A DNA stretch of 64,000 nucleotides, taken from NCBI RefSeq assembly GCF_900116705.1, contig NZ_FPBP01000005.1:124001-188000 (forward strand), written 5' to 3'. Under the pieces are notes generated by a model. The model had not been told where the DNA came from. It did no database searches and worked only from the letters and a program-made list of their open reading frames with translations. The position numbers and the translations under genes are program-made. Below are positions 1-64,000 of the stretch, one piece after another (positions within the stretch are counted from its first letter, which is position 1; each line of letters starts with the position of its first letter). The stretch comes from Halomonas korlensis (lineage in GTDB: Bacteria; Pseudomonadota; Gammaproteobacteria; Pseudomonadales; Halomonadaceae).

Positions 1-1440
1 GCCGTGCTCCTTGCCGGCCGCACGCAGCTCCTTTTCGATGAGATTGGTGAGCTTGGCTTCGCTGCCCAGCAGCGCCTGGAGGGATTTCCGCTCGGCTTCC
101 AGCGCGTCCTGCTCGCCGCGAATCTTCATTTCCTCGAGCTTGGCGAGATGGCGAAGGCGCAGTTCGAGGATCGCCTCGGCCTGGCGGTCGCTGAGGTCAA
201 AGGCCGCGATCAGCGCCGCCTTGGGTTCGTCCTCCTCGCGGATGATGCGGATGACTTCGTCGAGATTGAGATAGGCGGCCAGCAGCCCCTCGAGAATATG
301 CAGGCGGTCCTCGACCTTGCCCAGGCGGTGCTCGAGGCGTCGGCGTACCGTGGTGCGCCGGAATTTCAGCCACTCGCCAAGCATGTCCGGCAGCGGCATC
401 ACCCGCGGGCGGCCATCGAGACCGATGACGTTCATGTTGACGCGGATGTTCTTCTCGAGGTCGGTGGTGGCGAACAGGTGCGCCATCAAGGCCTCGACAT
501 CGACGCGGTTGGAGCGTGGCTCGATCAACAGGCGAGTCGGCTCCTCGTGGGTCGACTCGTCGCGCAGGTCGGCCACCATCGGCAGTTTCTTGGCCTGCAT
601 CTGCGCGGCGATCTGCTCGAGCACCTTGGAGCCGCTGACCTGGTAGGGCAGTGCGGTGACCACGATGCTGCCCTCCTCCATCACGTAGCGGGCACGCAGC
701 TTCACCGAGCCCCGGCCACTCTCGTAGAGTTTGCGCAGGTCGCTGCGCGGCGTGATGATCTCCGCCTCGGTCGGAAAGTCCGGCGCCGGCACGTGCTCGA
801 TCAGCTCCGCCGTGGTCGCCTCGGGATGACGCAGCAGGTAGCAGGTAGCCTCGACCACCTCGCTGACGTTATGCGGCGGGATATCCGTGGCCATGCCCAC
901 CGCAATACCGGTGCCGCCATTGAGCAGCACGTGGGGCAGCCGCGACGGCAGCACCACCGGCTCGTTCATGGTGCCGTCGAAGTTGGGCGTCCAGTCCACC
1001 GTGCCCTGGCCGAGCTCGGCGAGCAGCACCTCGGCGAACTTCGACAACCGCGCCTCGGTGTAGCGCATGGCGGCAAACGACTTGGGATCGTCGGGACTGC
1101 CCCAGTTGCCCTGGCCGTCGACCAGCGGGTAGCGATAGCTGAACGGCTGGGCCATCAGCACCATGGCCTCGTAGCAGGCGCTGTCGCCGTGGGGATGGAA
1201 CTTGCCCAGCACGTCGCCGACGGTACGCGCCGACTTCTTGTACTTGGCATTGGCGGACAGCGCCAGCTCGCGCATGGCGTAGACGATGCGCCGCTGCACC
1301 GGCTTCATGCCGTCGCCGATGTGCGGCAGCGCCCGGTCGAGAATCACGTACATCGAATAGTCGAGGTACGCCTTCTCGGAATACTCGCGCAACGAAAGGC
1401 GCTCGACATCGCCTTCCGCCACCTGGATATCCATGGTCAT
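1..1440 (-). CDS. parC: DNA topoisomerase IV subunit A (3' end outside window)
   Basis: ParC is the DNA breakage-reunion subunit of topoisomerase IV, which decatenates daughter chromosomes together with ParE. The first 480 codons are visible and the C-terminal part runs off the left edge. Residues 79-91 contain [13 protein letters not shown], so the two main quinolone-resistance positions (E. coli S80 and E84, here S87 and E91) have wild-type residues. The catalytic tyrosine is Y127 in [11 protein letters not shown]. The start at 1440 has AAAGGG upstream; a second in-frame ATG lies two codons later. It sits 13 bp downstream of parE on the same strand, so the two subunits are almost certainly co-transcribed. 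In E. coli parE and parC are separated by other genes, so direct adjacency is a small difference. Identity is certain; only the end is missing. Confidence 0.97.
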
Positions 1441-1453
1441 TCAGTGAGCCCTT

Positions 1454-3334
1454 TCATACGTCGATGTCGGCGAGGTTGCCATAGTCTTCGAGCCAGCTCT
1501 TGCGATCGGCGGAGCGCTTCTTGGCCAGCAGCATGTCCATCATCTCCATGGTGCCGTCGCCGGCTTCGCGAGTGAGCTGCACCAGGCGGCGGGTCTCCAC
1601 CGCCATGGTGGTCTCGCGCAGCTGTAGCGGGCTCATCTCGCCCAGGCCCTTGAAGCGCTGGACGTTTACCGTGCCGCGCTTGCCCTCGAGCTTGCGCAGG
1701 ATCGCCGTCTTCTCGCTCTCGTCCAGGGCGTAGTGCACCTCCTTGCCCAGATCAATGCGATACAGCGGCGGCATCGCCACGTGCACATGGCCAGAATCGA
1801 CCAGGGTCGGGAAATGGCGCACGAAAAGCGCGCACAGCAAGGTGGCGATGTGCAGACCGTCGGAATCGGCGTCGGCCAGGATACATATCTTGTGGTAGCG
1901 CAGCTTGGTGAGATCGTCGCTGCCCGGGTCCATCCCCACGGCCACGGCGATGTCGTGGACCTCCTGGGAGCCGTAGATGTCGTGGGACTCCACCTCCCAG
2001 GTATTGAGGATCTTGCCGCGCAGCGGCAGGATCGCCTGGGTCTCGCGATTGCGCGCCTGCTTGGCGCTGCCGCCGGCCGAGTCGCCTTCCACCAGGAACA
2101 GCTCGCTGGCGGCCGGGTCCTGGCCCGAGCAGTCGGCCAGCTTGCCGGGTAGCGCCGGGCCGCTGGTGATCTTCTTGCGGGCGACCTTCTTGGCGCTCTT
2201 CTGGCGACGCTGGGCGGCGTTGATCACCAACTCGGCGAGCGCCTCGGCCTGATCGACATGATGATTGAGCCACAGCGAGAAGGCGTCCTTGACCACCCCG
2301 GAGACGAACCCCGCCACGGTGCGCGACGACAGCCGCTCCTTGGTCTGGCCGGCGAACTGGGGGTCGAGCATCTTCACCGAGAGCACGTAGGCGACCTTTT
2401 CCCACAGATCCTCGGCGGTCAGCTTCACGCCTCGCGGCAGCAGGCTTCGGTATTCGCAGAACTCGCGCAGCGCATCGAGCATGCCGGAGCGCAGGCCGTT
2501 GACGTGGGTGCCGCCCTGGGGCGTCGGAATCAGGTTGACGTAGCTCTCGAGCAGCGCCTCGCCGCCTTCGGGCAGCCACTGGATCGCCCAATCCACGCCG
2601 TGTTCGTCATCGGCGAAGTGGCCGATGAAGGGCGAGTCCGGCAGCACCTCATAGCCATCGGTCGCCTGGGCCAGGTAATCGCGCAGCCCATCCGCATATT
2701 GCCAGACGCTCTCGGCGCCATCGGACTCCACCAGAGTGACCTTGAGCCCCGGGCACAGCACCGCCTTGGCCCGCAGCAGGTGTTTCAGCCGCGACAGCGA
2801 CAGCTTGGGGCTGTCGAAATAGCTCGCCTCGGGCCAGAAGCGCAGCACCGTGCCGGTGGCGCGCTTGGGCGCGCTGCCGATGATGTCGAGGTCGGTGGCC
2901 TTCTCGCCGTGTTCGAAGGCCATGGCGTAGCGGTTGCCGTCGCGCAGCACCTCCACCTCGAGACGCCGCGACAAGGCGTTGACCACCGAGATGCCGACGC
3001 CGTGCAGGCCACCGGAGAAGCGGTAGCTCGATTGCGAGAACTTCCCGCCGGCATGCAGCCGCGTCATGATCAGCTCGACTCCCGACAGGCCGTGCTCCGG
3101 GTGCATGTCGATGGGCATCCCCCGGCCGTCATCGGTCACTTCGATGCCGCCGTCCTCGAACAGCCGCACGCTGATCTCGCCCGCATGGCCGGCCAGCGCC
3201 TCGTCGACGCTGTTGTCGACGACCTCCTGGACCATATGGTTGGGCCGCGAGGTGTCGGTATACATGCCGGGGCGCTTGCGCACCGGCTCGAGGCCAGAGA
3301 GGACTTCTATGGAGCTGGCACTGTATTGTGTCAT
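1454..3334 (-). CDS. parE: DNA topoisomerase IV subunit B
   Basis: ParE is the ATPase subunit of topoisomerase IV. The 626-residue length matches E. coli ParE (630). The N-terminal GHKL ATPase shows EVVDNSVDEAL at residues 37-47, with the expected catalytic Glu37 and Mg-binding Asn41, and the GGLHGVG ATP lid near residue 108. The Toprim domain carries LVEGDSAGGSA and ADADSDG, the metal-binding acidic residues. The start overlaps the stop of yqiA by 4 bp (ATGA), which suggests translational coupling and repeats the yqiA-parE order of E. coli. parC follows 13 bp downstream, so yqiA, parE and parC form one operon. Confidence 0.98.
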   Translation of the reverse strand: MTQYSASSIEVLSGLEPVRKRPGMYTDTSRPNHMVQEVVDNSVDEALAGHAGEISVRLFEDGGIEVTDDGRGMPIDMHPEHGLSGVELIMTRLHAGGKFSQSSYRFSGGLHGVGISVVNALSRRLEVEVLRDGNRYAMAFEHGEKATDLDIIGSAPKRATGTVLRFWPEASYFDSPKLSLSRLKHLLRAKAVLCPGLKVTLVESDGAESVWQYADGLRDYLAQATDGYEVLPDSPFIGHFADDEHGVDWAIQWLPEGGEALLESYVNLIPTPQGGTHVNGLRSGMLDALREFCEYRSLLPRGVKLTAEDLWEKVAYVLSVKMLDPQFAGQTKERLSSRTVAGFVSGVVKDAFSLWLNHHVDQAEALAELVINAAQRRQKSAKKVARKKITSGPALPGKLADCSGQDPAASELFLVEGDSAGGSAKQARNRETQAILPLRGKILNTWEVESHDIYGSQEVHDIAVAVGMDPGSDDLTKLRYHKICILADADSDGLHIATLLCALFVRHFPTLVDSGHVHVAMPPLYRIDLGKEVHYALDESEKTAILRKLEGKRGTVNVQRFKGLGEMSPLQLRETTMAVETRRLVQLTREAGDGTMEMMDMLLAKKRSADRKSWLEDYGNLADIDV

Positions 3335-3969
3335 GCGTCGTCGATGTCCAGTTGAGTGATGTCTCCGGGGGCCAGGCTATGGCCACCATGAGCGAAAATC
3401 GCCGGGAGATACCCCGCCAGGGCGTCGAAACCGTGGTTCCCGCCAGGATGCAGGATGGTGCGCGACCCCCGGTAGCAACGAAACGCCACGCCGGGATCGA
3501 GCGTCTCGTCGGCGGTGCCGAGCAGCACCAGATAGTGCGATGGTGTGACCCTCTCGGGGGTCAGCGCAGCGAGTTCGTCGATATGGGTGTCGGTCACGCT
3601 GAACGATTCGTCGGTATAGGGATTGGCAAACGCCGTCCCCACCCAGTCCGTCACCAGTTGCGCCGGCGCCACCGCCGGGTTGATCAATGCCGCCCGCAAC
3701 GCGTGTCGCTCGGCCAGGCACGTGGCCAGAAAACCGCCCATCGAACTGCCGACGACCAGCGGCGTCGGGCCCAGGCCGGCAAGTCGAGCCTCGGCCAGGG
3801 CCAGCGCCGCCACCGGACGATGCGGCAACTGCGGCGACTCGCAGACGACCCCCAGCGCAGCGCAGGCCGCGCGCACCAGCCCCGCCTTGGGCGAGGCGCT
3901 GCCACTGTTGAAACCATGCAGATAGAGAACGCCGCTGGCGGATGGCGCCGTCAGCGAAGGACTCAGCAT
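3331..3969 (-). CDS. yqiA: YqiA-type alpha/beta-hydrolase esterase
   Basis: This 212-residue alpha/beta hydrolase of the YqiA family is a small cytoplasmic esterase of unknown natural substrate. LYLHGFNS at residues 15-22 is the oxyanion-hole strand, GSSMGG gives the nucleophile Ser76, and the C-terminal GGNHGF gives the catalytic His. E. coli YqiA is 193 residues and is also directly upstream of parE. The ATG at 3969 is preferred because AGGGG lies about 7 nt upstream; a TTG at 3987 would add six residues but has no ribosome-binding site. The stop overlaps the parE start by 4 bp. Confidence 0.9.
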   Translation of the reverse strand: MLSPSLTAPSASGVLYLHGFNSGSASPKAGLVRAACAALGVVCESPQLPHRPVAALALAEARLAGLGPTPLVVGSSMGGFLATCLAERHALRAALINPAVAPAQLVTDWVGTAFANPYTDESFSVTDTHIDELAALTPERVTPSHYLVLLGTADETLDPGVAFRCYRGSRTILHPGGNHGFDALAGYLPAIFAHGGHSLAPGDITQLDIDDA

Positions 3970-3997
3970 ACCGCAACCCCTGTACAAACAGCCAGCC

Positions 3998-5671
3998 TCA
4001 TCGCGATCCCTGTTCCGCCGCCCAGACCGCCTCGATCAGGGCGCGCGTGGACTCGTCCATGGCCTCAAGCCCCTCATGGTGCTCGAGGATGTGCTGGGTT
4101 TCTCCGGCGATCTGCTTACCGAGTTCCACTCCCCACTGGTCGAAGGGATTGATATCCCAGATGGTCGCCTGGACGAACACCTTATGCTCGTAGAGCGCGA
4201 TCAGCGCGCCCAGGGTCGCTGGCGTGAGGCGATCGAGCAATAGCGTACTAGAGGGCTGATTGCCACGGTAGCGCTTGTGGCCGGGCCTTGGACCGTCGTC
4301 GGCGATGGCGTCGTCGCCCAGCATCAGCACCCGCGACTGCGCGAAGCAGTTGGCCAGCGTCAGGCGATGCTGGCCCATCAGGTGGTGTCGCGTCGCCTCG
4401 TCGGTGACGTCGTCGTAGCGCACCAGGGGCGCGATGAAGTCGCACTCGACGGCCTGGGTGCCCTGATGCAGCAGCTGGTAGAAGGCGTGCTGGGCATTGG
4501 GTCCGAGCTGGCCCCAGAGCACCGGGCAGGTGGAATAGTTCACCTTGTCGCCGTCGTGCGTCACCGACTTGCCGTTGGACTCCATTTCCAGCTGCTCGAG
4601 ATAGGCGGCGAAATACTCGAGCCGGCCATCGTAGGGCAGGATAGAATGGGCGCGGATATCCAGGAAGTTGACGTTCCAGATACCCGCCAGCGCCAGCAAG
4701 ACCGGCAGGTTGTCGGCAAGCGGTGCCTCGCGGAAATGGCGATCCATGGCGTGGGCACCCGCAAGCAGCTCGCGGAAGCGCGCCATACCCACCACCAGTG
4801 CGATGGGCAGGCCAATGCAACCCCACAGCGAATAACGGCCGCCTACCCATTCCCAGAACTCCAGCTGGTGGGCCTCGGCAATGCCCCACTCGCACATCTT
4901 CTCGGGGCTCGCCGAGACGCCGATGAAGTGCTGGCGCATCACCAAGGCGTCATCGACGCCCTCCTCATTGCCCAGGCGCGCCATCAGCCAGTCCCGCGCG
5001 GTGCGCGCGTTGGAGAGCGTATCGATGGTCGTGAAGGACTTGGAAGACAGCACGAAGAGCGTGGTCTCGGGGTTGAGCCTGGCCAGGTAATCGGCGAGCT
5101 GGGAGCCGTCCATGGTCGAGGCGAAATGAACCTCGACCTCATGGACCCCCTGGAGCCGATAATCCGACAGGGCGTGGGTCACCATCAGCGGTCCGAGATC
5201 CGAGCCGCCGACGCCGAGGTTAACCACGTGGCCAATCGCTCGCCCGGTAGCGCCGCGCCACTGCCCGGCATGGAAGCTTTCGACCATCGAAGCCATACGA
5301 TCCAGGCAGGCATGTACCGAGGGCACCAGATCATTTCCTTCCACGCGCAACGAGGCGTCCGGCGGCAGTCGCAGGGCAGTGTGAAGCGCGGGGCGATCCT
5401 CACTGCGATTGACGCGCTCGCCATCAAGCAGCGCGCGGATCGCTTCCGGCAGTTGGGCCTCCCGGGCCAGGTCAAGCAGCAGCTCCAGGGTCTCGTCGCT
5501 CCAGCGCTGCTTGGAGAGATCCAGCGTCAACCCGGCGGCGCGGTGAGTAAAGGCCGCATGCCGGCCGGGCCGGGCCGTGAACAGCTCGCGCAGGTGCGAG
5601 CCACGCATCTGCTGAGCATGCGCTGACAAGGCGCGCCACGCGTCTTGCTGGTCGATGGAAAGTCGTGTCAT
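3998..5671 (-). CDS. pgi: Glucose-6-phosphate isomerase
   Basis: Pgi interconverts glucose-6-phosphate and fructose-6-phosphate in the cytoplasm. The 557-residue length is close to E. coli Pgi (549). Diagnostic segments are VGGSDLGP near residue 155, SKSFTT near residue 208 (phosphate binding) and the C-terminal signature FDQWGVELGKQIA with the catalytic Lys. The frame is open for another 90 codons upstream, but the ATG at 5671 has a perfect AGGAGG 8 nt before it and begins MTRLSIDQQDAW, matching the family start. The gene is divergent from cmoA across 84 bp and ends 28 bp before yqiA, so it may read through into yqiA-parE-parC. Confidence 0.97.
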   Translation of the reverse strand: MTRLSIDQQDAWRALSAHAQQMRGSHLRELFTARPGRHAAFTHRAAGLTLDLSKQRWSDETLELLLDLAREAQLPEAIRALLDGERVNRSEDRPALHTALRLPPDASLRVEGNDLVPSVHACLDRMASMVESFHAGQWRGATGRAIGHVVNLGVGGSDLGPLMVTHALSDYRLQGVHEVEVHFASTMDGSQLADYLARLNPETTLFVLSSKSFTTIDTLSNARTARDWLMARLGNEEGVDDALVMRQHFIGVSASPEKMCEWGIAEAHQLEFWEWVGGRYSLWGCIGLPIALVVGMARFRELLAGAHAMDRHFREAPLADNLPVLLALAGIWNVNFLDIRAHSILPYDGRLEYFAAYLEQLEMESNGKSVTHDGDKVNYSTCPVLWGQLGPNAQHAFYQLLHQGTQAVECDFIAPLVRYDDVTDEATRHHLMGQHRLTLANCFAQSRVLMLGDDAIADDGPRPGHKRYRGNQPSSTLLLDRLTPATLGALIALYEHKVFVQATIWDINPFDQWGVELGKQIAGETQHILEHHEGLEAMDESTRALIEAVWAAEQGSR

Positions 5672-5755
5672 GCCTGCCTCCTGGACGTCCTGTCGTGCAG
5701 CCGGGACTGGCGAGGCGTAGAATACGCCCCTTTCCGCACGTTTCCGGCCAATCCC

Positions 5756-6496
5756 ATGAGTGACGCATCTTACCGTGACGCGATCTTTTCGACACCCCTG
5801 GACCGGGTGGCGAGCTTTTCCTTCGACGAGCGGGTCGTGGCCTGCTTCCCCGACATGATCCGCCGCTCGGTGCCGGGCTACGGACAGATTCTGGGCATGT
5901 TGGGCCTGATCGCTCGGCGTCACCTGCGCCACGGCGCCCATGTCTATGATCTCGGCTGCTCGCTGGCGGCCGGCGGCCTGGCGCTGGCCGGGACGCTGCC
6001 GCCGGACGCCTTCCGCTACACCGGGGTGGACCTATCGCCGGCCATGGTGAGCCAGGCGCGCGAGACGCTGACCGCGGAGTGCCCGGACCATCAGCTTGCG
6101 GTCGTCGAGGGGGATATCCGCGCCTTCGACTTCCAGCCTTCGGGAATGGTCATGCTCAACTTCACGCTGCAGTTTCTCGCCCCCGATGATCGCCTGGCCG
6201 TGCTCGAAAGGCTCTACGAGGCCCTGGAGCCCGGCGGCGTGCTGGTGCTCTCGGAGAAGATCGTCGATGCCGACGAGGCCGACAACGCCTGGCGAGTCGA
6301 GCGCTATCACGACTTCAAGCGTGCCAATGGCTACAGTGAGATGGAGATCAGCCAGAAGCGCACCGCACTCGAGAATGTGCTGCTGCCCGATACGCTGACG
6401 GCCCATCGCGACCGCCTCGCCCAGGCCGGCTTCGCGCGCTCGCTGACCTGGTTCCAGTACCTGAATTTCGCCTCGCTGGTTGCCTTCAAGGAGTGA
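5756..6496 (+). CDS. cmoA: Carboxy-S-adenosyl-L-methionine synthase
   Basis: CmoA converts SAM and prephenate into carboxy-SAM, the cofactor CmoB uses to make 5-carboxymethoxyuridine at wobble position 34 of tRNA. The 246 residues match E. coli CmoA (247). The class I methyltransferase fold shows VYDLGCSLAAGG (SAM loop), YTGVDLSPAM and VMLNFTLQFL. The ATG at 5756 begins MSDASYRDAIFS, as in the family; longer in-frame upstream extensions are out of register with homologues. In E. coli cmoA and cmoB are adjacent. Here a phospholipase D-like gene separates them, with short gaps of 27 and 20 bp, so all three are probably one transcript. Confidence 0.97.
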   Translation: MSDASYRDAIFSTPLDRVASFSFDERVVACFPDMIRRSVPGYGQILGMLGLIARRHLRHGAHVYDLGCSLAAGGLALAGTLPPDAFRYTGVDLSPAMVSQARETLTAECPDHQLAVVEGDIRAFDFQPSGMVMLNFTLQFLAPDDRLAVLERLYEALEPGGVLVLSEKIVDADEADNAWRVERYHDFKRANGYSEMEISQKRTALENVLLPDTLTAHRDRLAQAGFARSLTWFQYLNFASLVAFKE

Positions 6497-6523
6497 GCCA
6501 CACCGGCGAGGCCGGGAGGGTAT

Positions 6524-7930
6524 ATGCGTGCATGGCTCATCGGCCTGTTGCTGGCGGCCGCCACCGCCTGGCTGACCACCGCCTGGTGGCACGGTCGCAA
6601 ACCGTTGCCCCCGGGACTGCACGTGGCCGCCCCCTGGCGCCCGGCCGCAGGCGTCGGGCTGCTGCTCGACGAGACCTTCCTCGACGCCCGCGGCCGGTGG
6701 TGCCATCGCCGGGCGATCTTCGCCGAGTGGCGGCGGCTGATCGCCCAGGCTCGCCGTCTGGTGGTGATCGACCTCTTCCTGCTCGACGACGGCCCGCTCG
6801 GCCGCTTGCTGTGCCGAGCCCTGATCCGCCGCAAGGCTCAAGTGCCGGAGCTTGAGGTGCTGGTGCTGGTCGACCCCATCAACCACTGCTATGGCGGGCG
6901 CCCCGCCCCCCAGCTCGAGGCGCTGCGCCGGGCCGGGGTGCGGGTCATCAGCAGCGACCTGTCGCTTGGGCACGACCCCAACCCCGCCTGGACGGCCCTA
7001 TGGCGCGGCCTGTTCCGCCCGCTGGGCAACACCACCCGAGGCGGCTGGCTGCCCGACCCCCTGGGCCCGGGTCGTGTCACTTTGCGCAGCTATCTGGCGC
7101 TACTCAACCTCAACGCCAACCACCGCAAGACCCTGGTGGTGGACCATGGCGACGGCTGGCGAGCGGTGGTGAGCTCGGCCAACGCCGACAGCGACAGCCG
7201 CGACTACCGCAACGCCGCCCTGCGCCTGGCCGGCCCGGCCGCCCTGGACCTGCTGCACAGCGAGATGTCCCTGGCACGCCATTCCGGCCTCACCCCGCTG
7301 CCGCGCTGCCCGGCGCCGCCTCACGACGCTGCCGCCACCGCCCTGCCCCGCCTGCGGTTGCTCACCGAGGGCGCCATCCGCGACGCCTTGCTGGCCATCC
7401 TCGACGACACCCGTCCCGGCGAGACGCTCGAGCTGTGCGCCTATTACCTGGCCCACCGAGGGGTGATCCGAACACTGCTCGATGCCCACCGACGCGGCGT
7501 GACGCTACACCTGCTGCTCGACCCCAATGACAGCCACTTCGGACGCAAAAGCCCTGGCATCCCCAACCGCCAGACGGCCCGGGAGCTGGCCCGCGCGGGG
7601 CTGGCCATCCGCTGGTGCGGTGACGCCCGGGCCCATGCTCACGGCAAGTGGTTGCTGCGCCATAGCGGCGCACGCCCCGCCACCCTACTGATCGGCTCGG
7701 CCAATCTCAGCCGGCGCAGCCTTGACGATTACAACTTCGAGGCCAACATCCAGCTCGAGGCCGCCACCGACCACCCGGTGATCCACCAGGCACGGGAATG
7801 CTTCGCCCGCTACTGGCATAATCGCCACGGCGAAATCCACAGCCGCCCCTTCAGCGTTTACAACGACGCCACGGCATGGCGCTACTGGCGCTATCGCCTG
7901 ATGGAGGCCAGCGGCTGGTCCACCTTCTAG
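6524..7930 (+). CDS. Phospholipase D-like (cardiolipin synthase-type) membrane-anchored protein
   Basis: This 468-residue member of the phospholipase D superfamily has one N-terminal membrane segment (about residues 3-22), suggesting a phosphatidyltransferase or phospholipase at the inner membrane. The first HKD motif is intact: HRKTLVVD at residues 201-208, followed by SSANADSDS. The second is HGKWLLRH at residues 373-380 followed by GSANLS; His and Lys are kept but the Asp position is His. Overall layout resembles cardiolipin synthases, but I cannot assign a substrate. The ATG at 6524 has GGGAGGG 6 nt upstream. It lies between cmoA and cmoB, which have no known link to lipid metabolism, so the position is unusual. 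Confidence 0.8.
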   Translation: MRAWLIGLLLAAATAWLTTAWWHGRKPLPPGLHVAAPWRPAAGVGLLLDETFLDARGRWCHRRAIFAEWRRLIAQARRLVVIDLFLLDDGPLGRLLCRALIRRKAQVPELEVLVLVDPINHCYGGRPAPQLEALRRAGVRVISSDLSLGHDPNPAWTALWRGLFRPLGNTTRGGWLPDPLGPGRVTLRSYLALLNLNANHRKTLVVDHGDGWRAVVSSANADSDSRDYRNAALRLAGPAALDLLHSEMSLARHSGLTPLPRCPAPPHDAAATALPRLRLLTEGAIRDALLAILDDTRPGETLELCAYYLAHRGVIRTLLDAHRRGVTLHLLLDPNDSHFGRKSPGIPNRQTARELARAGLAIRWCGDARAHAHGKWLLRHSGARPATLLIGSANLSRRSLDDYNFEANIQLEAATDHPVIHQARECFARYWHNRHGEIHSRPFSVYNDATAWRYWRYRLMEASGWSTF

Positions 7931-7950
7931 TGACGCCTGCCCGGAGACCC

Positions 7951-8940
7951 ATGACCGCACCCCACCGAGATCTTTACCACGCCGTCATCGACCAGGGCCT
8001 GGACACCTGGCTAGCCCGTCTGCCCGAGCAACTCGCCCGCGGCCTGGATCGCCGACGCTACGGCGACCTGCCCGCCTGGGAGAAGTCGGTGGCCAAGCTG
8101 CCGTCGCTGCCCGCCGAGCGCCGGGTGTGCCTGGACGCCGATACCGTGACGGTGGAAATCGAGATCGACGACAGTCGGTACCGCCAGACCGAGAACCTGC
8201 TGAAGAAGCTCGCGCCTTGGCGCAAGGGCCCTTTCCGGTTGGCCGACATTCACATCGATAGCGAATGGCGCTCGGACTGGAAATGGCAGCGCGTGTCGCC
8301 GCATCTGGCCCCTCTCAAGGGGCGGCGGATTCTCGACGTGGGGGGCGGCAATGGTTATCACGCCTGGCGCATGACGGGCGCCGGCGCCGCCTTCGTGCTG
8401 GTGATCGATCCATCGCCGCGCTTCTTCTGGCAGTTCCAGGCGGTGCGCCACTTCGTCGGCGACGCCGATGGCCACCGCACCCACTTCCTGCCGGTGGGCA
8501 TCGAGGACGTACCCGAAAGGCTCGCCTTCTTCGACACGGTGTTTTCCATGGGCGTGCTCTACCATCGCCCCTCGCCGCTCGAGCACCTGCAGCAGCTCAA
8601 GGACGCCCTGCGCCCCGGCGGCGAGCTGGTGCTGGAGACCCTGGTAGTGGAGGGCGACGCTACCACCGTGCTGTTACCCGGCGAGCGTTACGCCGCCATG
8701 CCCAACGTCTACTTCCTGCCCTCCTCCGCCGCCCTTTGCCAATGGCTCGAGCGCTGTGGCTTCTTCAACGTGCGCGTCGTCGATGAAGCCGATACCCCCC
8801 TCGAGGAGCAGCGCGCGACCGAGTGGATGACCTTTCAGTCACTCGCCGACTTCCTCGACCCAGAGGACCCAGCGAAGACCCGCGAGGGTCATCCGGCGCC
8901 ACGGCGCGCGGTAGTGATCGCCAACAAACCCTATGATTGA
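7951..8940 (+). CDS. cmoB: tRNA U34 carboxymethyltransferase
   Basis: CmoB transfers the carboxymethyl group of carboxy-SAM to 5-hydroxyuridine-34 of tRNAs, giving cmo5U. It has 329 residues (E. coli 323). The core shows ILDVGGGNGYHAWRM from about residue 127 (SAM loop), VIDPSPRFFWQFQA, and FSMGVLYHRPSPLEHL, all typical of CmoB. ATG at 7951 is chosen because it has CGGAGA upstream and begins MTAPHRDLYH; a longer frame would overlap the preceding gene. It lies 20 bp after the phospholipase D-like gene. With cmoA upstream and cmoM at 17097, most of the enzymes for (m)cmo5U are in this window. Confidence 0.97.
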   Translation: MTAPHRDLYHAVIDQGLDTWLARLPEQLARGLDRRRYGDLPAWEKSVAKLPSLPAERRVCLDADTVTVEIEIDDSRYRQTENLLKKLAPWRKGPFRLADIHIDSEWRSDWKWQRVSPHLAPLKGRRILDVGGGNGYHAWRMTGAGAAFVLVIDPSPRFFWQFQAVRHFVGDADGHRTHFLPVGIEDVPERLAFFDTVFSMGVLYHRPSPLEHLQQLKDALRPGGELVLETLVVEGDATTVLLPGERYAAMPNVYFLPSSAALCQWLERCGFFNVRVVDEADTPLEEQRATEWMTFQSLADFLDPEDPAKTREGHPAPRRAVVIANKPYD

Positions 8941-8962
8941 CAGGGTTAAATACCTGACATGA

Positions 8963-9637
8963 TTAGCGCCTGAGAATGGCGAGCCACCTGCCCAGGTTCA
9001 GCAGGCTCGCCAGCGAAGCTGCCACATACGTAAAGGCGCAGGCGGTCAGCACATGTCGGGCACCGGGCATATCATAGGGCGGAATGTACCCCTTCAGGAG
9101 TGGCAGCGCCCGCTGGAAGCTGGCGTCGAACTCCACCGGCAGCGTGACCAGGTGTACCAGCGCCGCGGTACCGAAGCTTGCCACCGCGGCCAGCAGCACG
9201 ATGAGCATGCCGCCCGGCGTACGCGTCAGCAGAAGCAGCACGGGAGCGGCCATCATCAATAGGCTGCCGAGCTTCTCGGCCTGCTGGGCCACCCGCACCA
9301 GCCGGGTTCGCGCCAGCAACGGGGTGTAGCCGCAATGATGCTGGATAGCGTGCCCTACCTCATGCGCCGCCACCGTCACGGCCGTCAGCGAGCGACCCTC
9401 GAAATGCTGACGGGAAAGACGTACACGCCGCGCCTGGGGATCGTAGTGATCGCCCCGTTCGGTAAGCTCCACCTTCACCTCGTTGATACCCATTCGCGCC
9501 AGCAGGTGCTCGGCCAGTTCGCCGCCGCTGCCAGGGTAGTCGTTTCGCGGTCCAGCATGGCGGTCGAGCACCCACTTCGCCCAGAGATTGGGCAACAGAA
9601 AGATGGCCAACAGCAGGACGATCACTAACACCATCAT
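8963..9637 (-). CDS. YugP-type zinc-dependent membrane peptidase
   Basis: This putative integral-membrane metallopeptidase has about 224 residues. An N-terminal hydrophobic helix is followed by a soluble part with AAHEVGHAIQHH near residue 93, the HExxH zinc site with a further His. Two or three membrane helices follow (near LLMMAAPVLLLLT and the C-terminus). The layout matches the YugP family of zinc peptidases, whose substrates are unknown. Start: ATG at 9637 with AGGTG upstream; GTG at 9646 and ATG at 9634 are alternatives. It converges with cmoB and follows the APP1-like gene on the same strand with a 66-bp gap. Confidence 0.83.
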   Translation of the reverse strand: MMVLVIVLLLAIFLLPNLWAKWVLDRHAGPRNDYPGSGGELAEHLLARMGINEVKVELTERGDHYDPQARRVRLSRQHFEGRSLTAVTVAAHEVGHAIQHHCGYTPLLARTRLVRVAQQAEKLGSLLMMAAPVLLLLTRTPGGMLIVLLAAVASFGTAALVHLVTLPVEFDASFQRALPLLKGYIPPYDMPGARHVLTACAFTYVAASLASLLNLGRWLAILRR

Positions 9638-9703
9638 GACGAGCACCTGCGCCAGGCGGCCCGAGGCCGGGTATCGGTGGGGAATTGTCTCGTAAGAGGC
9701 GAC

Positions 9704-10834
9704 TCAAGCCGGATTGTTCTCGCTATCGGCAATGTCGCGGCGCACGGCGTCTACACCATAGGAGGAAATATAGCCCTTGGCATGCGCATGTTCGGCCATC
9801 AGGGTGCTGTCGGGAGCCAGCACCAACTCGCACCGTGTATGGCGAATCTGTTCACGAAGCTGCTGGATGGCGCGTTCACGGTCCGGCTTGCTGTCCACGC
9901 GGCGGATGTAGATCGCCTCGATGCGGTCAGGATTCGCTTCGACGATCCGGGTATAGACTTCGGGGTCGTGCTGGCCGCTGTCGCCGATCAGGATACAAGG
10001 CACATCCTCGAACAATGCCAGCATGCGGGCGATCAGGTCGCGCTTGTGATCCTCGGCGCGACGCGGCCAGGGGTGGCGCAGGGAGATGCCCCACTCGCGC
10101 AGGAACAGGATCGGGCCGACGGGAATGCGATTGAGCTGGAAGAAGGTTTCCAGGACTTCGTATATCGCCCAGGGGCCACGCGACACATAGATGATCGGCC
10201 GCTGCGCCTGCTCGTCCGCGCCACGATGCAGCGCCTGGTAAAGCGACGCTGCACCGGGGAAGGCAGTTCGCCGATGGGGCTTCTCGACGAACAGCCGGTA
10301 CAGCATGCGCAGCTTGTCGGCGACCCCCGTGAACATGACCGTATCGTCGATATCGCTGATCACCAGCATGTCCGTCGCCGGCATCGGCACGAACACCTCG
10401 ACCGTGGTGCGCACGGGAGTCTCGTTTTCCGCCGTGACGTAGAGCTCGGCCCAATGCCATGAGGTTTCCGTGGGCAGGCCATTGGTAAGGGGCAGGTGAA
10501 CATCGAAATAACCGTCACGATCCGTCATCACGGTGATGCTGTTGTCGCCGAGTCGTACCAGCACACTGGCATCGGCGTGTCCGCGGCGAGCGATACGACG
10601 CACGACATCAGCGGTGTCGCGCAGCATGCCACGGCGAGGGATCATCCGGCCAAGCCGCGCCTGACGAAACACACGCCCCATCAGAAAGACTTGCTTTGGG
10701 GAACCGTAGCCCCGATACGGATGGACCATCATGCCGCCATGCCCGTAATCGCGTTTCATGGGCTTGGCGAAGGTACGCGCCAACCGCTTGACGAAGTCCA
10801 GGCCGTGACGAATGGGCGCGCTAAGGCGTTTCAT
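9704..10834 (-). CDS. APP1-family (DUF2183) phosphatase
   Basis: The C-terminal half of this 376-residue protein is the catalytic domain found in yeast phosphatidate phosphatase App1. Near residue 160 it shows LVISDIDDTVMFTG, the DxDxT nucleophile motif of the HAD fold. IIYVSRGPWAIYEVLETFF and ILIGDSGQHDPEVY follow. The N-terminal third is basic and contains a beta-rich stretch (SVLVRLGDNSITVMTDRDG). A lipid-phosphate phosphatase activity is inferred from the eukaryotic relatives; bacterial members are largely uncharacterised. It lies 57 bp after cysN on the same strand. Confidence 0.8.
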   Translation of the reverse strand: MKRLSAPIRHGLDFVKRLARTFAKPMKRDYGHGGMMVHPYRGYGSPKQVFLMGRVFRQARLGRMIPRRGMLRDTADVVRRIARRGHADASVLVRLGDNSITVMTDRDGYFDVHLPLTNGLPTETSWHWAELYVTAENETPVRTTVEVFVPMPATDMLVISDIDDTVMFTGVADKLRMLYRLFVEKPHRRTAFPGAASLYQALHRGADEQAQRPIIYVSRGPWAIYEVLETFFQLNRIPVGPILFLREWGISLRHPWPRRAEDHKRDLIARMLALFEDVPCILIGDSGQHDPEVYTRIVEANPDRIEAIYIRRVDSKPDRERAIQQLREQIRHTRCELVLAPDSTLMAEHAHAKGYISSYGVDAVRRDIADSENNPA

Positions 10835-10891
10835 GATGCGCAGCCGCTCCTTGAGACATTCCGATTGTCTTTCACGCGCTGCGCGGGAGGG

Positions 10892-12340
10892 TCAGGGGCC
10901 TCGACCGAGCAACTCGCGAACATCCTTGGCTTCCCAGTGCGGGAAATACTTGCGCACCAGGGCGTTCAATTCCACTTCGAAGCCGGACCAGTCGACCTCG
11001 CCCGCCGGGGCGGTCTCTTCCTCGGCCACAGCACGGATCATTCCCGCCCCCACCGTGACGTTGGTCAAGCGGTCGATGACGATGAAACTCCCGGTACCGG
11101 GGCTAAGGGCATAGTTATCCAGCGGCACCTCCGCGGTCAATGCCACCCGGCAACGTGCAATGGCATTGAGTTCGAGACGCTCGACCTCGTGGCGCTCCAG
11201 AGAGTTGACATCGATCTGATAATGGATTGCGCTGACCTGACCGGCCACCGAACGTCCGGCGAGGCGGATATCGACCTGGCGACCGGGGCTCAGCGCCTCT
11301 TCGTGCATCCATACGATATCGGCATCGAAAGCACTCGCAAGCGAGACCTCGGCATCTTCGGCGACCAGCCAGTCGCCCCGCGAGATATCCACTTCATCGG
11401 CGAGGGTCACGGTAACGGCCTGTCCTGGCCAGGCGGCGTCGAGATCGCCGTCCCAGGTGACGATGCGCTCCACTGTTGAAGTCTTGCCGGAAGGCAGCAC
11501 CTTGATCGCCTGAGTGGGGCGCAGCACGCCTGCCGCCAGCGTACCTGCATAGCCACGGAAATCCAGGTTGGGGCGATTGACGTACTGCACCGGCAGGCGC
11601 AGGTCGGTCAGGTTGCGGTCACGGCTGATCTCAACGCTTTCCAGCAGCGCGAGCAGCGGCGGGCCCGGCTGGCCCTCGACACGGTACCAGCGCATGGCGT
11701 CGCTTGGGTTGACCACGTTATCGCCTTTCAGCGCCGACATCGGCACGAAGCGCAGGTCACGCGCCGAGAGCTGCTCGGCGAAGCGCCGGTAATCGGCGAC
11801 GATCTCGTCGAAGCGCGCCTGGTCATAGTCGACCAGATCCATCTTGTTCACCGCGATCACCAGGTGCTGGATGCCCAGCAGGTCGGCGATAAAGCTGTGC
11901 CGGCGGGTCTGGGTCTGCACGCCATAGCGGGCGTCGATCAGGATGATGGCGAGGCTCGCCGTGGAGGCACCGGTGGCCATGTTGCGGGTGTACTGCTCAT
12001 GCCCCGGGGTGTCGGCGATGATGAACTTGCGCTTGTCGGTGGAAAAGAAGCGATACGCCACGTCGATGGTGATGCCCTGCTCGCGCTCCGACTGCAGGCC
12101 GTCGACCAGCAGTGCCAGGTCGACCTCCTCGCCGGTGGTACCGCTGGTCTTCGAGGCCTGGGTGATCGCCGCGAGCTGATCGTCGAAGATCATCTTCGAG
12201 TCGTGCAGCAGGCGCCCGATCAGCGTCGACTTGCCGTCGTCGACGCTGCCGCAGGTAATGAAGCGCAGCAGGTCCTTGTTCTCGTGTTCATGCAGGTACT
12301 GCTCGATGTTATCGGCGATCAGATTCGATTGATGTGACAT
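10892..12340 (-). CDS. cysN: Sulfate adenylyltransferase large subunit, stand-alone copy
   Basis: CysN is the GTPase subunit of ATP sulfurylase, which makes adenosine phosphosulfate from ATP and sulfate. It has 482 residues (E. coli 475). GTPase motifs are GSVDDGKST (G1), DTPGHEQY (G3), NKMD (G4) and SALK (G5), followed by EF-Tu-like beta domains. No APS kinase domain is fused, unlike the second copy at 38690. Start: the ATG at 12340 shares one base with the cysD stop (TGATG) and begins [16 protein letters not shown]. Because the reading frame stays open far upstream through cysD, the overlap is the deciding evidence for the start. Confidence 0.96.
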
Positions 12341-13356
12341 CAGAAATAGCCCTCGCGCTTCTTCTTCTCCATCGAGCCGGCCTGGTCGTGGTCGATGGCC
12401 CGGCCGCTGCGCTCGGAAGTGCGGGTCAGCAGCATCTCCTGAATGATATCGGGCAGCGTGGCGGCTTGTGACTCCACCGCTCCGGTCAGCGGGTAGCAGC
12501 CCAGGGTACGGAAGCGCACCGATTTTTCTTGGGGCACCTCGCCGGGCGCAAGCGGTATCCGCTCGTCGTCGACCATGATCAGCATGCCGTCGCGCTCGAC
12601 CACCGGGCGCGGGGCGCTGTAGTAGAGCGGGACGATGGGGATCTGCTCGAGATAGATGTACTGCCAGATATCCAGCTCGGTCCAGTTGGAAAGCGGGAAG
12701 GCACGGATCGACTCGCCCTTGTTGACGCGTGCGTTGTAAAGGCTCCACAGCTCGGGTCGCTGGCGCTTGGGATCCCAGCGATGGTGCTTGTCACGAAACG
12801 AGAACACCCGTTCCTTGGCGCGGCTAGCCTCCTCGTCGCGCCGCGCCCCGCCGAAGGCGGCATCGAAGCCGTACTTGTCCAGCGCCTGCTTGAGCGCCTG
12901 GGTCTTCATCACGTCGGTGTAACCGCTGCTGCCATGATCGAAGGGATTGATGCCCGCGGCACGGCCCTCCTCGTTGGTATGCACCAGCAGTTCCATGCCG
13001 GACTCGCGCGCCATGGCATCGCGAAAGGCGATCATCTCGCGAAACTTCCAGGTGGTATCGACATGCAGCAGCGGAAACGGCGGCGGCCCGGGATAGAAGG
13101 CCTTGCGCGCCAGATGCAGCATCACCGAGGAATCCTTGCCGATGGAATACATCATCACCGGATTGGCGAACTCGGCGGCGACCTCGCGGATGATATGGAT
13201 CGACTCGGCCTCGAGCTGCTCGAGGTGCGTCATCCGCCGCGGGGATACCGGCGAGCCCGGGAGGGCTTGCGCAGTGGCTTGTGTGGTGGCTGGCTGCCGG
13301 ACTTGCTGGGCGGCCTGCGTGGCCGACTCGCGGGTCGGCGTGTGAAGACTGGTCAT
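12340..13356 (-). CDS. cysD: Sulfate adenylyltransferase small subunit, first copy
   Basis: CysD is the catalytic ATP-pyrophosphatase subunit of ATP sulfurylase. The PP-loop is [13 protein letters not shown], and [15 protein letters not shown] and [15 protein letters not shown] are typical. Start choice: ATG at 13356 has GAGGTAG about 9 nt upstream and gives 338 residues. The family normally begins at [10 protein letters not shown] (ATG at 13233, 297 residues), but that ATG has no ribosome-binding site. The roughly 40 extra N-terminal residues are rich in Ala, Gln, Thr and Pro and look disordered. It is translationally coupled to cysN. The 125 bp upstream contain an A/T-rich block at about 13418-13462, as expected for a cys promoter, but I cannot identify a CysB site. 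Confidence 0.94.
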
Positions 13357-13481
13357 GGCCCGACTACCTCGCATGACGTGGGGCGTGAAAGCATGCGCAC
13401 AGGATAACGTCGGATCAATAATAACCCAAAAGAATTAATAACTATCTTTTTATATCTAAAGAGTTGGGCAGGGGCTGAGCG
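13357..13481 (-). promoter_or_regulatory. Probable cysDN promoter region (A/T-rich block)
   Basis: The 125 bp between cpdA and cysD contain a run of about 45 bases (13418-13462) that is almost entirely A/T within a GC-rich neighbourhood. The strand that reads into cysD has TATAAA- and TTATTA-type elements. An A/T-rich promoter zone is typical of CysB-activated cys operons, but no specific operator can be proven by eye. Confidence 0.4.
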
Positions 13482-14222
13482 TCAGCGCCATGAATCAACG
13501 CGCTCGACCCGGGTGTCCAGCGTCTTGCCGTGGAGATCGATGACGCGGTAGCCAGGCGCCAATGCCTCGTCGATGGCAAAGGTTGCAGCATCGGCCAGGA
13601 ACTGCCGATGCGTGGAAGGACACCCGTATACCGCGACATCGCCCCCCGCCAACCGCCTGTAGCCCATGTACGCCTGATGAACGTGGCCAAAGAAGATGGC
13701 GCGTACCCGGTCGTGAGTTTCCAAGACACGCCAGAACGCCTCGCTGTCGCGCAGACCGATGGCGTCGAGCCAGGCCGAACCGACGCGTACCGGAGGATGA
13801 TGCATCGCGATCAAGGTCGGCCGCGGGTCATCGGCCAATCGCGTCTCCAGCCAGGCGAGGCCCTCCGCACCCAGGGCGCCATAGGGCTGGCCAGTAACGT
13901 GCGTCGCCGGCATCAAGACACGCCAGTCATCGAGGTTCAGCTCACCGGGCAACTCGCGCTGCTCGGCCATCAAGGTTGGCTGGTCGTGATTGCCAGCGAG
14001 CCAGACCCAGGGCGCTTCGAGCCGGTTCAGGGTAGCGACCGCCAGTCGGTAGGACGCAGCGGTCTCGTCCTCACTGATATCGCCGGTGACCAGCACCTGG
14101 GCGGGGCATTCGCGATTGACGGCCTCGATGACCGTTTCGAGCCGGCGCAGGGGGCCCGAGACGTGAGCCTGGTCAGAGGCGTCGGCCTTCAGGTGGCAGT
14201 CGCTGATCTGCACCAGACGCAT
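13482..14222 (-). CDS. cpdA: 3',5'-cyclic-AMP phosphodiesterase
   Basis: CpdA is a class III cAMP phosphodiesterase (calcineurin-like metallophosphoesterase) that lowers cAMP. It has 246 residues versus 275 in E. coli. Metal-binding motifs run in order: DCHLK (residues 8-12), GDISED, GNHDQ, HHPPV and GHVHQ. The ATG at 14222 begins MRLVQISDCHL and has GAGGA about 10 nt upstream; a 67-codon extension of the open frame belongs to overlapping yqiB sequence. It is third in a nudF-yqiB-cpdA operon with gaps of 1 and 16 bp. In E. coli yqiA-parE follows directly; here that pair lies more than 9 kb away. Confidence 0.93.
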   Translation of the reverse strand: MRLVQISDCHLKADASDQAHVSGPLRRLETVIEAVNRECPAQVLVTGDISEDETAASYRLAVATLNRLEAPWVWLAGNHDQPTLMAEQRELPGELNLDDWRVLMPATHVTGQPYGALGAEGLAWLETRLADDPRPTLIAMHHPPVRVGSAWLDAIGLRDSEAFWRVLETHDRVRAIFFGHVHQAYMGYRRLAGGDVAVYGCPSTHRQFLADAATFAIDEALAPGYRVIDLHGKTLDTRVERVDSWR

Positions 14223-14238
14223 CAGCGCAGTATCCTCA

Positions 14239-14685
14239 TCAGGGCAACTGGGGCAAGTCGAGCGAATGCCCATGCGCCAGGCCATGCTCGAGCCATTCGC
14301 CCAGAAAGCGATTGAGCTGAAGCTTCTCGTCGGGCTGGTGCATGCGGGTGTTGGGATAGCGGTAGCGGCCGTGGAAGTGGCGCTGACGTTGGAAGTCGGT
14401 GACCTCGGCCATGCGCACGTCATGATAGAGATGCACGCGCATGCGCGGGGTCTCGATCAACTCATCGAGTACGCCCTGCTGCGAGACGTGAATGATGCTG
14501 GTATAGGGTGCGCGCTCGCGCAATTCGAGGCACAGGGCGCCCAGGCGCCGACCACCATTGACCAATTCCACTTCACGTCGCTCGCCCGCTTCGATATCGC
14601 CAAGTAGCTTAACCAGGCGGATATAGTTGGCGGTGCACTCCCCTTGCAGGGATTTCAGATCCGTCACATAGGCGTTTCTCGACAC
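14239..14685 (-). CDS. yqiB: YqiB family protein (DUF1249)
   Basis: This 148-residue conserved cytoplasmic protein of the DUF1249 (YqiB) family has no settled function. Recognisable features are the N-terminal YVTDLKSLQGECTANYIRL, the central VRMAEVTDFQRQRHFHGRY, and the C-terminal PNTRMHQPDEKLQLNRFLGEW, strongly conserved in the family. It sits between nudF (1-bp gap) and cpdA (16-bp gap), the same order as in E. coli, so it is co-transcribed with them. The sequence gives no catalytic motif that would let me assign a reaction. Confidence 0.9.
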   Translation of the reverse strand: MSRNAYVTDLKSLQGECTANYIRLVKLLGDIEAGERREVELVNGGRRLGALCLELRERAPYTSIIHVSQQGVLDELIETPRMRVHLYHDVRMAEVTDFQRQRHFHGRYRYPNTRMHQPDEKLQLNRFLGEWLEHGLAHGHSLDLPQLP

Positions 14686-14686
14686 G

Positions 14687-15337
14687 CTACCTCCTCGCTC
14701 TGAGTGATGCCCGCTCGCCGACCAGCCAATACCAGGCGATCAGACACATGGCATTGTCGAGTCGGCCGGCCGCCACCAGTTCCCTGGCGCGAGCGAAGGG
14801 CGTCACGTGCACGCGAATGTCCTCGTGTTCCTCGTCGAGGCCATGCACGCCCCCCAGGCCGTTGTTGTCGATCAGACCGCAGAACAGCGTGACCCGCTCG
14901 TCGCAGGCTCCCGGGCTAGGATAGTAGCTGTGCAGCTCGATAAGCTCGCCCACCTCGCATCCCGCTTCTTCGAAAGCCTCGCGACGCGCCACCTCGGCGG
15001 CACTCTCGCCCGCCTCGACCAGCCCCGCCACGATTTCGAGCTTCCAGGGCGAGACCGTGTCGTCGATGGCGCCGGCGCGGAATTGCTCGATCAATACCAG
15101 GGCGTCGCGCTCCACATCGTAGAGCAACACGCCGACGGCGTCATGGCGGCAATGCACTTCGCGCACCACCTCGCCGCTCCAGCCACCCTCGAAGAGCCGA
15201 TGGCGCAGACGCATTTTTTCCAGTCGGAAAAAACCTTGATACAGGCAGCGCCGCTCGATCATTTCCACATCGGCCATCGTCAGGGTCGGCGATGTCGAGG
15301 CGTCCTGCTCATGGGAGGGCTGACGCGAATCGCTCAT
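14687..15337 (-). CDS. nudF: ADP-ribose pyrophosphatase
   Basis: NudF hydrolyses ADP-ribose to AMP and ribose-5-phosphate. The Nudix box GLVEAGESAAEVARREAFEE, continuing AGCE, lies at about residues 105-128 with all catalytic Glu residues. IEQFRAGAIDD and SYYPSPGACDERVTLF are typical of the ADP-ribose-specific branch. Length 216 residues against about 209 in E. coli, with a short polar N-terminal tail. The ATG at 15337 has GGAGA 7 nt upstream. It is the first gene of nudF-yqiB-cpdA and is divergent from greB across 181 bp. Confidence 0.94.
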   Translation of the reverse strand: MSDSRQPSHEQDASTSPTLTMADVEMIERRCLYQGFFRLEKMRLRHRLFEGGWSGEVVREVHCRHDAVGVLLYDVERDALVLIEQFRAGAIDDTVSPWKLEIVAGLVEAGESAAEVARREAFEEAGCEVGELIELHSYYPSPGACDERVTLFCGLIDNNGLGGVHGLDEEHEDIRVHVTPFARARELVAAGRLDNAMCLIAWYWLVGERASLRARR

Positions 15338-15518
15338 GCCGGTCTCCGGGTCACGTAAGAGCGTCCATTATCATGACCGGGGCCGGCAATGCCAACCGCC
15401 GGGGCCGAACTTCCTCGCCTTCGCCCGGCTTGGCGGCCACCGCGCCGATGACGTATCTTGCTCTCTTGAATTCCCTCTCGAATACAACGGAACGCGCTAT
15501 CACATGAAAGGCCGCCAC

Positions 15519-16043
15519 ATGACCCGCTGGCGCGATCCGGCCAAGGACCCGCGCCAGGAACCCAAGAGCAACCTGATCACCGCGGAAGGCGCCGAACGGC
15601 TGCGCGGCATTCTCGACCATCTGGCGCGCGTCAAGCGACCGGCGATCTCCGCCAAGGTCGGCGAAGCCGCCGCCCAGGGCGATCGCAGCGAGAATGCCGA
15701 CTACACCTACAACAAGAAGGAGCTGGGCCGGGTCATCGCGCGCATCGGCTACCTGACCCGGCGCCTCGACGAGCTGCAGGTGGTCGACCGGCTACCCGCG
15801 GATACCGGGCGGGTGTATTTCGGTGCCTACGTCACCCTGGAAGACGAGCACGGCGAGGCGCTTTTTATCCGCATCGTCGGCCACGACGAGACCGACACCA
15901 CCAAGCACTGGGTCAGTGTCGACACCCCGCTGGCGAAGGCCCTGCTCGGAAAGCCCTTGGACGACGAGGCGACCGTCGCGGCTCCCGGCGGCGAGACCAC
16001 TTACGTGATCACTGCCATCGCCTATCGCGATCCAACGGCCTGA
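15519..16043 (+). CDS. greB: Transcript cleavage/elongation factor GreB
   Basis: GreB enters the secondary channel of RNA polymerase and stimulates cleavage of backtracked RNA. The 174-residue protein has the N-terminal coiled coil with the acidic tip QGDRSENADYTYNKKELGR, the catalytic acidic residues of Gre factors. The C-terminal FKBP-like domain has VYFGAYVTLEDE and HWVSVDTPLAKALLGK; spacing and the basic start favour GreB over GreA. Two ATGs are possible. The one at 15519 has AAAGG 8 nt upstream and is chosen; 15504 would add five residues. It converges with rsmC, with only 1 bp between stops. Confidence 0.93.
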   Translation: MTRWRDPAKDPRQEPKSNLITAEGAERLRGILDHLARVKRPAISAKVGEAAAQGDRSENADYTYNKKELGRVIARIGYLTRRLDELQVVDRLPADTGRVYFGAYVTLEDEHGEALFIRIVGHDETDTTKHWVSVDTPLAKALLGKPLDDEATVAAPGGETTYVITAIAYRDPTA

Positions 16044-16044
16044 C

Positions 16045-17100
16045 TCAGTCCTTCACCGCCCGTCCGTCCTTGACCGCCCGATAGACGCGAAAACGCCGAT
16101 CGTCGGCGAGGATCTCGAAACCGCCAAAGGCGCGCTCGAGCAGGGCCGGGTAGGGAAGAAAGGCGTTGGCCACCACGACCAGCTGACCGCCCGACCGCAG
16201 ATGCTCGGGCGCCTCGCCGATCAGCCGTGCCGCCGGCCCATAGTCGATGTCGCGCTGCTGGTGAAAGGGAGGATTGCTGATGATCGCGTCGAAGCACCGC
16301 CCTTCCAGCGCCGAATAGACATCACTGGCCACCACCTTTCCTTCAAGGCCATTGGCCGCAAGCGTGCGCCGCGCTGCCTCGACGGCAAACGCGCTGACAT
16401 CCACGGCCGTAACCGTCGCCCCGCGTCGCGCCAGCCAGGCGGCGAGAATGCCATCGCCGCAGCCCATGTCCAGTGCCTCGAATGCGCCCTGCCGTCGGTT
16501 GGCGCTGCCATCGTCAGGCAGCAGCGCCGGCAACTGTTCGATCAATAAACGTGTGCCATCGTCGAACTTGCCGTGGCCAAAAACGCCCGGATGGCTGGCC
16601 AACTCAAGGCCTTCGGCCTCGAAGCGCGTCCAGGCGGCGTCGGGGTCAAGCCCGACCCGCGCCGTGTGTGACGCGTAGAGGGCGCAGCGCCTGGCGCTAT
16701 CGCGCTTGCGACATCCCAGCCCAAGGGCGGCGAGCACCTTGAGCACCCGCTTGATGCCGCCCTGATTCTCCCCGACCAGCTGTAGCGGCGTGCCCGGCGG
16801 CAGGATGGCACATAGCCACAGCAGCCACCATTCGCCCAGCGCGTGGCTCTTGGGCCAGAACAGCACCGCACCGGCGGGGGCGCCGGCCTCGAGCGGCTCG
16901 GCAAAGGCCGCCTCGGCAAAGGGCGGACGGGCCGAGAGTCCGCGGGACTGCCAATGGGCCAGCAGGGCGACGTCGGCGCTGATCGCCGTGCCTTGTGTCG
17001 CTTCCAGCCAGCTATCCTGCGGCGGCCCTACCCACCACCAATAGCGGTAATCCGCTTCTTGGCGCTCGAGCAACTGACAGACCGGTGTTTGCGCAATCAT
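16045..17100 (-). CDS. rsmC: 16S rRNA m2G1207 methyltransferase
   Basis: RsmC methylates N2 of G1207 in 16S rRNA. The 351 residues match E. coli RsmC (343) and show the duplicated architecture: a degenerate N-terminal methyltransferase-like domain and a C-terminal active one. The active half has LDMGCGDGILAAWL from about residue 210 (SAM loop) and ISNPPFHQ near residue 274, the catalytic NPPF motif. Its start overlaps the stop of cmoM by 4 bp (ATGA), giving a two-gene RNA-modification operon. Oddity: the last residues read RAVKDGRAVKD, from an imperfect 18-bp tandem duplication at the end of the gene. Confidence 0.93.
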   Translation of the reverse strand: MIAQTPVCQLLERQEADYRYWWWVGPPQDSWLEATQGTAISADVALLAHWQSRGLSARPPFAEAAFAEPLEAGAPAGAVLFWPKSHALGEWWLLWLCAILPPGTPLQLVGENQGGIKRVLKVLAALGLGCRKRDSARRCALYASHTARVGLDPDAAWTRFEAEGLELASHPGVFGHGKFDDGTRLLIEQLPALLPDDGSANRRQGAFEALDMGCGDGILAAWLARRGATVTAVDVSAFAVEAARRTLAANGLEGKVVASDVYSALEGRCFDAIISNPPFHQQRDIDYGPAARLIGEAPEHLRSGGQLVVVANAFLPYPALLERAFGGFEILADDRRFRVYRAVKDGRAVKD

Positions 17101-17912
17101 GAAGTTGACTCCACGGCAGTATCACTGCCGTCGGTTCGTACGAGGGTATAGAGCAGGTAGCGCCCCAGCCGCCAATGCGGGTCGGCCCGACAGTAACGCT
17201 GCTCCAGTTCCAGCAACCGTTCGCGGTCAGCGTCGCTTTCGGGCGGCCGGCGCAGGTAGTCGGAGAAGACCCGTATCCCCGCCACTTCGCGGATTTCCAG
17301 AGCGCATTCGGCACTCCATGACGCGACCTGCGCATGCGTCAGCGGAGAAATCGGCGTCAGACGCTTGCGCTGACCGGTGCCCTCCAGCCGGTCGGCCAGG
17401 GCCTTCTCGAGGTTGCCCTTGACCACGTTGGACAACCGCAGGGCATCGCGATTGAAGATCATCAAGGAAAGCTGCCCCCCCGGCGCCAGCAGGCTAGCCA
17501 GCGTAACGAGCGCGGCGCGTGGGTCCGCCAACCATTCCAGCACCGCGTGACAAGCGATCAGCGGCCAGGGGCCGGGCGTCTCCTGCGGTAGCGCCTGGAG
17601 CGGCGCCTGCAACAGAGAGACCGAGCGCTCCCCCAACTGCTCGCCGGCTCTGGCGAGCATCTCGCCCGAAGGCTCCGCCAGGGTTACCGCATGCCCACGA
17701 TCATGGAACCACGCCGCCAGTTGCCCCAGGCCGCCCCCAACATCAAGCACCGACTGCCGTTCGAGCGTAAGCATTTCCGGCAGCAGGCGGTCGAGCAGCG
17801 CCAGTCGCAACTCGCCGCGACTACTGCCGTAAAGGCTATCGGCAAACTTGTCGACCATGCCGTCGAAGTGTCGATCGCCTGCTGGCGAGAGGGAAGAATC
17901 CTTTGCGAACAT
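17097..17912 (-). CDS. cmoM: tRNA 5-carboxymethoxyuridine methyltransferase
   Basis: CmoM (formerly SmtA) methyl-esterifies cmo5U to mcmo5U in a subset of tRNAs, the final step after CmoA and CmoB. The protein has 271 residues (E. coli 261). Matching features are FADSLYGSSRGELRLALL, the SAM loop VLDVGGGLGQLAAWF, ACHAVLEWLADPRAAL, GIRVFSDYLR and LELEQRYCRADP, which together are specific for CmoM. Start: ATG at 17912 is preferred over GTG at 17921; neither ribosome-binding site is strong. It overlaps rsmC by 4 bp. The amidase gene ends 33 bp upstream on the same strand. Confidence 0.93.
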   Translation of the reverse strand: MFAKDSSLSPAGDRHFDGMVDKFADSLYGSSRGELRLALLDRLLPEMLTLERQSVLDVGGGLGQLAAWFHDRGHAVTLAEPSGEMLARAGEQLGERSVSLLQAPLQALPQETPGPWPLIACHAVLEWLADPRAALVTLASLLAPGGQLSLMIFNRDALRLSNVVKGNLEKALADRLEGTGQRKRLTPISPLTHAQVASWSAECALEIREVAGIRVFSDYLRRPPESDADRERLLELEQRYCRADPHWRLGRYLLYTLVRTDGSDTAVESTS

Positions 17913-17944
17913 GCCGGCCACCGAAAGCGGGTTTGGCGCGCATT

Positions 17945-19492
17945 CTACCCGGCTTTGTCGCTTGACTCATCGTCACTGGGCTTATCGCTTCTCGCCAATG
18001 CGCGTGGCAGCCAGGCTGTCCAGTCGCTGTCGGCCTCCAGTTGCGCCGCCAGCGCCAGCAGGCGTTTCTCATCGCCCATCGGGCCGATGATCTGCACCCC
18101 CACCGGCAAGCCGTCCGGCGTGACATGAAGCGGCAGCGACATCGCGGGCTGGCCGGTCAGGTTCGCCAGTTGAGTGAAAGGCGTCATGCGAAGACCCTCC
18201 GCCGCCAGCCGCCTGAGCAGTCCCGCCTTCAGCGCCAGTTGCGAGGCCCCGGGGATCGCCAGCAACGACATCAGGCGCTGCTGGGTCGTGCTGGGATAGA
18301 GGCTACCCCGCAGCGGGGGCGGCGTGGCCGCCACCGGCAGCAGCAAGCAGTCGAAACGCCGATGGAAACGGGCCATGTCGCAGGCGACGCGGTGCCAGTG
18401 GCGCTTGGCCAGCTCATAATCCATGGCTGGCAGGTGACGGCCCAGTCGCCCGATGGCGCGGGTGCTCGGCTCGACATCGAGCCGACCCACCGGCACCCCG
18501 GTCTGCTCGCTGATCCAGGCCAGGTCGGCCGCAAGATGGCCAAGGTAGAGCATCAGATAACTGTCGGCCAGCGCTGCCCCATTTACCTGCGGCTCCGCCC
18601 ATTCCACGTCATGACCCAGGCGCTCGAGCCTGGACGCCGCCTGCTCGACCGCCAGGCGAACCTGCGGGTCGAGCCGCGTGCCCAGCGCCGCACCGAGGGG
18701 TTCGCCCAGAGATACCGCAATCTTCAGCCTTTGTGGCGGACGCTCGATGGCATCGACGTATCCTCGCTCTCGCGGCAGGGGCCAGGGGCTTGCCGCGTCC
18801 ATGCCATTGACCGCCTCCAGCAAGGCCGCGCTGTCGCGCACGCTGCGGGTCACGGCATGCTCCACCACCGCGCCCTGCCATACTTCGCCGAACGTCGGCC
18901 CGAGCGGCACCCGCCCCCGGGATGGTTTGAGCCCGAACAGGCCGCAGTGGCTGGCCGGAATGCGGATCGAGCCACCCCCATCACCGGCCATGGCAAACGG
19001 CACCAGGCCCGCTGCCACGGCCGCCGCCGCGCCACCGCTGGAGCCACCCGGGGAACGTTCGGGTTGCCAGGGATTCACGGGATGGGGAAAGGCTTGCGGC
19101 TCGGTGATGCCCATCAGGCCGAGCTCCGGTGTGGCGGTCTGACCGAGGATGCAGAGACCGGCCTGCCGCAACCGTGTCACCAGGGTCGAGTCCTCGGGAG
19201 CGCACCAGTCGCGAAGGGCGGCACTGCCGAAGGCCAGGGGCTCACCGGCAATGCCCATCAGCAGATCCTTGGTCAGGGTCGGCACTCCGGCGAACGGCGC
19301 CGCCGCATCGACCTCGCGCCCTTCCCGCTCGGCCTGCTCGAAACGCGTACGCACCACCGCGCCAAGGGTCGGGTTCAGCGCCTCGATGGCCCCGCAGGCG
19401 GCGGTGAATACCTCTTCGCGACTCACCTCGCCACGGCGAATCAACGCCGCCAGCCCCAGCCCATCGTGTGCCTGGTAGTCGCGAAGCTCCAT
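17945..19492 (-). CDS. Amidase-signature family hydrolase
   Basis: This 515-residue amidase-signature enzyme should hydrolyse an amide or related C-N bond. The Ser-cisSer-Lys triad is visible: Lys75 in TLTKDLLMG, cis-Ser in GGSSGG (149-154) and the nucleophile Ser175 in AGDGGGSIRIPASHCG. The family is broad (indoleacetamide, aryl-acylamide, 6-aminohexanoate-dimer hydrolases and others), and no residue fixes the substrate. It is not the GatA subunit: there are no gatC or gatB neighbours and the sequence around the active site differs. It may be co-transcribed with cmoM-rsmC (33-bp gap). Confidence 0.88.
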   Translation of the reverse strand: MELRDYQAHDGLGLAALIRRGEVSREEVFTAACGAIEALNPTLGAVVRTRFEQAEREGREVDAAAPFAGVPTLTKDLLMGIAGEPLAFGSAALRDWCAPEDSTLVTRLRQAGLCILGQTATPELGLMGITEPQAFPHPVNPWQPERSPGGSSGGAAAAVAAGLVPFAMAGDGGGSIRIPASHCGLFGLKPSRGRVPLGPTFGEVWQGAVVEHAVTRSVRDSAALLEAVNGMDAASPWPLPRERGYVDAIERPPQRLKIAVSLGEPLGAALGTRLDPQVRLAVEQAASRLERLGHDVEWAEPQVNGAALADSYLMLYLGHLAADLAWISEQTGVPVGRLDVEPSTRAIGRLGRHLPAMDYELAKRHWHRVACDMARFHRRFDCLLLPVAATPPPLRGSLYPSTTQQRLMSLLAIPGASQLALKAGLLRRLAAEGLRMTPFTQLANLTGQPAMSLPLHVTPDGLPVGVQIIGPMGDEKRLLALAAQLEADSDWTAWLPRALARSDKPSDDESSDKAG

Positions 19493-19616
19493 GCCGGCCC
19501 TCTTGTGCTCATTACCGGCTTCAGCCTAGCAGGCCCCGAAGAGCGGGGGATAACCGGATGTCCTTGCCTGGGCAGTTTATCTCGAAGACGACTTTCCCTA
19601 TAATGCGCCGCATTAT

Positions 19617-19693
19617 GCCCCCTTAGCTCAGCTGGATAGAGCGTCCCCCTCCTAAGGGGAAGGTCTCAGGTTCGAATCCTGAAGGGGGCACCA
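19617..19693 (+). tRNA. tRNA-Arg (anticodon CCT), CCA encoded
   Basis: This is a complete cloverleaf. The acceptor stem GCCCCCT (19617-19623) pairs with AGGGGGC (19683-19689), followed by discriminator A and encoded CCA. The anticodon stem TCCCC/GGGGA flanks the loop CTCCTAA with anticodon CCT at 19651-19653, which reads the rare AGG arginine codon. The T-loop GGTTCGAATCC is intact. This tRNA is a frequent integration site for mobile elements, and the next 2.5 kb are gene-poor and of different composition. Confidence 0.97.
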
Positions 19694-20518
19694 GTTAAAT
19701 CAAGGCTTTGCGTTGATTTAATATCCTCTTTTGACCCTGACTCGCTCTTTCGCCCCCTAGCTCGCCCCCTAGTTTTAGTAGCACTACCCATGCCCGGCCT
19801 TGGGTCATAAACAACGCCCAGCACTGCTGAACAGGTCAACTTCGACAAGCTTCCCAGGAGCACCCCCCGCAGCACGGCCGCCCTGCCATCCTCATTGCAA
19901 GTGATGCATATCGGGTGGGTCGATCAGGGGTGATGCACACATCCTTCAGGCGCAGGTAAAAACCAACCAAGAAGTCTTCACCGAAACAATAATCATTGCT
20001 GACGAGTAGTGAAGCCATGGCCCTTACCCTGACGCCTGAACCTTTCTGTAGACCTGTCATTCAACGTTGTTCTCCGCTGGATTCAGGCCGGCCGGTCTTG
20101 TCGCGTTGAAGGATTTTTTTCGCGCATCTTGTGCTTGAAGCGGGCAAGGGGACTATATATGGTATGCAGGCGCGATCCGCACTGACTGGACAACCAGACA
20201 AGACCATGCGGGCTCACGTTGAAAGCAGAAAGGCTCCTCAGGTCACGTGTGAACTGAGAAGCCCTTCAAACTCCACCAGCAGCGAGCCGGTGGGAGAGGT
20301 AACCCGAACCATGGTCGATGCGGCGTTGCCGCGCCAATGCACCTGCCTTTTGGTTCAGACTGGATATCTACCTACGAGGATCACTGTAGTGCCGAAGGCC
20401 AAAGCTGTAAACAGTCGCTCGGGTGCGACAGTCATATCCCGAAGCTACCTGCGGAAGCCGGCACAGCACTTCCTCACCTCCTACTGCGTGCTTGCTGCAC
20501 AGCGATTAGGTGATGCCT
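19694..20518. other. Gene-poor stretch after tRNA-Arg
   Basis: About 825 bp with no gene I can support. The open frames have atypical residue composition and no good ribosome-binding sites. Two adjacent copies of CGCCCCCTAG lie at 19751-19772; the segment GCCCCCTAGCTCG at 19752 looks like a near copy of the 5' end of the tRNA gene. No integrase, and no repeat of the tRNA 3' end, was found. The stretch probably belongs to an eroded island. Confidence 0.5.
19695..19721 (+). terminator. Hairpin directly after tRNA-Arg
   Basis: A perfect 9-bp inverted repeat, TTAAATCAA (19695-19703) and TTGATTTAA (19713-19721), has a 9-nt loop and begins 2 bp after the encoded CCA. The stem is A/T-rich and followed only by a weak T tract (CCTCTTTT), so it could be a weak terminator or a processing signal. 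Confidence 0.45.
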
Positions 20519-20683
20519 ATGAGCAGCAAGAACCGAGAGTTCTACGAACTCGAACGCCGCAAGGTAAGCGAAGCAGGTCGAACACTCCGCGAGTGGCAGG
20601 AACGCCGGCCATTCCTCCAGAAGAAAGTTGACCAGGAGGAAGCCGGCCAAGGTGACCTCGATATCGTTGAAGATCTCGAGTAG
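20519..20683 (+). CDS. Small charged protein, unknown function (54 residues)
   Basis: This ORF starts MSSKNREFYELERRK and ends LDIVEDLE. It is highly charged and predicted helical, with the basic and aromatic residues in the first half and an acidic tail. The ATG at 20519 has AGGTG at good spacing; an in-frame ATG two codons earlier would sit too close to it. The composition is protein-like, unlike other frames in this region. I do not recognise a family. It lies 300 bp upstream of the NYN-domain gene on the same strand, but that gene has its own promoter. Confidence 0.5.
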   Translation: MSSKNREFYELERRKVSEAGRTLREWQERRPFLQKKVDQEEAGQGDLDIVEDLE

Positions 20684-20983
20684 CCCTCTTGCGCTGCTGG
20701 CTCACGTGTGGGTCATCAGCTCTCCACAGCCACTTCGACAGAGATCGCTACGGTAGGCAGCGCTAAGTTTCCTACTGACTTTCGGTCAGGCCCCGCATTG
20801 CCCAATAATGCGTGGTGGCCGCCAGAGTCATTATGGAGTCGCTACTGCTAGGGTTAGCGGCTAAAGCGATCTTGACACCATTCGCCCCCGATCCTATGAT
20901 TCGGGCATCCACGCCCCTGGCAGTAAGCCATCCCCCACATCCCGGGATGAGCCGAGCCCTGGGGCGTTTTCGTTTATGGAGAT
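20684..20983. other. Intergenic region with the NYN gene promoter
   Basis: 300 bp without a gene. It contains the near-consensus promoter at 20872-20900 and, in the presumed leader, the 12-bp palindrome CATCCCGGGATG at 20938-20949, which could be an operator. Nothing coding is seen. Confidence 0.5.
20872..20900 (+). promoter_or_regulatory. Near-consensus sigma-70 promoter
   Basis: TTGACA (20872-20877), a 17-bp spacer and TATGAT (20895-20900): one mismatch from consensus over both boxes with ideal spacing. It lies about 84 bp upstream of the NYN-domain gene start, giving a leader of roughly 75 nt. Confidence 0.7.
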
Positions 20984-21688
20984 ATGCACGTGCCGACAGC
21001 GATACTCGTAGATGGCGGCTACTTCATCAAGCGCTTCCGCCGGATCGAGCCTGACAACGCCTACGATGGGCAACGGGCCGCGGAATGCCTTCACCGTTGG
21101 GCGGTCATGCACCTGAATGATGGCAACGGTAAACGATCACGCCAGGGCATCCACCGTCGCGAGCTTTACAGAATTTTCTTCTACGATTGCCCTCCCCTCG
21201 CCAAGAAGATGCATAACCCCATCACCAAGAAGGCGATCGATTTCTCTCAGACAACAGAGGCCCGCTTTCGTGAAGAGCTGCATTCCGTGCTCCTCAGCAA
21301 AAGAAAACTTGCCCTTCGTCTTGGGCATCTGTCGGATGATGCTCAGTGGACCATCAAACCTCAGGTCATTCGTCAACTTCTCAAGGGAAAAATGGCTTTA
21401 GATGACCTGCAAGAGAGCGATGTCCAAGTCGACACTCGGCAGAAGGGCGTCGATATGCGAATTGGTGTGGATGTGACATCGCTGACCCTAAAAAAGCAAG
21501 TCGATCAGGTAGTGCTTATCGCCGGGGATGCTGACTTTGTTCCGGCAGCGAAGATCGCTCGAAGGGAAGGAATTGATTTCGTTCTCGACCCGATGTGGCA
21601 GAAAATACCACCAGGACTTCATGAGCATATTGATGGACTACGGACTACGTGTCCAAGACCAAAGCCGGTGGAGAAGGCAAAGCAGTAA
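20984..21688 (+). CDS. NYN-domain (PIN-like) putative ribonuclease
   Basis: This 234-residue LabA/DUF88-type NYN protein shows all the acidic positions of the family's metal site: AILVDGGYF at residues 6-14, KGVDMRIGVDVTSL in the middle and VVLIAGDADFVPAAKIARR later. The last resembles the GDSDF motif. Such proteins are predicted or shown to be metal-dependent RNases. The start at 20984 has GGAG 5 nt upstream. It sits alone next to a tRNA in a low-density stretch, behind a strong promoter. The context would fit an accessory, defence or toxin-like RNase, but nothing proves that. Confidence 0.82.
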   Translation: MHVPTAILVDGGYFIKRFRRIEPDNAYDGQRAAECLHRWAVMHLNDGNGKRSRQGIHRRELYRIFFYDCPPLAKKMHNPITKKAIDFSQTTEARFREELHSVLLSKRKLALRLGHLSDDAQWTIKPQVIRQLLKGKMALDDLQESDVQVDTRQKGVDMRIGVDVTSLTLKKQVDQVVLIAGDADFVPAAKIARREGIDFVLDPMWQKIPPGLHEHIDGLRTTCPRPKPVEKAKQ

Positions 21689-22245
21689 CGAGCGTTTCCT
21701 ATCCAGGCTCAGAAGCCGTGCTTCCCTGATTTACTTGCAGATGAGCGTCAAGTCAAGCTGGATAATATATTTCTTCCATGTTTCAAGATTTCACGCCTTA
21801 TTTCGGCACTCATCACTGATTTTATTATCAGCTCCCACTGATCCGAACCGAGTATTTACAGGTTTTTCACCCGATTAAGTAGCGCTTCTGAACCACGCAG
21901 GATACTTCAAGACAAAATCAACACAAACACGCTCCGTGGGAAACACCCTACAAGCGCTCTAAGATCTTCCCGGCACATACATAGGCATCCCCGTCCAAGT
22001 CAGCAGAGAACGCAGCACAAAGATGTGTTCCTGATCGATCTCGACACGCCGACTATTCAGATTAGCAGTCAGAAATCCAAAGACGGACGTATCAGCACAA
22101 GATAAGGCAGCCGGCCGCTACTGATAGCCAGCGGCGCTAACGTGCCTGTCGAGGTCAAGCATCGCTTCATGCCGTTCGGATGCACAGCCGAACATGTTCA
22201 CGCACCAACCCCTGCCAACTATCCTTGGCTCCTGGACCGGTTCGA
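21689..22245. other. Region with possible gene remnants
   Basis: No complete gene. The first part (about 21690-21950) is A/T-rich with no coding signal. Two short frames look coding but lack starts. On the minus strand 21959-22117 is open and encodes SRRVEIDQEHIFVLRSLLTW and a stop. On the plus strand 22106-22285 is open and encodes GANVPVEVKHRFMPFG and then PANYPWLLDRFDQAV, running into the end of the antiporter gene. Both could be truncated remnants of accessory genes; I do not recognise either. Confidence 0.35.
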
Positions 22246-23223
22246 TCAGGCCGTCAGCACGGCGTTAAGCAGCCAACCGTTGTAGGCCACCAACGCGACC
22301 AGCAGCAGGCTGGCTTCGACACGATTGATACGCCCCTCGCCGCCGCGGAATCCGTAGCCCATGACAGACAGTGCCACGATCATGGCCATCATCACCGGCC
22401 AGTCACGCAGCATGATATCCGCTGAAAGCGCCTCCATCGGCGCAATGACGCCGGCAATGCCCACCACCGCCAGCAGGTTGAACATGCAGGAACCCACGAC
22501 GTTGCCGATGGCGATGTCGTGTTCCCCCTTGCGTACCGCGGCAATCGATGACGCCAGCTCGGGCAGCGAGGTGCCGAGGGCCACGATGGTCAGGCCAATG
22601 ATAAGATCGCTCACGCCCAGGGCACTCGCCACCGAGACAGCGCCCCAGACCAGCATCCGTGAGCTCACCAGCAGCAGCACCAGGCCAACGGCGAGCCAGA
22701 GGATGGCCCGGCGCAGCGTCATGGCATGCGAGGCGAGCTCCTGTTCGGTTTCCGTGGCCAGCGGATCATCCTTGCCACGCAGCGCCGTCCAGATCGTCCA
22801 CCCCATCAGGCCGAAGAAGCCCGACAGCAGCAGCAGCGACTCGAAGCGGCTAAGTACGCCGTTCCAGAACAGCGCGCCGGCGACCAGGCCAAACAGGAAG
22901 AGCAGCGGAAGTTCACGGCGGACGATCGTCGAACGCACCGCGATCGGCACGATAAGCGCAGTCACCCCCAGAATCAGGCCAACGTTGTAGATGTTGGACC
23001 CCAAGGCGTTGCCGAGTGCCAGATCGGGGTTGCCATCCAGGGCCGCCATGATGGATACGACGATTTCCGGGGCCGAGGTGCCGAAGCCGACGATCACCAT
23101 GCCAATTACCAGCGATGGCAGTCCGAGGTGGACGGCCACCCCCGCGGCGCCGTCGACGAAGCGGTCGGCGCTCCACAGGAGCAAGACAAAACCCAGGATG
23201 ATGGCGAGAATCGGTAAGATCAC
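22246..23223 (-). CDS. Calcium/sodium antiporter, YrbG type
   Basis: This inner-membrane cation/Ca2+ exchanger of the CaCA superfamily has 325 residues, the same length as E. coli YrbG, and about ten membrane helices. The two inverted alpha repeats carry GFGTSAPEI and ALGTSLPELA, each followed by GNALGSN or GNVVGSC, the ion-binding signature. Start: GTG at 23223 with AGAGGA 7 nt upstream gives MILPILAIILGF. The ATG at 23247 would add eight polar residues and has no ribosome-binding site. In a halophile it may help calcium or sodium homeostasis; no operon partner is visible. Confidence 0.9.
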   Translation of the reverse strand: MILPILAIILGFVLLLWSADRFVDGAAGVAVHLGLPSLVIGMVIVGFGTSAPEIVVSIMAALDGNPDLALGNALGSNIYNVGLILGVTALIVPIAVRSTIVRRELPLLFLFGLVAGALFWNGVLSRFESLLLLSGFFGLMGWTIWTALRGKDDPLATETEQELASHAMTLRRAILWLAVGLVLLLVSSRMLVWGAVSVASALGVSDLIIGLTIVALGTSLPELASSIAAVRKGEHDIAIGNVVGSCMFNLLAVVGIAGVIAPMEALSADIMLRDWPVMMAMIVALSVMGYGFRGGEGRINRVEASLLLVALVAYNGWLLNAVLTA

Positions 23224-23408
23224 GGCGTTTCCTCTATGGTTAACCATGACGCGATAGCCGGCCCGTCAGATGCCGTGTCTTCGTCATAGTCATTGTCGGA
23301 GCAGTCAGGAAGGACGACTGCAACGTCGATGTTTGCGCGAAACGCTGACTCAGGGACACAGCGTGCCTTTCGCCAAGCTCACGACATGATATAGCCTGCC
23401 AGCCGGCC

Positions 23409-24446
23409 TCAGGAAACGTGAAGCAAACTATAGGGCGCCTCACAGGCGTGTCGTTCGTCGCGTTCGTCAACGCTGCCCAGCCCCAAATGGCGGTCGTTGT
23501 CATAGGCGACGAAAAGCCGCTCATGGTCGAGCACCGCGAGGCCCTCGGCCTTGTGTTCGAATTCCAGCGCGGCGCCCTCGGGTGAGGTGACCAGCGTGGG
23601 GCGCTTCCCGGCGTGCAGATCCTCGAGGCGGATCACCCAGAGGTAACCGCCGATACGGGGGGCGCCCTCCTGCACCGTTTCGAAGCTGGTCAGCAGATAG
23701 AGTCGTGCGTGATAGGGGTCGTATTCCAGGCTCGAGAGACCACATTCGAAGCGCACGCTGTCGTGATCGCCCGGGTCGAAGGCGTAGATATCGCGCAGCT
23801 CGTCGACCAGGACCAGGTTGCCTTGATCACTGATCTCGTAATGCGCCCCCACCAGCCGGCTGACATAGGAGAAGTCATCGTGGGACTGGCCTTGTTCCCG
23901 GATACCAAACAGCAGCAGGCCATCGCCGCGCTCGCCAGGAATCGCCGCCAGACCTTCGATCTTGTAGTACGGCAAGCCGATGGCGTGATCGAGCTTGTGG
24001 CGCAGCTCCAGAGAGCCTTCCACACCGTCCCTGGGATCGGGGTCGACGACCTGAACCTTGTCGGATTCCCCCAATGGCCAGATCAGCAGGTGGTTGTAGG
24101 CATTGAGGTCATGGCTGACATCGTCGATCCGATCGAAGCCCGTGGTCGCCAGAATATGGCGTGCATCCGTGGTGAGGGCGAAGTCCTCGTACTTGACGGC
24201 CTGTTTGATCAGCGGTGTCGTGAAGTACTCGAGCTGGCTGTCGTCGGGACCTTGCGAGGTCATCGGCAAGGCAAAGACCGCCGAGCGCTGATCGCCGGGA
24301 ATCGGCTTGTCGCTGGCCAGGATGAGCCGCTTGCCGTCATAGAGCACGGCGGACACCTCAGCATTGACCAGCTTGCCCCGCTCATCGCGAAGCCCGGCGG
24401 GAAAGCAGTGGATGGTGCCCTGCTGAAGAATGGTCGCGTGGGTCAT
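23409..24446 (-). CDS. Conserved hypothetical protein, possible beta-propeller
   Basis: I do not recognise a named family for this 345-residue protein. It has no signal peptide or membrane segment and is acidic. Repeated units of about 45-60 residues end in short hydrophobic strands such as LLIWPLG, LLLFGIREQG, LVLVDEL and LYLLTSF. KIEGLAAIPGERGDG and KAEGLAVLDHERLFVAYDND form a pair of similar elements. This suggests a beta-propeller, perhaps related to the phytase-like or SdiA-regulated families. The ATG at 24446 has AAGGA 8 nt upstream. It is divergent from the carnitine cluster across 382 bp; a functional link is possible but unsupported. Confidence 0.6.
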   Translation of the reverse strand: MTHATILQQGTIHCFPAGLRDERGKLVNAEVSAVLYDGKRLILASDKPIPGDQRSAVFALPMTSQGPDDSQLEYFTTPLIKQAVKYEDFALTTDARHILATTGFDRIDDVSHDLNAYNHLLIWPLGESDKVQVVDPDPRDGVEGSLELRHKLDHAIGLPYYKIEGLAAIPGERGDGLLLFGIREQGQSHDDFSYVSRLVGAHYEISDQGNLVLVDELRDIYAFDPGDHDSVRFECGLSSLEYDPYHARLYLLTSFETVQEGAPRIGGYLWVIRLEDLHAGKRPTLVTSPEGAALEFEHKAEGLAVLDHERLFVAYDNDRHLGLGSVDERDERHACEAPYSLLHVS

Positions 24447-24828
24447 GGTGGATTCCTTTCGTTAGACGAAGCCAGTGACGCCCTGTCACTACTACCTGTC
24501 ACAGAAAATTTATCGAAAACATTACATCTATGAAATTTATTTCGCTCGGCTTAGCCGCTGTGGCGATCGTGCTTCTCGCTGCACACTGTGCACAGCGCCT
24601 ATGTGAAGTGCCGGTCTGCGCTTCTGCGCGACGGCGTCGAGCTTTATGAGTTGAAGCCAGTCCTTGCCTCCGTCCGACGTCTGGATAAGAGCAATGTGTG
24701 GTGCAACTGCGACCTACATCGCCACGAATGTCGCAAAATGTGGATTTTTCGTCGTGTTATATCGAATATCCAGGCCGGAATGTCTCCACACTGTAGCCAC
24801 ATCCTCGTTGAGCCACAGGAGCCCGAAC
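24447..24828. promoter_or_regulatory. Divergent intergenic region upstream of the carnitine cluster
   Basis: 382 bp with no convincing gene. Two A/T-rich blocks are seen: about 24500-24545 next to the hypothetical gene, and 24725-24775 (including GTGTTATATCGAATAT) about 60-100 bp before cdhC, where its promoter should lie. No specific operator can be named. Confidence 0.4.
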
Positions 24829-25737
24829 ATGAACCGCCATGTCATCCTGACCTGCGCCGTCACCGGCGCCGGCGACACCACCGCCAAGAACCCTCATGTC
24901 CCCGTGACCCCGCAACAGATCGCCGGTGACTGCATCGCGGCCGCCAAGGCGGGCGCCAGCGTGGCGCATATCCACGTGCGCGACCCCGAGACAGGCGCCG
25001 TCAGCCACTCCCTCAACCACTTCCGCGAGGTGATGGAGCGGGTGCGGGAGGCGGATACCGACATCGTCATGAACATTACCGCCGGCGGTGGCGGCGACTG
25101 GATCCCCGACGCCGAGGACCCCACCCGCGGCGGCCCGGGCACCGACATCCAGACCCCGAGCGAGCGCCACGCGCCGGTGGGCGAACTCTTGCCGGAGCTG
25201 TGCACCCTGGACTGTGGCAGCCTCAACTTCGGCGACATGGTCTACGTGAACCCGGCCGACTGGCTGCGCGAGCACGCCCGCCTGGTCCGTGCCGCCGGCG
25301 TTAAGCCGGAGCTGGAGTGCTTCGACCTGGGCCACGTCTGGTTCGCCCGCCAGCTGCAACAGGAGGGCTTGATCGATGGCGACCCGCTTTATCAGCTCTG
25401 TCTGGGCATCCCGTGGGGCGCCGAGGCCGACACGGAAACCATGCTGGCCATGCGCCACAAGCTGCCGGAAAACGCCCAGTGGGCGGCCTTCGGCATCGGC
25501 CGCCAGCAGATGCCCATGGTCGCCCAGGCGGTGCTGCTCGGCGGCCACGCCAGGGTCGGCCTGGAGGACAACCTTTATCTAAAGAAGGGCGTGCTCGCTA
25601 CCAACGCCCAGCTCGTGGAGCACGCCACCGGCCTGATCGAGAACCTCGGCGCTCGGGTGATGACGCCGGCGGAGACCCGCGCCCACCTGGCGCTGCGCGA
25701 CCCGAACACCGCCAAGGTCATGGGAGGTGAGGCATGA
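24829..25737 (+). CDS. cdhC: 3-dehydrocarnitine cleavage enzyme (BKACE/DUF849)
   Basis: This beta-keto-acid cleavage enzyme condenses 3-dehydrocarnitine with acetyl-CoA, giving betainyl-CoA and acetoacetate. The 302 residues fit the BKACE family. Zinc ligands are visible in [10 protein letters not shown] (His47, His49), with [11 protein letters not shown] and VGLEDNLYL near the C-terminus, the latter holding the conserved Glu. The dehydrocarnitine substrate is inferred from the neighbours, a carnitine dehydrogenase and a thioesterase, as in the cdhCBA genes of Pseudomonas. The ATG at 24829 has CAGGAG 7 nt upstream. It overlaps cdhA by 4 bp (ATGA). Confidence 0.9.
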
Positions 25738-26690
25738 GCCAGCAGCTGTCCGTGATCGGCACCGGGGTGATCGGCAATGGCTGGATCGCCCGCGCGCTGG
25801 CCCGGGGCTGGGACGTGGTGGCCTTCGACCCCGCCCCCGAGGCCCCGGCCCGCACCCGTGCATTCATCGACAACGCCTGGGCCTCGCTCGAGAAGCTGGG
25901 CCTGGCGGAGGGCGCGAGCCCCGAGCGGCTGACCTTCGTGGACCGTCTCGAGGAGGCCGTGGCGGGCGCCGATCTGATCCAGGAGAACGTGCCGGAGCGC
26001 CTTGAGCTCAAGCGCGAGATCCTCGCCGCCATCGACGCCGCGGCCGCCCCCAGCACGATCGTCGGCTCATCCACCTCGGGCTTCAAGCCCAGTGACCTGC
26101 AGCGCGACTGCATCTGGGTTCCTGGCCGGGTGATCGTCGCCCACCCCTTCAACCCGGTCTACCTGCTGCCGCTGGTCGAACTGGTCGGCGGCGAGGCCAC
26201 CGAACCTCACCAGATCGAGCGCGCCCAGGCGCTCTACCAGGCGCTGGCGATGCGCCCGCTGGTGGTGCGCCGCGAGATCGAGGGGCATATCGCCGATCGC
26301 CTGATGGAGGCGCTGTGGCGCGAGGCGCTGCACCTGGTCAACGACGGCGTAGCCACCACCGAGGAGATCGATGCCGCGGTGGTCTACGGCTGCGGCCTGC
26401 GCTGGTCGCTGATGGGCACCTTCCTCACCTTCCACCTGGCCGGCGGCGAGCAGGGCATGCGCCACATGCTCGAGCAGTTCGGCCCGGCGCTGAAGCTACC
26501 CTGGACCAAGCTCGAGGCCCCCGAGCTTACCGACACCCTGATCGACAGGGTCGTCGAGGGCTGCGAGCACCAGGCCGCCGGCCGCCCGGTGGCCGAACTC
26601 GACCGCCGCCGCGACGACTTTCTAGTCGAGCTGCTCGACCTAGTACAGAAGTACTGGCCCGAGGCCGAGGGCCTGGAGGGACGCATCTGA
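25734..26690 (+). CDS. cdhA: L-carnitine 3-dehydrogenase
   Basis: CdhA oxidises L-carnitine to 3-dehydrocarnitine with NAD+. The 318-residue protein has an N-terminal Rossmann fold ([19 protein letters not shown], residues 7-25) and the 3-hydroxyacyl-CoA dehydrogenase-like core. [15 protein letters not shown] and [19 protein letters not shown] contain the catalytic His/Glu region. It is shorter than two-domain carnitine dehydrogenases, which carry a C-terminal thioesterase; here that activity is the separate next gene. It overlaps cdhC by 4 bp and the thioesterase by 1 bp, so expression is tightly coupled. Confidence 0.92.
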
Positions 26691-27145
26691 TGGTGATCCT
26701 GGAGAGTCACGTCGCCCCCGAGTGGGTCGACTACAACGGCCACATGAACGACGCCGAGTATGCCCGGGTGTTCTCGCTGGGCGTGGAGGCGCTGATGGTG
26801 CATATCGGCCTGGACACTGCCGGCCGCGCCCGCCACGGCTATACGCTCTACACCCTCGAGACCCACCTCTGCTACCGCCGCGAGGCCCACGAGGGCCAGC
26901 CGCTCAGGGTTTCCCCGACCCTGCTGGACCGCGATGCCAAGCGCCTGCATGTCTTCTTTACGCTGCTTGACGAGGCGGGCAACCTGCTCGCCACCAGCGA
27001 GCAGATGCTGATGGGCATGGGCCAGGAGAGTGGCCGTCCGGCGCCCTTCCCCGCCGAGGTGGAGGCCGTCATCGCCACGTTGCCCCAGGCCGCGCCGGAC
27101 GCCTGGCCGGCACTCGCCGGGCGCACCATTGGCATACGCCGCTGA
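26690..27145 (+). CDS. cdhB: Betainyl-CoA thioesterase (hotdog fold)
   Basis: This 151-residue hotdog thioesterase is expected to release glycine betaine from betainyl-CoA, the last step of carnitine breakdown. The 4HBT-type signature VDYNGHMNDAEYARVF is at residues 13-28, followed by YTLETHLCYRREAHEGQPL and RLHVFFTLLDEAGNLLATSEQ. Its start shares a base with the cdhA stop (TGATG). Substrate assignment rests on the operon; fused carnitine dehydrogenase-thioesterases in other bacteria join the same two activities in one polypeptide. Confidence 0.87.
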   Translation: MVILESHVAPEWVDYNGHMNDAEYARVFSLGVEALMVHIGLDTAGRARHGYTLYTLETHLCYRREAHEGQPLRVSPTLLDRDAKRLHVFFTLLDEAGNLLATSEQMLMGMGQESGRPAPFPAEVEAVIATLPQAAPDAWPALAGRTIGIRR

Positions 27146-27327
27146 GTAAATCGCCAACTCAAGAGCAACAAGAGAGTCAGCTGCCCACCATAGGGGCAGC
27201 CCAACGGGATCGCCGGCCCGAGGCCCGGCCCAAGAGGATATCGCTTATCGCTACGCCAACTCCCCCCACTCGTCCCCCGTTTCAACAGAGCGATGCATCG
27301 CCACAGGCCGGGCTCGGCACCGACTAT

Positions 27328-28971
27328 ATGGTGACCGAACTCTCCCAGGGAGGCGTCTTCCAGGGCATGCACAAGGGCATGACCCTCACCTCCGCCGCCT
27401 TGGTACTGGCCTTCGTGCTCTTCACCGGGCTTGACCCCGATGCCGCTGGCAGCGTATTCGGCGCTGCCCGTGCCTGGATCGAAGGCGCCTTCAGCGGCTA
27501 CTACCTGATAACGGTGATGCTGCTGCTCGCGGTCTGTACCTTCATCGTGCTCAGCCGCTACGGCAGCATACGCCTGGGGGCCGACGACAGCCGCCCCGAG
27601 TTCAGCAACTTCGCCTGGTTCTCGATGCTGTTCTCCGCCGGCATTGGTATCGGCATCCTGTTCTTCGGCGTCGCCGAGCCGATTTTCTACCTCGACGACA
27701 CCGGCGCCTTCGGCTATCCCAACAATCCTCATGCCGACATGGCCGGGGCCGCCGCCATCGGCTACGAGCGCGCCATCGATGCGCTACGCGTCACGGTCTT
27801 CCACTGGGGGCTGCACGGCTGGGCAATCTACGTCATCGTCGGCATGTCGTTGGCCTACTTCGCTTACCGCAAGGGGCTACCGCTGGCACTCAGGTCGGCC
27901 CTGTATCCCTTCATCGGCGAACGCATCTTCGGCCCGCTGGGCCATCTCTTCGATATCCTCGGGGTGCTGGGCTGCGTGTTCGGCGTGGCCACCTCCCTGG
28001 GCCTCGGCGTCAGCCAGATGGCCGTGGGACTGGAGCGCCTGGTAGGTATCGGCTCCGGCCTGAATACCCAACTGGTGCTGATCGCCCTGATCTCGACGGT
28101 GTCGATCATCTCGGCGGTCACTGGGGTACGTCGCGGCATCAAGGTGATCTCCGAGCTCAACATCTGGGTCTCGTTACTCGTGGTCGGTGTCTTCCTGATC
28201 GGCGGCCCCACCCTGTGGCTGATCACCGCCTTCGGCGAGACCCTGCTCGACTACACCATCAACTTCATCCCCATGGGGCTATGGTTCGCCGATGAGCCGG
28301 GCAGCGTGGAGTGGCAAAAAGGCTGGACAATCTTCTACTGGGGCTGGTGGCTGGCCTGGGCGCCCTTCGTCGGGCTCTTTATCGCGCGTATTTCCAAGGG
28401 TCGTACCCTGCGCGAGTTCGTGCTCGGTGTGCTGCTGGTACCGACGCTGATCATCTTCATGTGGTTGATCATCTTCGGCGGCAATGCCATGTATCAGGAG
28501 CTCAACGCCGCGGGCGGGCCAGGTAGCGCCGGCATCATCGAGTTGGTCAACGCATGGAAACTGCCAGCGGCGCTGTTCGCCACCGCCGACGGCATCGTCG
28601 GCACCGGCACCTTCGGCTGGGTGCTCTCGGCGATGATGGTCTTCCTGCTGATGAGCTGGTTCGTCACTTCCTCGGACTCAGGCACGCTTGTGCTGACCAC
28701 CATCCTGTCGCTGGGCGACAACGAGCCACCCAAGCGCTTCCGAGTCTTCTGGGGCGTGGTGATCGGTCTGGTGGCCGCGGTGCTGCTGGTGGCCGGCGGG
28801 CTCACGGCGCTGCAGACGGCGCTGATCGTCGCCGCCCTGCCGCTGAGCGTGGTCATCCTGGTGATGACCGCTGGCGTGCTGCTCTCGCTGTTCCGGGAAA
28901 CCCTCGAGGCGCGACACCAAGCCGCCGCCAAGCCATTGCCAGAACAACAAGGAGACTCTCATGAACGTTGA
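27328..28971 (+). CDS. BCCT-family betaine/carnitine/choline transporter
   Basis: This secondary transporter for quaternary ammonium compounds has 547 residues and twelve predicted helices. Family signatures are FAWFSMLFSAGIGIGILFFG, the tryptophan-rich YWGWWLAWAPFVGLF followed by IARISKGRTLREF, and SWFVTSSDSGTLV. The operon suggests gamma-butyrobetaine or carnitine as substrate. ATG at 27328 is the first usual start codon, but it has no ribosome-binding site. The frame is open upstream to before 27142 and encodes GTDY just before the ATG, a tetrapeptide seen near the N-terminus of many BCCT proteins. The true N-terminus may therefore be longer with a rare start codon. It overlaps the next gene by 11 bp. 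Confidence 0.9.
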   Translation: MVTELSQGGVFQGMHKGMTLTSAALVLAFVLFTGLDPDAAGSVFGAARAWIEGAFSGYYLITVMLLLAVCTFIVLSRYGSIRLGADDSRPEFSNFAWFSMLFSAGIGIGILFFGVAEPIFYLDDTGAFGYPNNPHADMAGAAAIGYERAIDALRVTVFHWGLHGWAIYVIVGMSLAYFAYRKGLPLALRSALYPFIGERIFGPLGHLFDILGVLGCVFGVATSLGLGVSQMAVGLERLVGIGSGLNTQLVLIALISTVSIISAVTGVRRGIKVISELNIWVSLLVVGVFLIGGPTLWLITAFGETLLDYTINFIPMGLWFADEPGSVEWQKGWTIFYWGWWLAWAPFVGLFIARISKGRTLREFVLGVLLVPTLIIFMWLIIFGGNAMYQELNAAGGPGSAGIIELVNAWKLPAALFATADGIVGTGTFGWVLSAMMVFLLMSWFVTSSDSGTLVLTTILSLGDNEPPKRFRVFWGVVIGLVAAVLLVAGGLTALQTALIVAALPLSVVILVMTAGVLLSLFRETLEARHQAAAKPLPEQQGDSHER

Positions 28972-30166
28972 CCTGCCCCTGACGCCTGACTACGACGCCT
29001 GGCCCATCGAGGCCGACCTCGAGACAGTATCCTTCACGCCGCGCCTGGTAACCGTGCGCTGGAGTGACGGACGCGAGAGCCGCTACCACGGCATCTGGCT
29101 GCGCGAGAACGCCGCCGACGCGACCACCGTCAACCCGGCGACCCGCGAGCGCATCCTGGATCTCTCCACCCTGCCCGGCTGGCCGGAGATCGGCGACGCC
29201 GAGATCGATGATAGCGGCGCATTATGCGTGGACTTCGTGCCGGAGGACCGACGCCTGCGCTTCCACCCCGGCTGGCTGCGCGCCCACGACTACGACAATG
29301 CCGAGGATCCCGAGGCGCCGCCGGTGCCGGTGGCCGCCTGGCAGGGCGGCTCCGGGCAAGGCCCGGACAGCCTCGACGCCAGCGGTCTGCTCGACACCGA
29401 GCCGGCCAGCGAGGCCGAGGAGGCGATCCTCGCCCCAGCGCTGGAAAGCGTACTGGGCAAGGGACTGGTGCGCCTACGCGGCCTGCCTACCGAGCCCGAC
29501 TCGCTGGAGGCCATCGCCCGGCGCATCGGGCCGGTGCGCCCTACCAACTTCGGCCAGCTGTTCGACGTCAAGGCCAAGCCCGATCCGGACTCCAACGCCT
29601 ATACTTCCATCGCCTTGCCGCCCCACGTTGACCTGCCGACCCGCGAATATCAGCCGGGCCTGCAGATGCTGCATTGCCTGGAGAACAGCGTGGAAGGCGG
29701 CGAAGCGGTGATGCTCGACGGTTTCGCCGTGGCCGAGGCGCTGCGCACGCGTAACCCCGAGGCCTTCGCCACCCTGCCCCGGGTGCGCTGGTGCTACGCC
29801 AATACTGCCAAGGCCACCGACTACGTCTGGTACGCGCCGATGATCCGCCTCGACGAGCGCGGCGAACTGCTCGAGGTGCGTATCGCCGATTTCCTGCGTG
29901 GCCCGCTGCAGGCCGACTTTGAGGAGGTCGAGCCGGCCTTTGATGCGCTGATGACCCTGCAACGGATGCTGCGCGAGCCCGAGTTCGCCATTCGCTTCAC
30001 CTATCGGCCCGGCGACCTGGTGATCTTCGATAACCGTCGCCTGCTCCACGCCCGCGACGCCTTCGAGGGCTCAAGCGGCCATCGCTGGCTACAGGGTTGC
30101 TACATGGAGCGCGACGAGATCCGCTCGCGCTACCGCATGGTGCAGCGCGCCCGGCGTCAGCGGTAG
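28961..30166 (+). CDS. Gamma-butyrobetaine dioxygenase (2-oxoglutarate/Fe2+)
   Basis: This TauD/BBOX-family oxygenase hydroxylates gamma-butyrobetaine to L-carnitine. In the 401-residue protein the iron triad is His222 and Asp224 (PHVDLP) with His363 (LLHARDAF), and Arg375 (GHRWLQG) should bind 2-oxoglutarate. The N-terminal DUF971-like domain has GIWLRENAADATTVNPATRE, where characterised BBOX enzymes have a cysteine cluster that binds zinc. Those cysteines are missing, although the later His (FHPGWL, His102) remains. The ATG at 28961 has AAGGAG 8 nt upstream. It completes the route butyrobetaine, carnitine, dehydrocarnitine, betaine with the preceding genes. Confidence 0.87.
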   Translation: MNVDLPLTPDYDAWPIEADLETVSFTPRLVTVRWSDGRESRYHGIWLRENAADATTVNPATRERILDLSTLPGWPEIGDAEIDDSGALCVDFVPEDRRLRFHPGWLRAHDYDNAEDPEAPPVPVAAWQGGSGQGPDSLDASGLLDTEPASEAEEAILAPALESVLGKGLVRLRGLPTEPDSLEAIARRIGPVRPTNFGQLFDVKAKPDPDSNAYTSIALPPHVDLPTREYQPGLQMLHCLENSVEGGEAVMLDGFAVAEALRTRNPEAFATLPRVRWCYANTAKATDYVWYAPMIRLDERGELLEVRIADFLRGPLQADFEEVEPAFDALMTLQRMLREPEFAIRFTYRPGDLVIFDNRRLLHARDAFEGSSGHRWLQGCYMERDEIRSRYRMVQRARRQR

Positions 30167-30469
30167 ATCGCCGCCAAAGCCTAATTTCCACTGGTTAGGT
30201 AACGTCTCGCTCAGCCTCTGTCGATCCGCCGGCCATCGCGTCTCATCACGCCAGCGGCTCGACGGGATGCATATCCATAGTCAGTGGCAACTGCCGGCGT
30301 GACCGGCTGGCCGGGGTTGGCGGTCATGCGCCCGAAGGAGCGCGATACCATGAGCGGCTTTCTGGAGGCGGTCATGTCATTCAGCTCTTGTCTGACCGCT
30401 GAAGCGGTTGACAGATGACCGTTCCTTTTATAGAACGTTCTATAAAAGGAACGATCCGGAAGCACCAAT
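30167..30469. other. Intergenic region before the XRE-azlCD operon
   Basis: 303 bp, no gene supported. It contains the short inverted repeat ACCGCT-GA-AGCGGT at 30395-30408, a TTGACA box at 30408-30413 and the large palindrome at 30420-30453. The left part (30167-30390) shows nothing I can name apart from the end of the carnitine operon transcript. Confidence 0.5.
30420..30453. promoter_or_regulatory. Perfect 34-bp palindrome (probable operator) over the XRE promoter
   Basis: The left arm CGTTCCTTTTATAGAAC is followed immediately by its exact reverse complement, with no spacer. A consensus -35 box TTGACA lies at 30408-30413, and -10-like TATAGA/TAGAAC falls inside the left arm at 15-17 bp spacing. 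The right end is 16 bp before the XRE-cupin start codon. Repressor binding here would block its own promoter. Confidence 0.8.
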
Positions 30470-30994
30470 ATGGATAAGCTCTCACTCAGCACCCTGGGCC
30501 AGCACTTGCAGGGCCTGCGTCAGGCGCAAGGTTGGTCGCTGTCACAGCTGGCCGCCGCCGCCGGCATTGCCAAGTCGAACCTGTCGCGCCTCGAGCAGGG
30601 CAACGGCAACCCCACCCTGGATACCATCTGGCGCCTGGCGGTGCAGCTGAAGGTGCCCTTTGGCACACTGGTCGCCCCCATCGCAGGGCCCCTGGGCGAG
30701 GACGGCGTGGAGGTGCGCCTGCTCGACCAGGGCAAGGATCGTCCCCAGGTCGACGCCTACTGGATGCGCTGTGCGCCTCATACCACGCGCCTCGCCGAGC
30801 CCCACACTCCCGGCGCCCGAGAATCGCTCATCCTGATCAGCGGCACCTTGGAGGCAGGACCGGAAGGCGTTACCCGACGCCTCACAGCCGGCGACTCTCT
30901 TACTTTCGCTGCCGATCGTCCCCATCTCTATCGCACCGGGGACACCTGGGCCACGCTGCTGCTCAGCGTCGTCTACCAGGAGCCCATCCCATGA
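30470..30994 (+). CDS. XRE-family regulator with cupin domain
   Basis: This 174-residue transcription factor has an N-terminal lambda-repressor-like HTH (LSQLAAAAGIAKSNLSRLEQ, then GNGNPTLDTIWRLA, residues 23-57) and a C-terminal cupin that probably senses a small molecule (ESLILISGTLE, AGDSLTFAADRPHLYR). It is followed with a 4-bp overlap by azlC and azlD, so it most likely controls export of the ligand it senses, perhaps an amino acid. The large palindrome 16 bp upstream is its probable autoregulatory operator. GGAAG lies 8 nt before the ATG. Confidence 0.9.
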   Translation: MDKLSLSTLGQHLQGLRQAQGWSLSQLAAAAGIAKSNLSRLEQGNGNPTLDTIWRLAVQLKVPFGTLVAPIAGPLGEDGVEVRLLDQGKDRPQVDAYWMRCAPHTTRLAEPHTPGARESLILISGTLEAGPEGVTRRLTAGDSLTFAADRPHLYRTGDTWATLLLSVVYQEPIP

Positions 30995-31722
30995 GCCTGC
31001 AAACCGCCGCCTCGCCGACCCGCCCCTGGCTGACCGGCGCGCACGAGGCCCTCCCGCTGCTCGGTGGCTATGTGCCGGTGGCCATCTCCTTCGGTCTGGT
31101 TGCCACCCAGGCCGGCTTCTCCGCCTGGGAAGCCGTGCTGATCTCGACGCTGATCTATGCGGGCGCCTCACAGTTCCTGTTCGTCGGCATGGTCGCCGCC
31201 GGCGCCCCGCTATGGCTGGTAGTGGTCATGACGCTGCTGATCAATCTGCGCCATGTGGTCTACGCGCCCAACCTGGCCCCCTGGCTACCCCCGAGCCGCG
31301 GCTGGCCCTGGTTGATGCACGGCCTCACCGATCAGGTTTTTGCCCTGGCTCATGCCCGACTTCCCCAGCTGCCGGCCTCCCAGCGCCTTGGCTGGTTCGT
31401 CGGGGTAGCCCTGCTGGCCTGGGCGAGCTGGATCGCCGGCACGGCGTTCGGCGCGGTGGCCGGCGGCGAGCTGATCACTCGCTGGGCCCTGATGGGCGAG
31501 ATACTGCCCTTTGCCCTGCCCGCGCTCTTCCTGGTACTGATAGCACCCCGCTTCACTTCCCGTCGCTGGAGCTTGGCCCTGGGCCTGACCACCCTCATCG
31601 CCTTGCTGTTGACGGTCCTGGGCCTGACCAATCTGGCAATTCCTCTCGCCGCCGCCTGCGGCGCGCTGTGCTTTCAGGTCGTGAAGTTCGACCCCACCGC
31701 ACCAGGAGAGCGCCATGAGTAG
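30991..31722 (+). CDS. azlC: AzlC-family amino-acid exporter, large subunit
   Basis: This 243-residue membrane protein belongs to the AzlC/YgaZ family. With AzlD it forms an exporter of branched-chain amino acids or analogues. Family marks are LLGGYVPVAISFGLVATQAG and STLIYAGASQFLFVGM, followed by MTLLINLRHVVYAPNLAPWL. Six or seven helices are predicted. Start: ATG at 30991 overlaps the regulator stop by 4 bp; the frame is open further upstream inside the regulator gene, which is not used. It overlaps azlD by 8 bp. Substrate is inferred from the family only. Confidence 0.92.
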   Translation: MSLQTAASPTRPWLTGAHEALPLLGGYVPVAISFGLVATQAGFSAWEAVLISTLIYAGASQFLFVGMVAAGAPLWLVVVMTLLINLRHVVYAPNLAPWLPPSRGWPWLMHGLTDQVFALAHARLPQLPASQRLGWFVGVALLAWASWIAGTAFGAVAGGELITRWALMGEILPFALPALFLVLIAPRFTSRRWSLALGLTTLIALLLTVLGLTNLAIPLAAACGALCFQVVKFDPTAPGERHE

Positions 31723-32059
31723 CGCTCTCTGGCTGGCCGTGATCGCCTCGGCGCTGGGTACCTTGCTGATGCGCCTGTTGCCTCTGCTATGGATGCAACG
31801 CCATCTCAAGCGGCTCGGCGACGACGACCTTGAGGCCATGCCCCAGTGGCTGGGTCTGCTCGGCCCGCTGATGATCACTGCCGTGTTCGGGGTATCGCTG
31901 GTGCCTACAAGGACCGACGCCATCTCCTGGATTGCCACGCTCGTCGGCTTGCTGGCCACCCTGGTCGTCTGGCGGCGCACGCGCACCCTGGGCTGGCCGG
32001 TGGCGGCGGGTGTCGCCGCTTATGGAGCGGCGGTCATGCTGGTAGCCTGGGGGACATAG
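31715..32059 (+). CDS. azlD: AzlD-family exporter small subunit
   Basis: This 114-residue membrane protein with four predicted helices is the AzlD/YgaH partner of AzlC. Typical features are the N-terminal MRLLPLLWMQRHLKRL, then WLGLLGPLMITAVFGVSLVP and a terminal hydrophobic pair of helices. It overlaps azlC by 8 bp and ends the operon. The AzlC-AzlD pairing and the regulator upstream argue for inducible efflux of an amino acid or analogue. Confidence 0.9.
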   Translation: MSSALWLAVIASALGTLLMRLLPLLWMQRHLKRLGDDDLEAMPQWLGLLGPLMITAVFGVSLVPTRTDAISWIATLVGLLATLVVWRRTRTLGWPVAAGVAAYGAAVMLVAWGT

Positions 32060-32230
32060 GCAGAGGCGCTGAAACACTTCTTCAGCGTTTTAATCCGAAA
32101 GTCCAGAATGGGTCATGCTGTCCCAACACCGTAGTGTGACTGCTCCTTTCCAGCCAGTTCAAACGAGACGTGAACGCAGACGCAAGCGTAGCAAGGGCAT
32201 GGCCAAGCGGCAGATCAAAAGAGCATTAGT

Positions 32231-32252
32231 ACGGGCACCCTAAGGTGCCCGT
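32231..32252. terminator. Strong hairpin between azlD and the acidic-protein gene
   Basis: ACGGGCACC (32231-32239), loop CTAA, GGTGCCCGT (32244-32252): a perfect 9-bp GC-rich stem. It lies 171 bp after azlD and 46 bp beyond the convergent gene's stop. There is no T tract on the plus side and only a distant one on the minus side, so it may act as a weak bidirectional terminator or 3'-end stabiliser. Confidence 0.5.
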
Positions 32253-32298
32253 GATGTGTCACGAACGACACGGCCTTCATCAAAGAGACAGCCCATTG

Positions 32299-32673
32299 CT
32301 ATTGCGTCTGGGTTCCGGCTTCCTCCTCTGGTTCGGGCTCATCTCCCGACTGGGTCCCCTGTTTCCCTTCGATGCCGGCACCTCCTGCTACGTTCGGGTC
32401 GCTGGTCACAGCCGCACCGTTGTCATTTTCGCCTTCTGGCGCGCTACCCTCTTGGCCCTGTTGCTCTTTCCAGTCGCTATCACCCTGCTGGGCTTCTTCA
32501 CCGGCACCGCCGGTAGCGTTACTGTCTTCCATGGTAGTTTTATCGGCTTTGCTGTAGTTACCCTCCTTGCCTTCCTTTTTGGCACTATCATCGGCAAACG
32601 CCAAGGGGGAAGCCGCCAGGCCGAGTATTACGCCAACGACTCCTATCCGTTTGAGAAACTCTCGAGACATCAT
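32299..32673 (-). CDS. Small exported, highly acidic protein
   Basis: A 124-residue protein with a clear Sec signal peptide (residues 1-27: basic start, hydrophobic GVVGVILGLAASPLAFA, cleavage before DDSAKK). The mature part is low-complexity, rich in Glu, Asp, Gly, Gln and Ser, with repeated GGAG units (NATGGAGEE, NVAGGAGIEG). It is probably disordered and soluble at high salt in the periplasm or outside. Start: ATG at 32673 with GGGAG 8 nt upstream; an in-frame ATG follows at once. I recognise no family. It is the most downstream of four same-strand stress-type genes. Confidence 0.75.
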   Translation of the reverse strand: MMSREFLKRIGVVGVILGLAASPLAFADDSAKKEGKEGNYSKADKTTMEDSNATGGAGEEAQQGDSDWKEQQGQEGSAPEGENDNGAAVTSDPNVAGGAGIEGKQGTQSGDEPEPEEEAGTQTQ

Positions 32674-32837
32674 CTCTAGCACTCCCTGTTGCGTTACACT
32701 TCGCTCATGCAGCGATTCAGCACCATTCTTCCATGTTAAATGGTGTGCTTTCAGGTCGGCTTGCGCGTTACCGCTGGTCGGTTTGGCACGAACGCTACCC
32801 AGCACCGTTGGTTTCCTTCGCTGCCTTCCTTGCCCGC

Positions 32838-33413
32838 TTAGCCGGTTTGTCGCCCCGTGAGCTTATCCCGGAGTCGGTCGACCATTCCCACACCCGGCCC
32901 GATGCTCTTGTGGAACAGTTCAGAGTGTGGCGCGCTGGGGTGAGGACGGGTCGGTGCCAGTTTCTTGGCCTTCTGCACCTTTTCACCCATATTGACGAGC
33001 TCATCGCCAGAAATGTGGGTGCGCAGTTTCGGAAACTGCTCGGATTCCTCGTCGTTTGCATGGTGGCGCAACAGCGCCCCCAACCGCCCGATACGCTCCA
33101 TAAACAACGGAACAGCGGCATTGGTGTTTTCCAGCTGCTTCATCACCGCCACGATCTCGTCGTGCTCCTGCTTGTCGTGTTCGACCTCACTGGCTCCGTT
33201 GGGCACATGTTTTTCTATCGCAGGGTAAACGAACATCTCCTCGGCGACGGCATGACGCATCACCTCCGCGATCAGGGTATCAGCCAAGTCCCTGCGCTGG
33301 CCTGGATCCGATTCACGCTCGATCTGGCCAACCAGTTCCATCATCTCCTGATGATCGGTCGTCAGGATGTCTGCGACATCCTGGCTTGACCCAGTATCTC
33401 TATAATCGGCCAT
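32838..33413 (-). CDS. Hemerythrin-like domain protein
   Basis: This 191-residue cytoplasmic protein with a hemerythrin/HHE-type four-helix bundle may bind a di-iron centre for O2, NO or iron sensing or repair. Candidate ligands are in DHQEMMEL, RHAVAEEMFVYPAIE, EHDEIVAVM and LLRHHANDEESEQFP. The C-terminal 40 residues are basic and Pro/His-rich. Start: ATG at 33413 with a strong GGGAGG about 6 nt upstream; a longer frame is possible but poorly supported. It has its own promoter (33459-33486). Function cannot be fixed from sequence. Confidence 0.85.
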   Translation of the reverse strand: MADYRDTGSSQDVADILTTDHQEMMELVGQIERESDPGQRRDLADTLIAEVMRHAVAEEMFVYPAIEKHVPNGASEVEHDKQEHDEIVAVMKQLENTNAAVPLFMERIGRLGALLRHHANDEESEQFPKLRTHISGDELVNMGEKVQKAKKLAPTRPHPSAPHSELFHKSIGPGVGMVDRLRDKLTGRQTG

Positions 33414-33458
33414 GGGTCTCCCTCCCTGGGATCGTTGCTCTTGAGACAAAGCGCTAAA

Positions 33459-33486
33459 TTTATAAAATATAATCTTTAAAACTCAA
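33459..33486 (-). promoter_or_regulatory. Promoter of the hemerythrin-like gene
   Basis: On the minus strand TTGAGT (33486-33481), a 16-bp spacer and TATAAA (33464-33459). The block is A/T-rich within GC-rich DNA and lies between the upstream gene's stop and the start at 33413. Confidence 0.6.
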
Positions 33487-33493
33487 AAATTAA

Positions 33494-33955
33494 TCATGTC
33501 TTAACGTGCAACAGTACGTTTTCTACCCTTTCCCTAGCGCCAATCTCGCCCGCCATTTCGATGTTGTCAAAATCTCCTCGCAACGCCTTGAGCGCATAAC
33601 GCTCATGATTGATCTCTGAGGCTGTACGGACACCTCTATGGCGGAATAAAACGACTGGAGGGCACCACCTTTGAAGCGCATGCTGAAGCAGAAACCCCGA
33701 CACCGCAAAGGGCAGCACGAGCCAACGCTTATCAACCAGGGCACCCAGGCCAATCCCGGCGAGGCTGATAGTGGCGGCATTCGCCTCGAGTGTGCGCTCG
33801 ATATCCCATTCATGATCCAGTTCATCGAGGCGCTCTGCTATCTCGTCTGGATTTTCCGCATAATATGCGATGCTTCGCTTCATTCTGGCCTGAATCGCAT
33901 TATTCACCCGCTCGGATGTATTTCGTTCTACACGCGTCACGGTAGAGGGAAACAT
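33494..33955 (-). CDS. DUF2892-like small membrane protein
   Basis: This 153-residue protein starts MFPSTVTRVERNTSERVNNA, followed by RMKRSIAYYAENPDEIAERL and DELDHEWDIERTLEANAATI. A hydrophobic pair SLAGIGLGALVDKRWLVLPF and VSGFLLQHALQRW follows, then a polar C-terminal tail. The central part resembles DUF2892/YgaP-type membrane domains; the function is unknown. The ATG at 33955 has AGGAGA 8 nt upstream. It is part of the same-strand group of four with a hemerythrin, an acidic exported protein and an OBAP lipoprotein. Confidence 0.72.
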   Translation of the reverse strand: MFPSTVTRVERNTSERVNNAIQARMKRSIAYYAENPDEIAERLDELDHEWDIERTLEANAATISLAGIGLGALVDKRWLVLPFAVSGFLLQHALQRWCPPVVLFRHRGVRTASEINHERYALKALRGDFDNIEMAGEIGARERVENVLLHVKT

Positions 33956-34009
33956 AAGACTCTCCTGAGCTTTCAAGACTAACTTCCTTTTATTCGAACC
34001 GTTTTGCTT

Positions 34010-34786
34010 CTACTCGGACGGCTTGGCCTCGACCCCTGGGATTGGCTGCGTGGGCCCTGGAAACTCGCCCTGCAAGGCATCGACGCCAGACTGGGGATTG
34101 GCCAGTGGCACAAGATCCTGGCGCGCTCGGCGCCGCTCGGTCGTATCGATTTCCATACGCTGGTCGCGCTCTTCTATTAAACCGGGATTTGCCTCACCGT
34201 CACGATTAAACGACCAGGCCAGAGAAGGCTCTCCAAGCGGAAGAGAAACTTCATTGCCCTCACCTTGCGTGGTATCCCAGGTATGCCATGTCTTGCCATA
34301 ACTATTGATCTTGGTTTTCATGAGTTCATGTTCGGCGGCCGCAGGCAGGTTGGGAGCCACCAACTGACCGGAGAGAATTTCTCCGTTATGAGGATGCCAA
34401 TATTGTTTCTCTTCTTCCGGCAGACGCTCGAAGAGCTCCTCTGAGATGATATATTCAATGCCGTTTAGCTTTGCATCATCAGAGTTCGCATCGTAGAGGG
34501 CACATTGCAAAAAATCGTCATTGATTTGATCGCAAAAATGGTGGGCCTCAAACTGATGTAAAGGTTGCTTTTTTAGCGGATGAAAACCAACGAGATATAC
34601 TTGCAGCTGCGATGGCGGGGCATCCGTCTGCATGACACTTGCGCCTGCTTCCAGGGCCTGAGCTTTTATACTCGCTTGCTCACCAGGCACATCGACATTT
34701 GAGCGCACCTCATCCATCCCGGTACACCCTGCCAACGTAAACAGCGATACGGCGAAGACGACAGAAACGCAGCGTGGCTCACGCAT
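34010..34786 (-). CDS. OBAP (DUF1264) family lipoprotein
   Basis: This 258-residue putative lipoprotein has signal MREPRCVSVVFAVSLFTLAG and the lipobox cysteine at position 21. The mature protein contains the oil-body-associated-protein domain: LHQFEAHHFCDQINDDFLQC, YDANSDDAKLNGIEYIIS and EEEKQYWHPHNGEILSG. Plant members coat lipid bodies; bacterial ones are uncharacterised. Asp at position +2 is missing (Thr), so by the E. coli rule it would go to the outer membrane. It is the first gene of the 32299-34786 group. Confidence 0.85.
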   Translation of the reverse strand: MREPRCVSVVFAVSLFTLAGCTGMDEVRSNVDVPGEQASIKAQALEAGASVMQTDAPPSQLQVYLVGFHPLKKQPLHQFEAHHFCDQINDDFLQCALYDANSDDAKLNGIEYIISEELFERLPEEEKQYWHPHNGEILSGQLVAPNLPAAAEHELMKTKINSYGKTWHTWDTTQGEGNEVSLPLGEPSLAWSFNRDGEANPGLIEERDQRMEIDTTERRRARQDLVPLANPQSGVDALQGEFPGPTQPIPGVEAKPSE

Positions 34787-35054
34787 ACTTCCTCCCGAAC
34801 GTTATCAACTTATCACGCTGACTATTGAGGTTAGCCCAACGGAAGTCATAAGCAAGGGGCTGAGCGAAATCCACCATAAGAATAGCTTTATTTAGTAATT
34901 TTTATGAAACGATGACCTCAAATCGACTCAAGCTTCCAGGAATATTGGCTAATTTAACGCGAGGCTATTCAGTTTCATCGTGACGAAATTAATCAACCCC
35001 GTTTTCCACACCGTATTCAGGCCTGTTCGTGAGCCTCCCCAGAGGGGATAGGCA

Positions 35055-36782
35055 TCAGAAAGGAAACACGAGGGGCGTGATCAACAGTACGGCGGCGGAG
35101 TAGGTGAGGCTGACCGGCAGGCCGACCCTGAGGAAGTCGCCCATGCTGTAGCGACCAGGAGAATAGACCATCAGGTGGGTCTGGTAGCCGTAGGGAATGA
35201 GAAAGCAGGCGCTGGCGCCGTAGGCCACGGCCATGATGAAGGGCATGGGGTCGACGCCAAAGGCCTGCGCGGTGGTCCAGGCCACGGGGAAGGCCAGCGC
35301 CGCGGCGGCGTTGTTGGTTACCGTTTCGGTGAGCAGCAGCGTGAGAAGATAGCAGCCGATGAAGGCGGCATAGACGCCATGGCCGCTGAACAGATGCTGC
35401 ATGCCCTGGGCGAGCAGATCGGCGGCGCCTGAGTTCTCAAGCCCCTGGGCCAGTGCCAATGCCGAGCCAATGATGACCCATAGCTCGAAGGGGAAACGGC
35501 GGCGCAGCTCGGCCGGGCTGAGCACACGACCGAGCAACAGCCCGCCCATCAACAGCAGCAGGCCATGAAACAACGGCAACCACTCGGCGGCGGCCAGGCC
35601 GATCACGCTGACAAAGCCGGCCAATGTCAGCCAACTCTCTCTACGGCTGAGCTGGGGGCGTGTGAGGCTGCCACTGAGCAGGTGGAAGTTGCGATCGAGG
35701 TTGCGGTGCTGGCGAAAATCGCTGCCCACGGCCATCAGCAGGCAGTCTCCCGTACGCAGGGGAATCTGCCCAAGCTGGCCTTCCAGGCGCTTGCCACCGC
35801 GACGGATGCCTACTACGCCGGCATTGAACATGCTGCGAAAATCCACCTCCTGCAAGGTCTGCCCGGCCAGTTCAGATTCGTGGGAGATCACCACTTCCAC
35901 CAGATTGGTGGCCAGTAGGGCGTCGGCCTGGTGGCCGAACAGCTTGAGCCCCGGAAAACGCTGCAGCGCCTGGACCTTGCGCACCTCGCCGGTGAACACC
36001 AGTGTGTCCCCTTCGTGCAGAATCTCCTCCGGCCCCACGGGGCTGATCAGCCGGCCTCCCCGCTCGATTTCCAGCAGGTAAAGCCCCTCCAGGCTACGCA
36101 GGCCGTTGGCCTCGATGCTGCGGCCGATCAGCTCGGAACCCGGCTGCAGGTCGGCGGCCAGGAAATAGGAAAGCTTGTCGGCAGTTGCCTCGGGCATATG
36201 GTGCGGCAGCGACTGGGCCCGCCAGAGCAATACGCCGAAGGTCAGCAGGGCCACCGGTATCCCGACCAGACTGAACTGGAACATACCCAGTTCAAAGCCG
36301 GCGCTGCTCAGGGCGAAGGAATTCACTACCAGATTGGTGGAGGTTCCCACCAAGGTCGTCACGCCGCCGAGGATGGAGGCGTAGGACAGCGGGATCAGCA
36401 GCCGCGAGGGGGCAATACGTGTCTGCCGAGATATGGCGCCCAGGAAGGCGGCGACCACCGCGGTATTGTTGAGAAAGGCCGACAACACGGCACTGGTACC
36501 CATGAGGCGGGCGGTGGCACTGCTTGGCCGGCCTCGCAGCAGGCGCTGGGAAAGCCAGTCCAACAAGGGGGTACGTTCCAGCGCCAGCGAGACCAGCAGC
36601 AACAGGATAAGGGTGGCCAGCGCCGGATTGGTGTACTGGCGCAGTAGCGTCGCGGTATCCACCAGGCCGAACAGCAGGTAGGCCCCGGCCAGGCTGACGA
36701 AGGCGATGGCCGGGCGCACGCGCCCGCTGATCAGCAGGGCCAGCAGGCCGACGATGGAAAGCAGCACCGCCCAGGTCATCAT
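35055..36782 (-). CDS. SLC13/DASS-family permease with RCK_C domains (putative sulfate permease)
   Basis: This 575-residue inner-membrane sodium-coupled anion transporter has helices on both sides of a central soluble part (about residues 200-375) holding two TrkA_C/RCK_C domains. Family marks are LSAFLNNTAVVAAFLGA and LIPLSYASILGGVTTLVGTS in the first half, ETVTNNAAAALAFPVAWTT and ASACFLIPYGYQTHLMV in the second. Such fused permeases include known sulfate carriers. Divergence from a gene group containing cysD-cysNC-cysQ makes sulfate the best guess. A paralogue lies at 56867. Start at 36782 has AAGGA upstream. Confidence 0.85.
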   Translation of the reverse strand: MMTWAVLLSIVGLLALLISGRVRPAIAFVSLAGAYLLFGLVDTATLLRQYTNPALATLILLLLVSLALERTPLLDWLSQRLLRGRPSSATARLMGTSAVLSAFLNNTAVVAAFLGAISRQTRIAPSRLLIPLSYASILGGVTTLVGTSTNLVVNSFALSSAGFELGMFQFSLVGIPVALLTFGVLLWRAQSLPHHMPEATADKLSYFLAADLQPGSELIGRSIEANGLRSLEGLYLLEIERGGRLISPVGPEEILHEGDTLVFTGEVRKVQALQRFPGLKLFGHQADALLATNLVEVVISHESELAGQTLQEVDFRSMFNAGVVGIRRGGKRLEGQLGQIPLRTGDCLLMAVGSDFRQHRNLDRNFHLLSGSLTRPQLSRRESWLTLAGFVSVIGLAAAEWLPLFHGLLLLMGGLLLGRVLSPAELRRRFPFELWVIIGSALALAQGLENSGAADLLAQGMQHLFSGHGVYAAFIGCYLLTLLLTETVTNNAAAALAFPVAWTTAQAFGVDPMPFIMAVAYGASACFLIPYGYQTHLMVYSPGRYSMGDFLRVGLPVSLTYSAAVLLITPLVFPF

Positions 36783-36933
36783 GGTGGATTATCCTTGCAG
36801 GGTCGAATCAGGGTTGTGAGATTCTACGCAACCTTTTATGCTGAAGTCGATCTACCACATAAAATGTTTTACCTTTCAACTATAAATTACGCCAAGTCAG
36901 CAGGTTGCAGAAAAATTGCCGACTAAACATTTA
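36783..36933. promoter_or_regulatory. A/T-rich divergent promoter region of the second sulfate module
   Basis: 151 bp between the permease and the transposase-derived gene. The block at about 36828-36892 is strongly A/T-rich and includes ATAAAATGTTTTACC and ACTATAAATTACG, so both divergent promoters probably lie here. No specific operator is proven. Confidence 0.45.
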
Positions 36934-37689
36934 ATGCCTGACAATCTCAACAAGCGCCGCCATGAAGCGGTTCGCTTGCGCCTGGACGGCCATACGGTCG
37001 CCGAGACCAGTCAACGCACCGGGTTGTCGGCGCCTACCGTATCGGCGGCCTGGAAGGCATTTCGCGAAGGCGGCTGGGAATCGGTTGATGTCCGTCAGCG
37101 GGGTCGTCGGACCGGCCAGACGCCGAGGCTGGGCGAGGCCGAACAGCGCGTGCTCCGGCAGTGCCTGGCCGATTGGCCGCCCTCTCCACAGCCGGGCTGG
37201 AGCAGCCGCGAGCTTGTCGAAAGGCTTGCGGTAGCGACAGGGCAAAAGGTCTCGACACGGGCCATCGAGCACTGGCTGGCGGCCCAGGGTCTCAAACCAG
37301 CGCCCGTGAGGCTGGAAGGCCTGGAACGCAAGCGCTCCGCGGCGGGCCGCTGGTATCGGCAGCAAGTCTTGCCGGTGCTCGAACAGATCAAGCAGGCCAA
37401 CGGGACCCACTGGCAAGGCGGCGTTCGAGTAGCGCCTCAGGCCCACGATGATGCCCCATGCCGCTATCAACTCTATTTGCATGGGAAACGCGGCGCGTTG
37501 TTGACCCGTTGTTTCACGGAGCCACCCAACGCGGGTTATTACCTGACGCTATTCGAGCGACTCGCGACTGCGGGTCCCGTCGCCCTGGTCTTTCACGGGG
37601 CGTTCTTTCGGGCCAGCAGCGAGGTGCAGGCATGGCTGAGCGAGCATCCCCACTTTCATCTGCTCAGCGTGCCAGCCGATGCGCTATGA
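36934..37689 (+). CDS. IS630-like transposase-derived DNA-binding protein, catalytically dead
   Basis: A 251-residue protein with the domain order of an IS630 transposase: a first HTH (residues 11-45, TVAETSQRTGLSAPTVSAAW), a second winged HTH (69-120), then a DDE-type fold. The catalytic acids are gone. Where IS630 enzymes have a DE pair after a Trp it reads THWQGGVRV (158-166). Where they have the second Asp in an LVxDxxxxH segment it reads ALVFHGAFFRAS. The protein stops before the third acidic site. The reading frame is intact and GC-rich, and no inverted repeats were seen. It may be a domesticated regulator of the adjacent sulfate genes. TTG at 36916 is an alternative start. Confidence 0.75.
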   Translation: MPDNLNKRRHEAVRLRLDGHTVAETSQRTGLSAPTVSAAWKAFREGGWESVDVRQRGRRTGQTPRLGEAEQRVLRQCLADWPPSPQPGWSSRELVERLAVATGQKVSTRAIEHWLAAQGLKPAPVRLEGLERKRSAAGRWYRQQVLPVLEQIKQANGTHWQGGVRVAPQAHDDAPCRYQLYLHGKRGALLTRCFTEPPNAGYYLTLFERLATAGPVALVFHGAFFRASSEVQAWLSEHPHFHLLSVPADAL

Positions 37690-37787
37690 GCTGCGCGATT
37701 CGGGCTTCGAGTTGAGGGCTCAAGCTGCGGGTCAAAACAAGCATCAGCGACCCACCGAGCTAACCTATCAAAAATGGAAACCCATCG

Positions 37788-38690
37788 ATGACATCATTGA
37801 CCCATCTGCAACGGCTCGAGGCCGAAAGCATTCAGATCATGCGCGAGGTGGTCGCCGAGACCGAGAATCCGGTGATGCTGTATTCCGTGGGCAAGGACAG
37901 CGCCGTAATGCTGCATCTGGCGCGCAAGGCCTTCGCACCTTCCCCGCCGCCCTTCCCGCTGCTCCACGTCGACACGCGCTGGAAGTTTCGCGCCATGTAC
38001 GAGTTCCGCGACCAGATGGCCAAGGACGTCGGCATGGACCTGCTGGTGCATATCAATCCGGAGGGTATCGAGAAGGACATCAATCCTTTTACCCACGGCT
38101 CGGCGATCCACACCGATGTCATGAAGACCGAAGGCCTCAAGCAGGCGCTGGACAAGTATGGCTTCGATGCCGCCTTCGGCGGGGCGCGACGCGACGAGGA
38201 GAAATCCCGCGCCAAGGAGCGCGTGTTCTCCTTCCGGTCTGCCCAGCACCGCTGGGACCCCAAGAACCAGCGCCCTGAGTTGTGGAAGCTCTACAACACG
38301 CGCAAGCACAAGGGCGAGTCGATCCGCGTCTTTCCGCTTTCCAACTGGACCGAGCTGGATATCTGGCAATACATCTACCTGCAGAGCATTCCCATCGTGC
38401 CGCTGTACTACGCCGCCGAGCGCCCGGTGGTGGAGCGTGATGGCGCACTGATCATGGTCGACGACGAGCGCATGCCGCTGGAGCCCGGCGAGGTGCCGAT
38501 GATGCGCAAGGTGCGCTTTCGCACCCTGGGCTGCTACCCGCTCACCGGTGCGATTGAATCCGAGGCCGACACGCTTCCTGCGATCATTCAGGAAATGCTG
38601 CTGACCAAGACCTCCGAACGCCAGGGCCGCGTCATCGACCACGACAGCGCCGCCTCCATGGAAAAGAAAAAGCAGGAAGGATACTTCTGA
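37788..38690 (+). CDS. cysD: Sulfate adenylyltransferase small subunit, second copy
   Basis: This second CysD has 300 residues and starts directly at the family N-terminus ([18 protein letters not shown]), without the extension of the first copy. The PP-loop [18 protein letters not shown] and [15 protein letters not shown] are intact. It differs from the copy at 12340 in many places, so it is an old paralogue or a transferred copy, not a recent duplication. No strong ribosome-binding site is visible before 37788. Its stop shares one base with the cysNC start (TGATG). Confidence 0.95.
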
Positions 38691-40594
38691 TGTCTCATTC
38701 ATCTGACATGATCGCCGAGGACATTGAGCAGTATCTCAAGTCCCACGAGCACAAGGGCCTGCTGCGCTTCATCACCTGCGGCAGCGTCGACGACGGCAAG
38801 AGCACGCTGATCGGCCGGCTGTTATTTGAATCCAAGCTGCTGTTCGAGGATCAGCTGGCCGCCATCGAGGCCGACTCGAAGAAGTACGGCACCCAGGGCA
38901 ACGAGATGGACTTCGCGCTGCTCGTCGATGGCCTGGCCGCCGAGCGTGAGCAGGGCATCACCATCGATGTGGCCTACCGCTTCTTCTCTACCAACAAGCG
39001 CAAGTTCATCGTTGCCGATACCCCGGGGCACGAACAATACACCCGCAACATGGTGACCGGCGCTTCCACCACGGATGCGGCGATCCTGATGGTCGATGCC
39101 CGCTATGGCATCCTCACCCAGACCCGCCGCCACAGCTTCCTGATGTCGCTGATCGGCATGCGCCACCTGGTCGTGGCGATCAACAAGATGGACCTGGTCG
39201 ACTACTCGAAACAGCGCTTCGAGGAGATCGTCGAGGAGTACAAGGTATTTGCCAAGCAGCTCGGGCTGGAGGAGATCACCTTCATCCCGATGTCGGCGCT
39301 CAAGGGCGATAATGTCATCGAGCATGGCCACCATATGCCCTGGTATCACGGCCCTACCCTGATGGCCTACCTGGAAACGGTGGAAGTCGACGACGAACGC
39401 CTGCAACGCAACCCGTTCCGTATGCCGGTGCAGTGGGTCAACCGCCCCAACCTGGATTTCCGAGGCTTCACCGGCATGGTGTCCAGCGGCACGGTGAAGC
39501 CGGGAGATGCGATTCGCGTGCAGCCTTCCGGCAAGTCCAGCAGGGTCGCGCGGATCTACACCTACGACGGTGATCTTGAAATGGCCGTGGCGGGCCAGTC
39601 CATTACCTTACTGCTGGACGACGAGATCGATATTTCTCGCGGTGACGTGATCTCCGGCGTTGAGCGGCCGTCCCAGACCGCCGACCAGTTCGAGACTTCC
39701 CTGGTATGGATGCACGAGCAGCCGCTGCTGCCGGGTCGCCCTTACCTGATGAAGCTGGGCACCCAGACCGTCTCGGCCACCGTCACCGACGTCAAGTACC
39801 AGGTCAACGTCAACACCCTGGAACATACGGCGGCCAAGCAATTGGATCTCAACGCCATCGGGATATGCACCCTGAGCCTGGACCGGGCTGTAGCCTTCGA
39901 CCCCTACCAGGAGTGCCAGGACACCGGTGGCTTCATTCTGATCGACCGGATGACCAACAACACCGTTGGAGCCGGGATGCTGCACTTCGCCCTGCGCCGC
40001 AGCCAGAACATCCATATGCAGCACGTGGATATCGACAAGCAGGCGCGTGCGCTCTCCAAGGGGCAGCAACCTGCGGTGCTGTGGTTCACCGGCCTCTCTG
40101 GTGCCGGCAAGTCCACCATCGCCAATCTGGTGGAAAAGAAGCTGCATGCGGCCGGCCAGCACACCTACCTGCTGGACGGTGACAACGTACGCCACGGCCT
40201 CAACCGTGACCTGGGCTTCACCGACGCCGACCGCGTCGAGAATATCCGCCGCGTCGGCGAAATGGCCAAGATAATGGTGGACGCCGGCCTGATCGTGCTC
40301 ACCGCCTTCATCTCACCCTTCCGTAGCGAACGCCAGCTGGCCCGCGATCTGATGGAGGATGGCGAGTTCATCGAGATCTTCGTCGATACCCCGCTGGACG
40401 TGGCAGAAGAGCGTGATCCCAAGGGGCTCTATCGCAAGGCCCGCCGCGGCGAGCTGAAGAACTTCACCGGCATCGACTCCGCCTACGAGGCACCCGAGTC
40501 ACCCGACCTGCACCTCAGGACCACCGAGATGAGCAGCGACGAGGCGGCCGACGCGATCATCGGGTTGCTGCGTGAGCGGCACGTGATTGCCTGA
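38690..40594 (+). CDS. cysNC: Bifunctional sulfate adenylyltransferase GTPase / APS kinase
   Basis: A 634-residue fusion of CysN (about 1-450) and CysC (about 455-634). The GTPase part has GSVDDGKST (31-39), [12 protein letters not shown] and SALK. The APS kinase part has LSGAGKST near residue 470 (P-loop), the FISPFRSER active segment and [20 protein letters not shown]. With CysD it makes APS and then PAPS in one complex. The stand-alone CysN at 10892 lacks the kinase. cysQ follows, consistent with PAPS turnover. Confidence 0.96.
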
Positions 40595-40669
40595 CGCCCG
40601 ACCTGACCACTGACACGGACGCTGCCATCCGGCGGCGTCCTGTCTTCTCATCATTGAGCCGGCCCTTTC

Positions 40670-40704
40670 CTTTCGAGATAGTTATGGCTTTCGAGGTAGT
40701 TATG
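40670..40704 (+). repeat. 18-bp tandem duplication of the cysQ ribosome-binding site and start codon
   Basis: CTTTCGAGATAGTTATG (40670-40686) and CTTTCGAGGTAGTTATG (40688-40704) differ at one base and have a period of 18 bp, so the reading frame is preserved and two starts are available. Confidence 0.85.
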
Positions 40705-41511
40705 TCCCTTGCAACATCGTCACTTGCACAGCTGTTGAGCGATATCGAGCGAATCGCCCGAGACGCGGGCGAGGCCATCATGGCCGTTTATGCTCGCGAT
40801 TTCACGGTGGAGGAGAAGGCAGACAAGAGCCCGCTGACCGAAGCGGACAAGGCCGCCCACGACGTCATCGTCAGCGGGCTCGAAGCCCTGCCGGGCAACA
40901 TCCCCGTGCTCTCCGAGGAGAACACCGAGGGCTTTGCCGGGGTAGACGCCGACGGCCGTTACTGGCTGGTCGACCCGCTGGACGGCACCAAGGAGTTCAT
41001 CAAGCGTAACGGCGAGTTCACGGTGAACATCGCGCTGATCGAGAACGGCAGGCCGGTGCTCGGCGTGGTCGTCGCCCCGGCACTGGATGTGGCCTATCTG
41101 GCCGCCGAGGGAGTAGGCGCCTTCAAGGTGGAAGGCAGCGGCGAGCGTCAACCCATCCACGTGGGTGGCAAGCCGCGAGCCGGTGCGTCCTACCGCGTGG
41201 TAGGCAGCCGCTCCCATCCCAGCCCTGACTTGTCCGACTGGCTGAAGACATTGGGCTCGCACGACATGGTGCCGATGGGCAGCTCACTCAAGCTCTGCCT
41301 TGTCGCCGAAGGCGCGGCGGATGTCTACCCCCGCCTCGGCCCCACTTGCCTGTGGGATACCGGGGCCGCTCAGGCCGTGGTCGAACAAGCCGGCGGTCGG
41401 GTGGAAACGCTGGAGGGCCAGCCGCTGAGCTATGCAAACCCCAGTGACTATCTGAACCCGCATTTCGTCGTTGCCGGCTGGAACGATCATCACCGACCAA
41501 GCACGCGATGA
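40702..41511 (+). CDS. cysQ: 3'(2'),5'-bisphosphate nucleotidase
   Basis: CysQ dephosphorylates PAP (and PAPS), clearing the by-product of PAPS use. The 269-residue inositol-monophosphatase-fold protein has LSEEN (metal Glu), the DPLDGTKEFIKRNGEF motif and the C-terminal WDTGAAQAVVEQAGG. Two in-frame ATGs (40684 and 40702) each follow their own GAGATAG or GAGGTAG, because an 18-bp stretch covering ribosome-binding site and start codon is tandemly duplicated. 40702 has the better site. It lies 107 bp after cysNC. It converges with the diguanylate cyclase gene, 11 bp between stops. Confidence 0.94.
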   Translation: MSLATSSLAQLLSDIERIARDAGEAIMAVYARDFTVEEKADKSPLTEADKAAHDVIVSGLEALPGNIPVLSEENTEGFAGVDADGRYWLVDPLDGTKEFIKRNGEFTVNIALIENGRPVLGVVVAPALDVAYLAAEGVGAFKVEGSGERQPIHVGGKPRAGASYRVVGSRSHPSPDLSDWLKTLGSHDMVPMGSSLKLCLVAEGAADVYPRLGPTCLWDTGAAQAVVEQAGGRVETLEGQPLSYANPSDYLNPHFVVAGWNDHHRPSTR

Positions 41512-41522
41512 CACGACGCGTC

Positions 41523-43499
41523 TCAGTCGGTGGCGACCATGACCCGATCCCGGCCGGCCTCCTTGGCGTGGTAACTGGCGGCATCGGCTCGCGCTATCAC
41601 GGCCGCGGTATCGTGGTCGCTGCCACGAAAGGCGGTGACACCAATGCTCAACGAAACACGAAATTCCTGGCCCTGGTGGACCACGTAGACTTCACGCACC
41701 GAGCAGCGCACGGTATCGGCGACGCGTTTCGCTTGCTCGAGGGTGCAGCTCGGTAGCAGCACCGCAAACTCATCGCCGCCCTGACGCGCCACGTAATCGC
41801 TGCGTCGCACCTCCCACGCCAACACCTGGGCGATGCGGCGCAGCATTTCATCCCCCAGCGCATGGCCACCCTCATCGTTCACGGGTTTGAAATGATCGAG
41901 GTCGAACAGTATCAGCGCTGATGGCGTGCCCGTCTTGTGCCATTCCGCCAGGGCCTCCTCGAGGCGACGCTCGAAACCACGACGGTTCAGCAGTCCGGTC
42001 AGCGGGTCGTGCTCGGCCTCCCAGCGGCGCAAGGCATCCTCATGATAGCGCTCGGTAATGTCCTTCACCGTACCCACGAAGCCGATATTGCGGCCCTGGA
42101 TCGACACCAGGCTGGCGTGAACCTCCAGCCACAAGGTGTCACCGTTGGCGTGCAAGAAGCGGAACTGCTGGAGGAAGGGATCGCCGCTGGCAAGGCTATG
42201 TCGCCAGAGATCCATCGCCGAATCCCGGTCGCCCGTATGGATATGCGCCAGCCAGACGACCTCGCCACGCGTGGTGAAATCATGGCCGGTCAGCTCCTTC
42301 AGGGCCGGGTTCATGTAACTGAAGCGGCCCGCCATATCGGTGACGAACATTCCCAGCGGCGAGGAGGCCAGCACGGCATCGAGAAACGCCTGCCTGTCGG
42401 ATAGCCGCAAATGCGCTTCGCTGCGCTCCGCCTCGACCCGATTGAAGGTGTCGGCCAGGTTGATGAGTTCATGCATGTGCGTGGCCAACGCGATACGGCT
42501 GCGCCGCCCCTCGCCTACCTCATGGATCTGTCTTGCCAGGCGGTGCAGCGGCGACAGCGTTCGCCGCACCAGTCCCCACATGACGGGTAGCGTCAGTAAC
42601 GCAAATGCCGCCCCGCCCCACCACAGCCACTGGATCAACAGGGCCATTGGCTCGAGCACCTGTTTCTCGGGCAGGGCGACGCCGACGATCCAGTCGGCCG
42701 GCCAGATCTGATTGAAGGATTGATAGGCTTCTCCGCCACCGATCATCGGTGTGACGGTTTTCCCCTCCCAGCCATCGAGCGCACGATGCAGGAGAGGATG
42801 GGCCTCGAGCGAGGGCACCGGCTGCAATATCTGGTCAGCCTGGGGATGATAGAGGATCGTGCCCGACGCCGTGGCCACTGCGGCGTACCCACCGTCTCCC
42901 AGCCGCAAGCGCTGCAAGCGTGCGAACAACTCACCCGAGCGGATATCGACGAAACCACCGACAAAGCCATTGAACTCACCGTCACGCCAACGCGGCACGG
43001 TAAACAACACCAGGGGCTTGTCACTGGCGCGCCCGGTAAAGGGCTCGCTGACATAGGGCCTTTGTACCGCCCGCAAGAAGCGGAAGTACTCGGTGTCCTT
43101 GGTTTCAAGCCCCACCCGCCCGTCCATTTCGGGCCAATCGGCCTGAACCACGCCCTGGGCATCCGCCACCACCAGGCCATCGAACCATTCGAGCAACGCC
43201 GTGTTATGCCTGAGCTCTTCACGCAGGCGCGCATGGCCTTGCTCGCCGAGCATGGCCTCGAGCCGCTGTAGCGCTCCCAAGCGCTGATCCACCTGAGTAC
43301 TGAGCTCTTCGGCGATGACCCGCGATTCATAGCTCAGATGCGTGAAATTGACCTCACTGATCAACGAACGACCGATCCATCCCGCCGCACCGAGCAACAG
43401 CAACGCCACCACCACCCAGGTGATCGCCAGGCCGAGCATCAAGCGGCTCTGCAGGGACGTCAGCAACCGCAGCGAACGTTTCACACGTGGAAAATGCAA
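41523..43499 (-). CDS. Membrane-bound diguanylate cyclase (Cache-PAS-GGDEF)
   Basis: A 658-residue c-di-GMP synthase. One helix (about 20-45) precedes a periplasmic double-Cache sensor (about 50-290, with YVSEPFTGRASDKPLVLFTV), and a second helix follows. A HAMP-like linker, a PAS domain (FLDAVLASSPLGMFVTDMAG onward) and a GGDEF domain complete it. The active site reads RRSDYVARQGGDEFAVL: GGDEF is intact, and RxxD five residues before it is a functional-type inhibitory I-site. The enzyme should be active and product-inhibited, controlled by an extracellular ligand. There is no EAL domain. Confidence 0.93.
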   Translation of the reverse strand: MHFPRVKRSLRLLTSLQSRLMLGLAITWVVVALLLLGAAGWIGRSLISEVNFTHLSYESRVIAEELSTQVDQRLGALQRLEAMLGEQGHARLREELRHNTALLEWFDGLVVADAQGVVQADWPEMDGRVGLETKDTEYFRFLRAVQRPYVSEPFTGRASDKPLVLFTVPRWRDGEFNGFVGGFVDIRSGELFARLQRLRLGDGGYAAVATASGTILYHPQADQILQPVPSLEAHPLLHRALDGWEGKTVTPMIGGGEAYQSFNQIWPADWIVGVALPEKQVLEPMALLIQWLWWGGAAFALLTLPVMWGLVRRTLSPLHRLARQIHEVGEGRRSRIALATHMHELINLADTFNRVEAERSEAHLRLSDRQAFLDAVLASSPLGMFVTDMAGRFSYMNPALKELTGHDFTTRGEVVWLAHIHTGDRDSAMDLWRHSLASGDPFLQQFRFLHANGDTLWLEVHASLVSIQGRNIGFVGTVKDITERYHEDALRRWEAEHDPLTGLLNRRGFERRLEEALAEWHKTGTPSALILFDLDHFKPVNDEGGHALGDEMLRRIAQVLAWEVRRSDYVARQGGDEFAVLLPSCTLEQAKRVADTVRCSVREVYVVHQGQEFRVSLSIGVTAFRGSDHDTAAVIARADAASYHAKEAGRDRVMVATD

Positions 43500-43620
43500 A
43501 AGCTGACCGTCGTATGGTTTATTAATATAAGCCTTTCAGAATGCCTAAATTAATACACCTGGTCTAGGCGACTTATGGCTCGAATAGACGATCTCCAGTC
43601 GCGCACCTGGAAGCAGGCAG

Positions 43621-43651
43621 CAAAAAAAAGCCGGCCCCTGGGGGCCGGCTT
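43621..43651 (-). terminator. Rho-independent terminator of the porin gene
   Basis: On the minus strand, a stem AGCCGGCCCC/GGGGCCGGCT (43650-43629) is followed by a run of eight T (43629-43622). It lies 38 bp after the porin stop and is a classical intrinsic terminator. Confidence 0.9.
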
Positions 43652-43688
43652 CGTTGTGGCGAGTGCGTTACTGCTTCAAGCGTGAGGC

Positions 43689-44777
43689 TTAGAAGAAGTA
43701 GCGAGCACCGGTCACGTAGTAGACATCGTCGCCGTCATCAACCTCGACACCACCGCTACCAATCTGAGCATCCGGCTGGTCAGCCTGCTGCACCTCGGCG
43801 AAGAGGTTGAAGTTGCTGGAGACGTTATAGTAGCCGCCGGCAGCCCAGGACAAACGCTCATCCTCAGCGTCATCCTCGTCGATATGGTAAATATCGGCGT
43901 TGAAGGCCCACTGGTTGATAGCGTAGGACATGCCCAGGCCAACTTTTTCGAAGCCGCCACCGTACTCGCCATTATCGTCGCGGGCTTCATAACCCAGGCG
44001 GGCGGAGAAGTCATCGGTGAATGCGTAGGCGGCAGTGGTGCCGTAGCGCATCTCGTCGTTGCCATTCGCATTGGGGTTAGTGATTCTGTCGCCATCCTCA
44101 TCCAGGATAGCCTTGTCATCGACGAAGCCAGCGGCCAGACGCAGCCCGCCCACTTCGTACTTCGCGCCGCCCTGGGCGACGACTTCGTCGTCCCGCTGAT
44201 CAACACCTTCAATGTCGCCGCGATTGCTGTAGTGCTTGGCCTGCAGGAAGACTTGGAAGCCTTGCATGTCAGGCGTGAAATAGCCGATGGAGTCGCCGCG
44301 TGATTGAGTCCTGTGAGTACCGAATTCCAGGCCACGGTCGATATAGACGTCGAACGGCGCGGTCACGGACTGCAGGTAGAAGGAGTCGAAGTTACCGGCC
44401 TGGACGGTACCCCAGTTGTTGCTCTGCAGGCCGAGATACGACTGGCGAGTCTCGCTGAAAGCATCGAAGTCGTTAGCGCCATTGTTGCCGGCCTCGTCGC
44501 CGCGGAAGCGCCACTCGAGGCGACCGAAGGCGGACAGGTCGGAGGTGATTTCCTGGCTCATGTTCAGGCCCAGACGCGAGTAGACGTCGACGAACTCGGG
44601 GCCGTTATCGATTTCCTGGCCGGCATCGTTAAACTCGGAGCCACCACCGGCAATACCCATGGCGATACGGCCATAGACGTCAAGCGTGGTGCCGTCCTGG
44701 TCATAAACGGTGGCGGCCTGGGCGCCAGTGGCGGCCATGGTACCGGCGATAGCAGTCGCTAAGAGTGTCTTTTTCAT
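43689..44777 (-). CDS. Gram-negative general porin
   Basis: A 362-residue outer-membrane porin. The signal peptide MKKTLLATAIAGTMAATGAQA is cleaved before ATVYDQDG. TTLDVYGRIAMGIAGG is the typical first strand, alternating strands follow, and the C-terminal ARYFF ends in the Phe required for Bam assembly. The mature protein is very acidic (many Asp and Glu loops), as expected in a halophile. Start: ATG at 44777 with AAAGGA 10 nt upstream; a longer frame upstream is not used. It has a strong terminator and a long upstream region of its own. Confidence 0.94.
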   Translation of the reverse strand: MKKTLLATAIAGTMAATGAQAATVYDQDGTTLDVYGRIAMGIAGGGSEFNDAGQEIDNGPEFVDVYSRLGLNMSQEITSDLSAFGRLEWRFRGDEAGNNGANDFDAFSETRQSYLGLQSNNWGTVQAGNFDSFYLQSVTAPFDVYIDRGLEFGTHRTQSRGDSIGYFTPDMQGFQVFLQAKHYSNRGDIEGVDQRDDEVVAQGGAKYEVGGLRLAAGFVDDKAILDEDGDRITNPNANGNDEMRYGTTAAYAFTDDFSARLGYEARDDNGEYGGGFEKVGLGMSYAINQWAFNADIYHIDEDDAEDERLSWAAGGYYNVSSNFNLFAEVQQADQPDAQIGSGGVEVDDGDDVYYVTGARYFF

Positions 44778-45237
44778 TTCGATGAGTCCTTTGACTAACT
44801 TGCTGTTTCGATCGTTGTCTGCCGGAGCCTGAGGCATCCGTACAGGTTGGCTTGCCGATGTTGTTGCCGGTTCGTGCCCTGTCGGCTCCCTCGCGGGAGG
44901 TGGCAGCGCGCGAGCCGGACCTCGGTTAAGCCTTGTTATAGTCCAATGCTCGCAAGAGGAACTTTAACCGCGGATACGAGTCAGCGCAAGAAGAAAAAAC
45001 ACTGTTTTCATTCAGCCCGCACCTTCCTCAGGGAACTTTCTCTTGCCTGGGTGGTAGGCCTCGTCTTCCTGGCTCCCCCTTGGGCCGCGAGCGGCGACCG
45101 ATGCATCCTGGCGAAACAGCGCCGGGCAGCAATGAGCGCGAATATCATGCCGCGTGGTTAGGGTCGTGGCAAGCCTGCACGGATTCGTCTTGGTGGGTGC
45201 GTCTTAAAGAGATCAGCCAAACGATGGAAGAAAAGCG
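44778..45237. other. Upstream region of the porin gene
   Basis: 460 bp between the divergently unlinked porin and ProQ genes. On the minus strand a TATAAC box at about 44934-44939 could be the porin -10 element, giving a leader of roughly 150 nt where porin regulators or sRNAs could act. The open frame on the plus strand is Arg/Cys-rich and not convincing. Nothing else is seen. Confidence 0.4.
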
Positions 45238-46263
45238 TCAGCCCTGGCGATTGTGCTTGGCCAACAGGGCGCTGAGCTTGTCTTCCAGGGTGGCGTGAGG
45301 CTCAGGCGCTTGCTTGGCCGCGGGCTTGTCGCGGGCTGGCTCACGGTGCTGCTGAGCCTCGCGCGGTGGCCGCCTGTCGTTCCCGGCGCCCTTTCCCGCC
45401 TTGCCTTGCCGGGCGGGGTCACCGCGAAACCGGTCTTGGCGCGAATGTTCGGCACGACCAGCCTGCAGGCGCTCGAGCTTTTGCCTGGCGTGGTCGGCGG
45501 CCTGGGCGTCGACGGTGCCGGCGGGTTGGCCGTCAAGATCGATGCGCTCGCCGCCCTCGCGCACCGCCTTGAGATAGCGCGGCAGGTTGACGTAGCCCGC
45601 CAGGGCACGGCGCACCAGCTTCTCCGGCCAGGGCTCACGCGCGGTGAGGTCGTGATGAATGCCTACCTTGAGCGGCCGAGTATGGCCCTTGAAGAAGGCG
45701 GCGGGATAGCGCTGATACCACTGGGCCAGCAGCGCCTGAGGTGAGGGGGGAGCTTCATCGACAACCACCGCTTCGACAGTGGTCTTTTGCTCTACTTTTT
45801 TCTCTGCCTTTGGTTCCTCTGCCCTTGGTTCCTCTGCCTTTGGCTTTGGCTTTTCGTCTACCGCAGGCGCACGCCGTGGCGCTGCCGGCGAGACGCCAGG
45901 GGTCTGCTCGCCTTGTGCCGAGGAAGATGTGGGAGCGTTCTGGGGCGTGGGCGCCGAGACGTTCTGTCGCGGACGATGGCCGATCAGGGCAGCGAGCCCC
46001 TGGGCGCGCCGGGTGGGAGGGGGAAAGCCGCCGTGGGATTCGCCCGCCGCCAGCTTCTCGAGCAGATGGCGATTGTGGGCTTCCAGTTCGCTGTTCTGCT
46101 CGTCGAGCTCACGGTTTTCCTCGAGCAGTTCCAGACGCGTGGCTTCCAGCTCGTAGAGCCGTGCGCGCAGCCTGGCACATTCCTGGCGTCGCTCGCTGAC
46201 GGCTAGCCGTGCAGCCTCGACGCGACGTTCCAGTTCGTCGAGCAAGTGATGATGGTCAAGCAA
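45238..46263 (-). CDS. proQ: ProQ/FinO-domain RNA-binding protein with N-terminal coiled coil
   Basis: A 341-residue protein with a FinO/ProQ RNA-chaperone domain at about 175-265 (LAQWYQRYPAAFFKGHTRPL, continuing KVGIHHDL). The C-terminal tail is basic and Gln/Arg-rich. Unusual for ProQ, the first 75 residues form a strong coiled coil (ELEATRLELLEENRELDEQN), followed by a linker of about 100 residues rich in Pro, Ala, Glu and Lys. Start: TTG at 46263 with GGGAGG 7 nt upstream is far better supported than any upstream codon. Coiled-coil FinO proteins exist, but few have been studied. Confidence 0.88.
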   Translation of the reverse strand: MLDHHHLLDELERRVEAARLAVSERRQECARLRARLYELEATRLELLEENRELDEQNSELEAHNRHLLEKLAAGESHGGFPPPTRRAQGLAALIGHRPRQNVSAPTPQNAPTSSSAQGEQTPGVSPAAPRRAPAVDEKPKPKAEEPRAEEPKAEKKVEQKTTVEAVVVDEAPPSPQALLAQWYQRYPAAFFKGHTRPLKVGIHHDLTAREPWPEKLVRRALAGYVNLPRYLKAVREGGERIDLDGQPAGTVDAQAADHARQKLERLQAGRAEHSRQDRFRGDPARQGKAGKGAGNDRRPPREAQQHREPARDKPAAKQAPEPHATLEDKLSALLAKHNRQG

Positions 46264-46377
46264 TTGGCGGCCTCCCGGGTCTCTCCCCACAGCGTGAGTG
46301 TGAGTCAGCCATGGCAACGCGGCAAATGTCGCCAACAGGCGACGGCGTCAACGCGCTGTCGCGTCATCGGCGGACAC

Positions 46378-46896
46378 TCACTTGCGGACATAGTAGACAA
46401 AATCATAATTCGGCTGCCCCTCGGCGGGCTCCCCGGCAACGCGCTGCACCTCTTGCCAGTCGGCCGCGTCCAGCTCGGGAAAGTGGGCATTACCCGATAT
46501 CTCGACATCGACTTCGGTGAGATAGAGGCGCGAGGCGCAGGGCATCGCCTGGACGAAGATCTCCCCCCCCCCGATCACCATGATTTCTTCGGCGGTGTCG
46601 ATGGTGGCCTGCTGATCGGCCAGACGCAGCGCTGATGCGAGGTCATGACAGACCCGCACGCCCTCATGTGCAAAGTCGCGATCGCGAGTCACCACGATGT
46701 TGAGACGCCCCGGCAGCGCCCGGCCGATCGAGGCAAAGGTCTTGCGGCCCATCACCATCGGCTTGGCCTGGGTCATGCGCTTGAAGAACCTGAGATCCTC
46801 CGGCAGGTACCAGGGCAGTTGGTTGTCCACGCCGATCACCCGGTTGCGGGACAGCGCAGCGATCATGGCGACTGGAATCAGCGTCTCGTCGTTCAT
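46378..46896 (-). CDS. folA: Dihydrofolate reductase
   Basis: FolA reduces dihydrofolate to tetrahydrofolate with NADPH. The 172-residue protein has [20 protein letters not shown] followed by [10 protein letters not shown] (active-site Trp and acidic residue), [16 protein letters not shown] (NADPH loop) and [10 protein letters not shown]. It overlaps the thyA stop by 4 bp (ATGA), so thymidylate synthase and the enzyme that recycles its folate product are translated together. Upstream frame extension lies inside thyA and is not used. Confidence 0.96.
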
Positions 46897-47744
46897 ACGG
46901 CTACCTGTGCCTTGATGGAGGGATGCGGGTCGTAGCCTTCGATGGCGATATCCTCGAAGCGGAAGTCGAAGAGGCTCGTGACACCGGGTTCGAGCACCAG
47001 CTGCGGAGAGGGACGCGGCGAGCGTGTGAGCTGACGCTCGGCTTGCTCCAGATGATTCAGATAAAGGTGCGCATCGCCCAGGGTATGCACGAAGTCGCCG
47101 GGCGCAAGACCACAGACCTGTGCGATCATCTGCGTCAACAGCGCGTAACTGGCGATATTGAACGGCACCCCGAGAAAGATATCCGCGCTGCGCTGGTAAA
47201 GCTGGCAGGACAGACGCCCATCGGCGACATAGAACTGAAACAGGCAGTGGCACGGCGGCAGCTGCATGTCATCGACCTGGGCGGGATTCCAGGCGGTAAC
47301 GATCAAGCGCCGCGACTGCGGATTGCTGCGGATCTGCTCGAGGAGCCTCTCGATCTGATCGACGTGACCGCCGTGCGGGTCGGGCCAGCTACGCCATTGA
47401 TAACCATAGACCGGACCGAGGTCGCCGTTGTCGTCGGCCCATTCGTCCCAGATCCGCACGCCGTTTTGCTTGAGATAGGCGATGTTGGTATCGCCGCGCA
47501 GAAACCATAGCAGCTCGAAAATGATCGAGCGCAGATGGAGCTTCTTGGTGGTCACCAGCGGGAAGCCGCGCGACAGATCGAAGCGCATCTGGTGGCCGAA
47601 CAACGAGCGCGTGCCGACGCCGGTGCGATCGCCACGCTCCATGCCGTGATCGAGCACCTGGCGCATCAGATCCAGGTAGGGTTGTTCGAGGGCGGGCGAT
47701 TCCAGCACCGACTGGCCTTCGTGCTGGTCTTGGTGGTTGTGCAT
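46893..47744 (-). CDS. thyA: Thymidylate synthase
   Basis: ThyA makes dTMP from dUMP using methylene-tetrahydrofolate. The 283 residues carry the family signatures [33 protein letters not shown] (nucleophilic Cys), [20 protein letters not shown] and [15 protein letters not shown]. It is about 20 residues longer at the N-terminus than E. coli ThyA (264). It lies between lgt (84-bp gap) and folA (overlap), matching the lgt-thyA order of E. coli. Confidence 0.97.
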
Positions 47745-47828
47745 CGTCTGGCGGACCCTAAATGGCAGGAGAGTCGGAATAAAAAAGCGTTAGTCTACTT
47801 GCCCGCTTGCTACCGGGCCAGCGAACCA

Positions 47829-48620
47829 TTAGGCGTCGCGGACATCGACCGGCTGGCGCCGTGACCAGAGGATCAATCCCACGCCGATACCAATCATCGG
47901 CAGGGTCAACAGCATACCCATGGTCAACCAGCCGAAGGCAAGATAGCCGATATGGGCGTCCGGCAGGCGCACGAATTCGACCAGGAAACGGAACACGCCA
48001 TAGAGCACGAGGAAGAGCCCGGAGACCAGCCCGCGGCGCTGCGGCCGAGCCGAGACCCACCACAGCACCACGAAGAGTACCGCACCTTCCAGCAGCGCCT
48101 CATACAGCGACGAAGGATGGCGCGGCTCGGGGCCCATGCCGGGAAAGGGCATGCCCCAGGGCAGCCCGGTGACCCGACCGGGAAGTTCATGATTGATGAA
48201 ATTGCCGATGCGCCCCGCTCCCAGGCCGATGGGCACCAGCGGGGCGACAAAGTCGGTCAGGGTGAAGAAGGCCAGCCCTTTCTTTCTGGCGAACCACAGG
48301 GCGGCGAGCAACACCCCGACCAGGCCACCGTGGAAGCTCATGCCGCCGTCCCAGACGCGGAAGATCCACAGCGGATCGGCGAGCCATTGCGGCATGCCGT
48401 AGAACAGCGCGTAGCCCAGTCGGCCGCCGACCACCACCCCGATGGCGGCATAGAACAGCAGGTCGCCGATGTCATCGTGGGTCAGGCCGATGCGCCGGGC
48501 ACGCAGGCGTCCGAGCCACCAGGCGGCAACGAAGCCGATCACGTACATCAAGCCATACCAGTGCACCTGGAAAGGCCCGAGCGAGATGGCGACCGGGTCG
48601 ATGGCGGGGTAAGTCAGCAT
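47829..48620 (-). CDS. lgt: Prolipoprotein diacylglyceryl transferase
   Basis: Lgt attaches diacylglycerol from phosphatidylglycerol to the lipobox cysteine of prolipoproteins at the inner membrane. It has 263 residues and seven predicted helices. The signature [16 protein letters not shown] is present, as are [11 protein letters not shown] and [11 protein letters not shown] with the conserved His. It provides the enzyme that should process the OBAP lipoprotein encoded in this window. The gene order ptsP...lgt-thyA matches E. coli, with two genes inserted. Confidence 0.97.
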
Positions 48621-48697
48621 TGATGATCCTCAGGCAGGCGGGTTAGTCGATGAAAGATGGCGGCAAGGATAACAGAGCGACGTGAGCGGCTGCGGGG

Positions 48698-49861
48698 TCA
48701 GGCATTGCCGACATTCTCGACACGACCCGGTAGCCAGTGCCGTACCAGCTCGACCAGCGCCTGGGGACGATAAGGCTTGGCCAAGCAATCGTCCATTCCC
48801 GCCTCGCGAAAGCGATGTCGGTCCTCGTCGCTGGCATTGGCTGTCAGCGCGACCAGGATGCTGCGGTGGGCGTCCTGCCGGCACGCCTCGTATTCGCGCC
48901 ATTGATAGCTGGTCGCCACGCCATCCATGTCGGCCATGTAGATATCCATCAGCACCAGGTCGAAATACACCTGCCTCTCGCGCTCCAGGGCCTCGGTACC
49001 GCTGGTGACAGCCTCGACGATGAATCCCTGCCCCTCCAGGACCTTCCGCGCCAGCATCAGATTGACCGGACCGTCGTCGACGATCAGCACACGGAGCTGG
49101 CGCTGACGCGATTCCCTGTCACGTCTCGTGGGCACTTCACCCGTCAAGTTGGAAACCAATACCGAGATATCTTTCAGCCGTTCGCGAAAGTCCTGGAGGG
49201 TCTGGGTGGAGGCAAGCGCGGATTCGTGCGCTGCGCTGCCGGGTGCATGGATGAGCATGCTGTCCAGTGAGGCCATCAATGGTTCGAGCTCTCTTTGCAG
49301 ATGGTTCAAGTAGCCGGACTTGAGCCGCGACTCTTCGCGCGCCCGCTGCTGGCCCACCAACAGCTGTTCGAGGCGACGCTCACGGCTTTCCAGCGCCTCG
49401 ACTAGCTTCGCATGCTCTTCGCTGCTGTCGAACACGGCGGCCGCGGGTGACGACAAGTGCGTATCGTAAAATGCCCGCATGCCCACCAGCAGCCGGATAA
49501 TACGGTCGCGAAGATCGACAGGAACGCCACCGAGCATCAAGAAGCGCCCTTCGCGTCGCTCGACCTCCTCCAGCCACCGCTCGTTATCCTCCAGCAGTTC
49601 GACCAGGCTTTCCTCCCGCGCGGCCAGCCGATGACGCAGCATCACCAGAAAGATCATCACGTTGAGGCTGCTGCCCGCCAGAAGCGCCAGCCCCAACCAG
49701 ACAGTGAAGCTCCAGGAGACACTGTGCGGAATAGCCCACCAGAGCGACAAGCAGACCAGGACGCACAGCGTGACAAGCAAGGCCTGAGCCCACAGCACAG
49801 GCCATAGCAGGGGCTTGACCAGCCGCGCCCAGAGGCGCTCCTTGCTTGTCTCGGCTCGCAT
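48698..49861 (-). CDS. Membrane-anchored receiver-domain protein with degenerate HisKA helix
   Basis: A 387-residue protein with two N-terminal membrane helices (about 20-75), a cytoplasmic coiled coil, a HisKA-like helix and a C-terminal receiver domain (about 255-380). The receiver is complete: VLIVDDGPVN, phospho-acceptor LMDIYMADMDG, ALTANA and LAKPYRP. In the HisKA-like segment KSGYLNHLQRELEPL the phospho-His of the usual SHELRTPL is Arg, and there is no HATPase domain. It cannot phosphorylate itself and presumably receives phosphate from another kinase. Start: ATG at 49861 with AAGG 6 nt upstream. Confidence 0.82.
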   Translation of the reverse strand: MRAETSKERLWARLVKPLLWPVLWAQALLVTLCVLVCLSLWWAIPHSVSWSFTVWLGLALLAGSSLNVMIFLVMLRHRLAAREESLVELLEDNERWLEEVERREGRFLMLGGVPVDLRDRIIRLLVGMRAFYDTHLSSPAAAVFDSSEEHAKLVEALESRERRLEQLLVGQQRAREESRLKSGYLNHLQRELEPLMASLDSMLIHAPGSAAHESALASTQTLQDFRERLKDISVLVSNLTGEVPTRRDRESRQRQLRVLIVDDGPVNLMLARKVLEGQGFIVEAVTSGTEALERERQVYFDLVLMDIYMADMDGVATSYQWREYEACRQDAHRSILVALTANASDEDRHRFREAGMDDCLAKPYRPQALVELVRHWLPGRVENVGNA

Positions 49862-49980
49862 GACCATCCTTGGGAAACAAAGGTGCGGTGAGTGTACGAT
49901 GCCGGCACCATTGCTGTCATGGCGGGGCCTGCCAGGCAGGATATCTTCCCTACTGGGCGCCGTAACGCTAAGCTCTGCGG

Positions 49981-50754
49981 ATGTGTCTCATTGCCCTGGA
50001 TCATCGCCCCGGCAGCGCTTTTCCGCTGCGCCTGGTAGCCAACCGTGACGAATTTCATGCTCGCCCCACGGCGCCGCTGGCGGCCTGGGACGATGCGCCG
50101 GCTATCGTCGGCGGTCGCGACCTGGTTGCCGGAGGATCGTGGCTGGCGGTACATCGTCGCGGGCGCTTCGCCGCCGTGACCAATGTCCGTGACCCTCGCC
50201 TACAGGTTAGTGCCGAGGCGCCGAGCCGCGGCGCGCTGGTCCGTGAAGCCCTCGAAGCGGACATGCTGCCGGCCTGGCTCGACAGGCTGGCGGTCGGCGA
50301 CGCCCTGCGCTACGCCGGCTTCAACCTGCTGGTGGGTGACGGGGAGCGACTCTGGCACCTGCACCGCGGATGGGAAGGTGTCTCGCTGCAGATGCTAACG
50401 CCTGGCCTGCACGGCCTTTCCAATGCCGGGCTCGATACGCCCTGGCCCAAGCTGACCGCCGCCTGTAACGGCCTTGCCGCCAGTGTGGCGCATCAGCGTT
50501 GGCCGCATGAGGCGCTACAGGCAATGCGCGACTCGCATCCCGCTATCGATCATCAGCTGCCGGACACGGGGGTAGGCCTCGAACTGGAGCGTCACTTGTC
50601 GGCTGCCTTTATCGTTGGCCAGGATTACGGCACCCGTGCGACTACCTGGTTGGAATGGCGGGCCGATGACCGCCTCACCATCGGCGAGCGGCGCTTCGGG
50701 CCCGAAGGCGTGATGCTCGGCGAAGACGAGTTGCGCATCGAGATCGGCACCTGA
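49981..50754 (+). CDS. NRDE-family protein (TANGO2-like)
   Basis: A 257-residue protein with the N-terminal MCLIALDHRP and RLVANRDEFHARPTAPLAAW, the conserved NRDE motif that names the family. GGRDLVAGGSWLAVHRRGRF follows. Related eukaryotic TANGO2 proteins are implicated in haem or lipid handling; the Cys2 start resembles N-terminal nucleophile hydrolases, but no reaction is established. It is transcribed opposite to its neighbours and separates ptsP from the receiver-domain gene. Confidence 0.85.
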   Translation: MCLIALDHRPGSAFPLRLVANRDEFHARPTAPLAAWDDAPAIVGGRDLVAGGSWLAVHRRGRFAAVTNVRDPRLQVSAEAPSRGALVREALEADMLPAWLDRLAVGDALRYAGFNLLVGDGERLWHLHRGWEGVSLQMLTPGLHGLSNAGLDTPWPKLTAACNGLAASVAHQRWPHEALQAMRDSHPAIDHQLPDTGVGLELERHLSAAFIVGQDYGTRATTWLEWRADDRLTIGERRFGPEGVMLGEDELRIEIGT

Positions 50755-50771
50755 TTAATTTCCCGGCCTGA

Positions 50772-53033
50772 TCAATTTCCCGGTGGCAGCAGGTGCGTCA
50801 GCTGCCATTCCCCGAAGCGGGTCGCAAGATGGTGGCGAACCGCCTTCGGCGATTCCAGGGCGAGGGTCTGGGTAACCAGCTCGCGAGCCGCACTGTGGGG
50901 CACACGGCGGATCGCGGCGCGGACCCGTGGCAGGCTGGGAGCGTTCATCGATAGTGCATCGAAGCCCATGCCCATCAATAGCAGGGCGCCGGCCGGGTCA
51001 CCGGCCAACTCACCACATACCGAGATCGGCCGGTCGAGTGCGCGTGACTCGTCGGCCAGGCGCGCCATCGCCGAGAGCACGGCGGGATGACAGGTATCGT
51101 AGAGTTCCGCAACACGCGGATTATTGCGATCCACCGCTAGCAGATACTGCGTGAGATCGTTGGTGCCGACCGAGAAGAAATCGGCACGCTGCGCAAGCGC
51201 CTCGAGCTGATAGAGCGTCGCCGGCACTTCAATCATTACCCCCACCTTCGGCCGCCTGGCCACCACACCCTCCTCGCCCAGCTCGATGATGGCACGGTCG
51301 AGCAGACGCAACGCATCGTCGACCTCATCGACGTTGGTCACCATGGGCAACAGCACCTGCAGGTTGTCGAGACCTTGCGAGGCCCGCAGCATGGCGCGCA
51401 ATTGCACCATCAGCACCTCGGGGTGGTCGAGCGTCACGCGGATGCCCCGCCACCCCAGGAAGGGATTGGCTTCCTCGATCGGGAAATACGGCAGATCCTT
51501 GTCGCCACCGATATCCAGGGTGCGCATCACCACTGGCAGCGGAGCGAAACTCTCGAGCTGGTCGCGGTAGAGGCGCGTCTGCTCCTGCTCACCGGGAAAG
51601 CGCTCGGTGATCATGAAAGGCACTTCGGTGCGATAGAGCCCCACCCCACTGATGCGGTTCTTGAGCGATGCCACGGCGTCAACGGTAAGGCCGGTATTGA
51701 CCATCAAGGCCATGTCATGGCCGTCGGGAGTGCGGCTGGGCAGGTCCTGCTCATGCTCGAGCACTTCGGACAGGGCCAGCTCCTCGTCGATCAATATCTG
51801 GTAATGGCTTTCTAGCTCCGGGCCGGGTCGGACGAAAAGGCGCCCGCGGTGGCCGTCGAGCACCACCGGCGCCCCATTGAGCCTCGGCAAGGGCAGATCG
51901 ACCATCCCCGACACGGTGGGGATTCCCATGGCGCGGGCGATGATCGCCACATGAGAGGTGCTGGAGCCGCGTACCGACACCAACCCCACCAACTTCTCCC
52001 GCGGCACTTCGCCGAGCATCGTCACACTGATCTCATCGCCGACCAGTACGGTGCGCTGCGGAAAGACAGCGGGCGTCAGTGAGGTCTCTTCCTGAAGATG
52101 GGCCAGCACCCGCCGGCCGAGATCGCGTATATCGGCGGCACGCTCGCGCAGGTAATCGTCATCGACCCGCTCGAGATACTGCACGTGGCGACGCACCACG
52201 TCGGCCAGCGCACCGGGGGCCCACTGCCCCTCGCGAATGCGCTTGACGACTTCCTGGGAAAGCGCGGCCTCGCCAAGCATCTGCTGATAGACCTCGAACA
52301 GTGCCAGCTCCTGGGCCGAGATACGGCTGGCCAGGCGTTCGCCGGCCGAACGTATCTCGTTTCTGACTCGCCCGATCGCCTCGTTGAGCCGGGTGATCTC
52401 GTACTCCACATCCGTGGGAATCAGATCGGGGACACTGTCGAGATCGGCAGGCGGGGCGATCACGACCGCCTCGCCGATGGCCATGCCCGGGGCGGCGGCA
52501 ACGCCCTTGAACACCGCCTGGCCATCGGAAAGGCTACGTCGATTGAGGTTTCCGGTCGCCAGCGAGTGCGCCAGCACACCCCCCAGCTGAGCGGCCATGG
52601 TGACGAGAAACGCCTCGTCCTCTTCATCGAAGCGGCGCTTGACCGACTGCTGCACCACCAGCACGCCGAGCATGCGGCGTTGATGAATGATCGGCACGCC
52701 GAGGAAGCTGGAGAAGCGCTCCTCGCCGGTCGACTCGAAGTAGCGAAAGTACGGGTGCGACTGGGCATCTTCCAGATTCAGCGGCTCTTCACGGCTGGCC
52801 ACCAACCCCACCAGGCCCTCGCCAAGCGACAGCGTCACCTGGCCGACGGCCTGGGCGCGCAGGCCGATGGTTTCCATGAGCACGAGACGGTCAATATCGG
52901 CGTCGAAGAGATAGAAGGAGCAGACATCGGTACGCATGGCCTTGCGAATGCGACGCACCATGGTGGACAAGGCCGCATCCAGATTACGGGCCCCGTTGAC
53001 TTCCTGAATGATGCGGCGCAAAACCTCGAGCAT
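50772..53033 (-). CDS. ptsP: Phosphoenolpyruvate-protein phosphotransferase of the nitrogen PTS
   Basis: PtsP (enzyme I-Ntr) moves phosphate from PEP to NPr in the regulatory nitrogen PTS. The 753-residue length matches E. coli PtsP (748). It has an N-terminal GAF domain (about 15-160), the PEP-utiliser N domain, the swivelling domain with the phosphorylated His in GSSTSHVAIIARAMGIPTV (about residue 361), and the C-terminal PEP-binding barrel (RTEVPFMITERFPGE; VCGELAGDP). Start: ATG at 53033 with CAGGA 7 nt upstream, beginning MLEVLRRIIQEV; a longer open frame has no support. rppH lies 96 bp upstream, as in E. coli. Confidence 0.96.
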   Translation of the reverse strand: MLEVLRRIIQEVNGARNLDAALSTMVRRIRKAMRTDVCSFYLFDADIDRLVLMETIGLRAQAVGQVTLSLGEGLVGLVASREEPLNLEDAQSHPYFRYFESTGEERFSSFLGVPIIHQRRMLGVLVVQQSVKRRFDEEDEAFLVTMAAQLGGVLAHSLATGNLNRRSLSDGQAVFKGVAAAPGMAIGEAVVIAPPADLDSVPDLIPTDVEYEITRLNEAIGRVRNEIRSAGERLASRISAQELALFEVYQQMLGEAALSQEVVKRIREGQWAPGALADVVRRHVQYLERVDDDYLRERAADIRDLGRRVLAHLQEETSLTPAVFPQRTVLVGDEISVTMLGEVPREKLVGLVSVRGSSTSHVAIIARAMGIPTVSGMVDLPLPRLNGAPVVLDGHRGRLFVRPGPELESHYQILIDEELALSEVLEHEQDLPSRTPDGHDMALMVNTGLTVDAVASLKNRISGVGLYRTEVPFMITERFPGEQEQTRLYRDQLESFAPLPVVMRTLDIGGDKDLPYFPIEEANPFLGWRGIRVTLDHPEVLMVQLRAMLRASQGLDNLQVLLPMVTNVDEVDDALRLLDRAIIELGEEGVVARRPKVGVMIEVPATLYQLEALAQRADFFSVGTNDLTQYLLAVDRNNPRVAELYDTCHPAVLSAMARLADESRALDRPISVCGELAGDPAGALLLMGMGFDALSMNAPSLPRVRAAIRRVPHSAARELVTQTLALESPKAVRHHLATRFGEWQLTHLLPPGN

Positions 53034-53129
53034 GAGCGTCCTGGTATCCACGTAATGTTTCCTGCTAGTACAGCAGGATTTGATGAATGTCAGACCCGAC
53101 GCTATCGCCGGTGTTCCTCCCCGTCTCAA

Positions 53130-53621
53130 TCACCCCAGCCCGAGGGCAAGCCGCTGGGCGCGGGGCGACAGCTCGCGCAAGGCCCGTCGGTATACCTCAC
53201 GCTTGAAGGGCACTACCTGACCCAGAGGGTACCAGTAACTGACCCAGCGCCAGCCATCGAATTCCGGTTTGGGCGTACCGTCTACACAAATTCGACTATC
53301 CTGGCAGCGTATTCGCAGCAAGAACCACTTCTGTTTCTGGCCGATGCATACCGGCCGTGAATGGGTACGAATCATGCGCCTGGGCAGGCGATAACGCAGC
53401 CAGCCCCGGGTGCAGGCAAGAACCTGAACATCATCGGCGGTGAGGCCGATTTCCTCGTGCAGCTCGCGAAAAAGTGCCTGTTGCGGAGTCTCGTTCGCCT
53501 TGATGCCTCCCTGGGGAAACTGCCAAGCGTTCTGCCCTACCCGACGCGCCCAGAGCAGTTGCCCCTGTTCGTTGGCAATCATGATGCCAACGTTAGGGCG
53601 AAAGCCGTCAGCGTCGATCAC
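53130..53621 (-). CDS. rppH: RNA pyrophosphohydrolase
   Basis: RppH removes pyrophosphate from the 5' end of mRNAs and so starts RNase E-dependent decay. The 163-residue Nudix protein has [20 protein letters not shown], continuing IGL (residues 37-59), preceded by [15 protein letters not shown] and followed by [21 protein letters not shown], all typical. Start: GTG at 53621 with AAGGTG 8 nt upstream, starting [14 protein letters not shown] like the E. coli protein (MIDDDGYRPNVGIV); the longer frame upstream is spurious. It is followed by ptsP as in E. coli. Confidence 0.95.
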
Positions 53622-53838
53622 GGACTTCACCTTATTAATCCAGTATTGGGAACATTCTTCCATAAGCCTGCAAAGGGCATCAACAAAACTGCACGGGACG
53701 GAACGACGAAGGGCGTGCCGCTCGAAGCTCCCCATCGCTTCTGCCATAATCCCCAGCCTCGTCATCATCCCGTTAATGAAGCTATCTAAAGAAACCGTCC
53801 ACCCAGAACCCTTTCAGAATCCTTTAAAGAGGTATGCC

Positions 53839-54495
53839 GTGAGCCTGGCCATCTTCGACCTGGACAACACCCTGCTTTCGATCGACAGCGACCATGCCTG
53901 GGGCGAGTTCCTGCTCGAACAAGGCGCCGTTGACCCGGTTGCCTATCGCGAGGCCAATGATCGCTTCCTGGCCGACTACGCAGCCGGCACCCTGGACATC
54001 TACGCCTTCCTCGAGGTCGCGCTCAAGCCGCTGACGCAGCACAGCCCCGAGCAACTGGCGGCTTGGCACCAGCAATTCATGGCCAGCAAGATTGAGCCTC
54101 ATGTCCTCCCCAAGGGTGAGGACCTGGTGGCACGCCACCGCGCCAGCGGCGATACGCTCTTGATCATTACCGCGACCAACCGCTTCATCACCGGCCCTAT
54201 CGCCAAGCGGTTAGGCATCGACGAGCTGATTGCGGTGGAGCCCGAAAGCCTCGATGGCCGTTATACCGGTCGCGTCAGCGGCACTCCCAGCTACCGGGAA
54301 GGCAAGGTCAAGCGGCTCGATGAATGGCTGACCCGCAAGGACATGGCCCTCGACGGTGCCTGGTTCTATAGCGACTCCCACAACGACCTGCCGCTGCTCG
54401 AGCGCGTCGACCATCCGGTCGCCGTCGACCCGGACCCTACCCTGCGCCAGGCCGCTGAAGCGCACGGCTGGAAGATCATCAGCCTGCGCGACTGA
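53839..54495 (+). CDS. HAD-IB family phosphatase
   Basis: A 218-residue haloacid-dehalogenase phosphatase of the SerB-like IB subfamily. LAIFDLDNTLLSIDSDHAWG carries the nucleophile Asp7 and Asp9, LIITATNRFITGPIAKRLGI is motif II/III, and WFYSDSHNDLPLLERVDHPV is the metal-binding motif. Similar genes sit divergently next to rppH in pseudomonads. The physiological substrate (phosphoserine, histidinol phosphate or other) cannot be read from the sequence. Start: GTG at 53839 with AGAGG 8 nt upstream; the in-register ATG at 53834 is followed at once by a stop. Confidence 0.88.
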   Translation: MSLAIFDLDNTLLSIDSDHAWGEFLLEQGAVDPVAYREANDRFLADYAAGTLDIYAFLEVALKPLTQHSPEQLAAWHQQFMASKIEPHVLPKGEDLVARHRASGDTLLIITATNRFITGPIAKRLGIDELIAVEPESLDGRYTGRVSGTPSYREGKVKRLDEWLTRKDMALDGAWFYSDSHNDLPLLERVDHPVAVDPDPTLRQAAEAHGWKIISLRD

Positions 54496-54550
54496 CGTAC
54501 GTCAGACAAGCGAAATGATTCCAGACATAGAAATCTAGCCCAGAAATACG

Positions 54551-54590
54551 AAAACGCCCTGGCGGGAATGCCCGCCAGGGCGTTTTTTTT
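54551..54590. terminator. Bidirectional rho-independent terminator
   Basis: AAAACGCCCTGGCGGG (54551-54566), loop AATG, CCCGCCAGGGCGTTTT (54571-54586), then more T to 54590. A 16-bp perfect stem with A and T flanks terminates both the HAD gene (plus) and mdh (minus), which converge here. Confidence 0.95.
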
Positions 54591-54608
54591 CGTACCAGCG
54601 CTAGCTCA

Positions 54609-55583
54609 TCAGCCCAGCAGGTGCTCAACGGCGGCGCGCTCTTCACGCAGCTCGTCTTCGGTGGCCTTCATGCGGCCACGACTGAAGTCATCGACCTCGA
54701 GGCCCTGAACGATCTCGTAGTGGCCGTTCTTGCAGATTACCGGGTAGGAATAGATGATACCCGGCTCGATGCCGTAGCTGCCCTCGGACGGGATGCCCAT
54801 GCTGACGATACCGTCGCTGCCCAGCGCCCAGTCACGCATGTGATCGATGGCCGCCGAGGCCGCCGAGGCCGCGGAAGACGCGCCACGCGCCTTGATGATG
54901 GCCGCCCCGCGCTGCTGCACGGTGGGGATAAAATCGTTCTCGTACCATTCACGCTCGATCAGTTCCAGCGCGGGCTTGCCGCCTACCTTGCAGTGAGCAA
55001 GATCGGGGTACTGGGTGGCACTGTGGTTGCCCCAGACGATCATGGATTCCACATCGGTGACGTGCTTGCCAACCTTCTGCGCCAGCTGTGTCAGCGAACG
55101 GTTGTGATCCAGGCGCATCATTGCCGTGAACTGGCCCTGATCGAGTTCCGGCGCGTTGCAGGAGGCAATCAGCGCGTTAGTGTTGGCCGGGTTGCCCACC
55201 ACCAGCACCTTGACGTTCCGGCTGGCATTGTCGTTGAGCGCCTTGCCCTGCACGGAGAAAATTGCCGCGTTGGCTTCCAGCAGGTCCTTGCGCTCCATCC
55301 CCGGACCGCGCGGGCGGGCGCCGACCAGCAGCGCGTAATCGCTGTCCTTGAAGGCGACGTTGGCATCGTCGGTGGCAACAATATCCTGCACCAACGGGAA
55401 GGCGCAGTCGTTGAGTTCCATCACCACGCCGTTCAGGGCGTCCATGGCCGGCGGGATCTCCAGCAGTTGCAGGATCACCGGCTGGTCCTTGCCCAGCATG
55501 TCGCCGGAGGCAATACGGAACGCAAGGGAATAGCTGATCTGGCCGGCGGCGCCGGTAATGGTAATGCGAACGGGGTCTTTCAT
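54609..55583 (-). CDS. mdh: Malate dehydrogenase
   Basis: Mdh oxidises malate to oxaloacetate with NAD+ in the TCA cycle. The 324-residue protein is of the cytosolic type found in many proteobacteria, not the shorter E. coli type. The Rossmann loop is [40 protein letters not shown] has the substrate-binding Arg residues and [13 protein letters not shown] the catalytic His. The ATG at 55583 has AAGGAG 6 nt upstream and starts [11 protein letters not shown]; an upstream extension of the frame is not supported. It ends at a strong terminator. Confidence 0.96.
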
Positions 55584-55744
55584 GGTGACTCCTTGGTTGT
55601 CAACACGCGGATTGTCGCCGTGAGGATTGGCCGGGCGGGTGTCGCTCGCCTTGGCCGGCATTCGAACCGCGGAAATGGTATTCCTGCGGTGCACAAAACT
55701 CAATTCGACCTGAGGCTACCTACCCGCCAGGCCAGCCAGCCGGC

Positions 55745-55969
55745 TCATTCGCTCTTGCGATTGGTCACCTTCTCGATCAGCGCCTCGGTTTCGCTGGACG
55801 GGCCATGCTCGAGGGCAGATTCGGCCTCATGCCAGAGGCACACAAAACGCCGACAGGACGCGCAGAAAACCTTGTCATCGGGGTTCTTGACCTCCGACAC
55901 CTGCATGCGATGGCTGCCGCACGACGGGCAGCCAGACGGCAGGCGAAATTCGGTAGACAGATCGGACAT
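55745..55969 (-). CDS. Small double-CxxC zinc-ribbon protein
   Basis: A 74-residue protein with two CxxC knuckles, CPSCGSHRM (14-22) and VFCASCRRFVCLWHEAE (34-50), so probably a zinc ribbon. The rest is polar. I do not recognise a named family. The ATG at 55969 has AAGGAG about 9 nt upstream. It lies 161 bp upstream of mdh and 120 bp after the esterase gene, both on the same strand. Confidence 0.72.
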   Translation of the reverse strand: MSDLSTEFRLPSGCPSCGSHRMQVSEVKNPDDKVFCASCRRFVCLWHEAESALEHGPSSETEALIEKVTNRKSE

Positions 55970-56089
55970 GGTCGCTAACTCCTTTTAACTGAACAATGCA
56001 CTCAGGACGCTGGGGTAATATCGACGGCTTCAAACAACGTCGAGGGACAATTACCCCACCGCCACATCATCAGTAGCATGGCACCGCTG

Positions 56090-56761
56090 TCATGATTGCT
56101 CCAACCGCTCGCCCAGCCATTTGCCGATATCCAGCACCTGCTGGGGGCAAACCGCATGGGCCATGGGATAGCTGCGATAATTCGCTGGATAACCGAGCGA
56201 CAGCACTTTCTCATAGGCGGCCTTGCCCAGCGCCTCAGGCACGACCGGATCGAAGTTGCCGTGGTGCACCTCGATGGGTAGCCCACGGTTGGTCTCGGCA
56301 AGCGTGATGCTGTCGGCGGTGGCGAAATAGGTCGACATCGCCAGCAGCCCGCCCAGCGGTTGCTCGAACGACAGCGCGGCCTCATAGGCCACGGCGCCGC
56401 CCTGTGAGAAACCGGCCAGTATGATTCGACGGCTGTCGATGCCTTGATCGATCTGCGCTTGCACCAACGACTGGATCCGCTTGGCGGAAGTCTTGAGCTG
56501 CGGCTCGTCTACGCGGCGGTCCAGGCTCATCTCAAGAATGTCGTACCAGGCCGGCATGACCATGCCGCCATTGACGGTGACCGGCATCCGTGGCGCATGG
56601 GGGAGAATCACGCGCACGCTGGCATCGGCGGGTAGCGGCAGCGCTGGTACCAGCGGCTCGAAATCGCGGCCGTCGGCTCCCAGGCCATGCAGGATGAAAA
56701 AACAGGCATCGGCGGGCTTGCCGTTGCGCGGCTCGATGATCAGTTCACCGGGATTGCTCAT
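56090..56761 (-). CDS. Phospholipase/carboxylesterase family hydrolase
   Basis: A 223-residue alpha/beta hydrolase of the EstB/acyl-protein-thioesterase-like family. FFILHGLGADGRDFEPLVPA is the oxyanion loop, ILAGFSQGGAVAYEAAL has the nucleophile Ser, VHHGNFDPVVPEA the catalytic Asp and YPMAHAVCPQQ the catalytic His. It acts on short carboxyl esters in related organisms; the natural substrate is unknown. No signal peptide, so cytoplasmic. Confidence 0.9.
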   Translation of the reverse strand: MSNPGELIIEPRNGKPADACFFILHGLGADGRDFEPLVPALPLPADASVRVILPHAPRMPVTVNGGMVMPAWYDILEMSLDRRVDEPQLKTSAKRIQSLVQAQIDQGIDSRRIILAGFSQGGAVAYEAALSFEQPLGGLLAMSTYFATADSITLAETNRGLPIEVHHGNFDPVVPEALGKAAYEKVLSLGYPANYRSYPMAHAVCPQQVLDIGKWLGERLEQS

Positions 56762-56866
56762 GGGCGCGTAATTCCTTGGTCTTTCTAGACGATCAGGCGA
56801 AAAAAGTGGGAAAACCTCGCCACCCTACCGTAAAGCTGCCGCCGCGGCGAGACGGTCCGCCACCGC

Positions 56867-58636
56867 TTAAAAAGGCCAGATAAGCGGAATCAGCGCCAGC
56901 GCTATGCCTCCCGTCAGCAGGTTGAGCGGGGCACCCAGGCGCAGGAAATCGCTGAGACGGTAGCCTCCCGGCCCCTGCACCATGAGGTTGGTCTGGTAAC
57001 CGATGGGCGTCAGAAAGCTGGCCGAGGCCGCGAACATTACCACCACGACGAAGGGCATCGGGTTGACCCCCAGGCTCTCGGCGCTGGTCATGACGATGGG
57101 AAAGGTGATCACCGCCGCGGCATTATTGGTGACCAGCGCCGTGAGCAGCGCCACCACGATATAAGTGGCCACCAACAAGGCCCAGGGATTGCCGCCGGCC
57201 ATGGCAAGCACATTTTCGGCCAGCACCCCCGCCGCGCCGGACGTCTCCAGGGCCGCACCAAGGCCGAAGGAGGCGGCGATGGTCAGTAGCACCTGCGTGT
57301 CCAGGCCGCGCTTGGCCGCGCCCACGCTGCAGCACCCGGTGAGCAGCGACAGGGCCGCGCCCAGCATTGCGGCGTTCATCATGCTCATCACGCCCAACGA
57401 GGCCAGCAGCACCACGCCGGCGAGGATGCTCCAGGCCAGCCAGGCCTTCTCGTGGACCGGCCGCGCCGCGCCATTGACCTGACTGATCAACAGGAAGTCG
57501 CGTGATTGCCGATGGCGCTCGATGAAGGGCGGACGCGCCTCCAGCAGCAGTACATCGGCGGCTTGCAGGCGCACCTGCCCGAGGTTGCCAACGACTCGCT
57601 CGCCACCGCGGCACACCGCCAGCACCGCGGCGCCATAGAGCGTACGAAAATGCCCGTCGCGAATCCGTTGACCGACGAACTGGCACTGGTTGGACACCAC
57701 GGCCTCCACCAGACGGCGCTCCTTGAAATCCTTTTCAAGGCTCGACGCTCCATGACGCGATGGCACCAGGCCACGAACCTGCTGCAGATCCACCGCCCCT
57801 TCGCTGGTACCAGCAAAGACCAGCCGGTCGCCACCCTTCAGGCGCTCCCCGGGCCCGACCACACTGACCACGTTGCCCTCGCGCTCGATCTCGACCAGAA
57901 ACAATTCGCGAAGATGGCGCAACCCGGCTTGCTCCACGGTCTTGTCGACCAGCGGGCCCGCCGTATCGACTTCCATCTCGATGGTGAACTCGCGCGGATT
58001 CTCGAACAACGCCGCGGCACCGCGCCGCGCCGGAAGCATTCTGGGACCCAGCACGACCAGGTAAACCAGACCGGCTATCGCGACCGGCACTCCTACCCAG
58101 GCGATATCGAACAACCCCATGGCAAGCCGAGGCTCGCGATCAATCAGCAGGCCATGCACCACCAGGTTGGTACTGGTGCCGAAACGCGTAATGGTGCCAC
58201 CCAGAATGGAAGCGAAGCTCAATGGCATCAGCAGGCGGTGAGCGGGCAGCGGCAGCCGTCGGCTCCAGCTCAGGACCGCAGGAATATAGGTTGCGACCAC
58301 CGGCGTATTGTTGAGAAACGCGCTGAGTGAGGCCACCGGCAGTAACAGGCGTATAAGTGCCTTGAACTCACCGTGCGGCCGCCCGAGCACGTAACGGATG
58401 ATCAAGTCGATGCCGCCCGTTTCGCGGATGCTCGCGACCAGCACGTACATGAACGCCACGGTGAACAGCCCGCTGCTGGAGAAGCCTGCCAGCGCCTGGT
58501 CGGGCTCGATCACACCCAGGGTCAGCAGCAGGATCACCGCGCCGAGCAGCACGATATCGGGTCCAAGGCGGGAGAACGCCATCATGGGAAAGACAGCGGT
58601 AACAACGATGAGGGCGAGCCAGGCATCCAGCGTCAT
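56867..58636 (-). CDS. SLC13-family permease with RCK_C domains, second paralogue
   Basis: A 589-residue membrane protein with the same architecture as the one at 35055. Helices come first (LLPVASLSAFLNNTPVVATY, LMPLSFASILGGTITRFGTS), two TrkA_C/RCK_C domains lie in the middle (about 215-385), then helices again (ALVTNNAAAVITFPIVMTSA, ASASFLTPIGYQTNLMVQGP). The anion carried (sulfate, dicarboxylate or other) is not evident, and no sulfur genes lie nearby, so it may have another substrate than its paralogue. It is preceded by an A/T-rich promoter block at about 58685-58740. Confidence 0.86.
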   Translation of the reverse strand: MTLDAWLALIVVTAVFPMMAFSRLGPDIVLLGAVILLLTLGVIEPDQALAGFSSSGLFTVAFMYVLVASIRETGGIDLIIRYVLGRPHGEFKALIRLLLPVASLSAFLNNTPVVATYIPAVLSWSRRLPLPAHRLLMPLSFASILGGTITRFGTSTNLVVHGLLIDREPRLAMGLFDIAWVGVPVAIAGLVYLVVLGPRMLPARRGAAALFENPREFTIEMEVDTAGPLVDKTVEQAGLRHLRELFLVEIEREGNVVSVVGPGERLKGGDRLVFAGTSEGAVDLQQVRGLVPSRHGASSLEKDFKERRLVEAVVSNQCQFVGQRIRDGHFRTLYGAAVLAVCRGGERVVGNLGQVRLQAADVLLLEARPPFIERHRQSRDFLLISQVNGAARPVHEKAWLAWSILAGVVLLASLGVMSMMNAAMLGAALSLLTGCCSVGAAKRGLDTQVLLTIAASFGLGAALETSGAAGVLAENVLAMAGGNPWALLVATYIVVALLTALVTNNAAAVITFPIVMTSAESLGVNPMPFVVVVMFAASASFLTPIGYQTNLMVQGPGGYRLSDFLRLGAPLNLLTGGIALALIPLIWPF

Positions 58637-58753
58637 GAAGCAGATCCATCACAACAGGCAAAGCAGCCATTGTGAGGCCATCGGATTATTCTAAAAAGTT
58701 ATTTTTAATAATTTTTTAAGACTTAAATATTATATGAAATAATGACGCGCACG

Positions 58754-58784
58754 CAAAAAGACCCGCTTTCGCGGGCCTTTTTTA
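58754..58784 (-). terminator. Rho-independent terminator of the cold-shock gene
   Basis: On the minus strand, a GC stem (CCCGC/GCGGG, loop of four) extended by A/T pairs is followed by a T tract at 58759-58755. It lies 53 bp after the cold-shock gene stop. The opposite strand also ends in T, so it could act in both directions. Confidence 0.85.
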
Positions 58785-58836
58785 CACTACTCGAAAGCAG
58801 TGACATCTAGGTCATTACAGACTCAGCCAATTAGGC

Positions 58837-59043
58837 TCAGTTGACAACCTGGATGTTGGAAGCCTGGAGGCCTTTCTTGCCCTGGGTGACGTCGAAGGAA
58901 ACCTTCTGGCCGTCTTGCAGGGACTTGAAGCCTTCAGCCTGAATCTCGGAGAAGTGAGCGAACAGGTCGTCACCGTTGTCGTCCGGAGAAATGAAGCCAA
59001 AGCCTTTAGTGTCGTTGAACCACTTAACTGTACCAGTAGCCAT
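58837..59043 (-). CDS. Cold-shock domain protein, CspA family
   Basis: A 68-residue single cold-shock domain that binds single-stranded RNA/DNA. The RNP1 motif KGFGFISPD and RNP2-like DLFAHFSEI are intact, and the protein starts [17 protein letters not shown] as usual. The ATG at 59043 has GAGGA 8 nt upstream and is followed by a good terminator downstream. The long gene-free region upstream leaves room for a structured leader, common for cold-shock genes, but no cold-box was confirmed. Confidence 0.95.
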
Positions 59044-59268
59044 TTTCGAAATCCTCGAATAGCGTTTGATTGTGCCGGGAGATACCCGAATTGCAGTGGG
59101 TAAAACAAGAAACTTTCACCGGGAAATCGATGCTACAGAGCGTTTCGATGACCACTTGCGATGTTCGACTTGCTAACCAACTGGACGCATCATGCCTTCT
59201 TGCCGAGCGCAGGTCAAATACTATTTGTTATGGATGGCATGCTCTGGATAACAGGCCTCTACCCTGCA

Positions 59269-59302
59269 CAAGCGGGCGTCTGGACCAAGCGGGCGTCTGG
59301 AC
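59269..59302. repeat. 17-bp perfect tandem duplication
   Basis: CAAGCGGGCGTCTGGAC occurs twice without spacer (59269-59285 and 59286-59302) in non-coding DNA. Confidence 0.85.
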
Positions 59303-59346
59303 ATAGTGGAAGGGAAACCGTAAGGTAGCTGGCAGACAAGGCCATA

Positions 59347-59356
59347 TTGTATACAA
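59347..59356. promoter_or_regulatory. GntR-type operator-like palindrome
   Basis: TTGTATACAA is a perfect 10-bp palindrome followed 3 bp later by TTGTATCAT. Many FadR-type GntR regulators bind such sites. It is 391 bp before the SSS symporter start, so the controlled gene is uncertain. Confidence 0.4.
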
Positions 59357-59747
59357 AAATTGTATCATGGCCGCTGGCCACACCGACCACGGCGGCCGGA
59401 TCACCGATACGCTTGAATGCTCATGTTCATGACGCCCTCGACAACAAGGGAATCCATGACGGCAACACTTGCCCTCAAGGATAGCGCCTCCCACCCGTTT
59501 CCCCGGCCCGACATAGCGGCTGCCCTGAGCGACAAGGGCGACCCCTGAGGCCACTCCCCGGCCGCCCTGCGGCCGGATTGCCAGCCCGTTACCCCCGCTG
59601 ACTGCCTGACAGATTCAGCACGGGGCCGGTGTGTGTTCTGCACTCCCTACCGGGCGGCGCCCCCTGCCGGCCATTGTCCGCAATGGTCAGACACCACTCT
59701 GTGCCGACCGCATCATGTCGGCGTACTGAATCACTGCGAGGAACTCC

Positions 59748-61442
59748 GTGAACGATCCTGACTTCTATCAATTCTCCACCCTGACGGTATTGCTGCTGCT
59801 CGCCGCCTTCTACGGCGGGACCTACCTATTGACACTGAAGATCCGCAAGCCTCAGGAAGATACCGACGCCTACATGGTCTCCAATCACCGCATCGGCTTC
59901 GGCATGGGGGCGGCCAGCATGACCGCCACCTGGATATGGGCGGCCTCCTTCTACGCTGCCGCCACCTCCGGCTACACCTATGGCGTCTCCGGCCCGTTAC
60001 ATTACGGCCTGTGGGGGGCACTGATGATCCTGTTCATCTATCCCTTCGGCAGGCGATTCCGCAAGCTGGCACCCAACGCGCATACCCTGGGCGAGCTGAT
60101 TCATGCGCGCCATGGCTCTTCGAGCCAGCTGATCCTGGCACTCTCCAACGTAATGGGCAGCGTGATCAGCCTGATGGTCAACTTCACCGCCGCCGGCGCC
60201 CTGGTAGCCGTGCTCTCGCCGCTCTCGTTCCAGGCGGGGGTCATCATCGCCGGGGTCGGGGTGCTCGGTTACACCCTGTGGTCGGGCTTTCGCGCCTCGG
60301 TGCTCACCGACTTCGCCCAATTGGTGGCGTTAATGGCCATCGCCGTGGTGATCATCCCGGCGGTGCTGTTCGCCATGGGGGGGCCTGGCGCCATGGTGGC
60401 CGGCCTCGACAATCTCACAGCCGAACAATCCAACCTCTTCTCGATGACCGCCATCCTGGAACAGGGAGCTCCCTTCTTTGTAGCCGTGCTGGCCTATGCC
60501 ATCGGCAATCAGACCATCTCCCAGCGTCTGTTCGCGGTGAACGAGAGCCACATCAAGCCCACCTTCATTACTGCCACCGTAGGCTACGGCGCTATCGTCA
60601 TTGGCCTGGGCATGATCGGCCTGATGGCACTGACACTCGGCGTGGAGCCGATGAACGGTGACATGAACAACCTGATTCCGCAGATGGTCTCGAGTTATCT
60701 GCCCCCGGTGTTCATCGGACTCTTCTTCATCCTGGTGATCGGCTCGCTCTCCTCAACCGCCGACTCGGATCTCTCGGCGCTCTCCGCGATCATCATGGCC
60801 GACGTCTACGGCAAGAACATCGCTCGCGGCAAGGCAGATCCTAAACGCATGCTGCTGATCGGCCGGCTGACCATGGTAGTCGCCACCATGGTGGGGATCG
60901 TCTTCGCCAGCTTTTCCCTGGATATCCTGGTGATGCTGGTCTTCGTCGGCGCACTATGGGGCGCCATCGTCTTCCCGGTGATCGCCAGCTGCTTCTGGGA
61001 TCGCGTGACCAATGCCGCCTTCACCACCTCGGTGCTGGTCGCCATGGTGCTGTTCTGTATTGCACGCTTCGAGCTGGTGCCGCTCGCCGGCGGCGCTGGT
61101 CTGTTCTTCGAGATCCTCGCCAGCATCGGGGGCGGGATCATCATCGCCTTGATGGTCTTCGGCTTCTGCGGCAGGCGTCTGGGCGCCATTGCCGGCGTGC
61201 TGGCCGGCCTCGCCATGCTGGTGTTCGCCACCGGTTTCCTGCGCGACTACACCGTACTGCTGGCCTCGCTGACCGCCTACGGCGCCAGTACCCTGGTCTG
61301 TACCCTGATGAGCCTCGCCAGCCCGCAGCGCTTCGACTTCGACACCATTCGCCAGCGGGTCGGCAACTATGACGACCACCAGCCGACGGACGAGCGTCCG
61401 GCCCGAGGCGGCGCTGCCCCGGGCTTCGCCGAGCAATACTGA
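59748..61442 (+). CDS. Sodium:solute symporter (SSS family)
   Basis: A 564-residue Na+-coupled transporter with about 13 helices. Recognisable are YMVSNHRIGFGMGAASMTAT (core helix 1), AIGNQTISQRLFAVNES and GSLSSTADSDLSALSAIIMA, the sodium-site region. The substrate is unknown; the family includes proline, urea, pantothenate and short carboxylate carriers. Start: GTG at 59748 with GAGGA 7 nt upstream. The next gene encodes a 43-residue membrane protein of the kind that often accompanies such symporters. The convergent oxidoreductase/dehydrogenase pair could use the imported substrate. Confidence 0.9.
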   Translation: MNDPDFYQFSTLTVLLLLAAFYGGTYLLTLKIRKPQEDTDAYMVSNHRIGFGMGAASMTATWIWAASFYAAATSGYTYGVSGPLHYGLWGALMILFIYPFGRRFRKLAPNAHTLGELIHARHGSSSQLILALSNVMGSVISLMVNFTAAGALVAVLSPLSFQAGVIIAGVGVLGYTLWSGFRASVLTDFAQLVALMAIAVVIIPAVLFAMGGPGAMVAGLDNLTAEQSNLFSMTAILEQGAPFFVAVLAYAIGNQTISQRLFAVNESHIKPTFITATVGYGAIVIGLGMIGLMALTLGVEPMNGDMNNLIPQMVSSYLPPVFIGLFFILVIGSLSSTADSDLSALSAIIMADVYGKNIARGKADPKRMLLIGRLTMVVATMVGIVFASFSLDILVMLVFVGALWGAIVFPVIASCFWDRVTNAAFTTSVLVAMVLFCIARFELVPLAGGAGLFFEILASIGGGIIIALMVFGFCGRRLGAIAGVLAGLAMLVFATGFLRDYTVLLASLTAYGASTLVCTLMSLASPQRFDFDTIRQRVGNYDDHQPTDERPARGGAAPGFAEQY

Positions 61443-61516
61443 ATTACGCAGATGTTCGGGCCGGCGGCTCTGCCGGCCCCGACAACGCCCCCTCAACGAC
61501 ATAGGAGCATGCTTTC

Positions 61517-61648
61517 ATGCAGACCTTGATCTACGGCGCTTACGTCCTCGTCTGGCCCGCCCTGACCCTTGGGGTGCTGGCCCTGATCTGCCGGGCCGTG
61601 TGGCGCGACATGCGCGCCGCCAATAAGGATGATCGCGACCTGGTCTAG
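61517..61648 (+). CDS. Small membrane protein, putative transporter small subunit
   Basis: A 43-residue protein MQTLIYGAYVLVWPALTLGV continuing LALICRAVWRDMRAANKDDR: one hydrophobic helix and a charged cytoplasmic tail. AGGAG lies about 9 nt before the ATG. It begins 74 bp after the SSS symporter on the same strand. Small proteins of this kind are annotated next to SSS symporters in marine and halophilic bacteria, and are probable accessory subunits; I know of no experimental proof. Confidence 0.75.
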   Translation: MQTLIYGAYVLVWPALTLGVLALICRAVWRDMRAANKDDRDLV

Positions 61649-61670
61649 GGCCGGGTAGCAGCCACCAACA

Positions 61671-61703
61671 CGACAACGGCAGGCCAATGGCCTGCCGTTG
61701 TCG
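61671..61703. terminator. Long hairpin between convergent genes
   Basis: CGACAACGGCAGGCC (61671-61685), loop AAT, GGCCTGCCGTTGTCG (61689-61703): a perfect 15-bp stem between the small-subunit gene and the convergent GMC gene. No clear T tract, but the position and strength suggest a bidirectional terminator. Confidence 0.75.
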
Positions 61704-61725
61704 TATCCCGCCAGGTGATGGCACT

Positions 61726-63393
61726 TCACTCGCCGGTGAGAATCCAGTTCGCCGCCTTCTCGGCGATCATCAGCGTCGGCGAATTGGTATTGCCACTGGT
61801 AATGGTGGGCATGACACTCGCATCGACGATGCGCAGCCCCGCCACGCCACGCACCCTGAGATGCGGGTCGACCACCGCCATGGCGTCGTCGTCCCGCCCC
61901 ATCCGGGCAGTCCCCACCGGATGGAAGATAGTGGTACCGATGTCGCCGGCCAGCCGCGCCAGATCGTCGTTGCTCTGGTACGCCATCCCCGGCTTGACCT
62001 CCTCGGGCGAATACTTCGCGAAGGCCGGCTGTTCGGCGATACGCCGGGTGACCCGCAGCGAATCCGCCGCTACCTGGCGATCCTCGGGGGTGCTCAGGTA
62101 GTTGGGCGAGATAGCCGGCGCCTGGCGGGGATCGCGACTCTTGATGCGTACCGTGCCGCGACTGGTCGGGTTGAGGTTGCACACGCTCGCGGTGATCGCC
62201 GGGTAGTCGTGCAGCGGTTGGCCGAAGGCTTCCAGGCTCAGTGGCTGAACGTGGTACTCGAGATTGGGGTGCGCATACGCGTCGGAGCTGCGCGTGAAGG
62301 CGCACAGCTGCGACGGCGCCATGCTCATGGGACCGGAGCGTTTCAGGACATACTCCAGGCCAATCTTCGCCTTGCCCACCCACGAGTTGGCCATGGTATT
62401 GAGCGTCTTGCCGCCCTTGACCTTGTAGATGGAGCGGATCTGCAGGTGGTCCTGCAGGTTTTCGCCCACCCCGGGCAGGTCGGCTACCAGCGGAATGTCG
62501 TGCTCGGCCAGCAGGTCGGCCGGGCCAATTCCTGAGAGCTGCAGCAGTTGCGGCGAGCCGATGGCGCCGGCGGAGAGAATCACCTCGCGGTCCGCCTGGG
62601 CGACCACCTCCTTGCCCTCACGCTCGACGCGCACCCCCTGACAACGCACTTCGCCACCCGGCGCCGTCTCGCTTCCTCGTTCCAGAATCAGCCCCAACAC
62701 CTGCGTGGAGTGCCAAAGCGTCAGATTGGCGCGCTTTTCGGCCGTACGCAGGAACGCCTTGGCGGTATTCCAGCGCCAGCCCGAGCGCTGATTGACCTCG
62801 AAGTAGTCGACCCCCTCGTTGTCGCCGCGGTTGAAATCGCGGGTGCGCGGAATGCCGGCCTCCACGGCTGCCGTGGCGAAGTCATCGAGCACCTGCCACT
62901 TGAGGCGCTGCTTCTCCACCCGCCACTCGCCGCCCTGGCCGTGATACTCGCGGTGGGCGTTATCGGCGTCACCGCCCTCGTCCAGGCGATAATGACTCTC
63001 GTGCCGGGTAAAATCCGGCAGGCAATTGTCCCAGCGCCAGGCGTTCTCCCCGGTAACCTCGGCCCAATGGTCGTAGTCCCGCGACTGGCCCCGGATATAG
63101 AGCATGCCGTTGATGCTGGAGCAGCCGCCCAGGGTCTTGCCGCGCGGATAGATCAAGGTACGGCCGTTGAGGCCCGGGTCGGGCTCGGTGCGAAAACACC
63201 AGTCGGTCCGCGGGTTGTCGATGCAGTAGAGATAACCCACGGGGATATGGATCCAGTGGTAGTTGTCGCGGCCACCCGCCTCGATCAGCAGTACCCGGTT
63301 GGCCGGGTCGGCGCTCAGGCGGTTGGCCAGCAGGCAGCCGGCGGTACCGGCCCCCACGATGATGTAGTCGAATGCTTGGGTTGACTCAGACAT
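61726..63393 (-). CDS. GMC-family FAD oxidoreductase (choline-dehydrogenase-like)
   Basis: A 555-residue flavin alcohol dehydrogenase. The FAD-binding motif YIIVGAGTAGCLLANRLSAD is at residues 10-29, YPRGKTLGGCSSINGMLYIR follows, and the C-terminal FHPVGTARMG and SGNTNSPT hold the catalytic His and Asn. It resembles choline dehydrogenase but lies 18 bp after an mmsA-type gene. That pairing is known for DddA (3-hydroxypropionate oxidation to malonate semialdehyde) and DddC in Halomonas. DddA-like function is therefore the best guess; other alcohols are possible. Confidence 0.85.
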   Translation of the reverse strand: MSESTQAFDYIIVGAGTAGCLLANRLSADPANRVLLIEAGGRDNYHWIHIPVGYLYCIDNPRTDWCFRTEPDPGLNGRTLIYPRGKTLGGCSSINGMLYIRGQSRDYDHWAEVTGENAWRWDNCLPDFTRHESHYRLDEGGDADNAHREYHGQGGEWRVEKQRLKWQVLDDFATAAVEAGIPRTRDFNRGDNEGVDYFEVNQRSGWRWNTAKAFLRTAEKRANLTLWHSTQVLGLILERGSETAPGGEVRCQGVRVEREGKEVVAQADREVILSAGAIGSPQLLQLSGIGPADLLAEHDIPLVADLPGVGENLQDHLQIRSIYKVKGGKTLNTMANSWVGKAKIGLEYVLKRSGPMSMAPSQLCAFTRSSDAYAHPNLEYHVQPLSLEAFGQPLHDYPAITASVCNLNPTSRGTVRIKSRDPRQAPAISPNYLSTPEDRQVAADSLRVTRRIAEQPAFAKYSPEEVKPGMAYQSNDDLARLAGDIGTTIFHPVGTARMGRDDDAMAVVDPHLRVRGVAGLRIVDASVMPTITSGNTNSPTLMIAEKAANWILTGE

Positions 63394-63411
63394 GACCGAC
63401 GCTCCGGCAGC

Positions 63412-64000
63412 TTACTTGGAGGTCGGCATGACGAATTCGGCCCCGGCGTCGATGGAATCGGACCAACGCTGCATGATCGACTTCTGCTTGGTATAGAAGC
63501 GCACGCCCTCTTCGCCGTAGGCGTGGGTATCGCCGAACAACGAGCGCTTCCAGCCACCGAAGCCGTGCCAGGCCATGGGCACCGGAATCGGCACGTTGAT
63601 GCCGACCATGCCGACCTGGATGCGGCGGCCGAACTCGCGGGCCACGCTGCCGCTCTCGGTGAAGCAACTCACGCCGTTGCCAAACTCATGGTCATCGATC
63701 AGTTGGATGGCGGTCGCGATATCCGGCACCCGCACGCAGACCAGCACCGGGCCGAAGATTTCCTCTTTGTAGATGGTCATCTCCGGGGTGACGTGATCGA
63801 ACAGGGTACCGCCCATCCAGAAGCCTTCGGCACAGTCGTCACCGCTGCCCGAGGCATCGAAGTTGCGGCCGTCGACGACCAGCTTGGCGCCCTCTTCCAC
63901 GCCCTTTTCGATATAGCCGGTAATGCGCTGATGCGCCTGGGGCGTCACGATGGGGCCCATCTCGGCGTCAAGTTCCATGCCGTTCTTGATCGTCAGGGAC
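63412..64000 (-). CDS. mmsA: CoA-acylating methylmalonate/malonate-semialdehyde dehydrogenase (5' part outside window)
   Basis: Only the last 196 codons are in the window; the N-terminal part with the catalytic Cys lies beyond the right edge. The visible part has [36 protein letters not shown] and [20 protein letters not shown], followed by [20 protein letters not shown], all characteristic of MmsA. The enzyme converts (methyl)malonate semialdehyde and CoA to propionyl- or acetyl-CoA. Next to the GMC oxidoreductase it could act as DddC in 3-hydroxypropionate breakdown, or in valine or inositol catabolism. Confidence 0.93.

Follow-up and report, generated by a model that had tools for sequence, protein, structure and literature searches.

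TnpL, a catalytically dead IS630-type protein beside cysD in Halomonas and fused to CysD in two other lineages, as a candidate local regulator of sulfate uptake and activation

The window, by which is meant the whole 64,000-nucleotide stretch of Halomonas korlensis DNA that was analysed, carries a gene for an IS630-type protein, here called TnpL. This gene is flanked by a divergent permease gene and by cysD, cysNC, and cysQ (Table 1), with the downstream cysNC and cysQ fitting PAPS formation and turnover. An earlier note on this DNA described an intact frame at 36934–37689. The frame is indeed intact, and its start is better placed at the TTG at 36916, from which the ORF is open to 37689; the ATG at 36934, i.e., the earlier start, is internal. 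An N-terminal arm, xTKHLSPE, follows a TTG or ATG at the matching place in most relatives, and TnpL thus is best taken as 257 aa. Pfam and NCBIfam domain scoring made use of the 251-aa version, that is, as starting at 36934.

Table 1. Features of the permease–TnpL–cysDNC region, in window coordinates
Feature	Position	Strand	Description
Divergent permease	35055..36782	-	CitMHS and Na_sulph_symp matches, TrkA_C domains
Conserved element between permease and TnpL	36813..36850	.	38-bp candidate operator; readable as overlapping divergent promoters
Possible promoter of TnpL-cysD-cysNC	36814..36842	+	TTGTGA, 17 bp, TATGCT; by eye from conserved columns, not listed by consensus scan
Promoter-like site towards permease	36821..36850	-	TCGACT, 18 bp, TAGAAT; 1 found vs 0.2 expected in shuffles
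Second conserved DNA stretch, over TnpL start codon	36916..36942	.	Often a rare TTA Leu codon
TnpL, catalytically dead IS630-type protein	36916..37689	+	257 aa, TTG start
First HTH of TnpL, residues 9-58	36940..37089	+	Best-conserved part
Second HTH of TnpL, residues 74-127	37135..37296	+	With first HTH resembles a paired domain (model)
Truncated RNase-H/DDE-like core, residues 161-252	37396..37671	+	Without catalytic acids (model, alignment)
Gly168-Gly169	37417..37422	+	Place of transposase first catalytic Asp and following Glu
His227	37594..37596	+	Place of transposase second catalytic Asp
cysD	37788..38690	+	Sulfate adenylyltransferase small subunit (NCBIfam)
cysNC	38690..40594	+	Sulfate adenylyltransferase large subunit fused to APS kinase (NCBIfam)
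cysQ	40654..41511	+	3'(2'),5'-bisphosphate nucleotidase (NCBIfam)

Two helix-turn-helix (HTH) domains along with an IS630-type DDE fold had been claimed for this protein, and Pfam, NCBIfam, and a structure model bear both out. Pfam matches to HTH_28 (32.7 bits) and HTH_23 (28 bits) are above their cut-offs, those to HTH_29 and HTH_32 are under theirs, and NCBIfam transpos_IS630 scores 63.2 bits vs a cut-off of 100, i.e., below the cut-off of the curated model. The structure model (pLDDT 86.6, 13 sequences) has HTH helices at residues 8–52 and 74–123 followed by a mixed alpha/beta core at about 161–251, that is, the two HTHs plus RNase-H-like core of the IS630 family, with moderate fold scores. 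Foldseek places Mos1 first (E 2e-5) and then many retroviral integrases. A second structure aligner has Pax paired domains as its top match (Z 8.3; 114 residues, rmsd 9.3), with integrase cores following at Z of about 6–7 (6.8), these being moderate scores from an aligner with which a Z near or under 8 can represent a common arrangement. The main basis of the fold assignment is the sequence profile rather than these Z-scores. A sequence search of the PDB (query A2) returned a single match, to a sigma-54 factor chain of RNA polymerase (E 0.004). The first HTH has a mean column identity of 0.89 over 13 stand-alone rows and of 0.66 over 24 stand-alone and fused rows, and 12 of the 13 invariant columns among those 24 chosen rows are found within residues 15–64. 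Codon use, which was said to match that of neighbouring genes, does so roughly but not exactly, as GC3 is 0.71 in TnpL vs 0.82–0.84 in three neighbours.

The catalytic acids, by contrast, are gone. The columns of the first Asp, the next Glu, and the second Asp read D, E, and D in 7 of 7 aligned transposases (L154 and L158 having been left out of this count as degraded, and L148, L151, L153, and L157, broken or short, not used) vs G, V/A, and H/R in 48/48 stand-alone rows, the window's own TnpL included. That is, both catalytic Asp are absent from every one of those 48 rows. At the place of Gly168-Gly169 the other stand-alone rows have Gly and then Val or Ala. Stand-alone TnpL ends before or near the third acid, a column that is poorly aligned even among transposases. 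Absence of both Asp, as initially described for the one protein, thus extends to its stand-alone relatives. Among fused rows (below), Asp is found at the second catalytic place in 1 of 34 (L110), and in a repeat alignment L110, L127, and L140 have an acid near either catalytic place, but never both Asp together. Loss of catalysis is established, at least as can be judged from such alignments.

Nor does TnpL look like part of a working element. Within 36600–37900 no pair of inverted repeats of at least 10 nt is placed as IS ends would be, which agrees with the earlier failure to find terminal inverted repeats. The only inverted pair having one arm to each side of the TnpL ORF (36618–36629 / 37866–37877, 12 nt, 83%) falls inside the permease and cysD genes. 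There is one TnpL copy in the genome, with a 30% match (E 0.04) representing another, broken transposase rather than a second TnpL. This other transposase, at G000 C15 21704–21994 (L002), is IS630-like, and its C-terminal part, with LDNAS and PELN, is in a separate ORF. A mobile TnpL carried by plasmids or phages was considered and rejected, the one plasmid record being a 29.7% identical IS630 transposase in Acidovorax and phages supplying none. A single copy per the window's own genome, in combination with the same cysD type downstream in 49/49 family genomes, is not what IS630 mobility would look like. The best reading of these sequences is that TnpL is a domesticated IS630-type protein, one which does not behave as an insertion sequence.

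TnpL is present in 49 of 275 family genomes (E 1e-8), representing 4 of the 24 family genera sampled, and also in Thiorhodospira and Ectothiorhodospira. Inspection of all 49 family carriers finds one cysD type, 92–100% identical to the window's, 3' of TnpL in 49/49, and the divergent permease 5' of TnpL in 47/49. The two exceptions are G016, with no permease found inside 1.5 kb, and G130 (L037), with none found inside 6 kb. Thiorhodospira sibirica and Ectothiorhodospira shaposhnikovii display the same order, i.e., permease, TnpL, cysD, cysNC. Viewed from the perspective of the enzyme, this 'cassette' cysD type (88–100% identical) is found in 55 of the 275 genomes, with TnpL in 49 of those 55 and in 0 of the other 220 (E 1e-8). 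A check of 32 genomes that lack TnpL finds the cassette type in one of them, G011, whereas all cysD copies of the other 31 are 74–80% identical.

The six TnpL-less genomes among those 55 are G225, G011, G157, G228, G234, and G233. In G225 the locus is at a contig edge. In G157 the permease, 45% identical, is on the other side; the permease faces cysD across about 120–140 bp in both G228 and G234; and G233 retains a C-terminal remnant of TnpL (E 1.7e-4, as from a search of five short stretches). In one further carrier, G278, the TnpL gene is split over two contigs. Broken copies (G123, G255) plus five TnpL-less genomes with this cysD type imply that TnpL is dispensable. Upstream of the cassette cysD of G011 (L104 7558–8030), what appears by eye to be a remnant of another kind of transposase replaces TnpL and the permease. 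The permease match of G228 (L106 3300–4557) skips residues 175–330, the site of a TrkA_C domain. The TnpL copy of G255 (L062) has two stops, with a 1.3 kb gap between TnpL and permease. In G123 (L045 / L063) TnpL is frameshifted, with permease, cysNC, and cysQ matches split as well, and sequencing errors are possible.

For analysis of selection and of the upstream DNA a set of 48 rows was used, from which were dropped L062 (stops), L063/G123 (frameshifts), L064 and L065 (a single gene divided between two contigs), and, as duplicates of G loci, L033–L040, L042, L044, and L045. TnpL dN/dS ranges from 0.07 to 0.39, with a median of 0.136, over all 53 pairs at 72–100% identity, pairs that are not independent because branches are shared among them. 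Median values for cysD (0.015, 53 pairs) and for the permease (0.033, 52 pairs) are lower, with TnpL at about nine times cysD (0.136 vs 0.015). TnpL, that is, is constrained, yet evolves faster than its neighbours. The earlier note had looked to conservation beside cysD/cysN across genera and to dN/dS well below 1 as indications of domestication, and both are what is seen, in 49/49 family carriers (4/24 genera plus Thiorhodospira and Ectothiorhodospira) and in 53/53 close pairs, respectively. What it gave as indications to the contrary (scattered sites, intact DDE residues, terminal repeats, relaxed selection) were not found where searched for.

These same data bear on whether TnpL might instead be a functionless passenger, i.e., a transposase in the process of decay. 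The broken copies (G123, G255), along with a GC3 that is lower than in neighbours, are as might be expected of such a gene. A dN/dS far below 1 in 53/53 non-independent pairs is not, however, nor is a fixed position in 49/49 genomes, nor are, as considered below, a single clade apart from nine sampled transposases and fusion to a conserved enzyme. Decay is rejected here given the low dN/dS and fixed position, and indeed is very improbable.

Between permease and TnpL is a conserved DNA element (Table 1) that is clear in 46 of 48 aligned cassettes (22–29 of 30 consensus bases) and that lies 65–71 bp from the TnpL start in all except L009 (84). It is degraded in L006 and L014 (17 and 19 of 30), the two cassettes for which no permease was found, and it is the permease side which is degraded; as these two are close relatives, this counts as one event. 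With up to 3 mismatches, the element's core has a single match in the 4.04 Mb of the window's own genome, at this locus, vs none for the reversed control. A leave-one-out position weight matrix (PWM) over 47 members (L024 left out for a one-base shift) gives scores with a median of 58.6 and a lowest value of -1.2. For the five loci without TnpL whose upstream DNA is visible, the best scores are 0.0 (G233, where a decayed element accompanies the decayed TnpL remnant) or at most -11.9. Since the lowest-scoring member ranks under the decayed site of G233, the PWM separates the two groups incompletely. The element in any case is lost or decayed at all five of those loci, that is, jointly with TnpL. 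It is not recognisable in fused loci nor in loci of the other cysD type (PWM best -5.1). The best, weak PWM site of fused locus L110 (1386–1424, -10.9) is in its permease–TnpL intergenic region, and may be a diverged element.

Conservation of the element may stem only from its being two overlapping promoters. From that perspective TnpL could bind elsewhere, perhaps serving a wider regulon, with the element possibly read by CysB. The element does allow -10/-35 boxes to be read on either strand, those on the permease side have degraded in the related G016 and G130 (no permease found) with TTG and TTTTATG persisting, and CysB is present in the same genome. In G228 and G234, however, permease and cysD still face each other, but the element is missing along with TnpL. 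This reading as a whole is viewed as improbable. The preferred reading is that the element is a candidate operator for TnpL.

A second stretch of conserved DNA is found over the TnpL start codon. A TTA Leu codon occurs there in 17 of 27 genes that are >60% GC vs in 6 of 700 Leu codons elsewhere, and the keeping of so rare a codon over a start suggests that this stretch is constrained in part as DNA. A need for AT-rich first codons could equally be the cause, which leaves an operator reading of the stretch unsettled. That the element and start stretch are relics of inverted or direct transposon ends was rejected, as their consensus sequences are no more alike than shuffles (p 0.87, 0.69). A 12-nt inverted repeat (92%) pairs the leader, at 36858–36869, with the TnpL start region, at 36925–36936, and relatives show no clear enrichment of it. 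The window's own intergenic motif repeat (I11, I16) is not clearly enriched across 48 loci, with 10 copies vs a shuffled mean of 6.5 and maximum of 14. A riboswitch was also rejected, there being no Rfam match in 34800–41600.

The strongest link between TnpL and sulfate activation is one that the earlier note missed: in other lineages a TnpL-like domain is in frame with CysD. Searches were class-wide (369 genomes) and phylum-wide (398 genomes), with 6–7 candidates scored per genome, so that distant members can be missed. The class-wide search found four genomes outside of the family in which a TnpL-like domain, in long frames, is continuous with CysD. Sampling of their two orders then yields matches in 42 of 48 genomes for f167 and in 4 of 27 for f180, all four being of one genus. 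Domain and CysD share one open frame in 34 of 35 loci read, with 119–380 codons open upstream of the CysD match. L138 is a stretch without CysD, and the CysD of L136 and L135 is cut off by a contig end. Another 11 of the 42 f167 matches have open frames of 583–654 aa, which fits fusion, vs control cysD copies of TnpL-less genomes with total open frames mostly of 305–372 aa (one of 518). The divergent permease is present in L110 and L111 as well. The phylum-wide search found no more fusions, its non-family matches looking like transposases, several of them broken.

Of these fused proteins, 7 of 7 tested score above the NCBIfam CysD cut-off (540–562 bits vs 413), and full-length fused CysD keeps the P-loop motif in 31/33 and a 14-residue motif (letters not shown) in 26/33. 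As there is a Met within the last 60 residues before CysD in 24 of 34, a separate CysD from an internal start of the fused gene is possible. In L102 and L126 it is the first HTH alone that is found before CysD, from which it would appear that the DNA-binding unit is the part retained.

A partner role must nonetheless be weighed: TnpL as a protein partner of CysD, whether an assembly, stability, or allosteric subunit of sulfate adenylyltransferase, with any DNA binding simply left over. Fusion to CysD in two lineages as well as adjacency to cysD are as would be expected of a partner, and a stand-alone partner would also explain co-inheritance with one cysD type. Against this, the first HTH is the best-conserved part and is all that two fused proteins keep, and where TnpL is lost a conserved DNA element goes with it. 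Such a purely protein-binding TnpL seems rather unlikely, and the regulator reading is retained in what follows.

As to the domain's history, a tree of 63 rows (22 of the 48 stand-alone, 32 of the 34 fused, the two HTH-only proteins being out, and 9 transposases; L148, L151, L153, and L157 left out as broken or short) has stand-alone plus fused domains as one clade vs the nine transposases (100/100). Stand-alone rows are one clade inside of a fused background, with the placement of the long row L110 unsure. A CysD tree (70 rows) agrees in part. Cassette CysD, including that of TnpL-less G157, groups with f180 fused CysD (99/94), and the family's other cysD type falls between that group and f167 fused CysD. 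These sequences would be consistent with either an old fusion that was later lost and split or two fusion events. A tentative scenario, one which we would not presently favour over its alternatives combined, is that a transposase was captured once as the DNA-binding arm of sulfate adenylyltransferase, with the enzyme serving as sensor in the control of sulfate uptake and activation; the Halomonas stand-alone form would then be a later split that still acts via CysD.

Overall, TnpL probably is a domesticated IS630-type transposase serving as a local, self-regulating factor upon the permease and TnpL-cysD-cysNC units, with the state of CysD as its signal. Catalysis would have been lost from an IS630-type transposase, with its two-HTH, DNA-binding half plus a remnant of the DDE core being kept. 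The resulting protein most likely binds the permease–TnpL intergenic region, and would thereby adjust two divergent units, i.e., the permease in one direction and, in the other, TnpL-cysD-cysNC, its own gene included. As CysD of two other lineages carries this domain covalently, the signal probably is the state of the sulfate-activating enzyme, directly so in fused forms and through TnpL–CysD contact in Halomonas. This suggests a regulator that reads the very pathway that it controls. What the sequences show is the loss of catalysis, the fixed linkage, purifying selection, fusion in one frame, and the disappearance of the element along with TnpL, whereas DNA binding, regulation, contact with CysD, and a CysD-state signal are what we infer. 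A separate CysB is found elsewhere in the genome, and control by TnpL therefore would be local, that is, on top of the general sulfur regulator.

If true, then this is a bacterial metabolic regulator made from a DDE transposase, and one for which a whole series is available: an active transposase, the dead domain joined to an enzyme, and the dead domain standing alone as a protein. Sensing of sulfate activation is directly testable in the fused form as enzyme and DNA-binding part are there in one chain. More generally, proteins of this kind can lie hidden among genes scoring as IS630-like or as ordinary CysD. Trigger enzymes, as well as regulators domesticated from mobile elements, are already known kinds. 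The literature found, which covers the field partially and includes few subscription journals, holds no DDE-transposase-derived regulator of bacterial sulfur metabolism and no transposase–CysD fusion, and passages of PMC8987985 do not describe TnpL or such a fusion.

Among known systems, the IS630 family (NF033545, IS630-Tc1-mariner) shares with TnpL two HTHs followed by a DDE/RNase-H-like core, as seen with the 63.2-bit score and with Mos1 as top fold match, but TnpL is without catalytic acids, is truncated, and is single-copy at a fixed locus, with no IS ends in 36600–37900. CysB, the LysR-type regulator of sulfur assimilation, acts by its known family role on the pathway proposed for TnpL but is a separate gene elsewhere in the genome, with LysR-type domains that TnpL does not have: none of the LysR HTH or effector domains is among TnpL Pfam/NCBIfam matches up to E 1. 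TldR proteins descend from TnpB. They are RNA-guided regulators of phages (PMC13418256), and offer a parallel, i.e., a mobile-element protein turned bacterial transcription regulator, as is proposed for TnpL. TnpL, however, is DDE-derived, with no TnpB match among the Pfam/NCBIfam families listed for it. A search for a TldR-type guide RNA gave no Rfam match in 34800–41600, though such an RNA could lie outside of Rfam.

Also close are trigger enzymes and enzyme–regulator fusions such as PutA, NadR, and BirA, wherein a metabolic enzyme carries a part acting on gene expression and possibly on its own pathway. A fungal PAPS reductase supplies a further case (PMC4848566). Here, by contrast, the combination is a captured transposase half plus sulfate adenylyltransferase, regulation is predicted, and enzyme and DNA-binding domain, though sharing a frame at 34 of 35 loci from two other lineages, are two proteins in the window. 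BzdR (PMC3602430) is an enzyme that became a regulator by acquiring a DNA-binding domain, and likewise consists of an N-terminal DNA-binding domain, a linker, and an enzyme fold. According to that paper, the change in BzdR needed loss of enzyme activity, whereas fused CysD keeps its P-loop motif in 31/33.
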